NCBI GenBank assembly: GCA_903842945.1
Contig: CAIMNS010000156.1
Span: 1-49,293 of the forward strand
Length of the DNA stretch: 49,293 nt
From: an uncultured Burkholderiales bacterium
GTDB lineage: Bacteria > Pseudomonadota > Gammaproteobacteria > Burkholderiales > Burkholderiaceae_C
Reading direction: 5' to 3'
Shown: piece after piece, positions 1 through 49,293 of the stretch
Position numbering within the stretch: the first letter of the stretch is position 1
Layout: every line of letters begins with the position of its first letter
Notes under the pieces: model-generated
What the model saw: the letters and a program-made list of their open reading frames with translations, nothing else
What the model was told of the DNA's origin: nothing
The model's database searches: none
Translations under genes and position numbers: made by a program

Positions 1-275
1 CCCGCCACGGCAACGGGTGGCTCACCACCTTCTGCCACCCAAGCTCTGTAAATGGCCACATCCGCAGCCAGCATCACGGGCTGGGTATTGGTGGTCAAGG
101 CCAGGGTCTCCTTCGGACCTTCTTTGATCAAAGTTTCTAAATCCTCGCCCAAGGCTTGGCTGGCCTCTTCAAGGGTCAACTTCACTTGGGGGTGAGAAGC
201 CCAGGCATCCAGCATCCCAACGCTTTGTGAGCCCTGACCTGGAAAAACGAATGCATAGTGTTGTTGGTGACTCAT
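1..275 (-). CDS. fabD: Malonyl-CoA:ACP transacylase FabD, N-terminal part (cut by window edge)
   Basis: Only the first 91 codons are in the window; the gene runs off its left edge. The product should load malonyl groups from CoA onto acyl carrier protein for fatty-acid synthesis in the cytoplasm. The visible part has the family's N-terminal strand followed by the oxyanion-loop motif GQGSQ at residues 13-17 (FPGQGSQSVGM). The catalytic serine motif (GHSxG) lies outside the window and cannot be checked. The ATG at 273-275 follows the fabH stop by 13 bases, so it is read as the next gene of the plsX-fabH-fabD operon. The identification rests on motif plus operon position. Confidence 0.93.
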   Translation of the reverse strand, partial: MSHQQHYAFVFPGQGSQSVGMLDAWASHPQVKLTLEEASQALGEDLETLIKEGPKETLALTTNTQPVMLAADVAIYRAWVAEGGEPPVAVA

Positions 276-288
276 CTTGCCTGGGGTC

Positions 289-1290
289 CTAGAGTTTGAA
301 CAAAACCGCACCCCAGGTAAATCCCCCACCCACGCCCTCAAGGAGGACGGTTTGAGAAGGTTTGATTTTCCCAGAGCGAACACCTTGGTCCAAGGCCAAG
401 GGAATGGATGCGGCCGACGTGTTGCCATGGTCTTGCACCGTCAAAATGACCCGATCCATGGGTAACTTTAATTTTTTGGCTGTGGCTTGAATGATCCTGA
501 TGTTGGCTTGATGCGGCACCATCCAGTCGACATCCGCGGCGGTCAAGTTGGCTTTCTCAATGACCGCTTTTGCCGCCCCTTCAAGCAAACCCACCGCCAA
601 CTTGAAAACGGCTTGACCATCCATTTTGACCACCGGGTCCTCAAGCACGCCACCTGCATTGGCATACCCTGGCACATACAAGAGGCCCACATGTCGCCCA
701 TCGGCATGAATGTCGGTGGACAAGATGCCTGGTTCATCGGACGCCTCTAACACCACCGCACCTGCGCCGTCACCAAAGAGCACGCAAGTGGTTCTGTCTT
801 TGAAATCTAAAATTCTAGAAAACACCTCTGCACCGACCACCAAAGCGCGCTTGGCATTGCCCGCCCGAATCATCGCATCTGCGATGGTCAATGCATAAAT
901 AAAACCACTGCAAACTGCTTGTACATCAAAGGCGGGGGATCCCAAAATGACTTGCGCTTGGGGGCTCAGTTGAGAAAGCTTGTTTTGTAAAATACAAGCG
1001 GTGGAAGGAAAGACCATGTCTGGTGTTGAAGTCGCCACAATGATCAAATCAATGTCTTCAGGCCCCAAGTTGGCCGCTCCCAGCGCTTGCACACAGGCCT
1101 CAAGGGCCAAGTCGCTGCTGCAGACATTGGCTTGCGCAAAATGCCTGGTGCTGATGCCCGTTCTCTCCACAATCCATTCGTCCGAGCTCTCGATCCCGTG
1201 TTTGGCCAAGTCACTCACAAGTTGAGCGTTGCTCACCCGTTCGGGGGGCAGAAAACTGCCCGTGGAGATGATTCTTGAAAATTTGCTCAT
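289..1290 (-). CDS. fabH: Beta-ketoacyl-ACP synthase III FabH
   Basis: FabH starts fatty-acid chains by condensing acetyl-CoA with malonyl-ACP. The 333-residue protein shows the full thiolase-fold Cys-His-Asn triad: Cys127 in DVQAVCSGF, His260 in VPHQANIR and Asn290 in HGNTSAAS, plus the C-terminal glycine-rich GVGGGFTWG. Spacing between His and Asn (30 residues) equals that of E. coli FabH; the N-terminal half is slightly longer, as is common in betaproteobacteria. A longer reading from 1332 exists, but it overlaps the end of plsX and adds a basic tail absent from the family, so the ATG at 1288-1290 ([10 protein letters not shown]) is preferred. It begins 7 bases after the plsX stop. Confidence 0.96.
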
Positions 1291-1297
1291 GGGTGGC

Positions 1298-2332
1298 TTA
1301 ATGCATTGACTGCGCTTGCACTTGCGCTTCAAGCAAGGTACGAGCTTTGGAGATCTGAGATTGCACTTTCTCTAATAAATGATTTTGAACCGCATCATAC
1401 GCTCGATTCAAAGCCGTCTCAAAAGCCAACGCATCCGCAGAGCCATGGCTCTTGAACACCAAGCCCTGAAGTCCAAGCAAAGCAGCGCCATTGTGCCTGC
1501 GATGATCGACCCTTTTTTTAAATCCAGCGAGAACAGGATAGCTTAAAACGGCCGCCATCTTGGTGAAGATATTTCTTGCAAAACCTTCTTTGAGCAAGGT
1601 GCTCACCATCCAAGCCAAGCCCTCACTGGCCTTCAAGGCCACATTGCCTACAAAGCCATCACAAACCACAATGTCGGTGGTGCCTTTGAAAATGTCGTTG
1701 CCCTCGACGTTGCCATAAAAGTTCAAATCGCCCGCCTCGCTCGCAGCCCTCAGAAGCTCAGCGGTTCTTTTGATCATCTCACTGCCCTTGATGGCCTCCT
1801 CCCCAATGTTGAGCAATCCGACCGTTGGGTGGTCCTTGTTTTGCAACACAGAGACCAAGGCCGAACCCATCACGGCAAACTGCAACAAATGTGCGGGGGT
1901 ACAGTCCACATTGGCACCCAGGTCCAGCATGGTGGTGGCACCGCCAAAAACATTGGGCATCTGACCAGCAATGGCTGGACGGTCGATACCATCGATGGTT
2001 TTAAGTACATAACGAGCAATGGCCATGAGGGCACCTGTGTTGCCCGCAGAGACGGCCACTTGTGCTGCGCCACTTTTGACTTGCTCTATGCACACGCGCA
2101 TGGAAGAGTCTTTTTTACGGCGCATGGCGACCTCCACTGCATCGTCCATGTGCACAACCTCCGAGCACTCTAAAAAAGCAGCACGGGCATGCGACCAAGA
2201 ACCACAAGAGTCTTTGAGTCCAACCAACAGGAGATGAGCTTGGGGGTGACGGCTTAAGAATTGAGTACATGCCTCAAGCCTGACTTGAGGAGACAAGTCT
2301 CCGCCCATTAAATCAATAGACAGCGTAATCAT
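1298..2332 (-). CDS. plsX: Phosphate acyltransferase PlsX
   Basis: PlsX makes acyl-phosphate from acyl-ACP, the first step of the PlsX/PlsY route to phosphatidic acid, as a peripheral membrane enzyme. The 344-residue protein begins with the family signature ([10 protein letters not shown]; usual form IDxMGGD) and contains the conserved [20 protein letters not shown] and [11 protein letters not shown] segments, followed by [12 protein letters not shown] and [11 protein letters not shown]. Length is typical. It lies between rpmF and fabH, the same order as in E. coli (yceD-rpmF-plsX-fabH-fabD). The last 20 residues are rich in Gln and Ala and are probably not part of the catalytic core. Confidence 0.96.
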
Positions 2333-2439
2333 GGGCCTGTGGCTTCTGATGAAAGAAGAGGCATGCTGAATCTGCGAAGCATCAAAATAAAGGCCCGCGC
2401 TAATTGGATCAGCAACGGGCCAATTTGTCTAAGCAAAAA

Positions 2440-2622
2440 TCAAGCTTCAGATTTGGTCTTCAACACCTTGCGTCCACGGTAAAAACCAGTGGGACTGATG
2501 TGATGTCTCAAGTGTATCTCGCCAGTGGTTGGCTCGACAGCGATCCCTGGAACATTCAATGCATTGTGTGAACGGTGCATACCGCGCTTGGACGGTGATT
2601 TTTTATTTTGCTGGACGGCCAT
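2440..2622 (-). CDS. rpmF: 50S ribosomal protein L32
   Basis: A 60-residue basic protein of the large ribosomal subunit. It begins [20 protein letters not shown], the classical L32 N-terminus, and keeps the later [18 protein letters not shown] segment. No zinc-binding cysteine pairs are present, so this is the cysteine-free form. A good ribosome binding site (AGGAG, 7 bases before the ATG) supports the start. The gap to plsX downstream is 107 bases and to yceD upstream 107 bases, long enough for extra promoters, but the order is the conserved yceD-rpmF-plsX-fabH operon. Confidence 0.97.
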
Positions 2623-2729
2623 GGTCGGCTCCTAGACGTAAAAGGTAAAAGATGAACTTGTGCGCGAAAGGCTGACTTACTGAGCCTCATCGCCCGCAGA
2701 ACCAACGATTATAGCCTAAAGTCCAGTTT

Positions 2730-3350
2730 TTACTGCTTTTTTGACTTCAATACCGACAAGGCAGCGAAAGGATGTGGCCTTTCCTCCTCATTTTGCGCCT
2801 CAATGGTAGTTATTTGACCTAGTTGTTGTGTCAATGGCACAGGGCATAGCTCATGCAAGGGCACCAAAGGCAAGGCCATGATGAGCTCATCTTCCATCAA
2901 CTCCAGCACATCAAATGCATTGGAGAGAACCAAAAACTCATCGTCTGACTCGTCGTCCAAAGCCATGGCGGTTTGCTCATCACGCACAAAACGAAACGTC
3001 CTGTGCACCTCCAGCTTTTGTATGCTCAGCCCCAGACAACGTTGACAAGTCAACTGAATGAGCGCGTGCGCTTGCAAAATGAAACCCGCTTTCGCGTCCA
3101 AGGAAAAGGGTGCGTGTGGATCCTGAGGATCACAAAAACCCGCCAAGCTCCAATCCACCCACTGGCCCAACTCTGCTTGTAAAACTTCGCTGGGTGGGTT
3201 GTCCATCAAAGCGTCTTGTCCATCCAGTGAATTTTTCTGCTCAGCCATCAAACGATGCAATCGCTCCATGGGTTCACGTCCCTGTTCGTGGCCAGCGGAT
3301 TGAGCAAATTTGAGCACTTGCAGTTTGGTGAGATCGAAGTCTTTGGTCAT
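2730..3350 (-). CDS. yceD: YceD family (DUF177) large-subunit rRNA accumulation protein
   Basis: This 206-residue acidic protein matches the DUF177/YceD family, needed in bacteria for normal accumulation of 23S rRNA; the molecular activity is not settled. Family hallmarks visible are the Cys pair C102-x2-C105 (TCQRCLGL), the following VHRTFRF strand, the acidic DDESDDEFLVL stretch and the late hydrophobic LMEDELIMALPLVPLHELC. It sits directly upstream of rpmF, as in E. coli, linking ribosome and lipid genes. The divergent yceF begins 131 bases away, so this gap must hold the promoters for both directions. No clear ribosome binding site is seen at the ATG. Confidence 0.9.
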   Translation of the reverse strand: MTKDFDLTKLQVLKFAQSAGHEQGREPMERLHRLMAEQKNSLDGQDALMDNPPSEVLQAELGQWVDWSLAGFCDPQDPHAPFSLDAKAGFILQAHALIQLTCQRCLGLSIQKLEVHRTFRFVRDEQTAMALDDESDDEFLVLSNAFDVLELMEDELIMALPLVPLHELCPVPLTQQLGQITTIEAQNEEERPHPFAALSVLKSKKQ

Positions 3351-3481
3351 TTAAAACAATGGGGGTTGGGACTTGCTATCCCGAGGATGAACGTAGAACT
3401 GTTTTTTTGGGTGCTTTCGCAAAACCGCTCAACTGCCTCTATCATAGACCAAAGGAATTGATTTCAAAATTGCCATCGCAC

Positions 3482-4132
3482 ATGTCCCCCAAGCCCATCC
3501 ACCCCAAGCACTCGCTTGAAGCTCGAACGCTCATCCTTGGGTCGAGCTCCAAGTACCGCCATGAACTTTTGTCTCGCTTGCAGTGGCCCTTTGAAACCGT
3601 GAGCCCCGACATCGATGAAACGCCCTTGGAGAGCGAACAACCCATCGAACTGTCCCAGCGGCTCGCTCTGCAAAAGGCCCATGCCGTGGCTGTCCTTCAC
3701 CCCAAGGCCATTGTGATAGGCTCAGATCAGGTCGCAGACCTTCATGGCCAATCGCTTGGCAAACCCTTGACCCACGACAAAGCAGTCTCACAATTGGAGA
3801 TGATGAGTGGCCAGACGGTTCTTTTCCACACCAGCGTTTGCGTGTGTTGCAAAGAAACTGAGTTTTCAAATGTCTTTGTCTCCACCGTGAAAGTGGTGTT
3901 CAAAACACTTTCACGCCAGACGATTGAATCTTATTTGCTCAAGGACAAGCCCTACGATTGCGCTGGCTCGGCGAAAAGCGAGTCCCTGGGTGTCGCCCTC
4001 TTGGAGCGAATCGAAAGTGACGACCCCACCTCCTTGATTGGATTGCCCCTCATCAAAACCACCGCTTTGTTGGCTCTTGCAGGACTTGATGTGCTGGCCT
4101 CAAACCCTGCCAAACATCACCACCCACTTTAA
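3482..4132 (+). CDS. yceF: Maf-family nucleoside triphosphate pyrophosphatase (YceF type)
   Basis: Maf proteins hydrolyse modified or non-canonical nucleotides to monophosphate and pyrophosphate; the YceF branch prefers 7-methyl-GTP. The 216-residue protein has the phosphate-binding start LILGSSSKYRHELL, the DIDETP motif, the catalytic-acid motif GSDQVA (Asp82) and YDCAGSAKSES. The YceF assignment rather than YhdE follows from GSDQV and from its position divergent from yceD-rpmF, as in E. coli. An open frame extends upstream to 3359 without family similarity; the ATG at 3482 is chosen because the core starts about 15 residues later. No strong ribosome binding site precedes it. Confidence 0.9.
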   Translation: MSPKPIHPKHSLEARTLILGSSSKYRHELLSRLQWPFETVSPDIDETPLESEQPIELSQRLALQKAHAVAVLHPKAIVIGSDQVADLHGQSLGKPLTHDKAVSQLEMMSGQTVLFHTSVCVCCKETEFSNVFVSTVKVVFKTLSRQTIESYLLKDKPYDCAGSAKSESLGVALLERIESDDPTSLIGLPLIKTTALLALAGLDVLASNPAKHHHPL

Positions 4133-4152
4133 ATTCATCTCAAGGACCACCC

Positions 4153-4911
4153 ATGGCCAACGGCACACTTTATTTGGTCCCTACGCCATTGGACTTTGGT
4201 TCGGCGCACACAAGCTCACTTGCACAAAGCCTTCCCCAGTCAAGCATTGACACAGCGGCACACCTGACGCATTGGATTTGTGAAAACGCAAAGTCAACAC
4301 GGGCATTTTTAAAACGTGTGAACGAAGTCACGCCTTTGAAACAACCCATACAAGAACATGTGATGATAGAGTTGCCTCACCAAGTTCACAAAAAGGGCGA
4401 CCACAAAGGTGAATTCAATGCCAAGGACCTTCTTCAACCACTTTTAGAGGGCCATGACATGGGACTGGTCAGCGAGGCCGGCATGCCGGCCATTGCCGAC
4501 CCCGGCTCATCGGTTGTCCGAGCGGCCCACTTGATGGGCCTGACTGTGGCGCCCTTGGTCGGGCCCATCTCACTGATGCTGGCCCTTGCCAGCAGCGGCA
4601 TGAATGGACAAAATTTCAGCTTTATTGGCTACCTTCCACAGGCCCAGGAAAGCAAAATTGAACGCCTCAAATACCTGGATCAGTGGATCAAAAAATCTGG
4701 GCAGACACAAATTTTCATTGAAACACCCTACCGCAATGAAAGCCTCGTGCGCAGCATGCTAGAGATTCTTCACCCCCAAACGCGACTCGCCTTGGCTTGT
4801 GGCTTGTCTGGCCCCCAACAATGGATTCAATCGCACCAAATAGAAAAATGGAAGACCTTCAAAACACTCCCCCCTTTGCAAGAGCCGTGCGTGTTCTTGC
4901 TGGGGGCTTGA
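4153..4911 (+). CDS. RsmI-like SAM-dependent methyltransferase (tetrapyrrole methylase fold)
   Basis: A 252-residue protein of the tetrapyrrole-methylase/RsmI superfamily, predicted to use S-adenosylmethionine. It begins with the family strand GTLYLVPTPLD and has the hallmark loop VSEAGMPAIADPGS at residues 106-119, matching the RsmI motif that binds SAM, then LVGPISLMLALASSGMNGQNFSFIGYLP and IFIETPYRN. RsmI 2'-O-methylates C1402 of 16S rRNA, but this shorter protein is typical of a second paralog found beside maf in betaproteobacteria, whose substrate I cannot assign. A ribosome binding site AAGGA lies 6 bases before the ATG; the gene follows yceF by 20 bases, suggesting co-transcription. 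Confidence 0.86.
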   Translation: MANGTLYLVPTPLDFGSAHTSSLAQSLPQSSIDTAAHLTHWICENAKSTRAFLKRVNEVTPLKQPIQEHVMIELPHQVHKKGDHKGEFNAKDLLQPLLEGHDMGLVSEAGMPAIADPGSSVVRAAHLMGLTVAPLVGPISLMLALASSGMNGQNFSFIGYLPQAQESKIERLKYLDQWIKKSGQTQIFIETPYRNESLVRSMLEILHPQTRLALACGLSGPQQWIQSHQIEKWKTFKTLPPLQEPCVFLLGA

Positions 4912-4920
4912 GGGACAGAC

Positions 4921-6018
4921 TTAGCGAAGAACCGCAGGCCGAGACAAAGACTTGAACGCCCCTTCTCCCAAGGCCGCACCAAAACGCTTGGCCAAGCGCT
5001 CGGCCACGCTGTCTTTTTTCGTGTAATCAATGATGACCTCGGCTTTGACCACCTCTCTGGCCACGAAGTCAAGGTTGCCCAAATGATCGGCCAAACCCAT
5101 GTCCACCGCCTCTTCTCCAGTCCAAAAGAGCCCGGAAAACATCTCAGGCGTTTCTTTGAGGCGGTCTCCACGGCCGTCTCTCACGACCTTGATGAATTGC
5201 TGGTGAATGCGATCGAGCATGCTCAATGCATAGGCCTTTTGGGATTTGGATTGGGCACTGAAGGGGTCCATGAACCCTTTGTTCTCACCTGCGGTGAGCA
5301 GTCGTCTCTCAACGCCCAGTTTGTCCATCAGCCCAGTAAAACCAAAGCCATCCATCAAGACACCAATGCTGCCAACAATGCTGGCTTTGTCCACATAAAT
5401 TTCATCGGCTGAAACGGCGATGTAATAAGCTGCAGATGCGCTCATTTCCTCAACCACCGCATACACGGGTTTTTTGTGGATGTCTTTTAAGCGCCGAACT
5501 TCATCGTTGATCATGCCCGCTTGCACAGGACTGCCACCGGGTGAATTGATCAACAGCACGACCGCAATTGCACTGTCTTCTTCAAAGGCGTCTTTTAAAG
5601 CACTGACCACTGTGTCTGCACTGGCATCGCTATCGGCGGCAATCTCTCCCTTGATTTCAACCACCGCCGTGTGGGGTTGACTGTTGCTAGAAGACACGCC
5701 GCCTTTGTGCACGCTCATCACCACGAACATCAAAAACAGGCCCAACCAAACAAAGCGAAAGAAGTTGCGCCACCATCTTTGCTTTTTTTGCTCTTCTAAG
5801 CTGGCAAAGGCCAGTTGCTCCAAAGTTTTGCGCTCCCAAGGGACGTCTTGGGCAGTCCCAGAGCTGGGAGGAAGCGAATCAGGACTTGGACTGGCTGGCT
5901 GGGCTTGAGGGGACTCAAAAGCGCCAGAGCTTGCATGAACATCTTCAACCACCGGTGCCTGAGCGCTGTCTGGCGTCGATTCGGATTTTGATGATGGGGG
6001 TTGGGGTGAGGAGTTCAT
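4921..6018 (-). CDS. sppA: Signal peptide peptidase SppA, short form (family S49)
   Basis: A membrane-anchored serine protease that degrades cleaved signal peptides. Residues 1-60 form a Pro/Ser/Ala-rich cytoplasmic tail, residues about 85-102 a single membrane helix (FFRFVWLGLFLMFVVMS), and the remainder the S49 domain. Visible motifs are LINSPGGSP, the catalytic-serine region MSASAAYYIA (Ser195) and the general-base lysine in GENKGFMDP (Lys247); their spacing of 52 residues matches Ser147/Lys199 of Bacillus SppA. Length (365) fits the one-domain type, not the 600-residue double E. coli form. The low-complexity N-terminus is longer than usual. It is the last gene of the rluC-HAD-Rieske-sppA run, 63 bases after the Rieske gene. 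Confidence 0.93.
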   Translation of the reverse strand: MNSSPQPPSSKSESTPDSAQAPVVEDVHASSGAFESPQAQPASPSPDSLPPSSGTAQDVPWERKTLEQLAFASLEEQKKQRWWRNFFRFVWLGLFLMFVVMSVHKGGVSSSNSQPHTAVVEIKGEIAADSDASADTVVSALKDAFEEDSAIAVVLLINSPGGSPVQAGMINDEVRRLKDIHKKPVYAVVEEMSASAAYYIAVSADEIYVDKASIVGSIGVLMDGFGFTGLMDKLGVERRLLTAGENKGFMDPFSAQSKSQKAYALSMLDRIHQQFIKVVRDGRGDRLKETPEMFSGLFWTGEEAVDMGLADHLGNLDFVAREVVKAEVIIDYTKKDSVAERLAKRFGAALGEGAFKSLSRPAVLR

Positions 6019-6081
6019 AAACGGCTGTAAAACTAAATTATTTCAAAATCCAATTGAAAGGCCCTAGATCAAAGGGCCATT

Positions 6082-6462
6082 TCATTCACATATAGGGTCT
6101 TTACGGATCAGATTGTACGCACTTCGCCAAAAAACGTTGCCTTCCTTCTCCAAAACTTCTATTTTGATCAAGCCCGCCTTGCACGGCCCCCCCGTGCAAA
6201 GCCCCGTCTGTGGCGCATAAACCGCGCCATGGGTTGCGCAGATCAGCCACGTTTTGGACCGATCAAAGAAGTGGCCCTCTTGGTAATCCATTTCCATGGC
6301 CACGTGAGTGCAACGGTTCAAGTAGGCATGCACGTGGTCCTCAAAACGAACAGCAAATGCTCGGCAAGTTTGTCCACCATGAATCACATCAAAGACCACC
6401 GCCTTGCCGCCATTTTCAAGCGCTTCAGATGGACACAAAAGGTATTGCATCTGATGGGTCAC
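6082..6462 (-). CDS. Small Rieske [2Fe-2S] protein
   Basis: A 126-residue soluble protein made of one Rieske domain. Cluster ligands are Cys51-x-His53 (NRCTHV) and Cys75-x2-His78 (ICATHGAVY), followed by the usual disulfide-like region ending in GGPC. It has no signal peptide or membrane segment, so it resembles the ferredoxin-type Rieske proteins found between a phosphatase gene and sppA in many Burkholderiales; the redox partner is unknown. The start codon is GTG (6460-6462) with AGAGG 7 bases upstream; an ATG four codons later lacks such a site. It is likely co-transcribed with the HAD gene upstream (62-base gap) and sppA downstream. Confidence 0.9.
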   Translation of the reverse strand: MTHQMQYLLCPSEALENGGKAVVFDVIHGGQTCRAFAVRFEDHVHAYLNRCTHVAMEMDYQEGHFFDRSKTWLICATHGAVYAPQTGLCTGGPCKAGLIKIEVLEKEGNVFWRSAYNLIRKDPICE

Positions 6463-6524
6463 ATCCTCACCTCTTTGCCCTTGCCGCGTTCATTGCAAAA
6501 AACTTCTCCACCCATGGTCCTCGC

Positions 6525-7196
6525 CTACTTGTGAAACGACTTGAACCAATCCCATAAATCTTGCACGCTGTTGGCAAAGATCAAAGGGCTGTACTTTTTA
6601 AGTTCCCGGTCCTCATGGGCACCATAGGTGACCGCGGCACTTGGACAACCCGCTCTCTTGGCCATCTCCAAATCATGGGAGGTGTCTCCAACCATCAAGG
6701 TTCTGGTGGGCAAGGCCCCATAGAGGGACATCAATTCATGGAGCATCAGTGGATCGGGCTTGCCAGCCGTTTCATCGGCCGTCCTGGAGTCATCGATCAA
6801 GCCCTTCAGGGTTTTAAAGTGAAGCGCAGCATTCAAACCTGCGCGGCTCTTTCCAGTGGCAATGGTGATCACGTAATGCTCTGCCTTGAGCCACTCCAGC
6901 AGGTCAATCACCCCATCAAAAAGGGCCAATTCGTGTTCTTTTTTTTGGTAATGAAAGCGATAACGCTCACCGAGCTGTGGATACAAGTGCTCAGGGACAT
7001 CGGGTGCGGCATGCGCCAAAGCAGCCATCAATGGCATACCAATCACATAGGAAGCTTGCATTGCGTGGGGCCTTTGACCCCCCACATCCTCCACCGCAGC
7101 TTGTATGCAACGCGTGATCAACTGTGTGGAATCAAACAGAGTCCCATCCCAGTCAAATGCGATCAAATCAAAGGGTCGTTGGGGGTTTGAAATCAT
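6525..7196 (-). CDS. HAD-superfamily phosphatase (phosphoglycolate phosphatase-like)
   Basis: A 223-residue HAD hydrolase. Motif I is FDWDGTLFDST (nucleophile Asp15, acid Asp17), motif II TIATGKS, motif III Lys in AGKPDP and motif IV MVGDTSHDLEMAKRAG. The helical cap between motifs I and II is of the small C1 type seen in Gph and PgmB. The Gph-like annotation is a family guess: sequence alone does not separate phosphoglycolate from other small phosphate esters. It lies 25 bases after rluC and before the Rieske gene, an order conserved in Burkholderiales but without a known functional link. Confidence 0.88.
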   Translation of the reverse strand: MISNPQRPFDLIAFDWDGTLFDSTQLITRCIQAAVEDVGGQRPHAMQASYVIGMPLMAALAHAAPDVPEHLYPQLGERYRFHYQKKEHELALFDGVIDLLEWLKAEHYVITIATGKSRAGLNAALHFKTLKGLIDDSRTADETAGKPDPLMLHELMSLYGALPTRTLMVGDTSHDLEMAKRAGCPSAAVTYGAHEDRELKKYSPLIFANSVQDLWDWFKSFHK

Positions 7197-7221
7197 GGTC
7201 TGTCTCTTCAGCGCTTCATGT

Positions 7222-8244
7222 TCATGGCCTTACAGCCTGGCTCTCCAAGCTTTGCTGCTTGTCGATGAATTCTTGCAATTCTTGTGGGAGCGCACATTCT
7301 AGGGTCACGGGTTTGGCGATGTTGGGGTGAAAAAATTTCAACTGCCATGCATGCAGAAACATGCGCTTCAGACCGACTTTTTGAAGGGCTTTGTTTTGAT
7401 CGTAGTCACCATACTTTTCATCGCCCAAAATGGGATAACCCAGACTGGCCAAATGAACCCTTATTTGATGCGTGCGGCCAGTTTTGATGGTCACCTCCAG
7501 CAAGGAATAAGCGCCCACAAGGCGCGCTACTTTCACCAAGGTAATGGCCCTCAAACCCGAAGGGTCATCCTTGGGCGCCACCTTCACTCGCCTTTCGCCT
7601 TCTTGGGTTCCATTGCTGAGCAAAAACCGCTTGAGCGGTAAATCAATGACCTTTCTGTTGGAGGGCCACTGGCCATGTACCATGGTCAGATAAGTTTTGC
7701 CCGTCTCACGCTCTCTGAATTGGTCTTGAAGGTGCTTGAGTGCGCTCCTTTTCTTGGCCACAAGCAAAATGCCCGACGTTTCACGGTCAATTCGATGGAC
7801 CAACTCCAATGATTTGAGCAAAGGCCGGGCCTGCCTGAGTTGCTCAATCACCCCAAAACTCACACCACTGCCCCCATGAACCGCGACGCCGGCAGGCTTA
7901 TCGATGGCCATCAAGTGCTCATCCTCCATCAAAACTGGAAATTCCCGAGCAGGAATACCTCCAGAAAGGGCCAACTCTTCCTTGAGTTGCGCTTGCTCTG
8001 AGGTCCTCAAGGGCGGAAGGCGCACGACATCCCCGCTTTGAATTCGACTGTCTGCCGATGCTCGCCCCTTGTTCACGCGCACCTCCCCTGAGCGAATGAT
8101 GCGGTAAATATGGGTTTTGGGCACCCCTTTGAGGTGGCGCATCAAAAAATTATCCAACCTTTGGCCAGCGGACTCCTCATCCACTTCGATTAGTTTTGCC
8201 TGAAATGGCTTCTCAGGCCCTAAGGGTCGTATAATGTTATTCAC
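7222..8244 (-). CDS. rluC: 23S rRNA pseudouridine synthase RluC
   Basis: Converts uridines 955, 2504 and 2580 (E. coli numbering) of 23S rRNA to pseudouridine. The protein has an N-terminal S4 RNA-binding domain (about residues 27-80: GQRLDNFLMRHLKGVPKTHIYR, shown here only as landmarks) and a catalytic domain with LVHRIDRETSGILL, where Asp153 is the nucleophile; the later GRTHQIRVHLASLGYPILGDEKYG region is also canonical. The start is a GTG at 8242-8244 with a poor ribosome binding site. It is the first gene of the minus-strand run ending in sppA and is divergent from rne, the usual betaproteobacterial arrangement. Confidence 0.94.
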   Translation of the reverse strand: MNNIIRPLGPEKPFQAKLIEVDEESAGQRLDNFLMRHLKGVPKTHIYRIIRSGEVRVNKGRASADSRIQSGDVVRLPPLRTSEQAQLKEELALSGGIPAREFPVLMEDEHLMAIDKPAGVAVHGGSGVSFGVIEQLRQARPLLKSLELVHRIDRETSGILLVAKKRSALKHLQDQFRERETGKTYLTMVHGQWPSNRKVIDLPLKRFLLSNGTQEGERRVKVAPKDDPSGLRAITLVKVARLVGAYSLLEVTIKTGRTHQIRVHLASLGYPILGDEKYGDYDQNKALQKVGLKRMFLHAWQLKFFHPNIAKPVTLECALPQELQEFIDKQQSLESQAVRP

Positions 8245-8430
8245 CAGCGTTGGATTCCAAGTACTTGATTTGTTTTGTCATTTGGTCAATTAGATCACGT
8301 AAACACCCCAAGCTGGCGGTCGATGCCCCGACAGGCCCCGCGACACAGACTCACCTCCTATGAAGTGTGAGGGGTGCGCCCCCCATCGGTTGAGCCGACA
8401 TCCATTGAACTTTGATACGGAATCTACAAA

Positions 8431-8474
8431 GTTTGACTTGCCTCAATGAACCTATGGTCCAAGACAAGTCAAAC
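8431..8474 (+). promoter_or_regulatory. Perfect 10-base inverted repeat in rne leader
   Basis: GTTTGACTTG at 8431-8440 is the exact reverse complement of CAAGTCAAAC at 8465-8474, separated by 24 bases. In RNA it would form a 10-bp stem with a large loop, about 330 bases before the rne start codon. No T-run follows, so it is not a typical terminator. It may be part of an RNase E autoregulation structure, or a protein-binding site in DNA. Confidence 0.6.
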
Positions 8475-8674
8475 GGATCATAGCGAGAAAAGAAATTTAA
8501 GATGTTGATGGTGTTTTTCATGTTGCCCCTCTTTCTGTATGGGATTTTCCCTATGACAGCGCTTGGGTTCGCACGCAACACCCCATGGTCTTTGCACACT
8601 CGGATGGCCCGCTTTACAAAAGCGTTGCCCACTCCTTTGCAACTCGCTCCTGTCCACGTGCCCAGTCTTCGCCA

Positions 8675-8693
8675 GCGACCTTAAAACGGTCGC
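8675..8693 (+). promoter_or_regulatory. Small GC-rich hairpin in rne leader
   Basis: GCGACC (8675-8680) and GGTCGC (8688-8693) form a perfect 6-bp stem with the A/U-rich 7-base loop TTAAAAC. It lies 113 bases before the rne start. A stem with a single-stranded A/U-rich loop is the kind of element RNase E recognises, so an autoregulatory role is possible but not shown. Confidence 0.45.
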
Positions 8694-8806
8694 CCTCACA
8701 GGCGAATCTTAGCGGCAATTCCTTTCGTTCTTGGCGTCGTTTCAGGCATCGTTGGTCCGTCATGGGCCTGTGATGTTTAGTTATATATATGTAAAGGAAC
8801 GCATCA

Positions 8807-10930
8807 ATGAAACGGATGCTTATCAATGCCACGCAAGCTGAAGAAAGACGCTTAGCGATCGTAGACGGTCAAAAATTACTTGACTATGAAATTGAAATTG
8901 AAGGAAGAGAACAGCGAAAGGGCAACATCTACAAAGCTGTTGTGACCCGAGTGGAACCTTCCCTGGAGGCTTGCTTTGTTGACTATGGAGAAGAACGCCA
9001 TGGCTTCTTGCCCTTCAAGGAAATTTCCAAACAATTTTTCAGCTCCAACATCTCTCCTAGCCAAGCTCGCATACAAGATGTGATTCGCGAAGGACAAGAA
9101 CTTTTGATCCAGGTCGAGAAAGAGGAGCGAGGCAACAAAGGTGCCGCGCTCACCACCTTCATCTCCTTGGCGGGCCGTTATGTTGTTTTGATGCCTAACA
9201 ACCCCAGGGGTGGCGGCGTGAGTCGGCGCATTGAAGGCGATGACCGTGCGGATCTCAAAGAGGCCATGGACCAGTTGGAATACCCCAACGGTATGTCCAT
9301 CATTGCCAGAACCGCTGGCATCGGTCGATCGGCGCCTGAATTGCAATGGGATTTGAACTATTTGCTCAAATTATGGGCGGCCATTGATGGCGCCTCCAAG
9401 GGTGGCAAAGGGGCTTTCTTGATTTATCAAGAGTCCAGTTTGGTCATCCGAGCCATTCGCGACTATTTCAACAATGACATCGGCGACATCTTGATCGATA
9501 CCGATGACATCTTTGATCAAGCTCACCAGTTCATGTCCCACGTGATGCCCGAGCACGCGGCCCGTGTCAAACGCTACAGAGATGATGCACCCCTCTTTAG
9601 CCGCTTTCAAATTGAACATCAAATTGAATCCGCTTACGCAAGAACGGTGAACTTGCCCAGTGGTGGCGCCATTGTGATTGACCACACAGAGGCCTTGGTT
9701 TCTGTGGACGTCAACTCCGCTAGAGCCATACGTGGAGGTGACATCGAAGAAACTGCCACGCGCACCAATTTAGAAGCCGCCGAGGAAGTTGCTCGTCAAA
9801 TGCGCTTGCGTGACTTGGGTGGCCTGATTGTGATTGACTTCATTGACATGGAGGAGTCCCGCAACCGCCGAGATGTAGAAAACAGACTTCGTGACTCATT
9901 GAGACAAGACCGTGCACGTGTGCAGTTCGGCACGATCAGTAAATTTGGCCTGATGGAGATGAGCCGCCAGCGTCTGCGACCCGCCTTGTCTGAGGGCGCC
10001 TCTATTCCTTGCCCGCGTTGTGGCGGCTCAGGACACGTCAGAGACACCGAGAGCTCAGCCCTTCAAATTCTCAGGATCATTCAAGAAGAGTCCATGAAAG
10101 ACAACACGGCGGCGGTTCATGCTCAAGTGCCCGTTGAAGTGGCTTCCTTTTTGCTCAATGAAAAACGCACTGAAATTGCCAAAATTGAGCTCCAGCAACG
10201 CATCAACGTCTTGCTGGTGCCCAACAAAGCCCTTGAGACGCCCAACTACAAACTCGATCGCCTCAAGCACGACGATCCACGTTTGGACAACATGGAGGCG
10301 AGCTACAAAATGGTCGATGAGATCGAAGACGTGACGGCAGTCACACGTCGCTCTCAAGAGCCCACCAACCGCCAAACACCGGTGATCAAAGGCGTCTTGC
10401 CTGATGCACCCGCACCCATGCACGAAACGAAACCAACCGTTCCTGCCGCGTCCAAAACACCACCCCAACCCGTCACCACCCAAGGCTCTGGTGGGGTGTT
10501 CGCTTGGATCAAGTCTTTGTTTGGCTCAGGAGAGGCCAAAAAAGCAACGCCAGCCACATCCAAGACTTCCAGTGACGCCAAAAGAGAAGACAAGCGCGAC
10601 ACCAAAGAGGCAAGAAACCCCAGGGACTCTAGACGCGGGGGACGCAGAGGCGATCGTGCTGATCGTCCTGAGCGTGCCGAACGCGGCGACAAAGCCCCAA
10701 GGTCGGAGAACACTGCCGAGCAAGGCACTGACGTCAACAACAGCAACGCCGAACCACGCGCCGCGCGCCCCCGCAATGCAAGAGGTGGTTCACGCAACGC
10801 TCAAAATGACCGCTCAACGGACACCCGCTCTCAAGATCCTCAGGCACGCACTGAACCCTTGAACAACGCAGAACTTGAGCGGGGAGAAACTGAGCAGCAA
10901 CGTCCAAGCAGACGTGAACGCGGCGAGTGA
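8807..10930 (+). CDS. rne: Ribonuclease E, catalytic half, ending at an in-frame TGA
   Basis: RNase E is the main endonuclease of mRNA decay and of rRNA/tRNA maturation. Residues 36-118 form the S1 domain, followed by the RNase H-like and 5'-sensor regions. The DNase I-like centre keeps the metal-binding Asp301 (SVDVNSARA) and Asp344 (LIVIDFIDME), and the Zn-link is CPRCGG (Cys402, Cys405), all at positions within two of E. coli Asp303, Asp346, Cys404 and Cys407. From about residue 510 the protein is an Arg/Glu/Asp-rich scaffold tail. The frame stops at codon 708 (TGA, 10928-10930) but continues open for 257 more codons. The catalytic half is complete, so the truncated product should be active. 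Confidence 0.93.
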   Translation: MKRMLINATQAEERRLAIVDGQKLLDYEIEIEGREQRKGNIYKAVVTRVEPSLEACFVDYGEERHGFLPFKEISKQFFSSNISPSQARIQDVIREGQELLIQVEKEERGNKGAALTTFISLAGRYVVLMPNNPRGGGVSRRIEGDDRADLKEAMDQLEYPNGMSIIARTAGIGRSAPELQWDLNYLLKLWAAIDGASKGGKGAFLIYQESSLVIRAIRDYFNNDIGDILIDTDDIFDQAHQFMSHVMPEHAARVKRYRDDAPLFSRFQIEHQIESAYARTVNLPSGGAIVIDHTEALVSVDVNSARAIRGGDIEETATRTNLEAAEEVARQMRLRDLGGLIVIDFIDMEESRNRRDVENRLRDSLRQDRARVQFGTISKFGLMEMSRQRLRPALSEGASIPCPRCGGSGHVRDTESSALQILRIIQEESMKDNTAAVHAQVPVEVASFLLNEKRTEIAKIELQQRINVLLVPNKALETPNYKLDRLKHDDPRLDNMEASYKMVDEIEDVTAVTRRSQEPTNRQTPVIKGVLPDAPAPMHETKPTVPAASKTPPQPVTTQGSGGVFAWIKSLFGSGEAKKATPATSKTSSDAKREDKRDTKEARNPRDSRRGGRRGDRADRPERAERGDKAPRSENTAEQGTDVNNSNAEPRAARPRNARGGSRNAQNDRSTDTRSQDPQARTEPLNNAELERGETEQQRPSRRERGE

Positions 10931-11704
10931 ACCGATGGCCGCCGAGAAAGAGGCGCTCGAAAAGGCTCTGAGCGACCCCAAAATGGTGAAGACACGCCAA
11001 GCCGCGGCAACAACGACCACCCGGCCCCAGCCACGCCCGAGCAGCACCTGGTTCAAGGAGATGCGCTGAACAACAACGACTCTAGCGCAGGTTCTATGAA
11101 TTCGGCCAATCCTCCTGAAAACAAAGAGAGAAGAGGGCGTGACCGTTATGGCAGAGACCGTCGAGAGAGAGCGCCTCGAGACAACGACAGCGCTTTGATC
11201 GATCAAGGACAGGCCCAAGATCTCACGGCGTTCGCATCGAACGAGAGCGCTGACAACACGTCACAAATCCGCCAAGGCTCCTACTTTGATGCGCCACAAA
11301 GCGCACCTCAAACAGCCGTGGCAAGAAGTGACAGTGCCCGAGCCGAGCCGAAGGCGGCGTCTTTAGCCCCCTCTTCAGTGCTGGCCCCCGCCAAGCAGAA
11401 CCTTGACCAAGCACCTTCAAAGCCTGCCCAGGCAGCCAAGATCGCCATGCCCAGCATTGCATCTTATGACTTGCCCGTAGAGTCCTTGATCTCTTTGACG
11501 CAGTCTTCCAATTTGCAGTGGGTCCAATCGGACCCCATCAAAGTGGCACAGATCAAAGCAAGCATTGCCAATGAACCCCGTGCAGTGCGTGTTCCCCGTT
11601 TGCGTCCTGCTCCTGTGGAGCTTCACGAAGGTCCACTGGTGTTGGTGGAGACGAAAAAAAATCTCAGTCAATTGAACTTGCCCTTCACCAACGACGCCAA
11701 ATAA
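10931..11704 (+). pseudogene. rne: C-terminal tail of RNase E, separated by one in-frame stop
   Basis: Starting directly after the TGA at 10928-10930, the rne frame stays open for 257 codons to TAA at 11702-11704. The residues right after the stop (TDGRRERGAR) repeat the Arg-rich pattern right before it (RRERGE), and the end of the frame looks like the conserved C-terminus of betaproteobacterial RNase E (SSNLQWVQSDPIKVAQIKA, then GPLVLVETKKNL). So this is the rest of one 965-codon gene. A CGA to TGA transition would explain it. Possibilities are a true nonsense mutation, a sequencing or assembly error, or stop readthrough. A weak internal restart at ATG 11096 is possible but unsupported. Confidence 0.85.
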
Positions 11705-11722
11705 GAGAGGCCTCAGGCAAGA

Positions 11723-11750
11723 CCGCGTTGACAACAACGCGGCTTTGCTT
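11723..11750 (+). terminator. Hairpin terminator candidate after rne
   Basis: CCGCGTT (11723-11729) pairs perfectly with AACGCGG (11736-11742) around a 6-base loop and is followed by a T-rich but broken tract (CTTTGCTT). It lies 18 bases after the last rne stop and between convergent rne and hemY, the right place for a terminator. Confidence 0.55.
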
Positions 11751-11843
11751 GAACAAAAGGTTTTAAAAGAAGGACCAAGGGAGCCCTGACCCAAGGGCCA
11801 AGGGATGGCAGGCTAGAAAGGCTTCAAGCAAGACGCTCGGGGT

Positions 11844-13142
11844 CTAGTGCTGCAGCAAGGCCGCCTGGCGCCAAAGTTCAAGCGCCTTTGCATGCTCGCC
11901 CTTTTGCTCCATCAACTGGGCCATTGCAATCCAAGCACGTCGTTGAAGACTGGGGGCCATGTTTCTATGACTGGCCAACTCCAAAAGTTGCTGCGCTTTG
12001 CCCCATAAAGCATGGTGCATGCATGTTTGCCCATACAAGTACTGCAATTCGGTCACTTGCGGGTGCGAACGCACCGCTTGTTCCAAGAGGTTCAAGTCGT
12101 GTGAATTCGGTGCCAAAGCCAAGATCACGCTTTGCAAAAATAAAACCAACTGTTCACGCATCTCAGGCGACAGGCTTTGAGGTTCTTTGTACAAGATCGC
12201 TCGGTCGTGGTCGAGCCACTCCTTGGCCATCTCAACCGAGCCCTCCAAGCTCAACAAACGCTTTGCTGCCAACATGCCAATGCCTTGCAGTTGGCGCTCT
12301 TTGGCCTCCAAACGACCCCAGGTTTTGAGCAACTGCGCCTCATCTTTGGCTTGTGAAAGACAAGATGCAATGAGGCTTTTCAACAAGCTTTGGGCCACAC
12401 TGGCAGAGAAGGCGCCATGCTTGGCCAAGAGCTTGGCGGTCTCCAGGGCGAGTTCATTGTGCTCGCTCAAGCGAGCAGCCTTGAGCCTTAACCTTAAAGC
12501 CACCGTCCTTCTAGCTGCACCAGCGGACAATTGCGCCAAACTCGACAAGGCCGCCTGAGGGTCTTTGTCCGACAAATGCCACCGAGTCGCCAACAAATGA
12601 CTGGTCTCCATGGGCTCGACATGAGACATCACCTGCAAGGCTCTTGACCACGACAGGGCTTTTTCAAAGTGGGACTCTCGCCCGACTTGGTCTCTCAAGG
12701 CGTGTGCCGCCTCGGCGTGAATCAAATGCAGCATGCATTGAAGCTCAGACAGATAAATTTCTGAGAGCGCATGCTCCATGCGCCCAGAGTTCAAATCTTG
12801 CAAAAGCACCAAGGCTTTGTGAGCAGACTTTTGAGCGCGAAGATAGCGACCTGAAGAGAGCTGAAAAATCGATTGCAACAGCCCTTGTTGAACGGCCCTT
12901 TCCTTTTGCAGCAATCGCCACCTCTGAGCCCTTTGGGGCAAGTCCACCAAAAGCTGGGTGCCCCTGAGGGTGACATACAAGGCAAGAAAGCTAAAACCCC
13001 ATAACAACATGACCAAATTGAGCGAGAGATCGACTCTGTAGGGTGGCCAAAAAAGTGTGACCACACCTTGATTGGCACCCAAAAAAATGGACAAAGCCAC
13101 GGCCACTGCAAACAAGAACAAAAACCAAATGGCAGCGCGCAT
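11844..13142 (-). CDS. hemY: HemY-like protein, inner membrane TPR protein of the hem cluster
   Basis: A 432-residue protein of the proteobacterial HemY family (not the Bacillus protoporphyrinogen oxidase of the same name). Two N-terminal membrane helices are visible (residues about 2-22 and 39-60: AAIWFLFLFAVAVAL and LNLVMLLWGFSFLAL), followed by a long all-helical region of tetratricopeptide-like repeats. The family is linked to heme biosynthesis by position; a biochemical role is not established. The start chosen is ATG 13140-13142 (MRAAIW), one base after the hemX stop, giving the membrane helix at the extreme N-terminus as in relatives; an open frame extends 9 codons further upstream. 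Confidence 0.88.
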   Translation of the reverse strand: MRAAIWFLFLFAVAVALSIFLGANQGVVTLFWPPYRVDLSLNLVMLLWGFSFLALYVTLRGTQLLVDLPQRAQRWRLLQKERAVQQGLLQSIFQLSSGRYLRAQKSAHKALVLLQDLNSGRMEHALSEIYLSELQCMLHLIHAEAAHALRDQVGRESHFEKALSWSRALQVMSHVEPMETSHLLATRWHLSDKDPQAALSSLAQLSAGAARRTVALRLRLKAARLSEHNELALETAKLLAKHGAFSASVAQSLLKSLIASCLSQAKDEAQLLKTWGRLEAKERQLQGIGMLAAKRLLSLEGSVEMAKEWLDHDRAILYKEPQSLSPEMREQLVLFLQSVILALAPNSHDLNLLEQAVRSHPQVTELQYLYGQTCMHHALWGKAQQLLELASHRNMAPSLQRRAWIAMAQLMEQKGEHAKALELWRQAALLQH

Positions 13143-13143
13143 C

Positions 13144-14451
13144 TCAGTGCCCTGCCTGCGCTTGTGCAAGGGCCGTCAAACTCTCAGATAGAGACGGCAA
13201 CTGCAACTGCTTTAAACTCACTTGAATGTTTTGCAGCAAAGCCATGGCGACGGCTGTGTTCTTTTGATGCAAGTCAAAATATTGATTGATTTCTTTTTGT
13301 ACGATCGCTGTATCCGCTTTGGCGGTATCGACTTGTCGGGCCAACAAGGCCATCCTGGCGTTGAGCAAACGCAGTTTTAAATTCTCACGCACAAAAAAAG
13401 CTTGCTCTGGGCTGATCAACACCCCTTGTGGGTGATCGATTTGACTGACCCGCAGGAGGCCCTTGAACTCCACCCACACCGAGGCCAATGCCTTTTGCCA
13501 CCACCCTTGGGTGATGCGTTGCGCCCAAGACATGGGCGCATCTTGCGCTGGCACTTGGGAGCCCTCTTTGTTGCCAGGGCCTGGTGTTGGAGCTGAGCTT
13601 GCACCCAAGGACAAAGCGCTTGAGGATCCCTTGGGTGATCCACTTGCTGCCAGACCACTTGTTTGGGTCTTGAGCACGTCGTTGCTCAGTGGCAACTCAT
13701 CCATCAAGCGAATCATTTCGTCCATCTGAATCAATAAATTCGGCGTGTCGGCCAAAGACGAACTTTTGACGCGATCCATGTCTTTGGCAATGGCACGCTG
13801 CACACCACTTAATCGAGGTTGAGAGATTTTTGCCAAACGCTCTTCAGACGCCTTCAAGGCAGCCAGCAAGGGTTGCAAACTTCCTGTCAGCATGGCTTGC
13901 TGTTGAGCCAAACGCAAGGAGGCGTCGATGTCTTCCATCAAGTTCTCGTCTCTAGAGCGACTGAGGCTTTGCATCAAGGCGTCCAATTGCGCTCTTTGTA
14001 AAACCACTTCACTCAACTTGTTTTGCGTCAGTGCAAGTTTCGCTGCTGTATCCCGTGTCAAATCAAGCGATTCCTTGGCCAAGCTCTTGGCCTCTAAAGA
14101 GACCAAGGAGGTGTCAGCGCTTTGTCTGGCGACCAGTTCTTGCACATGGGAGAGTTTGTCCCAGAGATAAAAACCCACCACCACCGCAAGAACGCTGCAC
14201 ATAGCCCATAGCGCAAGAAAAGACTTGAAGAACACGCTGTTAAGAAAGACAGGCACAGCTTTGGCCTTGGCCCGTTCAAGCGCTGGATGAGCACGTGTTG
14301 TTGGCGCATCACCTGCTTGCCCCCTTGAGGGCTGGGCGTCTGAAGCCTTGTCTAGGTCAGAGGCAACACCGGGTGCGGCAGATGACTTGACCGACTGAAC
14401 GCTCGCAGGCTCTTTTTCTGAGGGGTGAGGCGTTGAGTCGTTCTTGTTCAT
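13144..14451 (-). CDS. hemX: HemX-like membrane protein of the hem cluster
   Basis: A 435-residue protein of the HemX/DUF513 family, often mislabelled uroporphyrinogen-III methyltransferase although it lacks that enzyme's motifs. Layout: a Ser/Ala/Pro-rich cytoplasmic N-terminus (about 1-70), one membrane helix (about 77-99: FFKSFLALWAMCSVLAVVVG), a helical coiled region, an Ala/Ser/Gly/Pro-rich linker near residues 260-300 and a conserved C-terminal part with VLISPEQAFFVRENLKLRLLNAR. It overlaps hemD by four bases (ATGA, 14448-14451), so translation is probably coupled. The role is inferred to be scaffolding or quality control of heme synthesis. Confidence 0.88.
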   Translation of the reverse strand: MNKNDSTPHPSEKEPASVQSVKSSAAPGVASDLDKASDAQPSRGQAGDAPTTRAHPALERAKAKAVPVFLNSVFFKSFLALWAMCSVLAVVVGFYLWDKLSHVQELVARQSADTSLVSLEAKSLAKESLDLTRDTAAKLALTQNKLSEVVLQRAQLDALMQSLSRSRDENLMEDIDASLRLAQQQAMLTGSLQPLLAALKASEERLAKISQPRLSGVQRAIAKDMDRVKSSSLADTPNLLIQMDEMIRLMDELPLSNDVLKTQTSGLAASGSPKGSSSALSLGASSAPTPGPGNKEGSQVPAQDAPMSWAQRITQGWWQKALASVWVEFKGLLRVSQIDHPQGVLISPEQAFFVRENLKLRLLNARMALLARQVDTAKADTAIVQKEINQYFDLHQKNTAVAMALLQNIQVSLKQLQLPSLSESLTALAQAQAGH

Positions 14452-15269
14452 GAGATGGATTCTAGTGACCGCAAGACATCCTTCACATCAGGTCGTGACA
14501 AGAGAACAACACCAAAACCCAAATCACGAAGTGCTGTGGCAATTCTTTCATGGGTCACAATGGCACAAGCCTGAGAAAAATCAGCCCCCTTTAACTGCTC
14601 GGCCAAGTTGCTGACCGCTTGGGAACTGCTGAAAACCCAGACATGTGTCGGCTTTAAAAATTCTTGGGCCCTTTGACGCTGTTCTTCACGCCAAATGGGT
14701 GAGCGCCTTTGGTAGGCCACCACATAGTTCACCTCAAGTCCATGCGCCAGGAGTTGTTGACTGAGAAACTCTCGCCCCATGCCATTGGACAAGTCTTCAG
14801 ACCCGCCGGCATGCTGATCCGTGCCTCGCACAATCAAGACTTTTTGCGCGGCCTTCACCGTGTGTTGGACACGCAACCAAAGATGCTCACTGTCCCAAAG
14901 TCCAGACTCATCTTGTGGCATCCAGATGCAGGGTTCAGCGACCCCCGCTTTTAACAAGGCCGCTTTGCTGCCACCTCCAGTGACCCAACACGGTGTGCGC
15001 CAAGCGCTCATATCGAATTGAAGATGGAGAAAAAATTGAGCCACCGCTTGCGGGCTCACAAACATCATCGCGTGGTATTGATCCACGTGTGAACCCACTG
15101 CCTTCAGGGCGCTTGGATCGGGGGGACCCTCGATTTCAATCAAGGCCAGATGACGGACCCGTAAGCCCTTGTCTTTCAATGCACTGAGCCAATCCTCGGA
15201 CGGGGCCTGTGGACGAGTGATCACCACGGTGCGCACAAGGCTTGGGTCCTGCAAGAGTTGTTGGGTCAT
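14448..15269 (-). CDS. hemD: Uroporphyrinogen-III synthase HemD
   Basis: HemD cyclises hydroxymethylbilane with inversion of ring D to give uroporphyrinogen III. The 273-residue sequence starts with the typical VVITRPQAPSEDW strand and has the weakly conserved family landmarks FVSPQAVAQF, WVTGGGSKAALLKAGV, VLIVRGTDQ and WVFSSSQAVSNL. HemD proteins share little sequence, so the call also relies on position between hemC and hemX. The hemC stop lies 41 bases upstream and hemX overlaps downstream. Confidence 0.92.
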   Translation of the reverse strand: MTQQLLQDPSLVRTVVITRPQAPSEDWLSALKDKGLRVRHLALIEIEGPPDPSALKAVGSHVDQYHAMMFVSPQAVAQFFLHLQFDMSAWRTPCWVTGGGSKAALLKAGVAEPCIWMPQDESGLWDSEHLWLRVQHTVKAAQKVLIVRGTDQHAGGSEDLSNGMGREFLSQQLLAHGLEVNYVVAYQRRSPIWREEQRQRAQEFLKPTHVWVFSSSQAVSNLAEQLKGADFSQACAIVTHERIATALRDLGFGVVLLSRPDVKDVLRSLESIS

Positions 15270-15310
15270 GAAAAAATGAATTCTGGATCAACTGGATCAC
15301 AAAGAAAGCA

Positions 15311-16309
15311 CTACACAGGCTTCATCACTCGAGCCCCTGAATCGATCAGCATTTGCGCGACCGCCTCACCCAGCGCCTCGGCAGCCAAGAGGTCGGCCAC
15401 TTCTGCGGTCAATTTTGCAGTGACCAGTGGGCTTGCCGCCTCCAACTCTCCCCAAGCAGCGCGCAAGGTCAAATACTCCCCTTGAACGGTTGCGTGGGCG
15501 GCCAAAGGCATTGAGCAGCTCCCGCCCATGCGTCTAGAGACCGCACGTTCTGCAGCAACTGCCAGCCAAGTGGTCTGATGAGACAGTGCCTTGAGCACCT
15601 CTTGCACATCGTCTCGATCCGCCCTGATCTCAATGCCTAAGGCACCTTGACCGGCTGCAGGAAGCATCTCTGTGATTTCAAAAATGTGCCTGATGCGCTC
15701 TTGCAATCCCAAGCGCTTTAAACCCGCTGCAGCCAACACAATACCGGCATACAAACCCTCGTCCAATTTCCTCAATCGGGTATCCAAGTTACCACGAAGA
15801 GGCTCAATCTTTAAATCTGGGCGCAGGGCACGAAGCAGCACTGTTCTGCGCAAGCTTGAGGTGCCAACCGTGGCCCCCTGTGGCAACTCTTGCAAACTCG
15901 CATAATGTGAGGATACCCAGGCATCTCTGGGGTCTTCTCGCTCCATGACACACCCCAAATGAAAACCTTCAGGCAAATCCATGGGCACATCCTTTAAAGA
16001 GTGCACCGCCAAATCCGCATGCCCATTTTCCAAAGCCACTTCAAGCTCCTTGACAAAGAGACCCTTGCCGCCTACTTGGCTCAAGTTGCGATCTAAAATC
16101 TGGTCCCCCTGCGTGGTCATGCCAAGCAACTTCACGTCCAAACCGCGCTCGGATAAAAGAGCTTGAACATGGTGTGCTTGCCAAAGCGCCAAGCGGCTCT
16201 CGCGAGTGGCAATGGTCAAGGTACGAAGAGGTTGTTTTGCGTCTGAATTCACGATTGATGAAACACCATAAAAAGAATTGATTGAGATCCTAGCACGGCG
16301 AGGGTCCAT
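15311..16309 (-). CDS. hemC: Porphobilinogen deaminase (hydroxymethylbilane synthase) HemC
   Basis: HemC joins four porphobilinogen molecules into hydroxymethylbilane. Family motifs are [41 protein letters not shown] and the cofactor-attachment cysteine in [13 protein letters not shown]. The full frame gives 332 residues, about 20 more than usual. The ATG at 16307-16309 has TAAGG 4 bases upstream; a GTG at 16250-16252 would give the usual 313 residues but has no visible ribosome binding site. I keep the longer start with doubt. It heads the hemCDXY operon. Confidence 0.94.
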
Positions 16310-16358
16310 GACGCCTTAGTCCAAACCCCAAAACGGACTCAGCGCGCATCGATGGGCT

Positions 16359-17576
16359 TTAGACAGCGAGGCTCTTCAAGGCGAGGTCTGGGTTGGCAAC
16401 GTCTTCAGGGCTTGGGTTGCACCCAAGCTCAAAAAACTTCTTGGCCATCATGTGGTCCATCACCGCATTCACACTCTCCACACAGGCCAGGCGACCCTGA
16501 TCGTAGTGAAAAAGTGAAAAACTTTGCTCATTCGCACCTGGCCGCTTGATGGTTTTGGGTGAGGATGGCAAGAGCCCAACCATTTGAAGTCGCATGGCAC
16601 CTTGTTCAGACCAAAACCAAGGGGTAGGCTTGTACGAGACGGACTGACCCATGATGCTTTGGGCCGCCACTTTGGCTTGGTCGTTGGCATTTTGGATCGA
16701 CTCCAGGCGCATGCCCGCACCAGTCGGCCCGTAAGGAAAGACCGTACAGTCACCGATCGCCCAAACATGGGGCAGCGAGGTTCTCATTTGATCATCCACC
16801 ACAATCCCACCGTCGCACGCCAATCCAATCGATTGCGCAAGCGTTGTCTCGGCTTGCGCACCGATGCCCAGCAACACGCGTTGCACCTTCAACTCTTGGT
16901 CTTGCAAAGCAAGGTGAGTGAGTTGATGAGCTTGCGTCTTGTAGCCCGAAATGACACTTTGCAAGCGGATGTCCATGCCCGCAGCCCTATGGGTTGTCAA
17001 CACATGGGCTGACAACTCCGTCGAAATGGATCTAGCAAGCAACCTGGTGCTGACCTCTAAGACGGTCACCTCTTTTCCTAGAGCGTTGAGCGTTGCAGCC
17101 AACTCCAGGCCAATGAATCCGCCACCGATGAACGTGACACTTTGGGTGTTGGCCAGTTGTGACCTCAATGTTTGAGCATCTTGTGCGGTCCTGAGCAAAT
17201 GCACATTCTCTAGCTCTGGACCCAACTCAGGCAAGCGCCTAGAGCGCGTACCGGTCGCAAAAACAAGCTTTGAAAAGGGCACGCTTTGTCCAGAGCCCAA
17301 ATGCACCACTTGCTGTGTCAAATCAATGCTTTTGACCGCATCGCCCAAGTGGACTTGAATGCCCTGTTGATCAAACCACGACTGGGCACGGATGAGTTGA
17401 ACCGTTTCGTCGTCCTTTTTAAAAAAAGCTTTGGACAAGGGTGGGCGCTGATAGGGCAAGGCATTCTCTTCACAGACCAAATGCACCCTTTGCCCTTGAC
17501 CCAATTCGGCCAAAGAGGCACAAATTTGTGCGCCTGCATGTCCACCACCAATGACCACAATGGAGTCTTTACCCAT
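16359..17576 (-). CDS. FAD/NAD(P)-dependent ferredoxin (rubredoxin) reductase
   Basis: A 405-residue two-dinucleotide-domain flavoprotein that should pass electrons from NAD(P)H through FAD to a ferredoxin or rubredoxin. Visible are the FAD-binding GGGHAGAQICASL near the N-terminus, YQRPPLSKAFF, FATGTRSRRLP, the NAD-binding TFIGGGFIGLELAATL and the second FAD motif VWAIGDCTVFPYG, then a reductase C-terminal domain. This layout is that of putidaredoxin reductase/HcaD. The ATG at 17574-17576 is chosen because AGGA lies 9 bases upstream and the FAD fold starts at residue 6; longer frames reach 17699. No ferredoxin or oxygenase is adjacent: it sits alone between hemC and divergent argH. Confidence 0.88.
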   Translation of the reverse strand: MGKDSIVVIGGGHAGAQICASLAELGQGQRVHLVCEENALPYQRPPLSKAFFKKDDETVQLIRAQSWFDQQGIQVHLGDAVKSIDLTQQVVHLGSGQSVPFSKLVFATGTRSRRLPELGPELENVHLLRTAQDAQTLRSQLANTQSVTFIGGGFIGLELAATLNALGKEVTVLEVSTRLLARSISTELSAHVLTTHRAAGMDIRLQSVISGYKTQAHQLTHLALQDQELKVQRVLLGIGAQAETTLAQSIGLACDGGIVVDDQMRTSLPHVWAIGDCTVFPYGPTGAGMRLESIQNANDQAKVAAQSIMGQSVSYKPTPWFWSEQGAMRLQMVGLLPSSPKTIKRPGANEQSFSLFHYDQGRLACVESVNAVMDHMMAKKFFELGCNPSPEDVANPDLALKSLAV

Positions 17577-17728
17577 GTCTTGAATTCCTAAAGTGTTGCT
17601 CATCCGAGGAGCGAAAATGCCATCATAGGCCTCTTTGACCCCGCTTTTAAGACATTTTAAAGGGTCTGCCCCTACCGCTCGCCCACAACTGACACTCACC
17701 CAAGGCCTGCAACGGCTAAAATAAGCCC

Positions 17729-19198
17729 ATGACTACGAATTCCCTTGATCAAAAATCACAGGCCTGGTCTGGCCTTTTCACTGAACCCATGAGCGAATTG
17801 GTTCAACGCTACACAGCGAGCGTCTTCTTTGACCAACGTTTATGGAAAGCCGATATCCAAGGCTCTTTGGCACACGCGCAAATGCTTTTCGAATGTGGCA
17901 TTTTGAGCGCCGAGGACTTCGCCTCCATTCAGCGTGGCATGGCGCTGATCACCGAGGAGATTGAAGGTGGCCATTTCGAATGGAAGCTGGCCCTAGAGGA
18001 TGTGCACTTGAACATCGAGGCCAGGCTCACACAGTTGGTTGGCGATGCGGGCAAGAGACTGCACACCGCCAGATCTAGAAACGATCAAGTGGCAACCGAT
18101 GTGCGCTTGTGGCTCAGCGCAGAAATCGATTTGATTCTCTTGCTGTTGAACGACTTGCAGGCCGCCCTCTTGGCCTTGGCAGAAAAAAACATCGACGTGA
18201 TCCTTCCTGGATTCACCCACTTGCAAGTGGCACAACCCGTGAGTTTTGCGCACCATCTGCTGGCCTACATAGAAATGTTTTCGCGCGATGCCCAACGCAT
18301 GCAAGAAATCAAGGCCAGAACGAACTGCTTGCCTTTGGGCTCAGCGGCCCTGGCGGGCACCAGTTACCCCATCAATCGCCTTCGTGTGGCAGAACTCTTG
18401 GGCATGGTCAACGCTTTGGGAGAGCCCCAAGTCTGCCAAAACAGCCTTGACGCCGTCAGTGACCGTGACTTTGCCATTGAGTTCACCAGCGCATGTAGCT
18501 TGTTGATGGTGCACATCAGCCGAATGAGTGAAGAGTTGGTCTTGTGGATGAGTCAAAACTTTGCCTTCATTCAAATTGCGGATCGCTTCACCACGGGCAG
18601 CTCCATCATGCCGCAAAAGAAAAACCCCGACGTGCCCGAACTCGCTCGTGGTAAAACCGGACGGGTGGTGGGCCATTTGATGGGCTTGTTGATGCTCATG
18701 AAAGCGCAGCCCTTGGCCTACAACAAAGACAACCAAGAAGACAAAGAACCCCTCTTTGACACCGTTGACACCGTCAAAGACACGTTGCGTATCTTTGCGC
18801 AAATGATCGCGGGCGAAAAAGACCCGATCACGGGGGTTGAGAGCGGTGGCCTACGTGTTCAAAAAGAAGCCATGCAAACGGCGGCCCTTAAAGGCTATGC
18901 CACAGCGACCGATTTGGCCGATTATTTGGTCAAAAAAGGACTGCCCTTTAGGGATGCCCATGAAACGGTCGCCTTGGCGGTCAAACAAAGCATGAAGCAG
19001 GGCAAGGCCTTGAGCGACCTCACCCTGCAGGAGCTTCAAAGCTTTCATCCAAGCATCGAAGCCGACGTCTATGCGGTGTTAAGCTTAGAGGGATCCCTTC
19101 ACTCCAGAATGAGCCTAGGCGGCACCGCTCCTGATCAAATCAAGTCACAAATTCAGCGCCACGCTCTTCGCCTCCAGAAAGAATCCGCATGCCTGTGA
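17729..19198 (+). CDS. argH: Argininosuccinate lyase ArgH
   Basis: Cleaves argininosuccinate to arginine and fumarate, the last step of arginine synthesis. The 489-residue protein has the superfamily signature [12 protein letters not shown] at about residues 290-302 carrying the catalytic serine, plus [14 protein letters not shown] and the [14 protein letters not shown] region with the general-acid histidine. A little longer than the 460 residues common in other groups. The 152-base gap to the divergent flavoprotein reductase should hold the promoter. lldD overlaps its last 10 bases. Confidence 0.97.
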
Positions 19199-20349
19199 TC
19201 ACGACCATTGAAGACTTAAGACGGATTGCAAAAAAACGCGTTCCAAAAATGTTCTACGACTACGCGGATTCAGGCTCATGGACTGAAAGCACCTACCGCG
19301 CCAACGAAGAAGACTTCAAGGGCATCAAATTTCGCCAACGCGTGGCGGTCAACATGGAAAACCGTTCAACCGATAGCAGCATGATTGGACAGACGGTGAG
19401 CATGCCCGTGGCCATCGCACCCACGGGCTTGACCGGTATGCAACATGCCGACGGAGAAATCTTGGCGGCCAAAAGCGCTAAGAAATTTGGCATCCCCTTT
19501 ACCTTGTCCACCATGAGCATCTGCTCCATCGAGGACGTTGCCAAAGAAACCGGTGGGCACCCTTTTTGGTTCCAACTCTATGTCATGCGAGACCGGGACT
19601 TCATTGAGCGCTTGATCGAGCGAGCTCAAAAGGCCAACTGCTCGGCCTTGGTCTTGACCTTGGACCTTCAAATTTTGGGGCAAAGGCACAAAGACCTTAA
19701 AAATGGCTTGAGCGCACCACCCAAGCTCACCCTGAGCAGCATCTTGAATTTGATGACCAAACCCAGTTGGTGCTTTGAGATGCTCAACACATCCAGGCGT
19801 CAATTTGGCAACATCGTGGGCCACGTCAAAGGCGTTGAAGACATGGGCTCCCTGTCTTCTTGGACAGCCGAACAATTTGACCCCAGGTTGAACTGGTCGG
19901 ATGTGGAGTGGATCAAAAAGAAATGGGGAGGCCCCTTGATTTTGAAAGGTATCCAAGACGTTGAAGACGCCCAATTGGCCGTCAACTCGGGTGCCAACGC
20001 CTTGATTGTGTCCAACCATGGCGGGCGTCAACTCGACGGGGCAGAGTCCAGCATCCATGCTTTGCCCAAAATCGTTCAAGCGGTGGGCAAAGACATCGAA
20101 GTGCACATGGACGGTGGCATACGCTCAGGCCAAGATGTTTTGAAAGCCTTGGCCTTGGGTGCCAAGGGGACCTACATTGGTCGCTCCATGCTCTATGGTT
20201 TAGGCGCCATGGGAGAACATGGGGTGGACAAAGTGCTTGAGATCATTCACAACGAGCTCTCTCTCAGCATGGCGTTTTGCGGTCGCACCAACGTCAAGGA
20301 TGTGGACCGGTCGATTCTGCTACCCGGCAGTTTCCCGCCTTGGGTTTGA
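19189..20349 (+). CDS. lldD: FMN-dependent alpha-hydroxy-acid (L-lactate) dehydrogenase
   Basis: A 386-residue member of the LldD/glycolate-oxidase family that oxidises L-2-hydroxy acids, most likely L-lactate, at the inner membrane face. Landmarks: the N-terminal [14 protein letters not shown]-site [29 protein letters not shown], the Lys in PLILKGI, the active-site [11 protein letters not shown] (His near residue 277) and [18 protein letters not shown]. Substrate choice among lactate, glycolate and mandelate cannot be fixed from sequence, so the symbol is provisional. It starts inside the end of argH (10-base overlap) without its own clear ribosome binding site, suggesting translational coupling. 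Confidence 0.9.
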
Positions 20350-20426
20350 TCACCTATCTTGTGCCTGCTCAACTGAATTGAGTCAACGCCAGCAAAGCTC
20401 AAAGCCACCCCATACATCTTGGTCAA

Positions 20427-21863
20427 ATGGCCTCCAACTCAACACCATGCACCTCTTCAACGGTGCTGCCCATGAGCACAGCAGAGCCAAGCACACCTGC
20501 TCAAACCGCGTCTGAGCTTGCAGCGACCCCCTTGGCCGATAGTTTTGAAGAGGTTTTTGCTTGGCCCATCGCGGCTGACCGGCCCACCCTTGCGCCCAAA
20601 AGCTCCACTGAGGATCGCAACGCTCACCAAAAAGAGCCGAGCGCTTACCCCGGCGGATTCAAAAGACGCATAGCGCATTTGGACATGGATGCCTTTTACG
20701 CATCCGTTGAGTTGCTGCGCTACCCCCAGCTCAAAGGCCTGCCCGTGGTGATTGGAGGCGGTAAGAAAAGCCTGGTCCAACAACTCCATGGGGTCGACCC
20801 CAGCAGTTGGGATGCACAAACCCCTTTGAACGCATTTCCTCAACTTAAAAACTATGCGGGCCGAGGGGTGATCACCACAGCGACCTATGCTGCACGCCGC
20901 TTTGGTGTGGGCTCAGCCATGGGCCTCATGAAAGCGGCCCAACTGTGTCCCGAGGCCTATCTCTTGCCCGTGGACTTTGATCAATACCGCCATTACTCCA
21001 AGCAGTTCAAAGAGATTCTTTTAGACATCTGCCCGGTGATGCAAAACACTGGGGTGGACGAAGTGTATTTGGACTTCACTCACGTGCCGGGTGGCCAGCG
21101 AGAAGATGGATTGTCTTTGGCCAAGCTGATTCAAAGGAGTATTTTCCAGGGCACGGGACTGACCTGCTCGATAGGTGTCGCACCCAACAAGTTGCTCGCC
21201 AAAATGGCCAGTGAATTCAACAAACCCAATGGCATTTCGATTGTGCTTGAAGCGGATTTAGAGTCAAAAATTTGGCCCCTGGCTTGTCAAAAGGTCAATG
21301 GCATTGGCCCCAAAGCCAGTGAAAAATTGAACGCCATGGGCATCAAGACCATCGGTGACTTGGCACAACAAGCCTTGGAGGTGTTGATGTCGGCCTTTGG
21401 TCAAAAATATGGGGCATGGTTGTATGCCGTGGCCAGAGGTCAAGACGATCGAGAGCTAGAAACACACAGCGCACCGGTCTCCATGAGCAGAGAGACGACC
21501 TTTGAACGCAACCTCTTGGCCGCGCTTGACAAAAAAGAGTTGGGGGAAATTTTCACGCGCTTGTGTGAGCAAGTCAGCGCAGATCTGCAAAGAAAACATG
21601 TCATGGGCAAAACGGTGGGGGTCAAAATCAAGTTCGATAATTTCAAAACCGTCACAAGAGATCAAACGCTTGCATTCCCCGTCGATCAAGCGCTTGACAT
21701 CCGTCACGTCGCCTCTCAGTGCTTAAAACGTATTGACCTGGGTCGACGCTTTCGCCTCTTGGGGGTGAGGGTCTCTTCTTTGGAACCCAAGCGCCCACAG
21801 GAGCACGCAAAAAGCGCTCCCCTTCCTCAACCCGTGCAAGGCTCTTTGCTTGCCGGGTCTTGA
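20427..21863 (+). CDS. dinB: DNA polymerase IV DinB with N-terminal extension
   Basis: A Y-family translesion polymerase. The core begins with IAHLDMDAFYASVE; the catalytic acids are Asp86 and Asp211-Glu212 in TGVDEVYLD (usual SIDEAYLD, acids kept). Then come TCSIGVAPNKLLAKMAS, the helix-hairpin-helix region VNGIGPKASEKL and the little-finger domain. Two differences from E. coli: about 78 extra, low-complexity residues at the N-terminus, and an insertion of roughly 35 residues between VVIGGG and GVITTATYAARRFGV. Neither the ATG at 20427 nor the one at 20472 has a good ribosome binding site, so part of the extension may be untranslated. No LexA box was recognised. Confidence 0.92.
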   Translation: MASNSTPCTSSTVLPMSTAEPSTPAQTASELAATPLADSFEEVFAWPIAADRPTLAPKSSTEDRNAHQKEPSAYPGGFKRRIAHLDMDAFYASVELLRYPQLKGLPVVIGGGKKSLVQQLHGVDPSSWDAQTPLNAFPQLKNYAGRGVITTATYAARRFGVGSAMGLMKAAQLCPEAYLLPVDFDQYRHYSKQFKEILLDICPVMQNTGVDEVYLDFTHVPGGQREDGLSLAKLIQRSIFQGTGLTCSIGVAPNKLLAKMASEFNKPNGISIVLEADLESKIWPLACQKVNGIGPKASEKLNAMGIKTIGDLAQQALEVLMSAFGQKYGAWLYAVARGQDDRELETHSAPVSMSRETTFERNLLAALDKKELGEIFTRLCEQVSADLQRKHVMGKTVGVKIKFDNFKTVTRDQTLAFPVDQALDIRHVASQCLKRIDLGRRFRLLGVRVSSLEPKRPQEHAKSAPLPQPVQGSLLAGS

Positions 21864-21867
21864 AAGA

Positions 21868-22755
21868 TCATTGCCTTGCCGTTCTGTTGAACGTTGGCAT
21901 TTCTTGAGGGTGACTGGTTCGAAAGGGGTTGATGTCCAAGCCCCCGCGACGCGTGTAGCGAGCATAGACATTCAACTTGGTGGGCTTGCACCTGCTCCAA
22001 ATGTCCATAAAAACTCGCTCGACGCACTGCTCATGAAATTCATGGTGCTCTCTAAAGCTGATCAAATAGGCCAACAAAGCTGCTTGATCGATGGCGGGTC
22101 CTGTATAGGCAATGCGAATGGAGCCCCAATCGGGTTGACCCGTGACCAAGCAGTTGCTCTTTAAAAGTTTCGAGCTCAAGACCTCGCTGACAGGCGCCTG
22201 ATCCAACTGCGCCGTGAGCAAATGGGGCGCGGGTTGGTAGAGGTCACACTCGATGTCCAATCGATCCAGATCCAAACCATCGAGCTCTTGAATTTTTTGC
22301 GTGTGAAAGTCTTTGGCCTCGATCACCTCCAACAAGACAGAAGGGGGGGTCAAAGCGGCACGATCAGGCTCATGCAGAGGATTTTGCCAAACCGCCCGTG
22401 AGATGTCTTGAACGATCTTTTGTTTGACCTCTTGAGCGCTTGCAAAACACGTTTGACTAAAACTGTTGAGGTACAGCTTCATGGATTTGCTCTCTATGAT
22501 GCAAGGACTCTCACAAGGCACCACCAAACGGGCCAAGGCGACTTGTGGCTTGCCCTTGGCGTTGAGCCAACTGAGCTCGTACACATTCCAGATGTCTGCA
22601 CCCATGAAGGGCAAAGCGGTCGAGCCATTGGGCAAGCGAGGCAGACCCAGCTCATCTCTTTTGGTTTGCCGAGTCAAGGGATACAGCAACCCGGGATCGT
22701 AGCGATCGGCATACAAGGTGGGGCGTCCAAGCGCAGATTGTTCGGGTGAATTCAT
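21868..22755 (-). CDS. queF: NADPH-dependent preQ0 reductase QueF
   Basis: Reduces 7-cyano-7-deazaguanine (preQ0) to preQ1 in the queuosine tRNA pathway. The 295-residue length and two halves fit the YqcD-like, bimodular QueF of E. coli. The family motif [12 protein letters not shown] lies at residues 88-99, and the catalytic pair is Cys202 and Asp209 in [11 protein letters not shown] (Cys190/Asp197 in E. coli). The C-terminal [13 protein letters not shown] is also canonical. It is convergent with dinB, only 4 bases apart, leaving no room for a terminator. No preQ1 riboswitch was seen before its start. Confidence 0.95.
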
Positions 22756-22759
22756 GGGT

Positions 22760-23665
22760 TTATGCAGGTTGAACTTTAACGGGATGGGATTGCAAAAAAG
22801 CCAACAAGTCAGGCATCAAAACCGGCGTCAACTTGTCAGATAAATCATGGGCCATGTGCTCAATTTCAAGCCAAAGAGAGCCCAAAATTCTTCTGTGCGT
22901 GTCGCGCCCACATGCCACGGGCACCAAGGGATCATGGGTGCCGTGAACCACCAAGGTGGGGGCTCGGATGAGGTGCAAAAGATCAGCCCGATCAGAGTCG
23001 GCCATCACCGCAGCAGTTTGTCGCAAAATACCCATCGGTCGGTAACTGCGCGCGATGGCCAGTTCAACCCGCGCTTTGACGTTGGCGAGATCGTCTTGAA
23101 AGCGTGGACTCGAGATCATTTGCAAGGCTTGCATGGCCTTGTCCACAAAGCCCTCAAAGCCATGTGCGTCGCTCAAGGGCATGTACAAGCTTTGCAACAA
23201 AAGCGGGTTGGGCTTGGGCAAACCACTGGCTCCACTGGTGCTCATGATACTGATCAAACTGGCAACTCTCTCAGGATGGTGAATGGCCATGCGCTGTGCA
23301 ATCATCCCCCCCATGCTCAAACCCAAGACATGCGCCTTTGGGATGTGCAAAGCATCCAAAACCGCCAAGGCATCCAAAGCCATATCGCTCAGGGTGTAGG
23401 GCACTTTGGAGCTCACACCCAATTGCTCCTTCAATCCCATCCATAGCAAATTGGGCGCTTTGGCATGCTTCATTTCCGTGGACAAGCCGCTGTCTCGGTT
23501 GTCCATGACGATGACCCGGTACTTGGCCTTTAAAAGAGACTCGATGAACAAGGGCGACCAAGAAATCATCTGCAGCCCCAAGCCCATGATCAAAAGCAAG
23601 GGTTCGTGCTCTGGGCTACCGTAATCGGCATATTCAAGGTCAACGCCACGCGAATGGATTTTCAT
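22760..23665 (-). CDS. Alpha/beta-fold hydrolase
   Basis: A 301-residue cytoplasmic alpha/beta hydrolase. The oxyanion strand [11 protein letters not shown], the NRDSGLS loop and the nucleophile elbow GLSMGGM (Ser117) are clear; the probable acid is the Asp in [11 protein letters not shown] and the histidine is in IEHMAHDLS. It resembles esterase/epoxide-hydrolase-like proteins, but the substrate is unknown. The stop is 4 bases before the queF start codon, so the two are probably co-transcribed. Confidence 0.85.
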
Positions 23666-23722
23666 GTTTGAGCGGGTACTCCAGTGTTGATCTTGTGAAC
23701 CTAGAACAAGAACATCAAGGTT

Positions 23723-24511
23723 TTAATTTTTTTGCGGCCTTCTGAACACCCATTGATCCTCTGAAGAGGATGGGGCATGGAAGCTGTAACCCTCATAGTC
23801 AAAGGCTTGAAGGTCTTGGGGGGTTTTGATGTGGTGATCGATGGCAAAACGCACCATGAGACCACGAGCTCTTTTGGCAAAAAAACTGATCACCTTGTAC
23901 TTGTGATCCTTCTCGTCTTCAAACACACACTCAATCACCCTGGACTTCAAAGCCTTGCGATCGACCGCTTTGAAATACTCCTGCGAGGCCACATTGATGA
24001 TGGTGGGCTCACGTTGTGCGCCCTGCAATTCATTCAAATGCTCAGAGATGCGTGAACCCCAATATTGGTAGAGATTTTTAAAGCCCCCTTGCACCAAGGA
24101 TGTGCCCATCTCCAAACGGTAGGCTTGCATCAGATCCATGGGTTTCAGCACACCATACAAGCCACTCAAGATCACGATGTGCGACTGCGCAAATCGAAGC
24201 CCCTTCAGATCCAAACTCTTGGCATCAAGCCCCTCATAAACATCGCCATTGAAAGTCAACAAAGCAGGCCTTGCATTGTTGACATCAAATTGTGCACTGA
24301 AGGACTTGAAACGTTGCGCGTTGAGTTGAGCCAAAGGCTCGCTGATTGACATCAGGCTTGAGAGTTCTTGGGGTTTTAATTTTTTTAAGTGCGCCACCAA
24401 GCGCATGGTCTGATCAACAAAAACAGGCACTTGTGGCTCAAAGCGAAGCGCCGACTTTGAGAGCGTGGTCTCAAAGTCCAAGGTTTTGGCTGGAGAGAGT
24501 AAAAAAAGCAT
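23723..24511 (-). CDS. yaaA: Peroxide stress protein YaaA
   Basis: A 262-residue member of the YaaA/DUF328 family, which in E. coli limits free iron and oxidative DNA damage during hydrogen peroxide stress and is a DNA-binding protein. The start MLFLLSPAKTLDF is diagnostic, and the family segments FNGDVYEGLDAKSL, ILSGLYGVLKPMDL and INVASQEYFKAV follow. A short inverted repeat (24546-24563) lies 35 bases upstream of the start. Oxidative-stress genes (DUF3501, rubrerythrin) sit just upstream on the same strand. Confidence 0.95.
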   Translation of the reverse strand: MLFLLSPAKTLDFETTLSKSALRFEPQVPVFVDQTMRLVAHLKKLKPQELSSLMSISEPLAQLNAQRFKSFSAQFDVNNARPALLTFNGDVYEGLDAKSLDLKGLRFAQSHIVILSGLYGVLKPMDLMQAYRLEMGTSLVQGGFKNLYQYWGSRISEHLNELQGAQREPTIINVASQEYFKAVDRKALKSRVIECVFEDEKDHKYKVISFFAKRARGLMVRFAIDHHIKTPQDLQAFDYEGYSFHAPSSSEDQWVFRRPQKN

Positions 24512-24545
24512 CTTGACAAGGAGGGCGGTGAATGGCTTTAAGGGA

Positions 24546-24563
24546 CGTCAAACAAACTTGACG
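24546..24563. promoter_or_regulatory. Inverted repeat upstream of yaaA
   Basis: CGTCAA (24546-24551) and TTGACG (24558-24563) are perfect reverse complements with a 6-base spacer. It lies between the end of the DUF3501 gene and the yaaA start, so it could be an operator of yaaA or a weak stem after the upstream gene. No T-run follows on either strand. A -10-like TAAAAT lies just upstream on the minus strand. Confidence 0.35.
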
Positions 24564-24630
24564 GTGGCGTCATTTTAGGTTGAATTCACTCACGTCCACG
24601 GGCTAATTTCAAAGCTCAACAAGATTTCGC

Positions 24631-25221
24631 TCAACTGAAATCCTCAAGCAAACTGGCCAATGCATTGGAGGCAATGCTCACTTGTGCTGCGTAGTGCAAA
24701 TGGTCACAGCCCAGTTCCAGCGCTTGGCCGCCCTTCAAAGACGCCATCATCTCCTGGGGTAACTCAAAGCGAAGAAAATGAACCGCGGATGTTTTTTCAT
24801 GGTTGTGGCGCACCAAGTCTTCATCGGCAAGGGCATAAATCCTCTCTTGGCCCCGAAGCTGAACAAACAAGCGCTCTTCAACACCAACAAGACTGGACAA
24901 AGCGCGTTGACGCTCCAGGGGGTCCGGGTACTGCAGCAGCAAAGTGGCACTCCAATTGTTGCCCTTGGGCACCAAGGGCTCATAGGCATCGATCTGTGCT
25001 TGAACACCGATTTCATCAACAATTTTCTCTGTTCTGAGCATCTCTTGAATTTGATAACGAATGGTCAGTTCGCTCTCAAACTGAACCGTCATGTGCGCTC
25101 CCAAAGAGATGCTTCTGAGCTGTCTGTGCGCCATGAGATCCGCACGGTGCTGTTGCCTGTACTTTGCATAAGCCTCCAGAGACATCAAATTGTCAAGTCC
25201 AATGTATCCCAGTTTTTTCAT
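24631..25221 (-). CDS. DUF3501 family protein
   Basis: A 196-residue cytoplasmic protein that I place in the DUF3501 family from its overall pattern: the N-terminal LMSLEAYAKYRQQHRADLMAHR and RSISLGAHMTVQFES, then EPLVPKGNNWSATLLL and YPDPLERQRALSSLVGVEERLFV, and the C-terminal HFLRFEL. The function is unknown; the family is typically encoded beside rubrerythrins, as here, which suggests a part in oxidative stress defence. GAGG lies 9 bases before the ATG, and the rubrerythrin stop is 69 bases upstream. Confidence 0.75.
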   Translation of the reverse strand: MKKLGYIGLDNLMSLEAYAKYRQQHRADLMAHRQLRSISLGAHMTVQFESELTIRYQIQEMLRTEKIVDEIGVQAQIDAYEPLVPKGNNWSATLLLQYPDPLERQRALSSLVGVEERLFVQLRGQERIYALADEDLVRHNHEKTSAVHFLRFELPQEMMASLKGGQALELGCDHLHYAAQVSIASNALASLLEDFS

Positions 25222-25290
25222 GTGGCAGGTCCTCGATCACCATGTTTCATCGCCAGCGCCATGCAGCACCAAGGCAGGCCCGTTTTCAAC

Positions 25291-25713
25291 TCAATCTTTG
25301 AAATCAAGCAAAGCCTTGGTGTAGCGCATGGCATGCGAGCGCTCTGCCTTGGCCAAGGTTTCAAACCAGTCTGCAATTTCATCAAAACCCTCTTGCCGAG
25401 CGGTCTTGGCCATGCCAGGGTACATGTCAGCGTATTCGTGCGTCTCTCCGGCCACGGCAGCGGCCAAGTTGTCGCGCGTGGTGCCAAAGGGCAAACCTGT
25501 CACAGGGTCTGAGCACTGCTCGAGCCACTCCAAGTGGCCGTGCGCATGTCCCGTCTCTCCTCCTGCGGTAGAGCGAAACAAGGCCGCAACATCTTGTTGC
25601 CCTTCAATGTCGGCTTTGTTGGCAAAGTACAAATATCGCCGATTGGCTTGGGACTCTTGCGAGAAGGCCTCTTTCAAGTTGTTTTCGGTCTTGGAGCCCT
25701 TGAGTGTGGACAT
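25291..25713 (-). CDS. Rubrerythrin-type ferritin-like di-iron protein
   Basis: A 140-residue four-helix di-iron protein, a probable peroxidase. Helix motifs carrying metal-ligand glutamates and histidines are FSQESQANRRY, AGGETGHAHGHLEW, VAGETHEYADMYPGMA and LAKAERSHAMRYTK. The C-terminal rubredoxin domain of classical rubrerythrin is missing, so it depends on an external electron donor. Begins MSTLKGSKTENNLKEAF, a common start in this group. It is the first gene of the rubrerythrin-DUF3501 pair; the upstream 235 bases to the divergent VOC gene should hold its promoter. Confidence 0.92.
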   Translation of the reverse strand: MSTLKGSKTENNLKEAFSQESQANRRYLYFANKADIEGQQDVAALFRSTAGGETGHAHGHLEWLEQCSDPVTGLPFGTTRDNLAAAVAGETHEYADMYPGMAKTARQEGFDEIADWFETLAKAERSHAMRYTKALLDFKD

Positions 25714-25948
25714 GATCTATTTTTCCTTGTAGTGAACGCGCGACATGGGCACCGATGTCCATTTTAAAGACCCCCACTGAAAAAGTCTCACCTTGATCCA
25801 GGTCGATAGATTAACCCATCTAGGACAAGAAAACGATGCCCCAGCATGATGTAAGTGTTTTATACTCATTTCTTGTGTTTATTTACACCCTTAAAAGCTC
25901 AAGTCGCCTTACACTTGTGTGACATGACTTTTAACATTTGGAGACACC

Positions 25949-26587
25949 ATGTCCTCTCAAACTGTCCCCTTCACACTGACCACCCCGCATTTGGAGTCCT
26001 TGCCCAAGGCGGCTGATATACAGCAATTGCATCATTACGCTTATCGCGCCAGGGATGCCGAAGAGACGAGACATTTTTATGAAGATATTTTGGGTTTGCC
26101 TTTGTACCACATCATTCAAAGCGATCATGTGCCGAGCACTGGCGAGTATTGCCCCTACACGCATTTTTTCTTTAGACTTTTAGATGGCTCCTTCATCGCC
26201 TTTTTTGATTTGGGAGACGACCAAGCGGCGCTGCCCTCCCCCAACACGCCCGCCTGGGTCAATCACATTGCGTTCAGGGTCAACACCATCGATGAACTCG
26301 AGCGCGCCAAAGCCAGGCTGCAAGCTCACGGCATTGACGTGTTGGGCGTGACCGATCACCATGTCTTTCAAAGCATTTACTTCTTTGACCCCAATGGCAT
26401 CCGACTTGAATTGACCGTTCAAACAGGCAGCAAAGAGACCATGCACAAAGAAAGCCTGGATGCCCACGAAAGGCTGAAACTTTGGACCCAAAGAAAAGAG
26501 ATTTGGCGAGCCGAGAAAGCAGCCACAGGTGCTCAAGTCAAGCTCAAGCCCGAGAGAAACGACCGGCCGGAATTTTCTAAACCCTAA
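25949..26587 (+). CDS. VOC-family (glyoxalase/dioxygenase fold) protein
   Basis: A 212-residue protein with a vicinal-oxygen-chelate domain at residues about 25-155. Likely metal ligands are His28 or His29 (QLHHYAYRARD), the histidine in VNHIAFRV and the glutamate in IRLELTV; SIYFFDPNGIRLE is the typical end motif. The charged C-terminal 50 residues form an extra helix rich in Lys and Glu. It could be a lactoylglutathione lyase-like enzyme or a ring-cleaving dioxygenase; sequence does not decide. A ribosome binding site (TTGGAG) precedes the ATG. The intergenic region upstream has the small palindrome ACACTTGTGT at 25911-25920. Confidence 0.85.
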   Translation: MSSQTVPFTLTTPHLESLPKAADIQQLHHYAYRARDAEETRHFYEDILGLPLYHIIQSDHVPSTGEYCPYTHFFFRLLDGSFIAFFDLGDDQAALPSPNTPAWVNHIAFRVNTIDELERAKARLQAHGIDVLGVTDHHVFQSIYFFDPNGIRLELTVQTGSKETMHKESLDAHERLKLWTQRKEIWRAEKAATGAQVKLKPERNDRPEFSKP

Positions 26588-26692
26588 GGTTCTGTGCAAA
26601 ACCTTTGACGAGCCTGCGCCTTGGACACACGCCAAGGCCCATTCTTTTAGCGCAGCTTGAAGTGCATGAAGGACGGTTAAAATGCCTTGATC

Positions 26693-26756
26693 TTTTACAA
26701 AAAGGACCCCCATACGGTCCTTTTGTAGTTTTTGTACTTTTTGTACTTTTCTTTTT
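26693..26756 (+). terminator. Terminator/attenuator-like hairpin before valS
   Basis: TACAAAAAGGACC (26696-26708) pairs with GGTCCTTTTGTA (26716-26727), one base bulged, around the loop CCCATAC. A T-rich run follows, made of the repeated 9-mer TTTTTGTAC at 26729-26737 and 26738-26746 and then more T. It lies 106 bases after the VOC gene and 47 bases before the valS ATG. It may simply end the VOC transcript, or control valS by attenuation; no valine-rich leader peptide was found. Confidence 0.65.
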
Positions 26757-26774
26757 CCGCCTTCATGGGTCTTT

Positions 26775-29726
26775 ATGAACTCTGCCTCCAAAGAAACTTC
26801 TGCGCCAGTTGCGCCCATCAACCAGCCCGCGTTACAGAGCCTGTCCAAATCGTTTGAACCCGCTGAAATTGAAGCCCACTGGGGCCCAGAATGGGAAGCC
26901 CGTGGCTACGGCGTGGCAGGCTTCAAAGGTACACAAATGGCAAAGCCTGGTGCACCTGGGTTTTGCATTCAACTCCCGCCTCCCAATGTGACGGGTACTT
27001 TGCACATGGGACATGCCTTCAATCAAACGATCATGGACAGTTTGACCCGCTATCACCGCATGTCTGGCGCCAACACCGCATGGATCCCAGGCACCGATCA
27101 TGCGGGGATCGCCACTCAAATTGTGGTGGAGCGACAACTCCAAGAGCAAGGCCTGTCCAGGCACACCCTAGGCCCCACAGAGCAGGTCTCCAGAAAAAAC
27201 TTCATCGCTAAAGTTTGGGAGTGGAAAGAGAAAAGTGGCAAAACCATCACCCAACAAATGCGCCGCATGGGTGACAGCGTGGACTGGAGTCGCGAGTACT
27301 TCACCATGGATGAGCCAAGAAGCGAGGTCGTGACCAAGGCTTTTGTTCAACTCTACAAGGAAGGCCTCATCTACCGGGGCAAACGCCTTGTTCACTGGGA
27401 CCCCATCCTTAAAACAGCCGTCTCCGACTTGGAAGTGGAGAGCCAAGAAGAAAAAGGCTTCATGTGGCACATCGCCTACCCCGTAGAGAACTCCAATGAA
27501 CGCTTGGTGGTGGCGACCACCCGTCCGGAGACCCTGCTGGGCGACGTGGCGGTCATGGTCAACCCCGAAGACGCCAGGTACCAACACTTGATCGGTCAAC
27601 GGGTGCACCTGCCCTTGTGCGAGCGATTGATCCCCGTGATTGCCGATGCCTACGTGGACAAGGACTTTGGGACGGGTGTGGTCAAGGTCACCCCTGCACA
27701 CGATGCCAATGACTTTGCCGTCGGTGTGCGTCACCAACTGCCGCAAATCAACATTTTCAATTTGGATGCCAGTGTCAATGACCAAGCCCCCAAGGCCTAT
27801 CAGGGACTGGACCGCTTTAAAGCACGTGAGCAAATTGTGCAGGATTTGAAAGAAGCGGGTCTCTTGGTCGAAGTCAAAGCCCACACCCTCATGGTTCCTC
27901 GATGTGAGAGAACCGGACAAATCATTGAACCGATGCTCACCGATCAGTGGTTTGTGGCCATGACTGAAAAAAGCCAACTGGATCCCAAGGGACTGTCCAT
28001 CGCAGAAAAGGCCATCCGAGCGGTTGAATCGGGTGAAGTTCGTTTTGTGCCAGAAAACTGGGTCAACACCTACAACCAGTGGATGAAAAACATTCAAGAC
28101 TGGTGCATCAGCCGACAGCTTTGGTGGGGTCACCAAATTCCCGCCTGGTACGACGAAGAGGGTCACGTCTATGTGGCGGAAAGCTTGTCTCAAGCACAAG
28201 AGCAAGCTGGTCCAGGTCGTCAACTCACCCAAGACGCCGATGTGTTGGACACCTGGTTCTCCTCGGCCTTGGTACCTTTTTCAACCTTGGGATGGCCCAA
28301 AGAGACCGAGGACTTTCACCTGTACTTGCCCAGTTCCGTGTTGGTCACGGGCTATGACATCATTTTCTTTTGGGTGGCCAGGATGATCATGATGAGCACA
28401 CACTTCACGGGCAAAGTGCCCTTCAAAGATGTGTACATCCACGGCTTGGTGCGCGATGCACAAGGCAAGAAGATGTCCAAGTCTGAGGGCAACGTTCTTG
28501 ACCCCGTCGACTTGATTGATGGCATTGAACTTGAACCTTTGCTTGCCAAAAGGACCACGGGTTTGCGCCGTCCTGAGACCGCGCCACTGGTCAAGAAAAA
28601 CACAGAAAAAGAGTTTCCTCTGGGCATCCCGTCGTACGGCGCTGACGCATTGAGGTTCACCTTTGCAGCCTTGGCGTCCCTTGGGAGAAGCATCAATTTC
28701 GATCCCAAGCGCTGCGAGGGCTACCGCAACTTTTGCAACAAACTGTGGAACGCCACACGTTTTGTATTGATGAATTGCGAGGGGCAAGACTGTGGCCTGG
28801 AACAACACTCCAAAGAGCAATGTGCTCCTGGTGGACCCTTTCATGGTTACATGCAATTCAGCCAAGCCGACCGCTGGATGAGTTCCATGCTCCAACGCGT
28901 GGAAGCGCAAGTTGCGCAAGGCTTCAAAGACTACCGACTCGATCTGGTGGCCAACGCCATCTACGAATTTGTCTGGAATGAGTTTTGTGATTGGTACTTG
29001 GAGATCGCCAAAGTACAAATTCAACAAGGCAGCCCCGCACAAGCCCGTGCCACAAGGCGCACGTTGATTCGCACCCTTGAGGCCATCCTTCGCTTGAGCC
29101 ACCCCTTGATCCCCTTCATCACGGAAGAATTGTGGCAAAAGGTCGCACCTGTTGCGGGACTTTGGCCCAAAGACCATGACCGAGCGTCTGTGAGCGTTTG
29201 CGACTATCCTGTCTCGCAACCCGGCAAAATAGATCCACTGGCCGAACACGCCATTGCCCAGTTGAAGAACTGGGTCGAAGGCTGCCGCAACCTGAGAGGT
29301 CAAATGAACATCTCCCCAGCGACCAAGGTGCCTTTGTACATCTTGGTAGGCAACGCAGAGGAGAGCAATTTCATTCAAAACATGGCGCCAGTTCTCAAAA
29401 GTTTGGCCAAACTCCAAGAGATCAAAACCTTTGAGGATGAAGTGGCTTGGCAAAGCGCAGCTCAAAATGCCCCTGTTGCCGTCTTGGGCCAGTCCAGGGT
29501 GTGCTTGTTCATCGAGATCGATCAGGCCGCTGAAAGCGCACGTCTAAGCAAAGAGGTCTTGAGGTTAGAGACCGAACTGAGCAAAGCGCAAGCCAAACTC
29601 AGCAACGAGGCTTTTGTCGCCAAAGCGCCGGCCAAAGTCATTGAGCAAGAGCAACTGAGGATAGAAGAATTCACGTCGACTTTGGCCAAGGTCAAAGATC
29701 AACTCAAGCGCATATCAGCTGGATGA
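26775..29726 (+). CDS. valS: Valyl-tRNA synthetase
   Basis: Charges tRNA-Val. The 983-residue class I synthetase has the HIGH-type motif LHMGHAF at residues 76-82, the KMSKS motif at 566-570, the editing-domain region [16 protein letters not shown] and [17 protein letters not shown], the anticodon-binding region and the C-terminal coiled coil (last about 65 residues, rich in Lys, Glu and Ala). Length is typical for betaproteobacteria (950-990), with a short insertion just after KMSKS (about residues 580-605) usual in this group. No good ribosome binding site is seen before the ATG at 26775, and no promoter is evident between the hairpin and the start. Confidence 0.97.
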
Positions 29727-29776
29727 ACCGCCTTGATGAGTCGCCTTGATGAATCAATTATTTTGGAGCGAAAACT

Positions 29777-30667
29777 TTGAACCCTTCCACCTTAACCAAA
29801 GCTGTGTTTCCCGTTGCAGGCTTGGGGACGCGATTCTTGCCTGCCACCAAAGCACAGCCCAAAGAAATGCTGCCCATTGTCGACAAGCCCCTGATTCAAT
29901 ACGCGGTCGAAGAAGCTTATGAGGCGGGCATTCGGCACATGATCTTTGTCACCGGAAGAAGTAAGCGTGCCATTGAAGATCACTTTGACACGGCTTACGA
30001 ATTGGAAAATGAACTTGAAATGGCCGGCAAAGAATCTCTCTTGTCCTTGATCCGAGACGTTCAACCCGCTGACATGCTTTGCTCTTACATCCGTCAACCC
30101 CGTGCCTTGGGTCTTGGACATGCCGTGCTTTGCGCAGAAAAGTTGGTGGGCCATGAGCCCTTTGCTGTTTTATTGGCCGATGACTTGATGATTGGGCTTG
30201 AGAACGGCAAAGGCATATTGACCCAAATGGCAGAGGTCTTTTTTGAAACCCAGCAGTCCGTTTTGGCGGTGCAAGAGGTTCCCAGCGAACAAGTGCACCG
30301 CTATGGCATCGTCTCTGGTGAAGCGCTTGGCGAAGGCAAAACGCAAGTCAAACGCATTGTAGAAAAGCCAAGGGCCGAACAAACCGACTCACGACTGGCC
30401 GTGGCTGGGCGCTACATTTTGAGCCCGCATATCTTTGACAGGATCAAAACCGCAGGCAAAGGGGCACTTGGAGAAATTCAACTGACCGATGGCATTTCTG
30501 AATTGTTGAAGCACGAGGGCGTGATCGCTTACAACTACCAAGGCAAGCGATTTGACTGCGGCTCTAAATTAGGTTTTCTTCAAGCCACCGTGGAGTTGGC
30601 CTTGAAACACCCCGAGGTGGCTCAAAACTTCAAAGCGTATTTGAACGAGTTCAAGACGTCTATTTAA
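29777..30667 (+). CDS. galU: UTP-glucose-1-phosphate uridylyltransferase GalU
   Basis: Makes UDP-glucose for cell-envelope polysaccharides. The 296-residue protein starts with the nucleotide-binding signature [28 protein letters not shown] region (positions 11-38) and has [10 protein letters not shown] with the metal-binding aspartates, KRIVEKP and [10 protein letters not shown]. The start codon is TTG at 29777-29779: a good ribosome binding site (GGAG, 8 bases upstream) precedes it, the conserved fold begins about 8 residues later, and no nearby ATG fits. It follows valS by 50 bases. Confidence 0.96.
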
Positions 30668-30683
30668 AGTCCAGGCTAGAACT

Positions 30684-30911
30684 TTATTTTCTTTGCAAGA
30701 CAAAGACAAACTCTTGACCACTCGCCGAGTTCTCGAGAAGCACATGCCCCGTTTGCTTGGCAAAGGCTTGGAAATCTCTGCTCGCACCTGGGTCCGTTGA
30801 GCGCACCCTCAAAATCTCTCCACTTTGCATGCTGGAGAGGGCTTTTTTGGTTTTCAAAATAGGCAAAGGGCAATTGAGCCCACTTGTATCTAATTCTTGG
30901 TGAATGTGCAT
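30684..30911 (-). CDS. TusA-like sulfur-carrier protein
   Basis: A 75-residue protein of the TusA/SirA/YedF family. The defining motif is LNCPLPILKTKKAL with the sulfur-accepting Cys14 in CPxP. Such proteins pass sulfur between enzymes, for example for tRNA thiolation or molybdenum cofactor; which route applies here is not clear. It lies downstream of a Nudix gene and cysM on the same strand, a loose link to sulfur metabolism. Convergent with galU, 16 bases apart. Confidence 0.88.
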   Translation of the reverse strand: MHIHQELDTSGLNCPLPILKTKKALSSMQSGEILRVRSTDPGASRDFQAFAKQTGHVLLENSASGQEFVFVLQRK

Positions 30912-30951
30912 GGTGATGAATCTTGGTGGGTCATGTCATTGAAGATGTATT

Positions 30952-31488
30952 TCATTCGTTCTCGCTGCGATCTTCCCAGGCTTTAAAAACGGGCTCTATG
31001 CCTCTTCTCCTTTGCCAATCTGCGACAGCGTGACCCGTGCCTGAGGGCCAGCAAATGATCTCATGAGGCTCGTAGAGTTTGTACTCCAGCAACTCTTCAC
31101 TGAGTTGAATCACACCGTGTGTGTGCGCATGATAAACGATCAGCACTTGATTTTTCTTTTGGAAGTCATAGACCCCAACCAAACTCAAGTCTTGCACCTC
31201 TAGGTGGGTCTCCTCCTTGATCTCCCGCGTGATGCCGCCCTCGGGCGTCTCGTGGGCTTCCATGAAACCCGAGATCAAAGCAAAGCGTCTTTGGGCCCAA
31301 GCGGCATTTCTTGCGAGCAAAATTTTTCCCTCCCACTGCACAATCGCTGCCAACACGGGCGTTGGGTTGTTCCAATGGGTCCACTCACACGCTTTGCATC
31401 TGAGGCGCGTGACCGTCAGTCCATCCTCTTGCCGAGCGATCTGGGACAAGGCTTCTTTGCACATGGGACAATAAGTGTAATCACTCAT
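30952..31488 (-). CDS. Nudix hydrolase with zinc ribbon (NudC-like)
   Basis: A 178-residue Nudix protein. An N-terminal zinc ribbon (Cys7, Cys10, Cys31, Cys34) is followed by NNPTPVLAAIVQWEGKILLARN and a Nudix box GFMEAHETPEGGITREIKEET. These two parts match the C-terminal two-thirds of NADH pyrophosphatase NudC; the usual NudC SQPWPF-type tail is not seen, so substrate is open (NADH, capped RNA or other diphosphates). The ATG overlaps the cysM stop (ATGA, 31485-31488), implying translational coupling. Confidence 0.88.
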   Translation of the reverse strand: MSDYTYCPMCKEALSQIARQEDGLTVTRLRCKACEWTHWNNPTPVLAAIVQWEGKILLARNAAWAQRRFALISGFMEAHETPEGGITREIKEETHLEVQDLSLVGVYDFQKKNQVLIVYHAHTHGVIQLSEELLEYKLYEPHEIICWPSGTGHAVADWQRRRGIEPVFKAWEDRSENE

Positions 31489-32402
31489 GCTGGAAAGACT
31501 CCCGTAGACAAGTAGCGATCCCCTCGGTCACAGACGATGAAGACCACCGTGGCATGGTGAACTTTCTTTGCAATTTCCAGTGCAACCCAGCACGCACCCG
31601 CGGCCGAAACACCGGCAAACAAGCCCTCCTCCTTGGCCAAGCGTCTACACATCTGTTCAGCATCGCCCTGGCTCACATACACCAACTCGTCCACGTGGCT
31701 TGGGTCATAGATGGAGGGCATATATTCCTTGGACCACTTTCGAATCCCAGGAATTCTCGAGCCCTCAGAAGGCTGCACACCAATGATTTTTACATCGGGA
31801 TTTTGCTCTTTTAAATACCTTGAAACGCCCGTGATGGTGCCCGTCGTGCCCATGGCGCTCACAAAATGAGTGACCTCTCCATGCGTGTCTCTCCATATTT
31901 CTGGCCCCGTGGTTTCATAATGGATCCTGGGGTTGTCAGGGTTGCCAAATTGATCCAACACCCGTCCTCGCCCCTCTGACTGCATCCTCAAAGCCAAATC
32001 CCTGGCGTGCTCCATGCCCCCTGTCTTAGGCGTCAAAATCAGTTCAGCCCCAAAAGCCTTCATGGTCTGTGCGCGTTCAATGGACAAGTCCTCAGGCATG
32101 ATCAAAATCAATTGGTAACCTTTGATGGCTGCGGCCATGGCCAAGGCGATGCCCGTGTTACCCGATGTCGCCTCAATGAGTGTCTCACCGGGATGGATAT
32201 CTCCACGCTCCTCGGCTCTTGCAATCATCGAAACGGCAGGACGGTCTTTGACCGATCCGGCCGGATTGTTGCCCTCTAACTTACCCAAAACCACATTGGA
32301 ATGGAGTAAAAGCGTTGCTTGCTCAACTCTTTGCAGTCGAACCAAGGGCGTATTACCGATCGCGTCCGCCAAGGTCGGAAATTTTGTTCTTGAATATGTC
32401 AT
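31485..32402 (-). CDS. cysM: Cysteine synthase B (O-acetylserine sulfhydrylase) CysM
   Basis: A PLP enzyme making cysteine from O-acetylserine and sulfide or thiosulfate. PLP lysine is Lys52 in NNPAGSVKDRPA, the phosphate loop is TSGNTGIALA, and the GTTGTITG loop follows. LEGNNPAGSVKDRP and VLDQFGNPDNP favour CysM over CysK. The frame stays open upstream to 32522, but that part is the antisense of the tRNA-Leu gene, so the ATG at 32400-32402 (MTYSRTKFPT) is used, giving the normal 305 residues. Confidence 0.95.
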   Translation of the reverse strand: MTYSRTKFPTLADAIGNTPLVRLQRVEQATLLLHSNVVLGKLEGNNPAGSVKDRPAVSMIARAEERGDIHPGETLIEATSGNTGIALAMAAAIKGYQLILIMPEDLSIERAQTMKAFGAELILTPKTGGMEHARDLALRMQSEGRGRVLDQFGNPDNPRIHYETTGPEIWRDTHGEVTHFVSAMGTTGTITGVSRYLKEQNPDVKIIGVQPSEGSRIPGIRKWSKEYMPSIYDPSHVDELVYVSQGDAEQMCRRLAKEEGLFAGVSAAGACWVALEIAKKVHHATVVFIVCDRGDRYLSTGVFPA

Positions 32403-32424
32403 AATACAGGTCTTCAACACTTTA

Positions 32425-32512
32425 GCCGAAGTGGCGAAATAGGTAGACGCAGCAGATTCAAAATCTGCCGGTGCAAAACACCGTGCCGGTTCGATTCCGG
32501 CCTTCGGCACCA
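32425..32512 (+). tRNA. tRNA-Leu (anticodon CAA)
   Basis: An 88-base tRNA including an encoded CCA end. The acceptor stem GCCGAAG (32425-32431) pairs with CTTCGGC (32502-32508). The anticodon stem GCAGA/TCTGC encloses loop TTCAAAA, giving anticodon CAA, which reads UUG. A long variable arm (CGGTGCAAAACACCG) and the T-arm GCCGG-TTCGATT-CCGGC fit a class II leucine tRNA. It lies 22 bases from the start of the divergent cysM; a CATAAT hexamer at 32400-32405 could be its -10 box. Confidence 0.96.
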
Positions 32513-32529
32513 TTGGGTCCATCCGTGCT

Positions 32530-32742
32530 TTACTTGCTCAAAGCCCAATGTCGCATTATAGAGAGCTCAAGTACCTCAACAAGTTCTACGGCCATTTCCT
32601 CTTGTTTTTTTGAGCAGGGCACGGCCATGGCGTCCTCGACATCAACCCATACCCTTGTCTTGTCATGGGAACGCCGTTTGGCCAACCTCATGGGCATTTT
32701 GATCAATACCTCATGGTGATCTTGCAAGGACTGGTCATACAA
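32530..32742 (-). CDS. Doubtful small hypothetical protein
   Basis: In the 310 bases between tRNA-Leu and the Bug receptor gene, the minus strand has an open frame of 70 codons starting at TTG. Its product (with PMRLAKRRSHDKTRVWVDVEDAM) has a plausible mixed, charged composition, but I recognise no family, there is no ribosome binding site and the start codon is rare. The frame stays open a further 10 codons upstream. Could be a real small gene, a remnant, or chance. Otherwise the stretch holds only a weak inverted repeat next to the tRNA end (CATTGGG 32511-32517, CCCAATG 32544-32550). Confidence 0.22.
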   Translation of the reverse strand: MYDQSLQDHHEVLIKMPMRLAKRRSHDKTRVWVDVEDAMAVPCSKKQEEMAVELVEVLELSIMRHWALSK

Positions 32743-32822
32743 TCTGAGTGCGCATGGGTTTTGTTGGCCCTCTCAGCTTGCATCCACCTTTCATTGTCTC
32801 AGCCTGTCCTTGGAGTGATCGC

Positions 32823-33848
32823 ATGATTCTTTTAACACCAGCCCCCCTTCACCTTGAAACCAAGGTCAGCGCGTTGGCGCATCCCTCAAAGTTATTTTGC
32901 ATGGCGACCTTTTGGCTGATGGGCTTGGCCTCTTTGCCCCTGCTCGCTCAAAACTACCCCAACAAACCCATCAAAGTGGTGATTCCCTTTGCAGCAGGCT
33001 CTGCCACCGATCAAATCGGGCGAGCCTTTGCATCCAAAATGTCCGAGGAGCTCGAGCAACCCCTGGTGGTTGAAAACAAAGTGGGGGTCAACGGCATGCT
33101 AGGGGCTGACTTTGTCGCCAAAGCAAGTGCTGACGGCTACACCTTGCTCTTTGGCACCAACAGCACGAATGCTGCCTTGAAGAGCTTGATGAAAAAGCTC
33201 CCCTACGACCAAGACACCGCGTTTGCGCCAGTGGCCTTCATGGGCTCTGTTCCTTTGATCGTTGCGGTCAACAACGAAGTGAGCGCCAAAACATTGAAAG
33301 ACTTGGTCAGCATGGCCAAACAAAAACCTGGCATGTTGACCTTTGCCAGTGCGTCGACCTCACAATTGGTCTCAACAGCCATGCTCGCAGGCATGGTGGG
33401 CATTGAGCTCAATCACATCCCCTACAAAAGCGGCCCCACCGCCATGACTGATTTGATTGGTGGTCAAGTGATGATGTTCACCGCCGACTTTGCCGTGATG
33501 CTGCCCCAAGTCAAAGCCGGTAAAATTCGCGGCTTGGCCGTGACCTCCACGCAGCGCTCCAAAGCGATTCCAGATTTACCCACGGTCAACGAAGCCTTGG
33601 GCATCAAGGGCTACGAGTTGATTGCTTACTTTGCAAGCTTTGCACCGGCTGGCACACCCAGAGACGTTGTTTTAAAACTCAACAAAGCCTCCAACAACGC
33701 GGCAGCCAGCAAAGAAATCCAAGAGCGCTTCATGGAGTTGGGCTTTGAAGTGGATCCGAGCACGCCTGAGGCCTTGGCCCAAAGAAGCAAGCTTGAGACA
33801 GCGAAGTGGGCCAAAGCCATTCACGACGCCAAAATCGAAGCCCAATAA
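32823..33848 (+). CDS. Bug-family tripartite tricarboxylate transporter substrate-binding protein
   Basis: A 341-residue periplasmic solute receptor (TctC/Bug family). After a long N-terminal leader with hydrophobic segment TFWLMGLASLPLLA, cleavage is likely just before or after Gln in LLAQNYP. The mature start YPNKPIKVVIPFAAGSATD is the family hallmark, followed by VENKVGVNGMLGADFVAKASADGYTLLFG landmarks, IPYKSG and GGQVMMF. The ligand is unknown. The ATG at 32823 has GGAG 7 bases upstream; an ATG at 32901 would leave a shorter signal peptide. No TctA/TctB permease is nearby, as is usual for the many orphan Bug proteins of Burkholderiales. Confidence 0.92.
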   Translation: MILLTPAPLHLETKVSALAHPSKLFCMATFWLMGLASLPLLAQNYPNKPIKVVIPFAAGSATDQIGRAFASKMSEELEQPLVVENKVGVNGMLGADFVAKASADGYTLLFGTNSTNAALKSLMKKLPYDQDTAFAPVAFMGSVPLIVAVNNEVSAKTLKDLVSMAKQKPGMLTFASASTSQLVSTAMLAGMVGIELNHIPYKSGPTAMTDLIGGQVMMFTADFAVMLPQVKAGKIRGLAVTSTQRSKAIPDLPTVNEALGIKGYELIAYFASFAPAGTPRDVVLKLNKASNNAAASKEIQERFMELGFEVDPSTPEALAQRSKLETAKWAKAIHDAKIEAQ

Positions 33849-33849
33849 A

Positions 33850-33888
33850 GCGCTCAGTTGGGGCGCTCAGTTGGGGCGTTCAGTTGCG
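33850..33888 (+). repeat. Three tandem 13-base repeats
   Basis: GCGCTCAGTTGGG occurs at 33850-33862 and exactly again at 33863-33875, then with two changes (GCGTTCAGTTGCG) at 33876-33888. The array starts 2 bases after the Bug gene stop and lies in the 117-base gap before the Old Yellow Enzyme gene. It may be a slippage product or a binding site array. Confidence 0.8.
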
Positions 33889-33965
33889 CGTTCGCTTGAG
33901 CCTTGACTCAGGCGCTCGATACGCACGCCACGTCTTGTTTTTCTTATCTCCATGGAACCTCAACC

Positions 33966-35087
33966 ATGTCTTTTTTGTTCAGCCCCTATGCACTGAGTTC
34001 CCCCAAAGGACCTCTCCAACTTGCCAACCGTGTCGTTGTCGCACCGATGTGCCAGTACTCCGCCGTTGAAGGCTGCGCCAGCGATTGGCATTTGATGCAT
34101 TGGGCCAACTTGCTGAACTCAGGCTCGGCCATGATGATCCTTGAGGCAACGGGCGTGACACGAGAGGGTCGCATCACCCCGCACTGTTTGGGCTTGTGGG
34201 ACGATGCGACAGCCAGTGCCTTGGAAGAAAAGCTCCACCGAGCCAGGCAACTCGCGCCCTACACGCCTGTGTGCATTCAACTCAGTCACGCTGGCCGCAA
34301 GGCCTCCAGCGCTGCCCCCTGGGACGGTGGTGCTTTGTTAAGCCTTGAGCAAGGAGGTTGGAACACCCATGCCCCGTCCGCCATCCCGCAACAAAGCCAA
34401 GAACGTGCGCCTTTGGCTTTGGACCTCAAGGGTCTGAAGGACATTTGCGATGCCTTTGTGCAGGCCGCCAAGAAAAGCCAAGACATCGGCATGGAGGCGG
34501 TCGAGTTGCATGCGGCGCATGGCTATTTGTTGCACCAATTTCTCTCGCCCATCTCCAACCACAGAGTCGATGCGTATGGTGGCAGTTTTGAGAATCGAAT
34601 TCGCTTTCCTTTGGAAGTTTTCAAAGCGGTACGAGCTCAATTCGCTGGCGCACTTGGCATGCGCATCTCCGCCTATGACTGGGTGGAAGGTGGATGGACA
34701 CCTGAGGAGACCGCACAGTTGTCCGTTCAACTCAAGGCCTTGGGCGCAGATTTTGTGCACATCTCCTCGGGTGGCGTCTCAAGCGCGCAAAAACTCGTGG
34801 TCGCCCCCAATTACCAAGTCGGCTTCGCGGCCAGCGTCAAAGCACAATCGGCTTTGTCCACCATTGCCGTGGGCTTGATCACGCAAGCTCAACAAGCCGA
34901 AGACATCATCGCATCGGGTCAAGCCGATTTGGTCGCTTTGGCCAGAGCGTTTTTGTACAAACCCAGATGGACCTGGGAGGCGGCAGCGAGTTTGAATGGA
35001 CAGGTTCAAGCGAGCAAACCCTATTGGAGATGCTTGCCCAAAGAGGCGCAGCACATTTTCAGTGGCCGACAGAACACGCAACGCTAA
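33966..35087 (+). CDS. Old Yellow Enzyme family NADH:flavin oxidoreductase (YqjM/XenA type)
   Basis: A 373-residue FMN ene-reductase that reduces activated C=C bonds of unsaturated aldehydes, ketones or nitro compounds. It begins MSFLFSPYAL and has the thermophilic-like (YqjM) cysteine in APMCQYSA (Cys29), IQLSHAGRKAS, the substrate-binding pair and barrel segment ELHAAHGYLLHQFLSP, NRVDAYGGSFENR-type landmarks and a late GQADLVALARAFLYKP. An upstream frame to 33903 adds 21 residues without similarity; the ATG at 33966 is preceded by GGAA. The natural substrate is unknown. Confidence 0.92.
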   Translation: MSFLFSPYALSSPKGPLQLANRVVVAPMCQYSAVEGCASDWHLMHWANLLNSGSAMMILEATGVTREGRITPHCLGLWDDATASALEEKLHRARQLAPYTPVCIQLSHAGRKASSAAPWDGGALLSLEQGGWNTHAPSAIPQQSQERAPLALDLKGLKDICDAFVQAAKKSQDIGMEAVELHAAHGYLLHQFLSPISNHRVDAYGGSFENRIRFPLEVFKAVRAQFAGALGMRISAYDWVEGGWTPEETAQLSVQLKALGADFVHISSGGVSSAQKLVVAPNYQVGFAASVKAQSALSTIAVGLITQAQQAEDIIASGQADLVALARAFLYKPRWTWEAAASLNGQVQASKPYWRCLPKEAQHIFSGRQNTQR

Positions 35088-35121
35088 GCTTCACGCTTGG
35101 GCGATGAAGAACGCTTGACCT

Positions 35122-36183
35122 TCATCTTTGCCTTTGAACACCCAGGCCCTCTTTGGGGCTTGGGTAACAAAGTTTCAGCCCCAGAGATTTTTTCATTCTC
35201 TTGTTGTCCAGTTTTCTAGACTCAGCCAAAAAACTCATCTGCATGGGGCTCAGGTGCGCCTGGATCTCCTCAAACGACATTCGAACAGGTTGGGGCAAAT
35301 TGAACCATTGCGCCACCAAGCCGTAGTAGTCCCCCATCTTGATTTGTGCATCGTCGCTCACATGAATGGCTTGTAGGTTCTGGCCTTTGAACAAAGCGAG
35401 GACGCAGGCGCGGGCCAAATCGTCTGCATGGATGTGGTTGGTGTACACGTCGTCTGCGGGACTTAGAACAGGCATGCCCTTTTTGACACGATCTATCGGC
35501 GTTCCCCCTTCTCGGTCCAAGGCATAAATGCCTGGAATTCTGAGCGTGCTCAGTTGCACCCCCTGCAAAGAGCGGCGAGCCCACAGACGCAGTTGCTGCT
35601 CGGCATCCACCCGTCGACGTGCTCGGTCACTTTGAGGGTTGACGAGTTGCGTTTCTTTGACCCATTGGCCATGACAGTTGCCATACACACCCGTTGTAGA
35701 TCCATAGACTATTTTTTGAGGTGGCTTTCTGAGCGCCAAAGCACGGAGCAGGGATCTTGTTCTTTGGTCTTCACGACCTTGGGCTGCAGGTGGCGCCAAA
35801 TGGAGCACCTTGTGCGACAGGCCCGCGAGCCGAGGAAGCGTTTTGGGATCATCCAAGTCGCCCAAAAGAGGCCTCGCACCCCCATCCCTCAAGGCCTGGA
35901 TCTTTTCAGGACTTGAAGTCAAAGCCACGACCCGGCAATGCTTGGTCAATTGAGGCAAGGTTCGCATGCCAACATCACCACACCCCACGATCAACACTTG
36001 GGTGCGTCTAAAACGAGCAGGCAAAGCGCCCAAAGAGGATGAATGGACGGACACGAACAGTTGTTTAAAAAGGTGAATGAAAGACCAAAGGCCATGAAAG
36101 CGTCTGCCATGGATGGCCTGTGCACTTAGAAATTTTCTCACAATAACCAAGGCCAGTGACAAACCCTCAAAAAATGCCCGCAC
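35122..36183 (-). CDS. NAD(P)-binding SDR protein (YeeZ-like epimerase/dehydratase family)
   Basis: An extended SDR-fold protein. The nucleotide site VLIVGCGDVGMRTLPQL, the later HLAPPAAQGREDQRT, YGSTTGVYG with the catalytic-type Tyr region, RIPGIYALDREGGTP and TNHIHADDLARAC are visible. It resembles YeeZ, whose reaction is unknown. The frame gives 353 residues, but the first 60 have no similarity to the fold; a GTG at 36052-36054 would give a 310-residue protein closer to family size. The longer frame also overlaps none of the divergent reductase, whose ATG is at 36272. The start is uncertain. Confidence 0.8.
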   Translation of the reverse strand: MRAFFEGLSLALVIVRKFLSAQAIHGRRFHGLWSFIHLFKQLFVSVHSSSLGALPARFRRTQVLIVGCGDVGMRTLPQLTKHCRVVALTSSPEKIQALRDGGARPLLGDLDDPKTLPRLAGLSHKVLHLAPPAAQGREDQRTRSLLRALALRKPPQKIVYGSTTGVYGNCHGQWVKETQLVNPQSDRARRRVDAEQQLRLWARRSLQGVQLSTLRIPGIYALDREGGTPIDRVKKGMPVLSPADDVYTNHIHADDLARACVLALFKGQNLQAIHVSDDAQIKMGDYYGLVAQWFNLPQPVRMSFEEIQAHLSPMQMSFLAESRKLDNKRMKKSLGLKLCYPSPKEGLGVQRQR

Positions 36184-36271
36184 CCAAGGACGATCCCTTG
36201 GGCTCCAAGGCTTAAAATGGGAGACGACTTCATCTACTTCAGCTGATCTTCAACCTTCCTTAAAACAAGCC

Positions 36272-37330
36272 ATGCCCTTTACCGTCACCATTGAGCCCAG
36301 CTCTCGTCAATTCAATGTCCAAGAGGGCGACAACATTTTGTTGGCCGGCATTCAAGCGGGCGTCTCCCTGCCCTATGGGTGCAAGGACGGCGCATGTGGA
36401 TCTTGCCGATGCAAAAAAATCAGCGGCCTGGTGACCCAAGGCGAACATCAAGCACGCGCTTTGAGTCCAGAGGATGCGGCCAACGGCTTTATTTTGACGT
36501 GTTGCGCAACTGCACACAGCGACCTGGTGTTGGAGTCCAAACAAGTGTTGGATGTGGGCATGCCGGTGGTGAAAAAAATGCCGGTGCGATTGATCTCAGC
36601 TGAGAGAAAAGCACCGGATGTGATGCTCTTAAAGCTGCAGCTCCCACAAACCGAAACCTTTGAATACCTGGCGGGTCAATACATTGACTTTCTTTTGAAA
36701 GATGGACACAAGCGCAGTTACTCCATTGCCAATGCGACACCGCTGGTTCACCTCACCGACGCCAACAACAACGTCCTCAAATGCATCGAGTTGCACGTTC
36801 GTCACATGCCAGGAGGCTTGTTCACCGACCATGTTTTCCAAAGTCTCAAGGACAAAGAGATTTTTCGCATCGAGGGACCTTTGGGAGGATTTTTCTTGCG
36901 CCCAAGCAACAAACGCATGATTTTTTTAGCGTCTGGCACTGGCTTTGCACCCATCAAAGCCCTCATTGAACATGTCATGACATCGACCGATGAAAGCCTC
37001 CAACAGCGGCCCATTGACTTGTACTGGGGGGCGAGGTCTTTGGCTGATCTTTACCTGCACGACTGGGCCATGAAAGCCAGCAAAGATTGGCCAGCTTTGA
37101 ATTACATACCGGTTTTATCAGAGCCCACAACCCAAGACGCGTGGAGAGGTCGAACAGGGTTTGTGCACCTGGCAGTTTTACAAGATCACCCCGATTTATC
37201 ACAGCATCAAGTCTATGCCTGTGGCGCCCCAGTGATGGTGGACGCCGCGAAGAAAGACTTCATAGCGCAAGCACAACTGTCAGAAGATGATTATTTCGCT
37301 GATGCATTTTTGTCCCTAGCTGACACTTGA
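36272..37330 (+). CDS. [2Fe-2S] ferredoxin-FAD-NAD(P)H reductase (AscD/oxygenase-reductase type)
   Basis: A 352-residue electron-transfer flavoprotein commonly annotated in Burkholderiales as CDP-6-deoxy-3,4-glucoseen reductase. Residues 1-90 are a plant-type ferredoxin domain with ligands Cys37, Cys42, Cys45 (YGCKDGACGSCRC) and a fourth cysteine at 77/78 (LTCCATA). Then comes the FAD domain (KRSYSIAN) and the NAD domain (IFLASGTGFAPIKALIEH, and CGAPVMVDAAKKDF). No sugar-biosynthesis genes are close, so a role as reductase for an oxygenase or another acceptor is as likely. The ATG at 36272 starts the ferredoxin fold; the frame stays open upstream to 36113. Confidence 0.88.
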   Translation: MPFTVTIEPSSRQFNVQEGDNILLAGIQAGVSLPYGCKDGACGSCRCKKISGLVTQGEHQARALSPEDAANGFILTCCATAHSDLVLESKQVLDVGMPVVKKMPVRLISAERKAPDVMLLKLQLPQTETFEYLAGQYIDFLLKDGHKRSYSIANATPLVHLTDANNNVLKCIELHVRHMPGGLFTDHVFQSLKDKEIFRIEGPLGGFFLRPSNKRMIFLASGTGFAPIKALIEHVMTSTDESLQQRPIDLYWGARSLADLYLHDWAMKASKDWPALNYIPVLSEPTTQDAWRGRTGFVHLAVLQDHPDLSQHQVYACGAPVMVDAAKKDFIAQAQLSEDDYFADAFLSLADT

Positions 37331-37337
37331 AAATGGC

Positions 37338-37384
37338 AAACGCATCAGGTCCTTGCAGAATGCACGCTGGTGTTGAATGCGTTT
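37338..37384. terminator. Inverted repeat between convergent genes
   Basis: AAACGCAT (37338-37345) is the exact reverse complement of ATGCGTTT (37377-37384), with a 31-base spacer. It lies between the convergent [2Fe-2S] reductase and livF genes, followed on the plus strand by TTGAG and on the minus strand by GCCATTTTC. A bidirectional terminator is possible but the long loop and weak T-runs make this uncertain. Confidence 0.35.
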
Positions 37385-37415
37385 TGAGCCGCTTCGCTCC
37401 CGTCGATGAGCTCGA

Positions 37416-38135
37416 CTAGGCGCCCAAGTACGCTTGACGCACAGAAGGGTCAAGCAGCAAGTCTGAGGCCAAGCCACTCATGGTGACCAAGCCTGACTCG
37501 ATCACATAAGCGCGATGGGCCAACATCAAGGCTTGGGTTGCGTTTTGCTCGACCAACAAAATGCTCATGCCGTCCTTGGACAACTGACCAATGACTTCAA
37601 ATATTTTCTCCACCATGATGGGAGACAAGCCCATGGAGGGCTCATCCAAAATCAACAAGGTGGGTTTTGCCATCAAAGCACGAGCGATGGCGAGCATTTG
37701 CTGCTCCCCACCTGAGAGATGACCGGCCAAATGCTTGAGTCGATCCCTCAAACGAGGGAAAAGCGTCAACATTCTTTCCAGATCGAGCTCGATCTCTTGG
37801 GTTGCAGTTCGCAGATAGGCACCCATCTTTAAATTCTCTTGCACGCTCATGCGCGCAAACACCCCCCGCCCTTCGGGCACCATCACAATGCCCTTGGCGA
37901 CCAAGTCCCATGCAGAGCATGGCACGATGGACTGGCCCATGAATTCAAGTTGCCCGCGCTCCAAGGGCAGCAGCCTTGTCAGCGCCTTCAAGGTGGTGGT
38001 TTTCCCAGCGCCATTGGAGCCAATCAAACTCACACATTCACCCGCATGGACTTCAAAACCAATCGATTTGACGGCTTGAATACCTGAATAACTCACACAC
38101 AAGTCTTTTGCCAACAAAAGAGGGGGCTTATCCAT
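37416..38135 (-). CDS. livF: Branched-chain amino acid ABC transporter ATPase LivF
   Basis: A 239-residue ABC ATPase, second nucleotide-binding subunit of a branched-chain amino acid importer. Walker A is GSNGAGKTT (residues 39-47), signature LSGGEQQMLAIARAL, Walker B LLILDEPSMGLSP and the switch histidine is replaced by Gln in LLVEQN, typical for LivF. It overlaps the end of livG by 8 bases and is the last gene of the ftsK-to-livF run. Confidence 0.94.
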   Translation of the reverse strand: MDKPPLLLAKDLCVSYSGIQAVKSIGFEVHAGECVSLIGSNGAGKTTTLKALTRLLPLERGQLEFMGQSIVPCSAWDLVAKGIVMVPEGRGVFARMSVQENLKMGAYLRTATQEIELDLERMLTLFPRLRDRLKHLAGHLSGGEQQMLAIARALMAKPTLLILDEPSMGLSPIMVEKIFEVIGQLSKDGMSILLVEQNATQALMLAHRAYVIESGLVTMSGLASDLLLDPSVRQAYLGA

Positions 38136-38913
38136 GGACAGCGGCTCCTAGACCCAGATAGGCCTCAATCACTTTCTGGTTCGTCTGAACCTCTTGAGGT
38201 GGCCCAACGCATATCAAATGCCCCTCGTCCAAGACGCTGACGCGGTCGCACAAGCCCATGACCAACTTCACGTCATGCTCTATGAGCAAAACGCTCACCC
38301 CTCGTTGACGAATTTTTTGTATCAACTCTTTGAGCGCCAATTTTTCAGTGGCGTTCATACCCGCTGCCGGCTCATCCAATGCCAACAGCAAGGGCTCGGT
38401 CGCCAAAGCACGCGCGATCTCCAAACGTCTTTGGTCGCCATAGCTCAAGGTCTTGGCTCTTTTGTCGGCAAACTTCTCAATGCCCACGTACGCCAACAAC
38501 TCTTGTGCTCGGCGCTGGATGAGCGCCTCCTCAAGCTTGAACGCATGGCTTCGAACAAGTGCACCCCAAACACCCACATGGGTTTGAATGTGTTCGCCCA
38601 CCATGACATTTTCCAAAACCGTCATTTCTTTGAACAAACGAATGTTTTGAAACGTTCTGGCAATACCTGCCTTTGCAACCAAGTCCACTGCACTTGGCTC
38701 ATAGCGCACATTGTTGATGAAGAAGTCCCCTTGATCGGCCTTGTACAAACCGGTGATGACGTTGAAAAAAGTCGTCTTCCCTGCACCATTGGGCCCGATG
38801 AGTCCATAAATCTCACCTTTTTTGATGGTCAAGTTGACATGTTGCAGGGCCTGCAAACCACCAAAGCGCTTGCTCGCGCCTTTGACTTCCAACACGAATG
38901 GAGTTGGTGTCAT
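38128..38913 (-). CDS. livG: Branched-chain amino acid ABC transporter ATPase LivG
   Basis: A 261-residue ABC ATPase. Walker A GPNGAGKTTFFN, ARTFQNIRLF (Q-loop region), signature LSYGDQRRLEIARAL, Walker B LLLALDEPAAGMN and the switch histidine LLIEHDVKLV are present, all typical of LivG. The ATG at 38911-38913 overlaps the livM stop (ATGA). An open frame reaches further upstream inside livM but would lack a start signal. Confidence 0.94.
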   Translation of the reverse strand: MTPTPFVLEVKGASKRFGGLQALQHVNLTIKKGEIYGLIGPNGAGKTTFFNVITGLYKADQGDFFINNVRYEPSAVDLVAKAGIARTFQNIRLFKEMTVLENVMVGEHIQTHVGVWGALVRSHAFKLEEALIQRRAQELLAYVGIEKFADKRAKTLSYGDQRRLEIARALATEPLLLALDEPAAGMNATEKLALKELIQKIRQRGVSVLLIEHDVKLVMGLCDRVSVLDEGHLICVGPPQEVQTNQKVIEAYLGLGAAVHG

Positions 38914-40022
38914 GTTGGGTCTTTTTGATGTTGATCTGCTGGCGCAGGCCATAAACCTTGCGGGCGAGCCAGCATCACCGCAATCATGGTCAAAGCAATC
39001 AACAATTGACGCAAAATGGCGGCATCGATTCGGCCACCCGTGAGGTCTTGCAAGGGAGTTGCCACATAGCGCAGCAACTCCGGCAAGGTCGAGAGCAACA
39101 ACGCCCCGAGTACGACACCTGGCACATGCCCCAAACCACCCAAGACCACCATCGCAACAATCATGACGGACTCCCCCAAGCCAAAAGATTCAGGGGAGAT
39201 GAAACCTTGAAAAGCGGCAAAGAAGGCGCCAGAGACGCCACCCAGTGTGGCCCCCAAAGAAAAAGCCAGCAGCTTTAAATTTCGCGTGTTCAGTCCCATG
39301 GACTGCGCCGCAATCTCGTCTTCTCGAATGGCCACCCAAGCGCGTCCAATTCTGGAGTGTTGCAATCTCCAACAGAGCAACACACTCAACACGACCATGA
39401 CAAGCAAAAGATAATAGTACTGAGTGACCCCAGCCAACTCCAACCCTCCCACCATCAGCTTCTTGGACAAGGGGTGGCCCGCAATTTGAATGGGGTCGAT
39501 GGAGCCCAGACCCCTGGGACCGTTGGTGATGTTGATGGGCTGGTCCATGTTGTTTAAAAACACCCGAATGATTTCCCCAAAACCCAAGGTCACAATGGCC
39601 AAATAATCCCCTCGAAGTTTCAAGGTGGGTGCACCTAGCAACACCCCCATCCCTGCGGCCAGCAAGGCAGCCATGGGCAAAATCAACCACCAAGGCACGT
39701 GCATGCCAGCGCTCAGGAGTGGCGCCCAAAAGGGATAGGCACTTAAAAGCTCCATCAATTGAGGAGAGGCCAAAAGCGCATACACGTAAGAACCCAAAGC
39801 GAAAAAGGCCACATACCCAAGGTCCAAAAGACCTGCAAACCCCACCACGATGTTCAAACCCAAGGCCAGCATGGTGTAGATCATCGCCATGTCTAAAATT
39901 CTGACCCATGCATTGCCAAAGGGTTGCAAGATCAGGGGCAAAACCAACAAAGCCAGCCCAAAGAACAGGTAAGAACGCTGTCCCATGCGTTGAACGAACC
40001 AGGGGCTCTTGGTAAAGTTCAT
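38910..40022 (-). CDS. livM: Branched-chain amino acid ABC transporter permease LivM
   Basis: A 370-residue polytopic permease with about nine or ten hydrophobic helices. The family region GLNIVVGFAGLLDLGYVAFFALG and GDYLAIVTLGFGEIIRV are visible, as is the EAA-like loop AWVAIREDEIAAQSMGLN that contacts the ATPases. The ATG at 40020-40022 lies 2 bases after the livH stop; a TTG two codons upstream overlapping that stop is less likely to be used. The C-terminus is short and charged. Confidence 0.93.
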   Translation of the reverse strand: MNFTKSPWFVQRMGQRSYLFFGLALLVLPLILQPFGNAWVRILDMAMIYTMLALGLNIVVGFAGLLDLGYVAFFALGSYVYALLASPQLMELLSAYPFWAPLLSAGMHVPWWLILPMAALLAAGMGVLLGAPTLKLRGDYLAIVTLGFGEIIRVFLNNMDQPINITNGPRGLGSIDPIQIAGHPLSKKLMVGGLELAGVTQYYYLLLVMVVLSVLLCWRLQHSRIGRAWVAIREDEIAAQSMGLNTRNLKLLAFSLGATLGGVSGAFFAAFQGFISPESFGLGESVMIVAMVVLGGLGHVPGVVLGALLLSTLPELLRYVATPLQDLTGGRIDAAILRQLLIALTMIAVMLARPQGLWPAPADQHQKDPT

Positions 40023-40024
40023 GC

Positions 40025-40960
40025 TCAAGCTCTTTCAGCGAGTTTCTCGCCCAAGAGACCCGAGGGCCTTAAGGTGAGCATCAAAATCAAGACCAAAAAA
40101 GCAAAGATGTCCGAGTACTGACTGCCTAAAATTCCACCCGTCATGTCACCCAAATACCCCGAGCCGATCGACTCGATCAGGCCCAAACACAGCCCCCCAA
40201 CCACCGCGCCTGGCAAGTTACCAATGCCGCCCAAAACAGCCGCCGTGAAGGCTTTGAGGCCCGGCAAAAAACCCATGGCGTGATGAACAGTGCCAAAATT
40301 GGCCGCCCACATCACACCCGCCACACCGGCCAACACCGCTCCAATCACAAAGGTCAGAGAGATCACTTGATCGGGCTTGACACCCATCAAGGAGGCCATT
40401 TCTGCGCTCTCAGAGCATGCGCGCATGGCACGGCCCAATTTGGTCTTTTGCACCAAAAACATCAAGGCACATAGCAAAAAGACCGTCACACAAAGAACCA
40501 TGACTTGTGTGGGCGAAATCACCGCACCCCAAAGATCAATGGGTTGGCTGTCAAAGGGACTTGCATAGGATTTGTAGTTGGGCTTCCAAATCATCATGGC
40601 AAGGGTTTGAAGCAAGATCGATAAACCAATCGCGGTGATCAAGGGTGCCAACTTAGGAGCTTTTCGCAAGGGTCTGTAGGCGAGTCTTTCAATGAAGAAA
40701 TTCAATGCGCCACAGACCCCACAAGACAGCACCAAGGAAATCACAAAACCCAGGCCCTGAGGCAAGGCTGGAAACGATTGCCCCAAATAGGCCATCACAC
40801 TCCAACTGATCAAGGCCCCCACCATGACCACCTCGCCATGCGCAAAGTTGATCAAGTTGATGATACCGTAGACCATCGTGTAGCCAAGGGCCACCAAGGC
40901 ATACATGCTGCCCAAAACCAAGCCATTGATGATTTGTTGAACGAGGACGTCCATGCTCAT
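40025..40960 (-). CDS. livH: Branched-chain amino acid ABC transporter permease LivH
   Basis: A 311-residue polytopic permease. Typical family segments are QQIINGLVLGSMYALVALG at the N-terminus, YGIINLINFAHGEVVMVGA, and the ATPase-contact loop LGRAMRACSESAEMASLMGV. It overlaps the rarA stop by four bases (ATGA, 40957-40960) and is followed immediately by livM. No gene for a periplasmic branched-chain amino acid binding protein (LivK/J) is in the run, so the receptor must be encoded elsewhere. Confidence 0.93.
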   Translation of the reverse strand: MSMDVLVQQIINGLVLGSMYALVALGYTMVYGIINLINFAHGEVVMVGALISWSVMAYLGQSFPALPQGLGFVISLVLSCGVCGALNFFIERLAYRPLRKAPKLAPLITAIGLSILLQTLAMMIWKPNYKSYASPFDSQPIDLWGAVISPTQVMVLCVTVFLLCALMFLVQKTKLGRAMRACSESAEMASLMGVKPDQVISLTFVIGAVLAGVAGVMWAANFGTVHHAMGFLPGLKAFTAAVLGGIGNLPGAVVGGLCLGLIESIGSGYLGDMTGGILGSQYSDIFAFLVLILMLTLRPSGLLGEKLAERA

Positions 40961-42348
40961 GGCTCTTTGGTGGGGATGAACGCGTCTTTGACGTGTGAGC
41001 GTTCAGCGTCTGATGCATTCGCTTGTACATTCGCTTGTCGGTTCAAATCTTGCAGGCTCTTTAACTTCTCTGCAATTTTGATCTCAAGCCCACGCGGCAC
41101 AGGATGGTAGAACTGCTGGGCCAGCACATCATCAGGAAAATAATGCTCCCCTGCTGCAAAGGCTTGCGGCTCATCGTGAGCATACCGATAGCCTCGTCCA
41201 TGGTCCAAATCTTTCATCAATTGGGTGGGGGCGTTTCTCAAGCGCAAGGGTACTGCTCGAGTGCGGTCCTCTTTCACAAACTGCTTGGCCGCCTTGAAAG
41301 CTTTGTAAACCGCATTGGATTTGGGCGCGACACTCAAGTACACCACACACTGAGCCATGGCCAATTCTCCCTCAGGCGAGCCCAACCTCTCCATGGTCTG
41401 CATGGCATCCAAGGCCATGCTGAGGGCCCTTGGATCGGCGAGACCAATGTCCTCGCTGGCCATTCTGATCATTCGCCTGGCTATGTATTTGGGATCCACG
41501 CCACCATCCAACATGCGAACCATCCAGTAAAGTGCTGCATCCGGATCCGAACCTCGAACGGACTTGTGCAGTGCGCTGATGGTGTCATAAAACTGCTCTC
41601 CGCCTTTATCGTGCCTGCGAAGTTGTTCGCCCAAGACCTGTTCAAGCCAAGCCAAATCTTTGGGTTCATCGCTTTGATGGGAAGGTGTTTTTTGATCGAT
41701 CAAACTGAGCATCTCAAGGGTATTGAGCAGCCTTCTTGCGTCGCCATCTGCATAGTTCACCAACCTGGCGCTGGCCTCCTCGCTCAAAGGGGGAAGCGAG
41801 ATGTGTGTTTTGGCCTTGTCGATCAAGGCCATCAAATTGCTTGCATCCAAGGGTTTGAGCACATAGACCTGTGCGCGCGAGAGCAAAGCCGAATTGACTT
41901 CAAAGGAGGGGTTCTCTGTGGTCGCGCCAATGAAGGTCAACAGCCCAGACTCGACGTGAGGCAAAAAAGCATCTTGTTGGGCTTTGTTGAAACGATGGAC
42001 TTCGTCTACAAAAACAATCGTTCTTTGACCTGGATGGGACAGCTCAAAAGCCTTGGCTCGATCAACCGCGTCGCGAATGTCTTTGACCCCACCTAAGACC
42101 GCACTGATCATGATGAATTGCGCGTCAAAGGCGCCCGCCATCAAGCGCGCAAGCGTGGTCTTGCCCACCCCTGGCGGCCCCCAAAAGATACAACTGTGTG
42201 CCACGCCCGATTCAAACGCCCGTCGAAGTGCCATCCCTTCTGACAGCAAATGACTTTGACCTATCAGTTCTTGAAGCGTCTTTGGGCGCAATCGCTCTGC
42301 CAAGGGCTCAAGCCATGAAGGACTGGGTTTGGACACATCGAAGCTCAC
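40957..42348 (-). CDS. rarA: Replication-associated recombination protein RarA (MgsA)
   Basis: A 463-residue AAA+ ATPase that acts at stalled replication forks, related to clamp-loader subunits and RuvB. It shows LRPKTLQELIGQSHLL, Walker A GPPGVGKTTLARLMA, Walker B VDEVHRFNKAQQDAFLP, sensor 1 FIGATTENPSFEVN and the sensor 2 / tetramerisation C-terminal half with YWMVRMLDGGVDPKYIARR. The start is GTG (42346-42348) overlapping the lolA stop. The last 40 residues are a variable charged tail. Confidence 0.94.
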   Translation of the reverse strand: MSFDVSKPSPSWLEPLAERLRPKTLQELIGQSHLLSEGMALRRAFESGVAHSCIFWGPPGVGKTTLARLMAGAFDAQFIMISAVLGGVKDIRDAVDRAKAFELSHPGQRTIVFVDEVHRFNKAQQDAFLPHVESGLLTFIGATTENPSFEVNSALLSRAQVYVLKPLDASNLMALIDKAKTHISLPPLSEEASARLVNYADGDARRLLNTLEMLSLIDQKTPSHQSDEPKDLAWLEQVLGEQLRRHDKGGEQFYDTISALHKSVRGSDPDAALYWMVRMLDGGVDPKYIARRMIRMASEDIGLADPRALSMALDAMQTMERLGSPEGELAMAQCVVYLSVAPKSNAVYKAFKAAKQFVKEDRTRAVPLRLRNAPTQLMKDLDHGRGYRYAHDEPQAFAAGEHYFPDDVLAQQFYHPVPRGLEIKIAEKLKSLQDLNRQANVQANASDAERSHVKDAFIPTKEP

Positions 42349-43046
42349 TGCCCAATCACCTCCACGCCTTGTGGGGGCTTGAAGCTGAACTGCTCAGCAG
42401 TCAGCGCTTTGGGATTGATCAAAAAATCAGTGAAATTCAAAGACGACTCTTGGTAAAAAGCATCTCTCATCTCTAAGCGAGAGAGTGCCACGCCTTGATC
42501 GCTTTGCTTCAAACCAAAACGCACCCACAACAAGGGGCCATCGGGCTTCTTGGGCGTGCCTTTGACCCATTCAAGTCCTTCTGAGTTGGGCAAGGCTTCA
42601 AGTGTGAAGTCTCGCTGAATGAAGCTCACATCAGCGGCCAAGGCGATCAAGGCTGCTGGCGTGTTGCCCATGGCCTGCGCTTGCGATCTCGTGCTGACTT
42701 GCGCGATGTCTTTGTCATAGACCCAAAGGGTTTGGCCATCGGCCAAAATCATTTGCGCAAAAGGCGTGGTGTAGTCAAACCTGAATTGGTGAGGCCGAAT
42801 AAATTTAAAAACGCCCTTGGAGACTTTTCTTTTGATCGATTGACCTTCCCGTTGCGGTGATGTCACGGTTTGGGTGAATGAGGCTTGCGCACTGTGCGAA
42901 GTTTTTAAAAATGCGTTGAGCGTATCAATCGCGTCGGCGTGTGCGGTAGAAGAAAACAGCACCCCGATCGCCCCACAGACCCCACCGATGCCGCTCCAGG
43001 CCAGTGAATGAACCACTCCCAACAAGAAACGCAAAGAAGGTGACAT
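42345..43046 (-). CDS. lolA: Outer-membrane lipoprotein chaperone LolA
   Basis: A 233-residue periplasmic carrier that takes lipoproteins from LolCDE to LolB. An N-terminal signal peptide with hydrophobic core ends near residue 37 (SSTAHA, then DAIDTLN). The mature part has ASFTQTV, FKFIRPHQFRFDYTTPFAQMILADGQTLWVYDKD region landmarks (strands of the half-barrel) and LSRLEMRD. It lies 22 bases after the ftsK stop and overlaps the rarA start by four bases, the common proteobacterial ftsK-lolA-rarA order. Confidence 0.94.
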   Translation of the reverse strand: MSPSLRFLLGVVHSLAWSGIGGVCGAIGVLFSSTAHADAIDTLNAFLKTSHSAQASFTQTVTSPQREGQSIKRKVSKGVFKFIRPHQFRFDYTTPFAQMILADGQTLWVYDKDIAQVSTRSQAQAMGNTPAALIALAADVSFIQRDFTLEALPNSEGLEWVKGTPKKPDGPLLWVRFGLKQSDQGVALSRLEMRDAFYQESSLNFTDFLINPKALTAEQFSFKPPQGVEVIGQ

Positions 43047-43067
43047 GAGCGGGTGTCCCTGAGGTGT

Positions 43068-45440
43068 TTAAGCGTTGCTACCCACGGGTACCAAAATTTC
43101 TCGGTGCCCGCTGCTGCTCATGGCGCTGACCATCCCCGCGCGCTCCATGTCTTCAACCAAACGTGCTGCTCGGTTGTATCCAATTTTCAAGTGACGCTGA
43201 ACCAAGGAGATGCTGGCTTTCCTGTTCTTCAAGACAATTTCTACGGCTTGGTCGTACAAGGGGTCCTTCTCGCCTCCTTGGTCACCAAAAAGATCGATCT
43301 CTCCCGTCTCCGCATCAACAACGCCTCCTTCAAGGATCCCTTCCACATAATCGGGTGCGCCTTGGGTTTTTAGATAATTGACCACTCGGTGCACCTCTTC
43401 ATCGCTGACAAACGCTCCGTGGACTCGAATTGGAAAACCTGTCCCACTGGGCATGTACAACATATCACCCATGCCAAGCAATGCCTCCGCACCCATTTGG
43501 TCCAAAATCGTTCTGGAGTCGATTTTGCTACTGACTTGAAAGGCGATGCGTGTGGGGATGTTGGCTTTGATCAATCCCGTGATCACATCGACACTAGGAC
43601 GTTGGGTAGCCAAAATCAAATGAATACCCGCTGCCCTGGCCTTTTGCGCCAAGCGCGCAATCAGCTCTTCAATTTTTTTACCCACGACCATCATCAAGTC
43701 AGCCAACTCATCGATGACCACCACCACGTGCGGCAAGCGGGTGAGAGGTTCTGGCGAGTCGGGGGTCAAGCTAAAGGGGTTGTAGATGAAATTGCCCTCT
43801 TGTGAGGCCTCGTCAATTTTGACGTTGTAGCCCGATAAATTTCTGACCCCCAACTTGCTCATCAATTTGTATCGGCGCTCCATTTCAATGACACACCAAT
43901 TCAGGGCATGCGCGGCTTGACGCATGTCCGTGACAACGGGTGCCAGCAAATGTGGAATGCCTTCATAGACACTCATCTCAAGCATCTTCGGATCGATCAT
44001 CAACAGCCTGACATCTCTCGCCTCGGCTTTGTACAACAATGACAAGATCATCGCGTTGATACCCACCGATTTACCCGACCCGGTGGTACCTGCCACCAGC
44101 ACATGTGGCATTTTGCCTAAATCGGCCACGACGGGGTTACCGACGATGTCTTTTCCAAGGCCAATGGTGAGCATGGACTTGGCTTCGTTGTAAATTTCAG
44201 AACCCAAAATCTCACTTAATTTGATGGACTGCCTTCTGGCATTGGGCAACTCCAAGGCCATGAAATTTTTACCAGGGATGGTCTCCACGACGCGAATGGA
44301 CACCAAGCTCAATGACCGGGCCAAGTCCTTGGCCAAGTTGACGATCTGGGAACCTTTGACGCCAATGGCGGGCTCAATTTCATATCGTGTGATCACCGGG
44401 CCCGGCGCAGCGGCCACTACCCTCACCTCGACGCCGAAGTCTTTCAACTTTTTCTCTATAAGACGGCTCGTCATCTCAAGCGTTTCAGGCGATACCGTGT
44501 CTTGACGTACCGCCGAGCTGTCCAACAAATCCACGAGCGGAAGATTGGAGTCCGGCAAATCTGTGAACAATGGCTTTTGACGCTCTCTTGCGATGCGCGT
44601 GCTCTTTGGCACATCCAATATTTCTTTCTCATACACCAACTTGGTCACATGCGGGTGCTCGATGGCTTCGATGCGCTCAACCACCGAGACCTCATCGCGC
44701 TCCCTGGCGGCGGCTTGACCCATGGCCAAGTCTTGGGCAATTTCTCTTTTTTCTTTGAAGGCCAAAAACCAATCATCGAGTTGCGCGCCCAATCTCTCGG
44801 CCAACTCAACCCAAGAAAATCGAAACACCCAGGCACACCCTACTATCATAAAAATGATAAATATCAATCCTGACCCATTGAACCCCAACCACTGCACACC
44901 AAAGGATCCCGTCAAGTAACCCAAAACCCCTCCAGCAAAGTGACCTGGCAAGTGGTGATCAAAGCGGTAAAGTCGGGTCCACTCCAAGCCGGTGCTCGAA
45001 ACCATCAAAAGTACCAATCCGCTCCAATAGGACCAAGGCGTATCGAGCCAGTGGTACGAAGACAGGTTTTGGGTACCATCGCGCCTTTTTTCAGATTCTT
45101 TTGCTGCTCTCAATCGTTCGTTGTGAATTTTGCCCATCAAAGCAGAAAACCAAGATGAAAGACCTGCCAAAAAACACCAAACAACGGAGTAACCAAACAG
45201 AAAAAAGCTCATGTCGCTCAACCAAGCGCCAATCTTTCCACCCCAATTGAGAGTTTTGCTCAAAGACCCTGAGGTGGTCCAAGCGGGGTCTTGGGCTTGG
45301 TGAGTGATCATTGAGATCAACCAAAAAACAAGAAAGACGAATCCTACAGTCAGTGCAATTTCTTGGGTAAAGCGTCTAAAACCCGTCATTTGATCGGGCT
45401 CTGAGGGGTCGTTTCGCAATGTATTCAAGGAGTAGGTCAT
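43068..45440 (-). CDS. ftsK: DNA translocase FtsK
   Basis: A 790-residue division-site DNA pump that segregates chromosome termini. Four membrane helices lie in the first about 190 residues, followed by a short charged linker (much shorter than in E. coli) and the motor domain: alpha region [19 protein letters not shown], Walker [15 protein letters not shown] near residue 450, Walker [13 protein letters not shown] and [21 protein letters not shown]. The C-terminal gamma winged helix ends ...[12 protein letters not shown]. The frame is open upstream to 45569; ATG 45438-45440 ([10 protein letters not shown]) is used because it matches the usual N-terminus, but no ribosome binding site is clear. 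Confidence 0.95.
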
Positions 45441-45586
45441 ATTGGGAGAATAGCTTAACCCAAAAAAGGTTGAGCGTGACTTAAGTTGTCCAGTTAAATG
45501 CAAGTCCATTGTATTAAGGAAACACACGTATTTTTTCTCATGCTCGTCCAAGAATTTGATCTTCAGCAAACGCTAAGCCTGCCTAA

Positions 45587-46639
<1,053 letters not shown>

Positions 46640-46702
46640 ATCTTTAGTATTTATTTTTTAAGATTTGACGCCAGATCGCATCAACCCATGTCTCCAGGGG
46701 GT

Positions 46703-46731
46703 TTGCGAAAGCCATTTTGCCAAGCTATAAT
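46703..46731 (+). promoter_or_regulatory. Sigma-70 promoter of rpmB-rpmG
   Basis: A -35 box TTGCGA (46703-46708) is followed after exactly 17 bases by a perfect -10 box TATAAT (46726-46731). It lies 117 bases before the rpmB ATG, so transcription should begin near 46738 and give a leader of about 110 bases. Confidence 0.85.
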
Positions 46732-46745
46732 GGAGAGCTTGGCAA
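46717..46745. promoter_or_regulatory. Perfect 9-base inverted repeat around the rpmB -10 box
   Basis: TTGCCAAGC (46717-46725) is the exact reverse complement of GCTTGGCAA (46737-46745). The 11 bases between them contain the TATAAT box and the region of the start point. A protein bound here would cover the core promoter, so an operator is the natural reading; no regulator known to me is assigned to this motif. Confidence 0.65.
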
Positions 46746-46770
46746 CTTTTGACTCCAAAAGAAAGTTGTC
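46741..46770 (+). promoter_or_regulatory. 5' leader hairpin of rpmB mRNA
   Basis: CTTTTG (46746-46751) pairs with CAAAAG (46756-46761) around the loop ACTC. Alternatively CAACTTT (46743-46749) pairs with AAAGTTG (46762-46768), extended by GG/TC-type pairs. It would be at the very 5' end of the transcript and shares bases 46741-46745 with the promoter repeat. It may affect mRNA stability or bind a ribosomal protein. Confidence 0.5.
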
Positions 46771-46847
46771 ATTTTTCGGGATACCGCCCCCGTACTTGGC
46801 GAGGTGAGGTTCTTGCGTCAGCAACGACCGTTTTAGGAGTGTTCAAA

Positions 46848-47081
46848 ATGGCACGTGTATGTGAAGTAACGGGCAAAGGCCCCATGGTTGGGAACAACGT
46901 CTCCCATGCCAACAACAAAACCAAGCGTAGATTTCTACCGAATTTACAATACCGTCGTTTCTGGGTTGAAACTGAGAACCGTTGGGTTCGTTTGCGCGTC
47001 TCCAGCGCAGCTCTTCGCTTAATCGACAAAAAAGGCATTGACACCGTGCTCGCTGATTTGCGCGCTCGCGGTCAAGCTTGA
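46848..47081 (+). CDS. rpmB: 50S ribosomal protein L28
   Basis: A 77-residue ribosomal protein. It begins [20 protein letters not shown] and contains the [13 protein letters not shown] segment, both diagnostic, and has the usual length. A ribosome binding site AGGAG lies 10 bases before the ATG. An open frame reaches upstream to 46749 but crosses the leader and is not L28. It is followed after 26 bases by rpmG, the standard L28-L33 operon. Confidence 0.97.
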
Positions 47082-47107
47082 TCCCCACCCATTGAAAGGA
47101 CGACATC

Positions 47108-47278
47108 ATGGCTTCTAAAGGCGGACGCGAGAAAATCAAACTCGAATCAACTGCAGGCACCGGTCATTTTTACACCACCAGTAAAAATAAAAAAACCATG
47201 CCTGAAAAAATAACGATCATGAAATTTGATCCCAAAGCACGCAAACACGTGGAATACAAAGAGACCAAGCTCAAGTGA
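47108..47278 (+). CDS. rpmG: 50S ribosomal protein L33
   Basis: A 56-residue basic protein. It begins [20 protein letters not shown] and continues [15 protein letters not shown] and [19 protein letters not shown], the typical L33 sequence of proteobacteria (cysteine-free form, so no zinc ribbon). It ends at TGA 47276-47278. AAAGG lies about 10 bases before the start. It is the second gene of the rpmB-rpmG operon and is followed by a good terminator. Confidence 0.97.
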
Positions 47279-47337
47279 TCTCTCTTCCCCCGCTTCAAGC
47301 AGGGGACCATGTGTTGCGCTGAACCAAGTTCAGACAG

Positions 47338-47376
47338 AAAAAAGCCTGCTCATGCAACCATGGTCAGGCTTTTTTT
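47338..47376 (+). terminator. Intrinsic terminator of rpmB-rpmG
   Basis: AAAAAAGCCTG (47338-47348) pairs with CAGGCTTTTTT (47365-47376), with an inner CATG/CATG helix (47351-47354, 47360-47363). The 3' arm runs into six T. It lies 60 bases after the rpmG stop; the A-run on the other side makes it usable from the minus strand as well, where the desaturase gene ends at 47435. Confidence 0.88.
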
Positions 47377-47434
47377 ATGCAAAGTGGCTGTTCAATCGTC
47401 AAACCATGGGAACCGCCCAAGTCAATTGAATTGA

Positions 47435-48646
47435 TCAAGCCCTAGCTGAGCGCAAGACAGCAGAGAATTCTCTCAATGCCAAAATACCGCTTTGCTCAGC
47501 CTTGGTGCACCAAGCTTGAAGCTCCAAGGTCAATTGCTCGGATGACGAAGACGTGGTTTGCCAAAGAGATCGCAACTCTTCTCTCATCTTGATCATGGTA
47601 TCGATATTGGGCATGGCTTCTCTAGCGGCTTGCAAGGCTTGACGCGCTGAAAGCGGGATCTTCTCAAAATCACGGTGCACCCATCGCTTGGCAGTTTTTT
47701 GAACAGAGTCATCAAGATGCTTGTTCACATTCTTCAACTCTTGCTGATAAACGCTTTTCAACTTCAAGGCGTAATTGGCCATGACCTCATATCGATTGGC
47801 AATCAAAGCCTCCAAAGTTTTGGCGTCCGCCACAGGTTTGATATTGCCACGTGCAAGTTTGGGTGGAACTTTTTTAATTTTCGCCAACCCCACATAAGCC
47901 AAGGCCTGAATATAGACAAAACCAATATCGAACTCATAGGGCTTGATCGACAGTTTGGCTGAGGTGGGATAGGTGTGGTGATTGTTGTGCAACTCCTCAC
48001 CACCGATCAAAACACCCCATGGGACAATGTTGGTGCTGGCATCGGGCGCCTCAAAATTGCGATACCCCCAGACATGCCCAACGCCATTGATGATGCCGGC
48101 AGCTGTCACGGGAATCCAAAGCATTTGGATGGCCCAGATGCTCAAGCCAGCAGCCCCGAACAGCACCACATCCATGATCAGCATGATGGCCAGCCCATGC
48201 CAAGCAAAACGGCTGTACACATGGCGCTCAATCCAGTCGTCGGGCGTGGCGTGTCCATATTTTGCAAGTGTTTCTTGATTTTTTGCCTCGGCACGGTACA
48301 ACTCCGCACCCCGCCAAAAAACCGTCTTCAGCCCGCGTGTTTGAGGACTGTGTGGATCCTCATCGGTTTCGCATTTGGCATGGTGTTTTCTGTGGATGGC
48401 GGCCCATGCTTTTGTTTGCATGCCCGTGGTCAACCACAACCAAGCTCTAAAAAAGTGGGCAACGACAGGATGCAAATCCAATGCCCTGTGCGCTTGATGA
48501 CGATGCAAGTAGATCGTGACCCCTGCAATCGTGATGTGCGTGAGCACCAAAGTCACCAGCACGAGCGCCCAAGCGCTCAAATTCAAAAGTCCTTGGTCAA
48601 CCCAAGTCAACACCTCATAAAAGAGGGGGTTCGTCATCAGTGTCAT
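47435..48646 (-). CDS. Membrane fatty-acid desaturase (DesA-like)
   Basis: A 403-residue di-iron membrane desaturase that introduces a double bond into acyl chains. The three histidine boxes are present: HRHQAH (residues 48-53), HRKHH (85-89) and HNNHH (about 220). Four or so membrane helices surround them (for example SAWALVLVTLVLTHITIAGV). The last about 130 residues are a helical extension rich in Lys, Glu and Ala beyond the catalytic core, as in many betaproteobacterial homologs. The ATG at 48644-48646 is used; frames reach 48676. A Delta-9 position is likely but not provable here. Confidence 0.9.
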   Translation of the reverse strand: MTLMTNPLFYEVLTWVDQGLLNLSAWALVLVTLVLTHITIAGVTIYLHRHQAHRALDLHPVVAHFFRAWLWLTTGMQTKAWAAIHRKHHAKCETDEDPHSPQTRGLKTVFWRGAELYRAEAKNQETLAKYGHATPDDWIERHVYSRFAWHGLAIMLIMDVVLFGAAGLSIWAIQMLWIPVTAAGIINGVGHVWGYRNFEAPDASTNIVPWGVLIGGEELHNNHHTYPTSAKLSIKPYEFDIGFVYIQALAYVGLAKIKKVPPKLARGNIKPVADAKTLEALIANRYEVMANYALKLKSVYQQELKNVNKHLDDSVQKTAKRWVHRDFEKIPLSARQALQAAREAMPNIDTMIKMREELRSLWQTTSSSSEQLTLELQAWCTKAEQSGILALREFSAVLRSARA

Positions 48647-48782
48647 AAAGTATGTATGCCCTAAAAAGAATGTCACGTAACACCCATTTTAACGCCGGCG
48701 AAGCTTTTTAGGTCAAAAAACATCCCTATGTCCTTTGATGGACAAGCGAATCAACACAGTGAGTTGACCGATTAAAAACAGA

Positions 48783-49293
48783 TCAAGACGCTCGCTCCCA
48801 AATGGCAGCAAAGAATCCATCACAATGGTGTCGATGGGGCCAAAGCCTTAAATACAATCCATCGGTTGAGCACAAGTCTTGGGCATGTTGAATTTTCAAT
48901 TGCTCCAACACTTCGGCTGCAGGCATGGCCTTGAAACCCGGATGGGCCAAAGAGAAGGCTTGCGCGATTTTTTCATTTTCCTCTTCCAACAGGCTGCAAG
49001 TGGCATAGACCAATCGACCGCCTACCTTGATCAATTTAGCCGCGCTCGTGAGAATGTCCTTTTGCTTGACCAACAACTGCTCAATGCCTTGAGGAGACTG
49101 CCTCCACTTGAGATCCGGGTTTCTTCGCAGCGTACCCAATCCCGAGCAAGGAGAATCGACCAAAACACGGTCGATTTTGCCACTCAGTCGCTTGACGCGT
49201 TCATCGCGCTCGTGAGCGATGACGGCCGGGTGTACATTGGAGAGTTGACTTCTTGCAAGCCTGGGCTTCAAGGCATCCAAACGGTGGGCCGAG
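48783..49293 (-). CDS. rsmB: 16S rRNA m5C methyltransferase RsmB-like, C-terminal part (cut by window edge)
   Basis: The last 170 codons of a RsmB/NOP-family enzyme, which methylates C967 of 16S rRNA using SAM. Visible are motif IV DSPCSGLGTLRRNPDLKWR (first conserved cysteine) and motif VI VYATCSLLEEENEKIAQAF (catalytic cysteine), then GFFAAIWERAS at the end. GTLRRNPDLKWR favours RsmB over RsmF. The N-terminal NusB-like domain and SAM-binding GxGGK motif lie outside the window. It is upstream of the desaturase on the same strand. Confidence 0.92.
   Translation of the reverse strand, partial: SAHRLDALKPRLARSQLSNVHPAVIAHERDERVKRLSGKIDRVLVDSPCSGLGTLRRNPDLKWRQSPQGIEQLLVKQKDILTSAAKLIKVGGRLVYATCSLLEEENEKIAQAFSLAHPGFKAMPAAEVLEQLKIQHAQDLCSTDGLYLRLWPHRHHCDGFFAAIWERAS

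Follow-up and report, generated by a model that had tools for sequence, protein, structure and literature searches.

An in-frame TGA behind the catalytic half of rne in a Burkholderiales draft genome: a probable recent nonsense mutation or a possible sequence error

Introduction

How should a single stop codon be read when it lies in the interior of an otherwise intact rne gene: as a truncation borne by the cell, as a readthrough site, or as an error in the sequence? The question is raised by a stretch of 49,293 nucleotides (the window, here meaning the whole of the DNA analysed), which is contig 156 of the draft genome of an uncultured Burkholderiales bacterium (GenBank assembly GCA_903842945.1, contig CAIMNS010000156.1). 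The draft consists of 313 contigs totalling 3.2 Mb and is 97% complete. Its host would appear to be a Limnohabitans-like freshwater comamonad; the nearest relative compared (G018) carries an intact rne of 970 residues, 90% identical over the first 706, and the remaining near relatives are mostly drafts from Comamonadaceae or Burkholderiales. In the open-licence literature no papers connect RNase E with Limnohabitans, and among the matches listed no title or abstract opening describes a natural rne nonsense allele; the available excerpt of PMC4435900 contains nothing on betaproteobacteria.

The rne frame and its interior stop

The frame opens with an ATG and runs for 707 codons to a TGA, after which it stays open in the same phase for a further 257 codons and closes with a TAA (Table 1). 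This ORF analysis bears out an earlier note on the DNA, which had described an otherwise intact rne interrupted by one in-frame TGA after its catalytic half. An open run of 257 codons has a chance probability of ~1.2e-4 at the base composition of the tail, and the remaining five frames of the same segment hold 4 to 11 stops each. In a tblastn search, all 970 residues of the G018 protein align to 8807-11701 at 81% identity, with a single stop near its residue 709. The same note had proposed a change from CGA to TGA, a C-to-T substitution that is plausible at best: among nine aligned relatives an arginine codon stands opposite the TGA in three (CGT, CGG and CGC), and the alignment is gapped at this point in the other six, one of which is the nearest relative. 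The hairpin found 3' of the full frame is weak, since the scan returned four terminator-like sites on both strands against 2.0 expected.

Table 1. Features of the rne locus, in coordinates of the window
Feature	Position	Strand	Basis
Translated rne, RNase E 1-707 plus TGA	8807..10930	+	ORF; S1, RNase_E_G and small thioredoxin-like domains; Rne/Rng subfamily cut-off passed
Zinc link CPRCGGSG, residues 402-409	10010..10033	+	Read from translation
Probable membrane-targeting amphipathic segment GVFAWIKSLFGSG, residues 563-575, retained	10493..10531	+	Position; similar segments in aligned relatives
First Arg-rich stretch, residues 609-627, retained	10631..10687	+	Translation
In-frame TGA inside repetitive RER/RGE stretch	10928..10930	+	ORF; alignment with nine relatives
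Frame open for 257 codons after the TGA, with homology to the C-terminal region of relatives' rne	10931..11701	+	Alignment; tblastn
Second Arg-rich stretch RRGRDRYGRDRRERAPRD, lost from short product	11129..11182	+	Translation; alignment
Conserved C-terminal block (MPSIASYDLP...GPLVLVETKKNLSQLNLPF...), lost from short product	11447..11701	+	Motif in relatives; 53-sequence alignment
TAA, end of full frame	11702..11704	+	ORF
Terminator-like hairpin 3' of full frame	11723..11742	+	Pattern scan, weak

The gene is single in the genome, the sole other match being an RNase G-like gene that is 37% identical, so that another rne was ruled out. A further copy of the tail was likewise ruled out for the bin, as the tail and its C-terminal block occur once. 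Between the window and G018, 43 query frames were matched. Two were set aside, one being antisense and containing a stop, the other a paralogue at 23% identity; in the 41 gene pairs that remained, rne is the sole gene with an interior stop, the one stop seen in another pair, at residue 9, lying ahead of the start codon used in the window.

The two sequences are collinear except for an extra stretch near 24.6-25.7 kb. This stretch holds a DUF3501 gene at 24631-25221 (-) and ~1 kb of extra sequence, up to ~25720; in G018 the two flanking genes are separated by ~460 bases. ARAGORN placed a tRNA-Leu at 32425-32512 (+) and a tRNA-Ser at 35857-35957 (-), inside frames with orthologues in G018; both are probably false calls.

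Domains upstream and downstream of the stop

Residues 1-707 carry, in order, the Pfam domains S1 (36-116), RNase_E_G (120-389) and a small thioredoxin-like domain (401-485). They score 515.5 bits against TIGR00757, the Rne/Rng subfamily model (cut-off 325.95), and 823.7 bits against NF008074, the RNase E equivalog, whose cut-off is 908 and of whose 1068 positions the 707-residue query spans 1-716; the RNase G equivalog gives 321 bits, under its cut-off of 594. The catalytic domain and the CPRC motif both lie upstream of the TGA, and CPRCGGSG we take to be a zinc link, by analogy with E. coli RNase E. The amphipathic segment further along is, by analogy and from its position, probably a membrane-targeting helix; similar segments occur in the aligned relatives.

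What the translated product lacks is the scaffold tail with its conserved C-terminal block, which is encoded only after the TGA. Searched alone, the tail matches no Pfam or NCBIfam family at E-values up to 1. Its last ~85 residues are nevertheless conserved in these Burkholderiales, with six invariant columns in an alignment of 53 sequences that includes 52 relatives (alignment A1). The block belongs to no Pfam family, weak matches being confined to just one or two of the 53 members, and a search for solved structures gave no credible relative, the one match having an E-value of 0.83. AlphaFold2 models it as two short helices, with a mean pLDDT of 77.6 and a pTM of 0.29; these short predicted helices and the low pTM would speak more for a linear module that binds a partner than for a folded domain. 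Conservation of the block argues that its loss costs fitness, which counts against a truncation allele.

RNase E in related genomes

Loci with identical first 600 residues were collapsed into one, and an RNase G-like locus (L002) was excluded, as were three in which no start was found (L017, L030 and L085), although L017 and L030 do reach the conserved end. Of the 90 distinct relatives that remain, 83 have a complete rne, encoding proteins of 878-1040 residues (median 976), with no interior stop in any. In every one of the 83, the last 60 residues include the C-terminal motif, ..LVLVET.. or a sequence close to it, so that the far end of the window's frame, which the earlier note had likened to a conserved C-terminus, is just that; relatives ending naturally at the point of the TGA, which would have told against the note's account, are absent from the set. 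In the seven incomplete relatives the gene is cut by contig ends at residues 608-882 (six) or by an N gap from residue 616 (one), past which another frame continues to the conserved end.

The wider family sample comprised 299 genomes, 296 of which were matched. Among the best 150 matches by score, a selection that includes the window and below which weak or broken genes may rank, a clean in-frame stop occurs in none of the 149 others. Open frames shorter than 800 residues number 6 of these 149: three short frames (G297, G098 and G183) stop at contig ends, at residues 554-651, those of G193 and G107 are likewise attributed to contig ends, judged from coordinates alone, and in G197 (L118) the gene looks frameshifted and contains ambiguous bases. 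The last is a single-contig genome of the same family, where the conserved end is again encoded in the original phase, and the frameshift is probably a matter of sequence quality. With 83 of 83 complete genes at full length, and no clean stop in the 149 matches listed, neither a truncation allele nor an error of this kind is common at rne.

The Arg-rich repeats of rne are a frequent site of breaks or an N gap in drafts (L006, L023, L025, L026, L028, L079, L095 and L119-L121), and such breaks also hide the C-terminal block from annotation. Three of the records (L061, L072 and L076) are public drafts titled Bordetella parapertussis, Akkermansia muciniphila and Rickettsia typhi; their rne genes are of the comamonad type, 79-84% identical to that of the window, and the titles look wrong.

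Selection on the tail

Polarisation by two outgroups assigns 14 amino-acid changes in the tail to the window branch and 21 to the G018 branch, with 51 more differing positions that were not polarisable, compared with 19 and 20 changes, respectively, upstream of the TGA (Fisher p 0.49; for the tail, binomial p 0.31). The conserved C-terminal block has 4 changes on the window branch and 5 on that of G018. For the pairs window-G018 and G018-L033, dN/dS is 0.30 and 0.27, respectively, in the tail and 0.16 each time in the block; these values are rough, since synonymous divergence from the outgroups approaches saturation. The share of the window branch over which the tail could have evolved neutrally is at most ~16% for a tail omega of 0.3 (9% at 0.2 and 25% at 0.4), a bound made rough by its reliance on amino-acid counts and an assumed omega.

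Neither the counts of changes nor dN/dS reveal relaxed selection in the tail. Since changes are not in excess and dN/dS is similar in the two pairs, the tail has been under ordinary constraint until recently, or is so still. Such unrelaxed selection is equally compatible with a recent nonsense mutation and with a sequence error, and both of these readings from the earlier note survive the comparison. As the stop is absent from the relatives compared and selection on the tail is not relaxed, the stop is either private and recent or an artefact.

Competing explanations

The reading favoured here, with a probability of about 0.58, is that a private and recent nonsense mutation truncates rne within its disordered scaffold half. 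The 14 tail changes of the window, set beside the 21 of its nearest relative, are what would make the loss of the tail recent. The organism, or a fraction of the population that the draft represents, would then produce RNase E 1-707, which would keep the catalytic core, the zinc link, the probable membrane helix and the first Arg-rich stretch; with these retained, the essential RNA-processing activity should survive, and with it the viability of the cell. Loss of the second Arg-rich stretch and the C-terminal block, in turn, would probably change how the enzyme recruits partners and binds RNA, and how bulk mRNA decays.

Somewhat doubtful, though the nearest competitor, is the reading of the TGA as a consensus or assembly error, or a strain-mixture artefact, within the repetitive stretch, the real gene being full length. 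An error would suit a draft of 313 contigs and a TGA set in Arg-rich repeats, where the contig ends and N gap of relatives cluster, yet it would have had to spare the frame, which continues unshifted from one side of the TGA to the other, and to arise in a bin that holds no second partial copy. It would likewise suit a tail under ordinary constraint and a stop seen in no compared relative; on the other hand, the 83 complete relatives are mostly drafts by title and show no such error in rne, and the 41 gene pairs offer no other interior stop. The weights given to mutation and to error are a matter of judgement, and none of the results separates the two.

Functional readthrough of the TGA, the remaining possibility raised by the earlier note, or its recoding, from which RNase E would be made in a short and a full-length form, is very improbable. 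UGA is the leakiest stop codon and a constrained tail would be expected if it were still translated, but no compared relative has a stop at this position, and the single 76-nt fold computed 3' of the TGA, as a candidate stimulating RNA structure, is no better than shuffled sequences (z -0.83). TGA serves as an ordinary stop here, ending 18 of 37 intact window genes that were chosen by hand from the ORF list, and release factor RF2 is present in the genome, whereas selA had no match in this 97% complete assembly in a search that was positive in 4 of 14 control genomes. Selenocysteine was rejected on the lack of a selA match, and an altered code on the presence of RF2 and the 18 genes that end in TGA.

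It is equally hard to credit a long-established split, in which the lineage has long been without the scaffold tail or makes it separately. An in-frame ATG at 11096 would give a product of 202 aa that includes the whole conserved block; this first in-frame start, however, lies 165 bases past the stop behind a weak AGG, is not a methionine in the nearest relatives, and has no promoter-like site in 10800-11850 to serve it, and the tail shows no excess of amino-acid changes.

An extension of the nonsense-mutation reading, and a speculative one with little weight, is that a wild freshwater Limnohabitans-like population carries the scaffold-truncation allele at appreciable frequency, perhaps favoured through mRNA stabilisation, with a leaky UGA supplying a little full-length enzyme. 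If true, such an allele would be a natural counterpart of laboratory-evolved rne truncations.

Comparison with known RNase E truncations

Comparable truncations are viable in other bacteria, making the 707-residue product credible as a working enzyme, and their tolerance at E. coli residue 702, P. aeruginosa residues 529 and 588, and Bordetella residue 578 makes a truncation plausible at the site of the TGA. What follows draws on excerpts of the cited papers. The closest in length is that of E. coli Evo21(DE3), in which an IS1 insertion truncates rne after residue 702 of 1061, and which arose under selection for tolerating toxic expression (PMC8361080). The two are near-equal in length (702/1061 and 707/964) and retain the catalytic half, but where the E. 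coli lesion is an IS1 insertion obtained by laboratory selection, the window has a point stop in an environmental genome. The E. coli rne131 allele, encoding RNase E 1-584, was isolated in a suppressor screen and is reported to stabilise bulk mRNA (PMC8361080). It likewise retains the catalytic half and removes the scaffold, although it is shorter and derives from that screen; as with an rne131-type allele, the stop in the window falls after the catalytic half of a gene that is intact in close relatives.

The RNase E scaffold of P. aeruginosa has Arg-rich and REER-repeat motifs that bind RNA; the rne529 and rne588 mutants are viable, although their colonies are smaller and growth is slightly affected (PMC11964227). 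C-terminal scaffold is cut away there, as it would be by the stop in the window, but those alleles were engineered and have lost all of these RNA-binding motifs, whereas the window retains its first Arg-rich stretch. Bordetella provides a betaproteobacterial case, in which RNase E 1-578 changed many transcripts with no growth defect reported in the excerpt (PMC8386462); unlike the stop described here, it is an engineered deletion of 465 residues.

Set against these systems, the truncated rne adds one more case to a known type of lesion; a mutation of recent date or an error in the sequence is the most likely source, rather than a new kind of system. If an error, it would mark the Arg-rich repeats of rne as weak spots of draft genomes. 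If real, it would be a natural nonsense allele that takes away part of the RNase E scaffold in a betaproteobacterium, and would show that loss of the distal scaffold is not confined to the laboratory.
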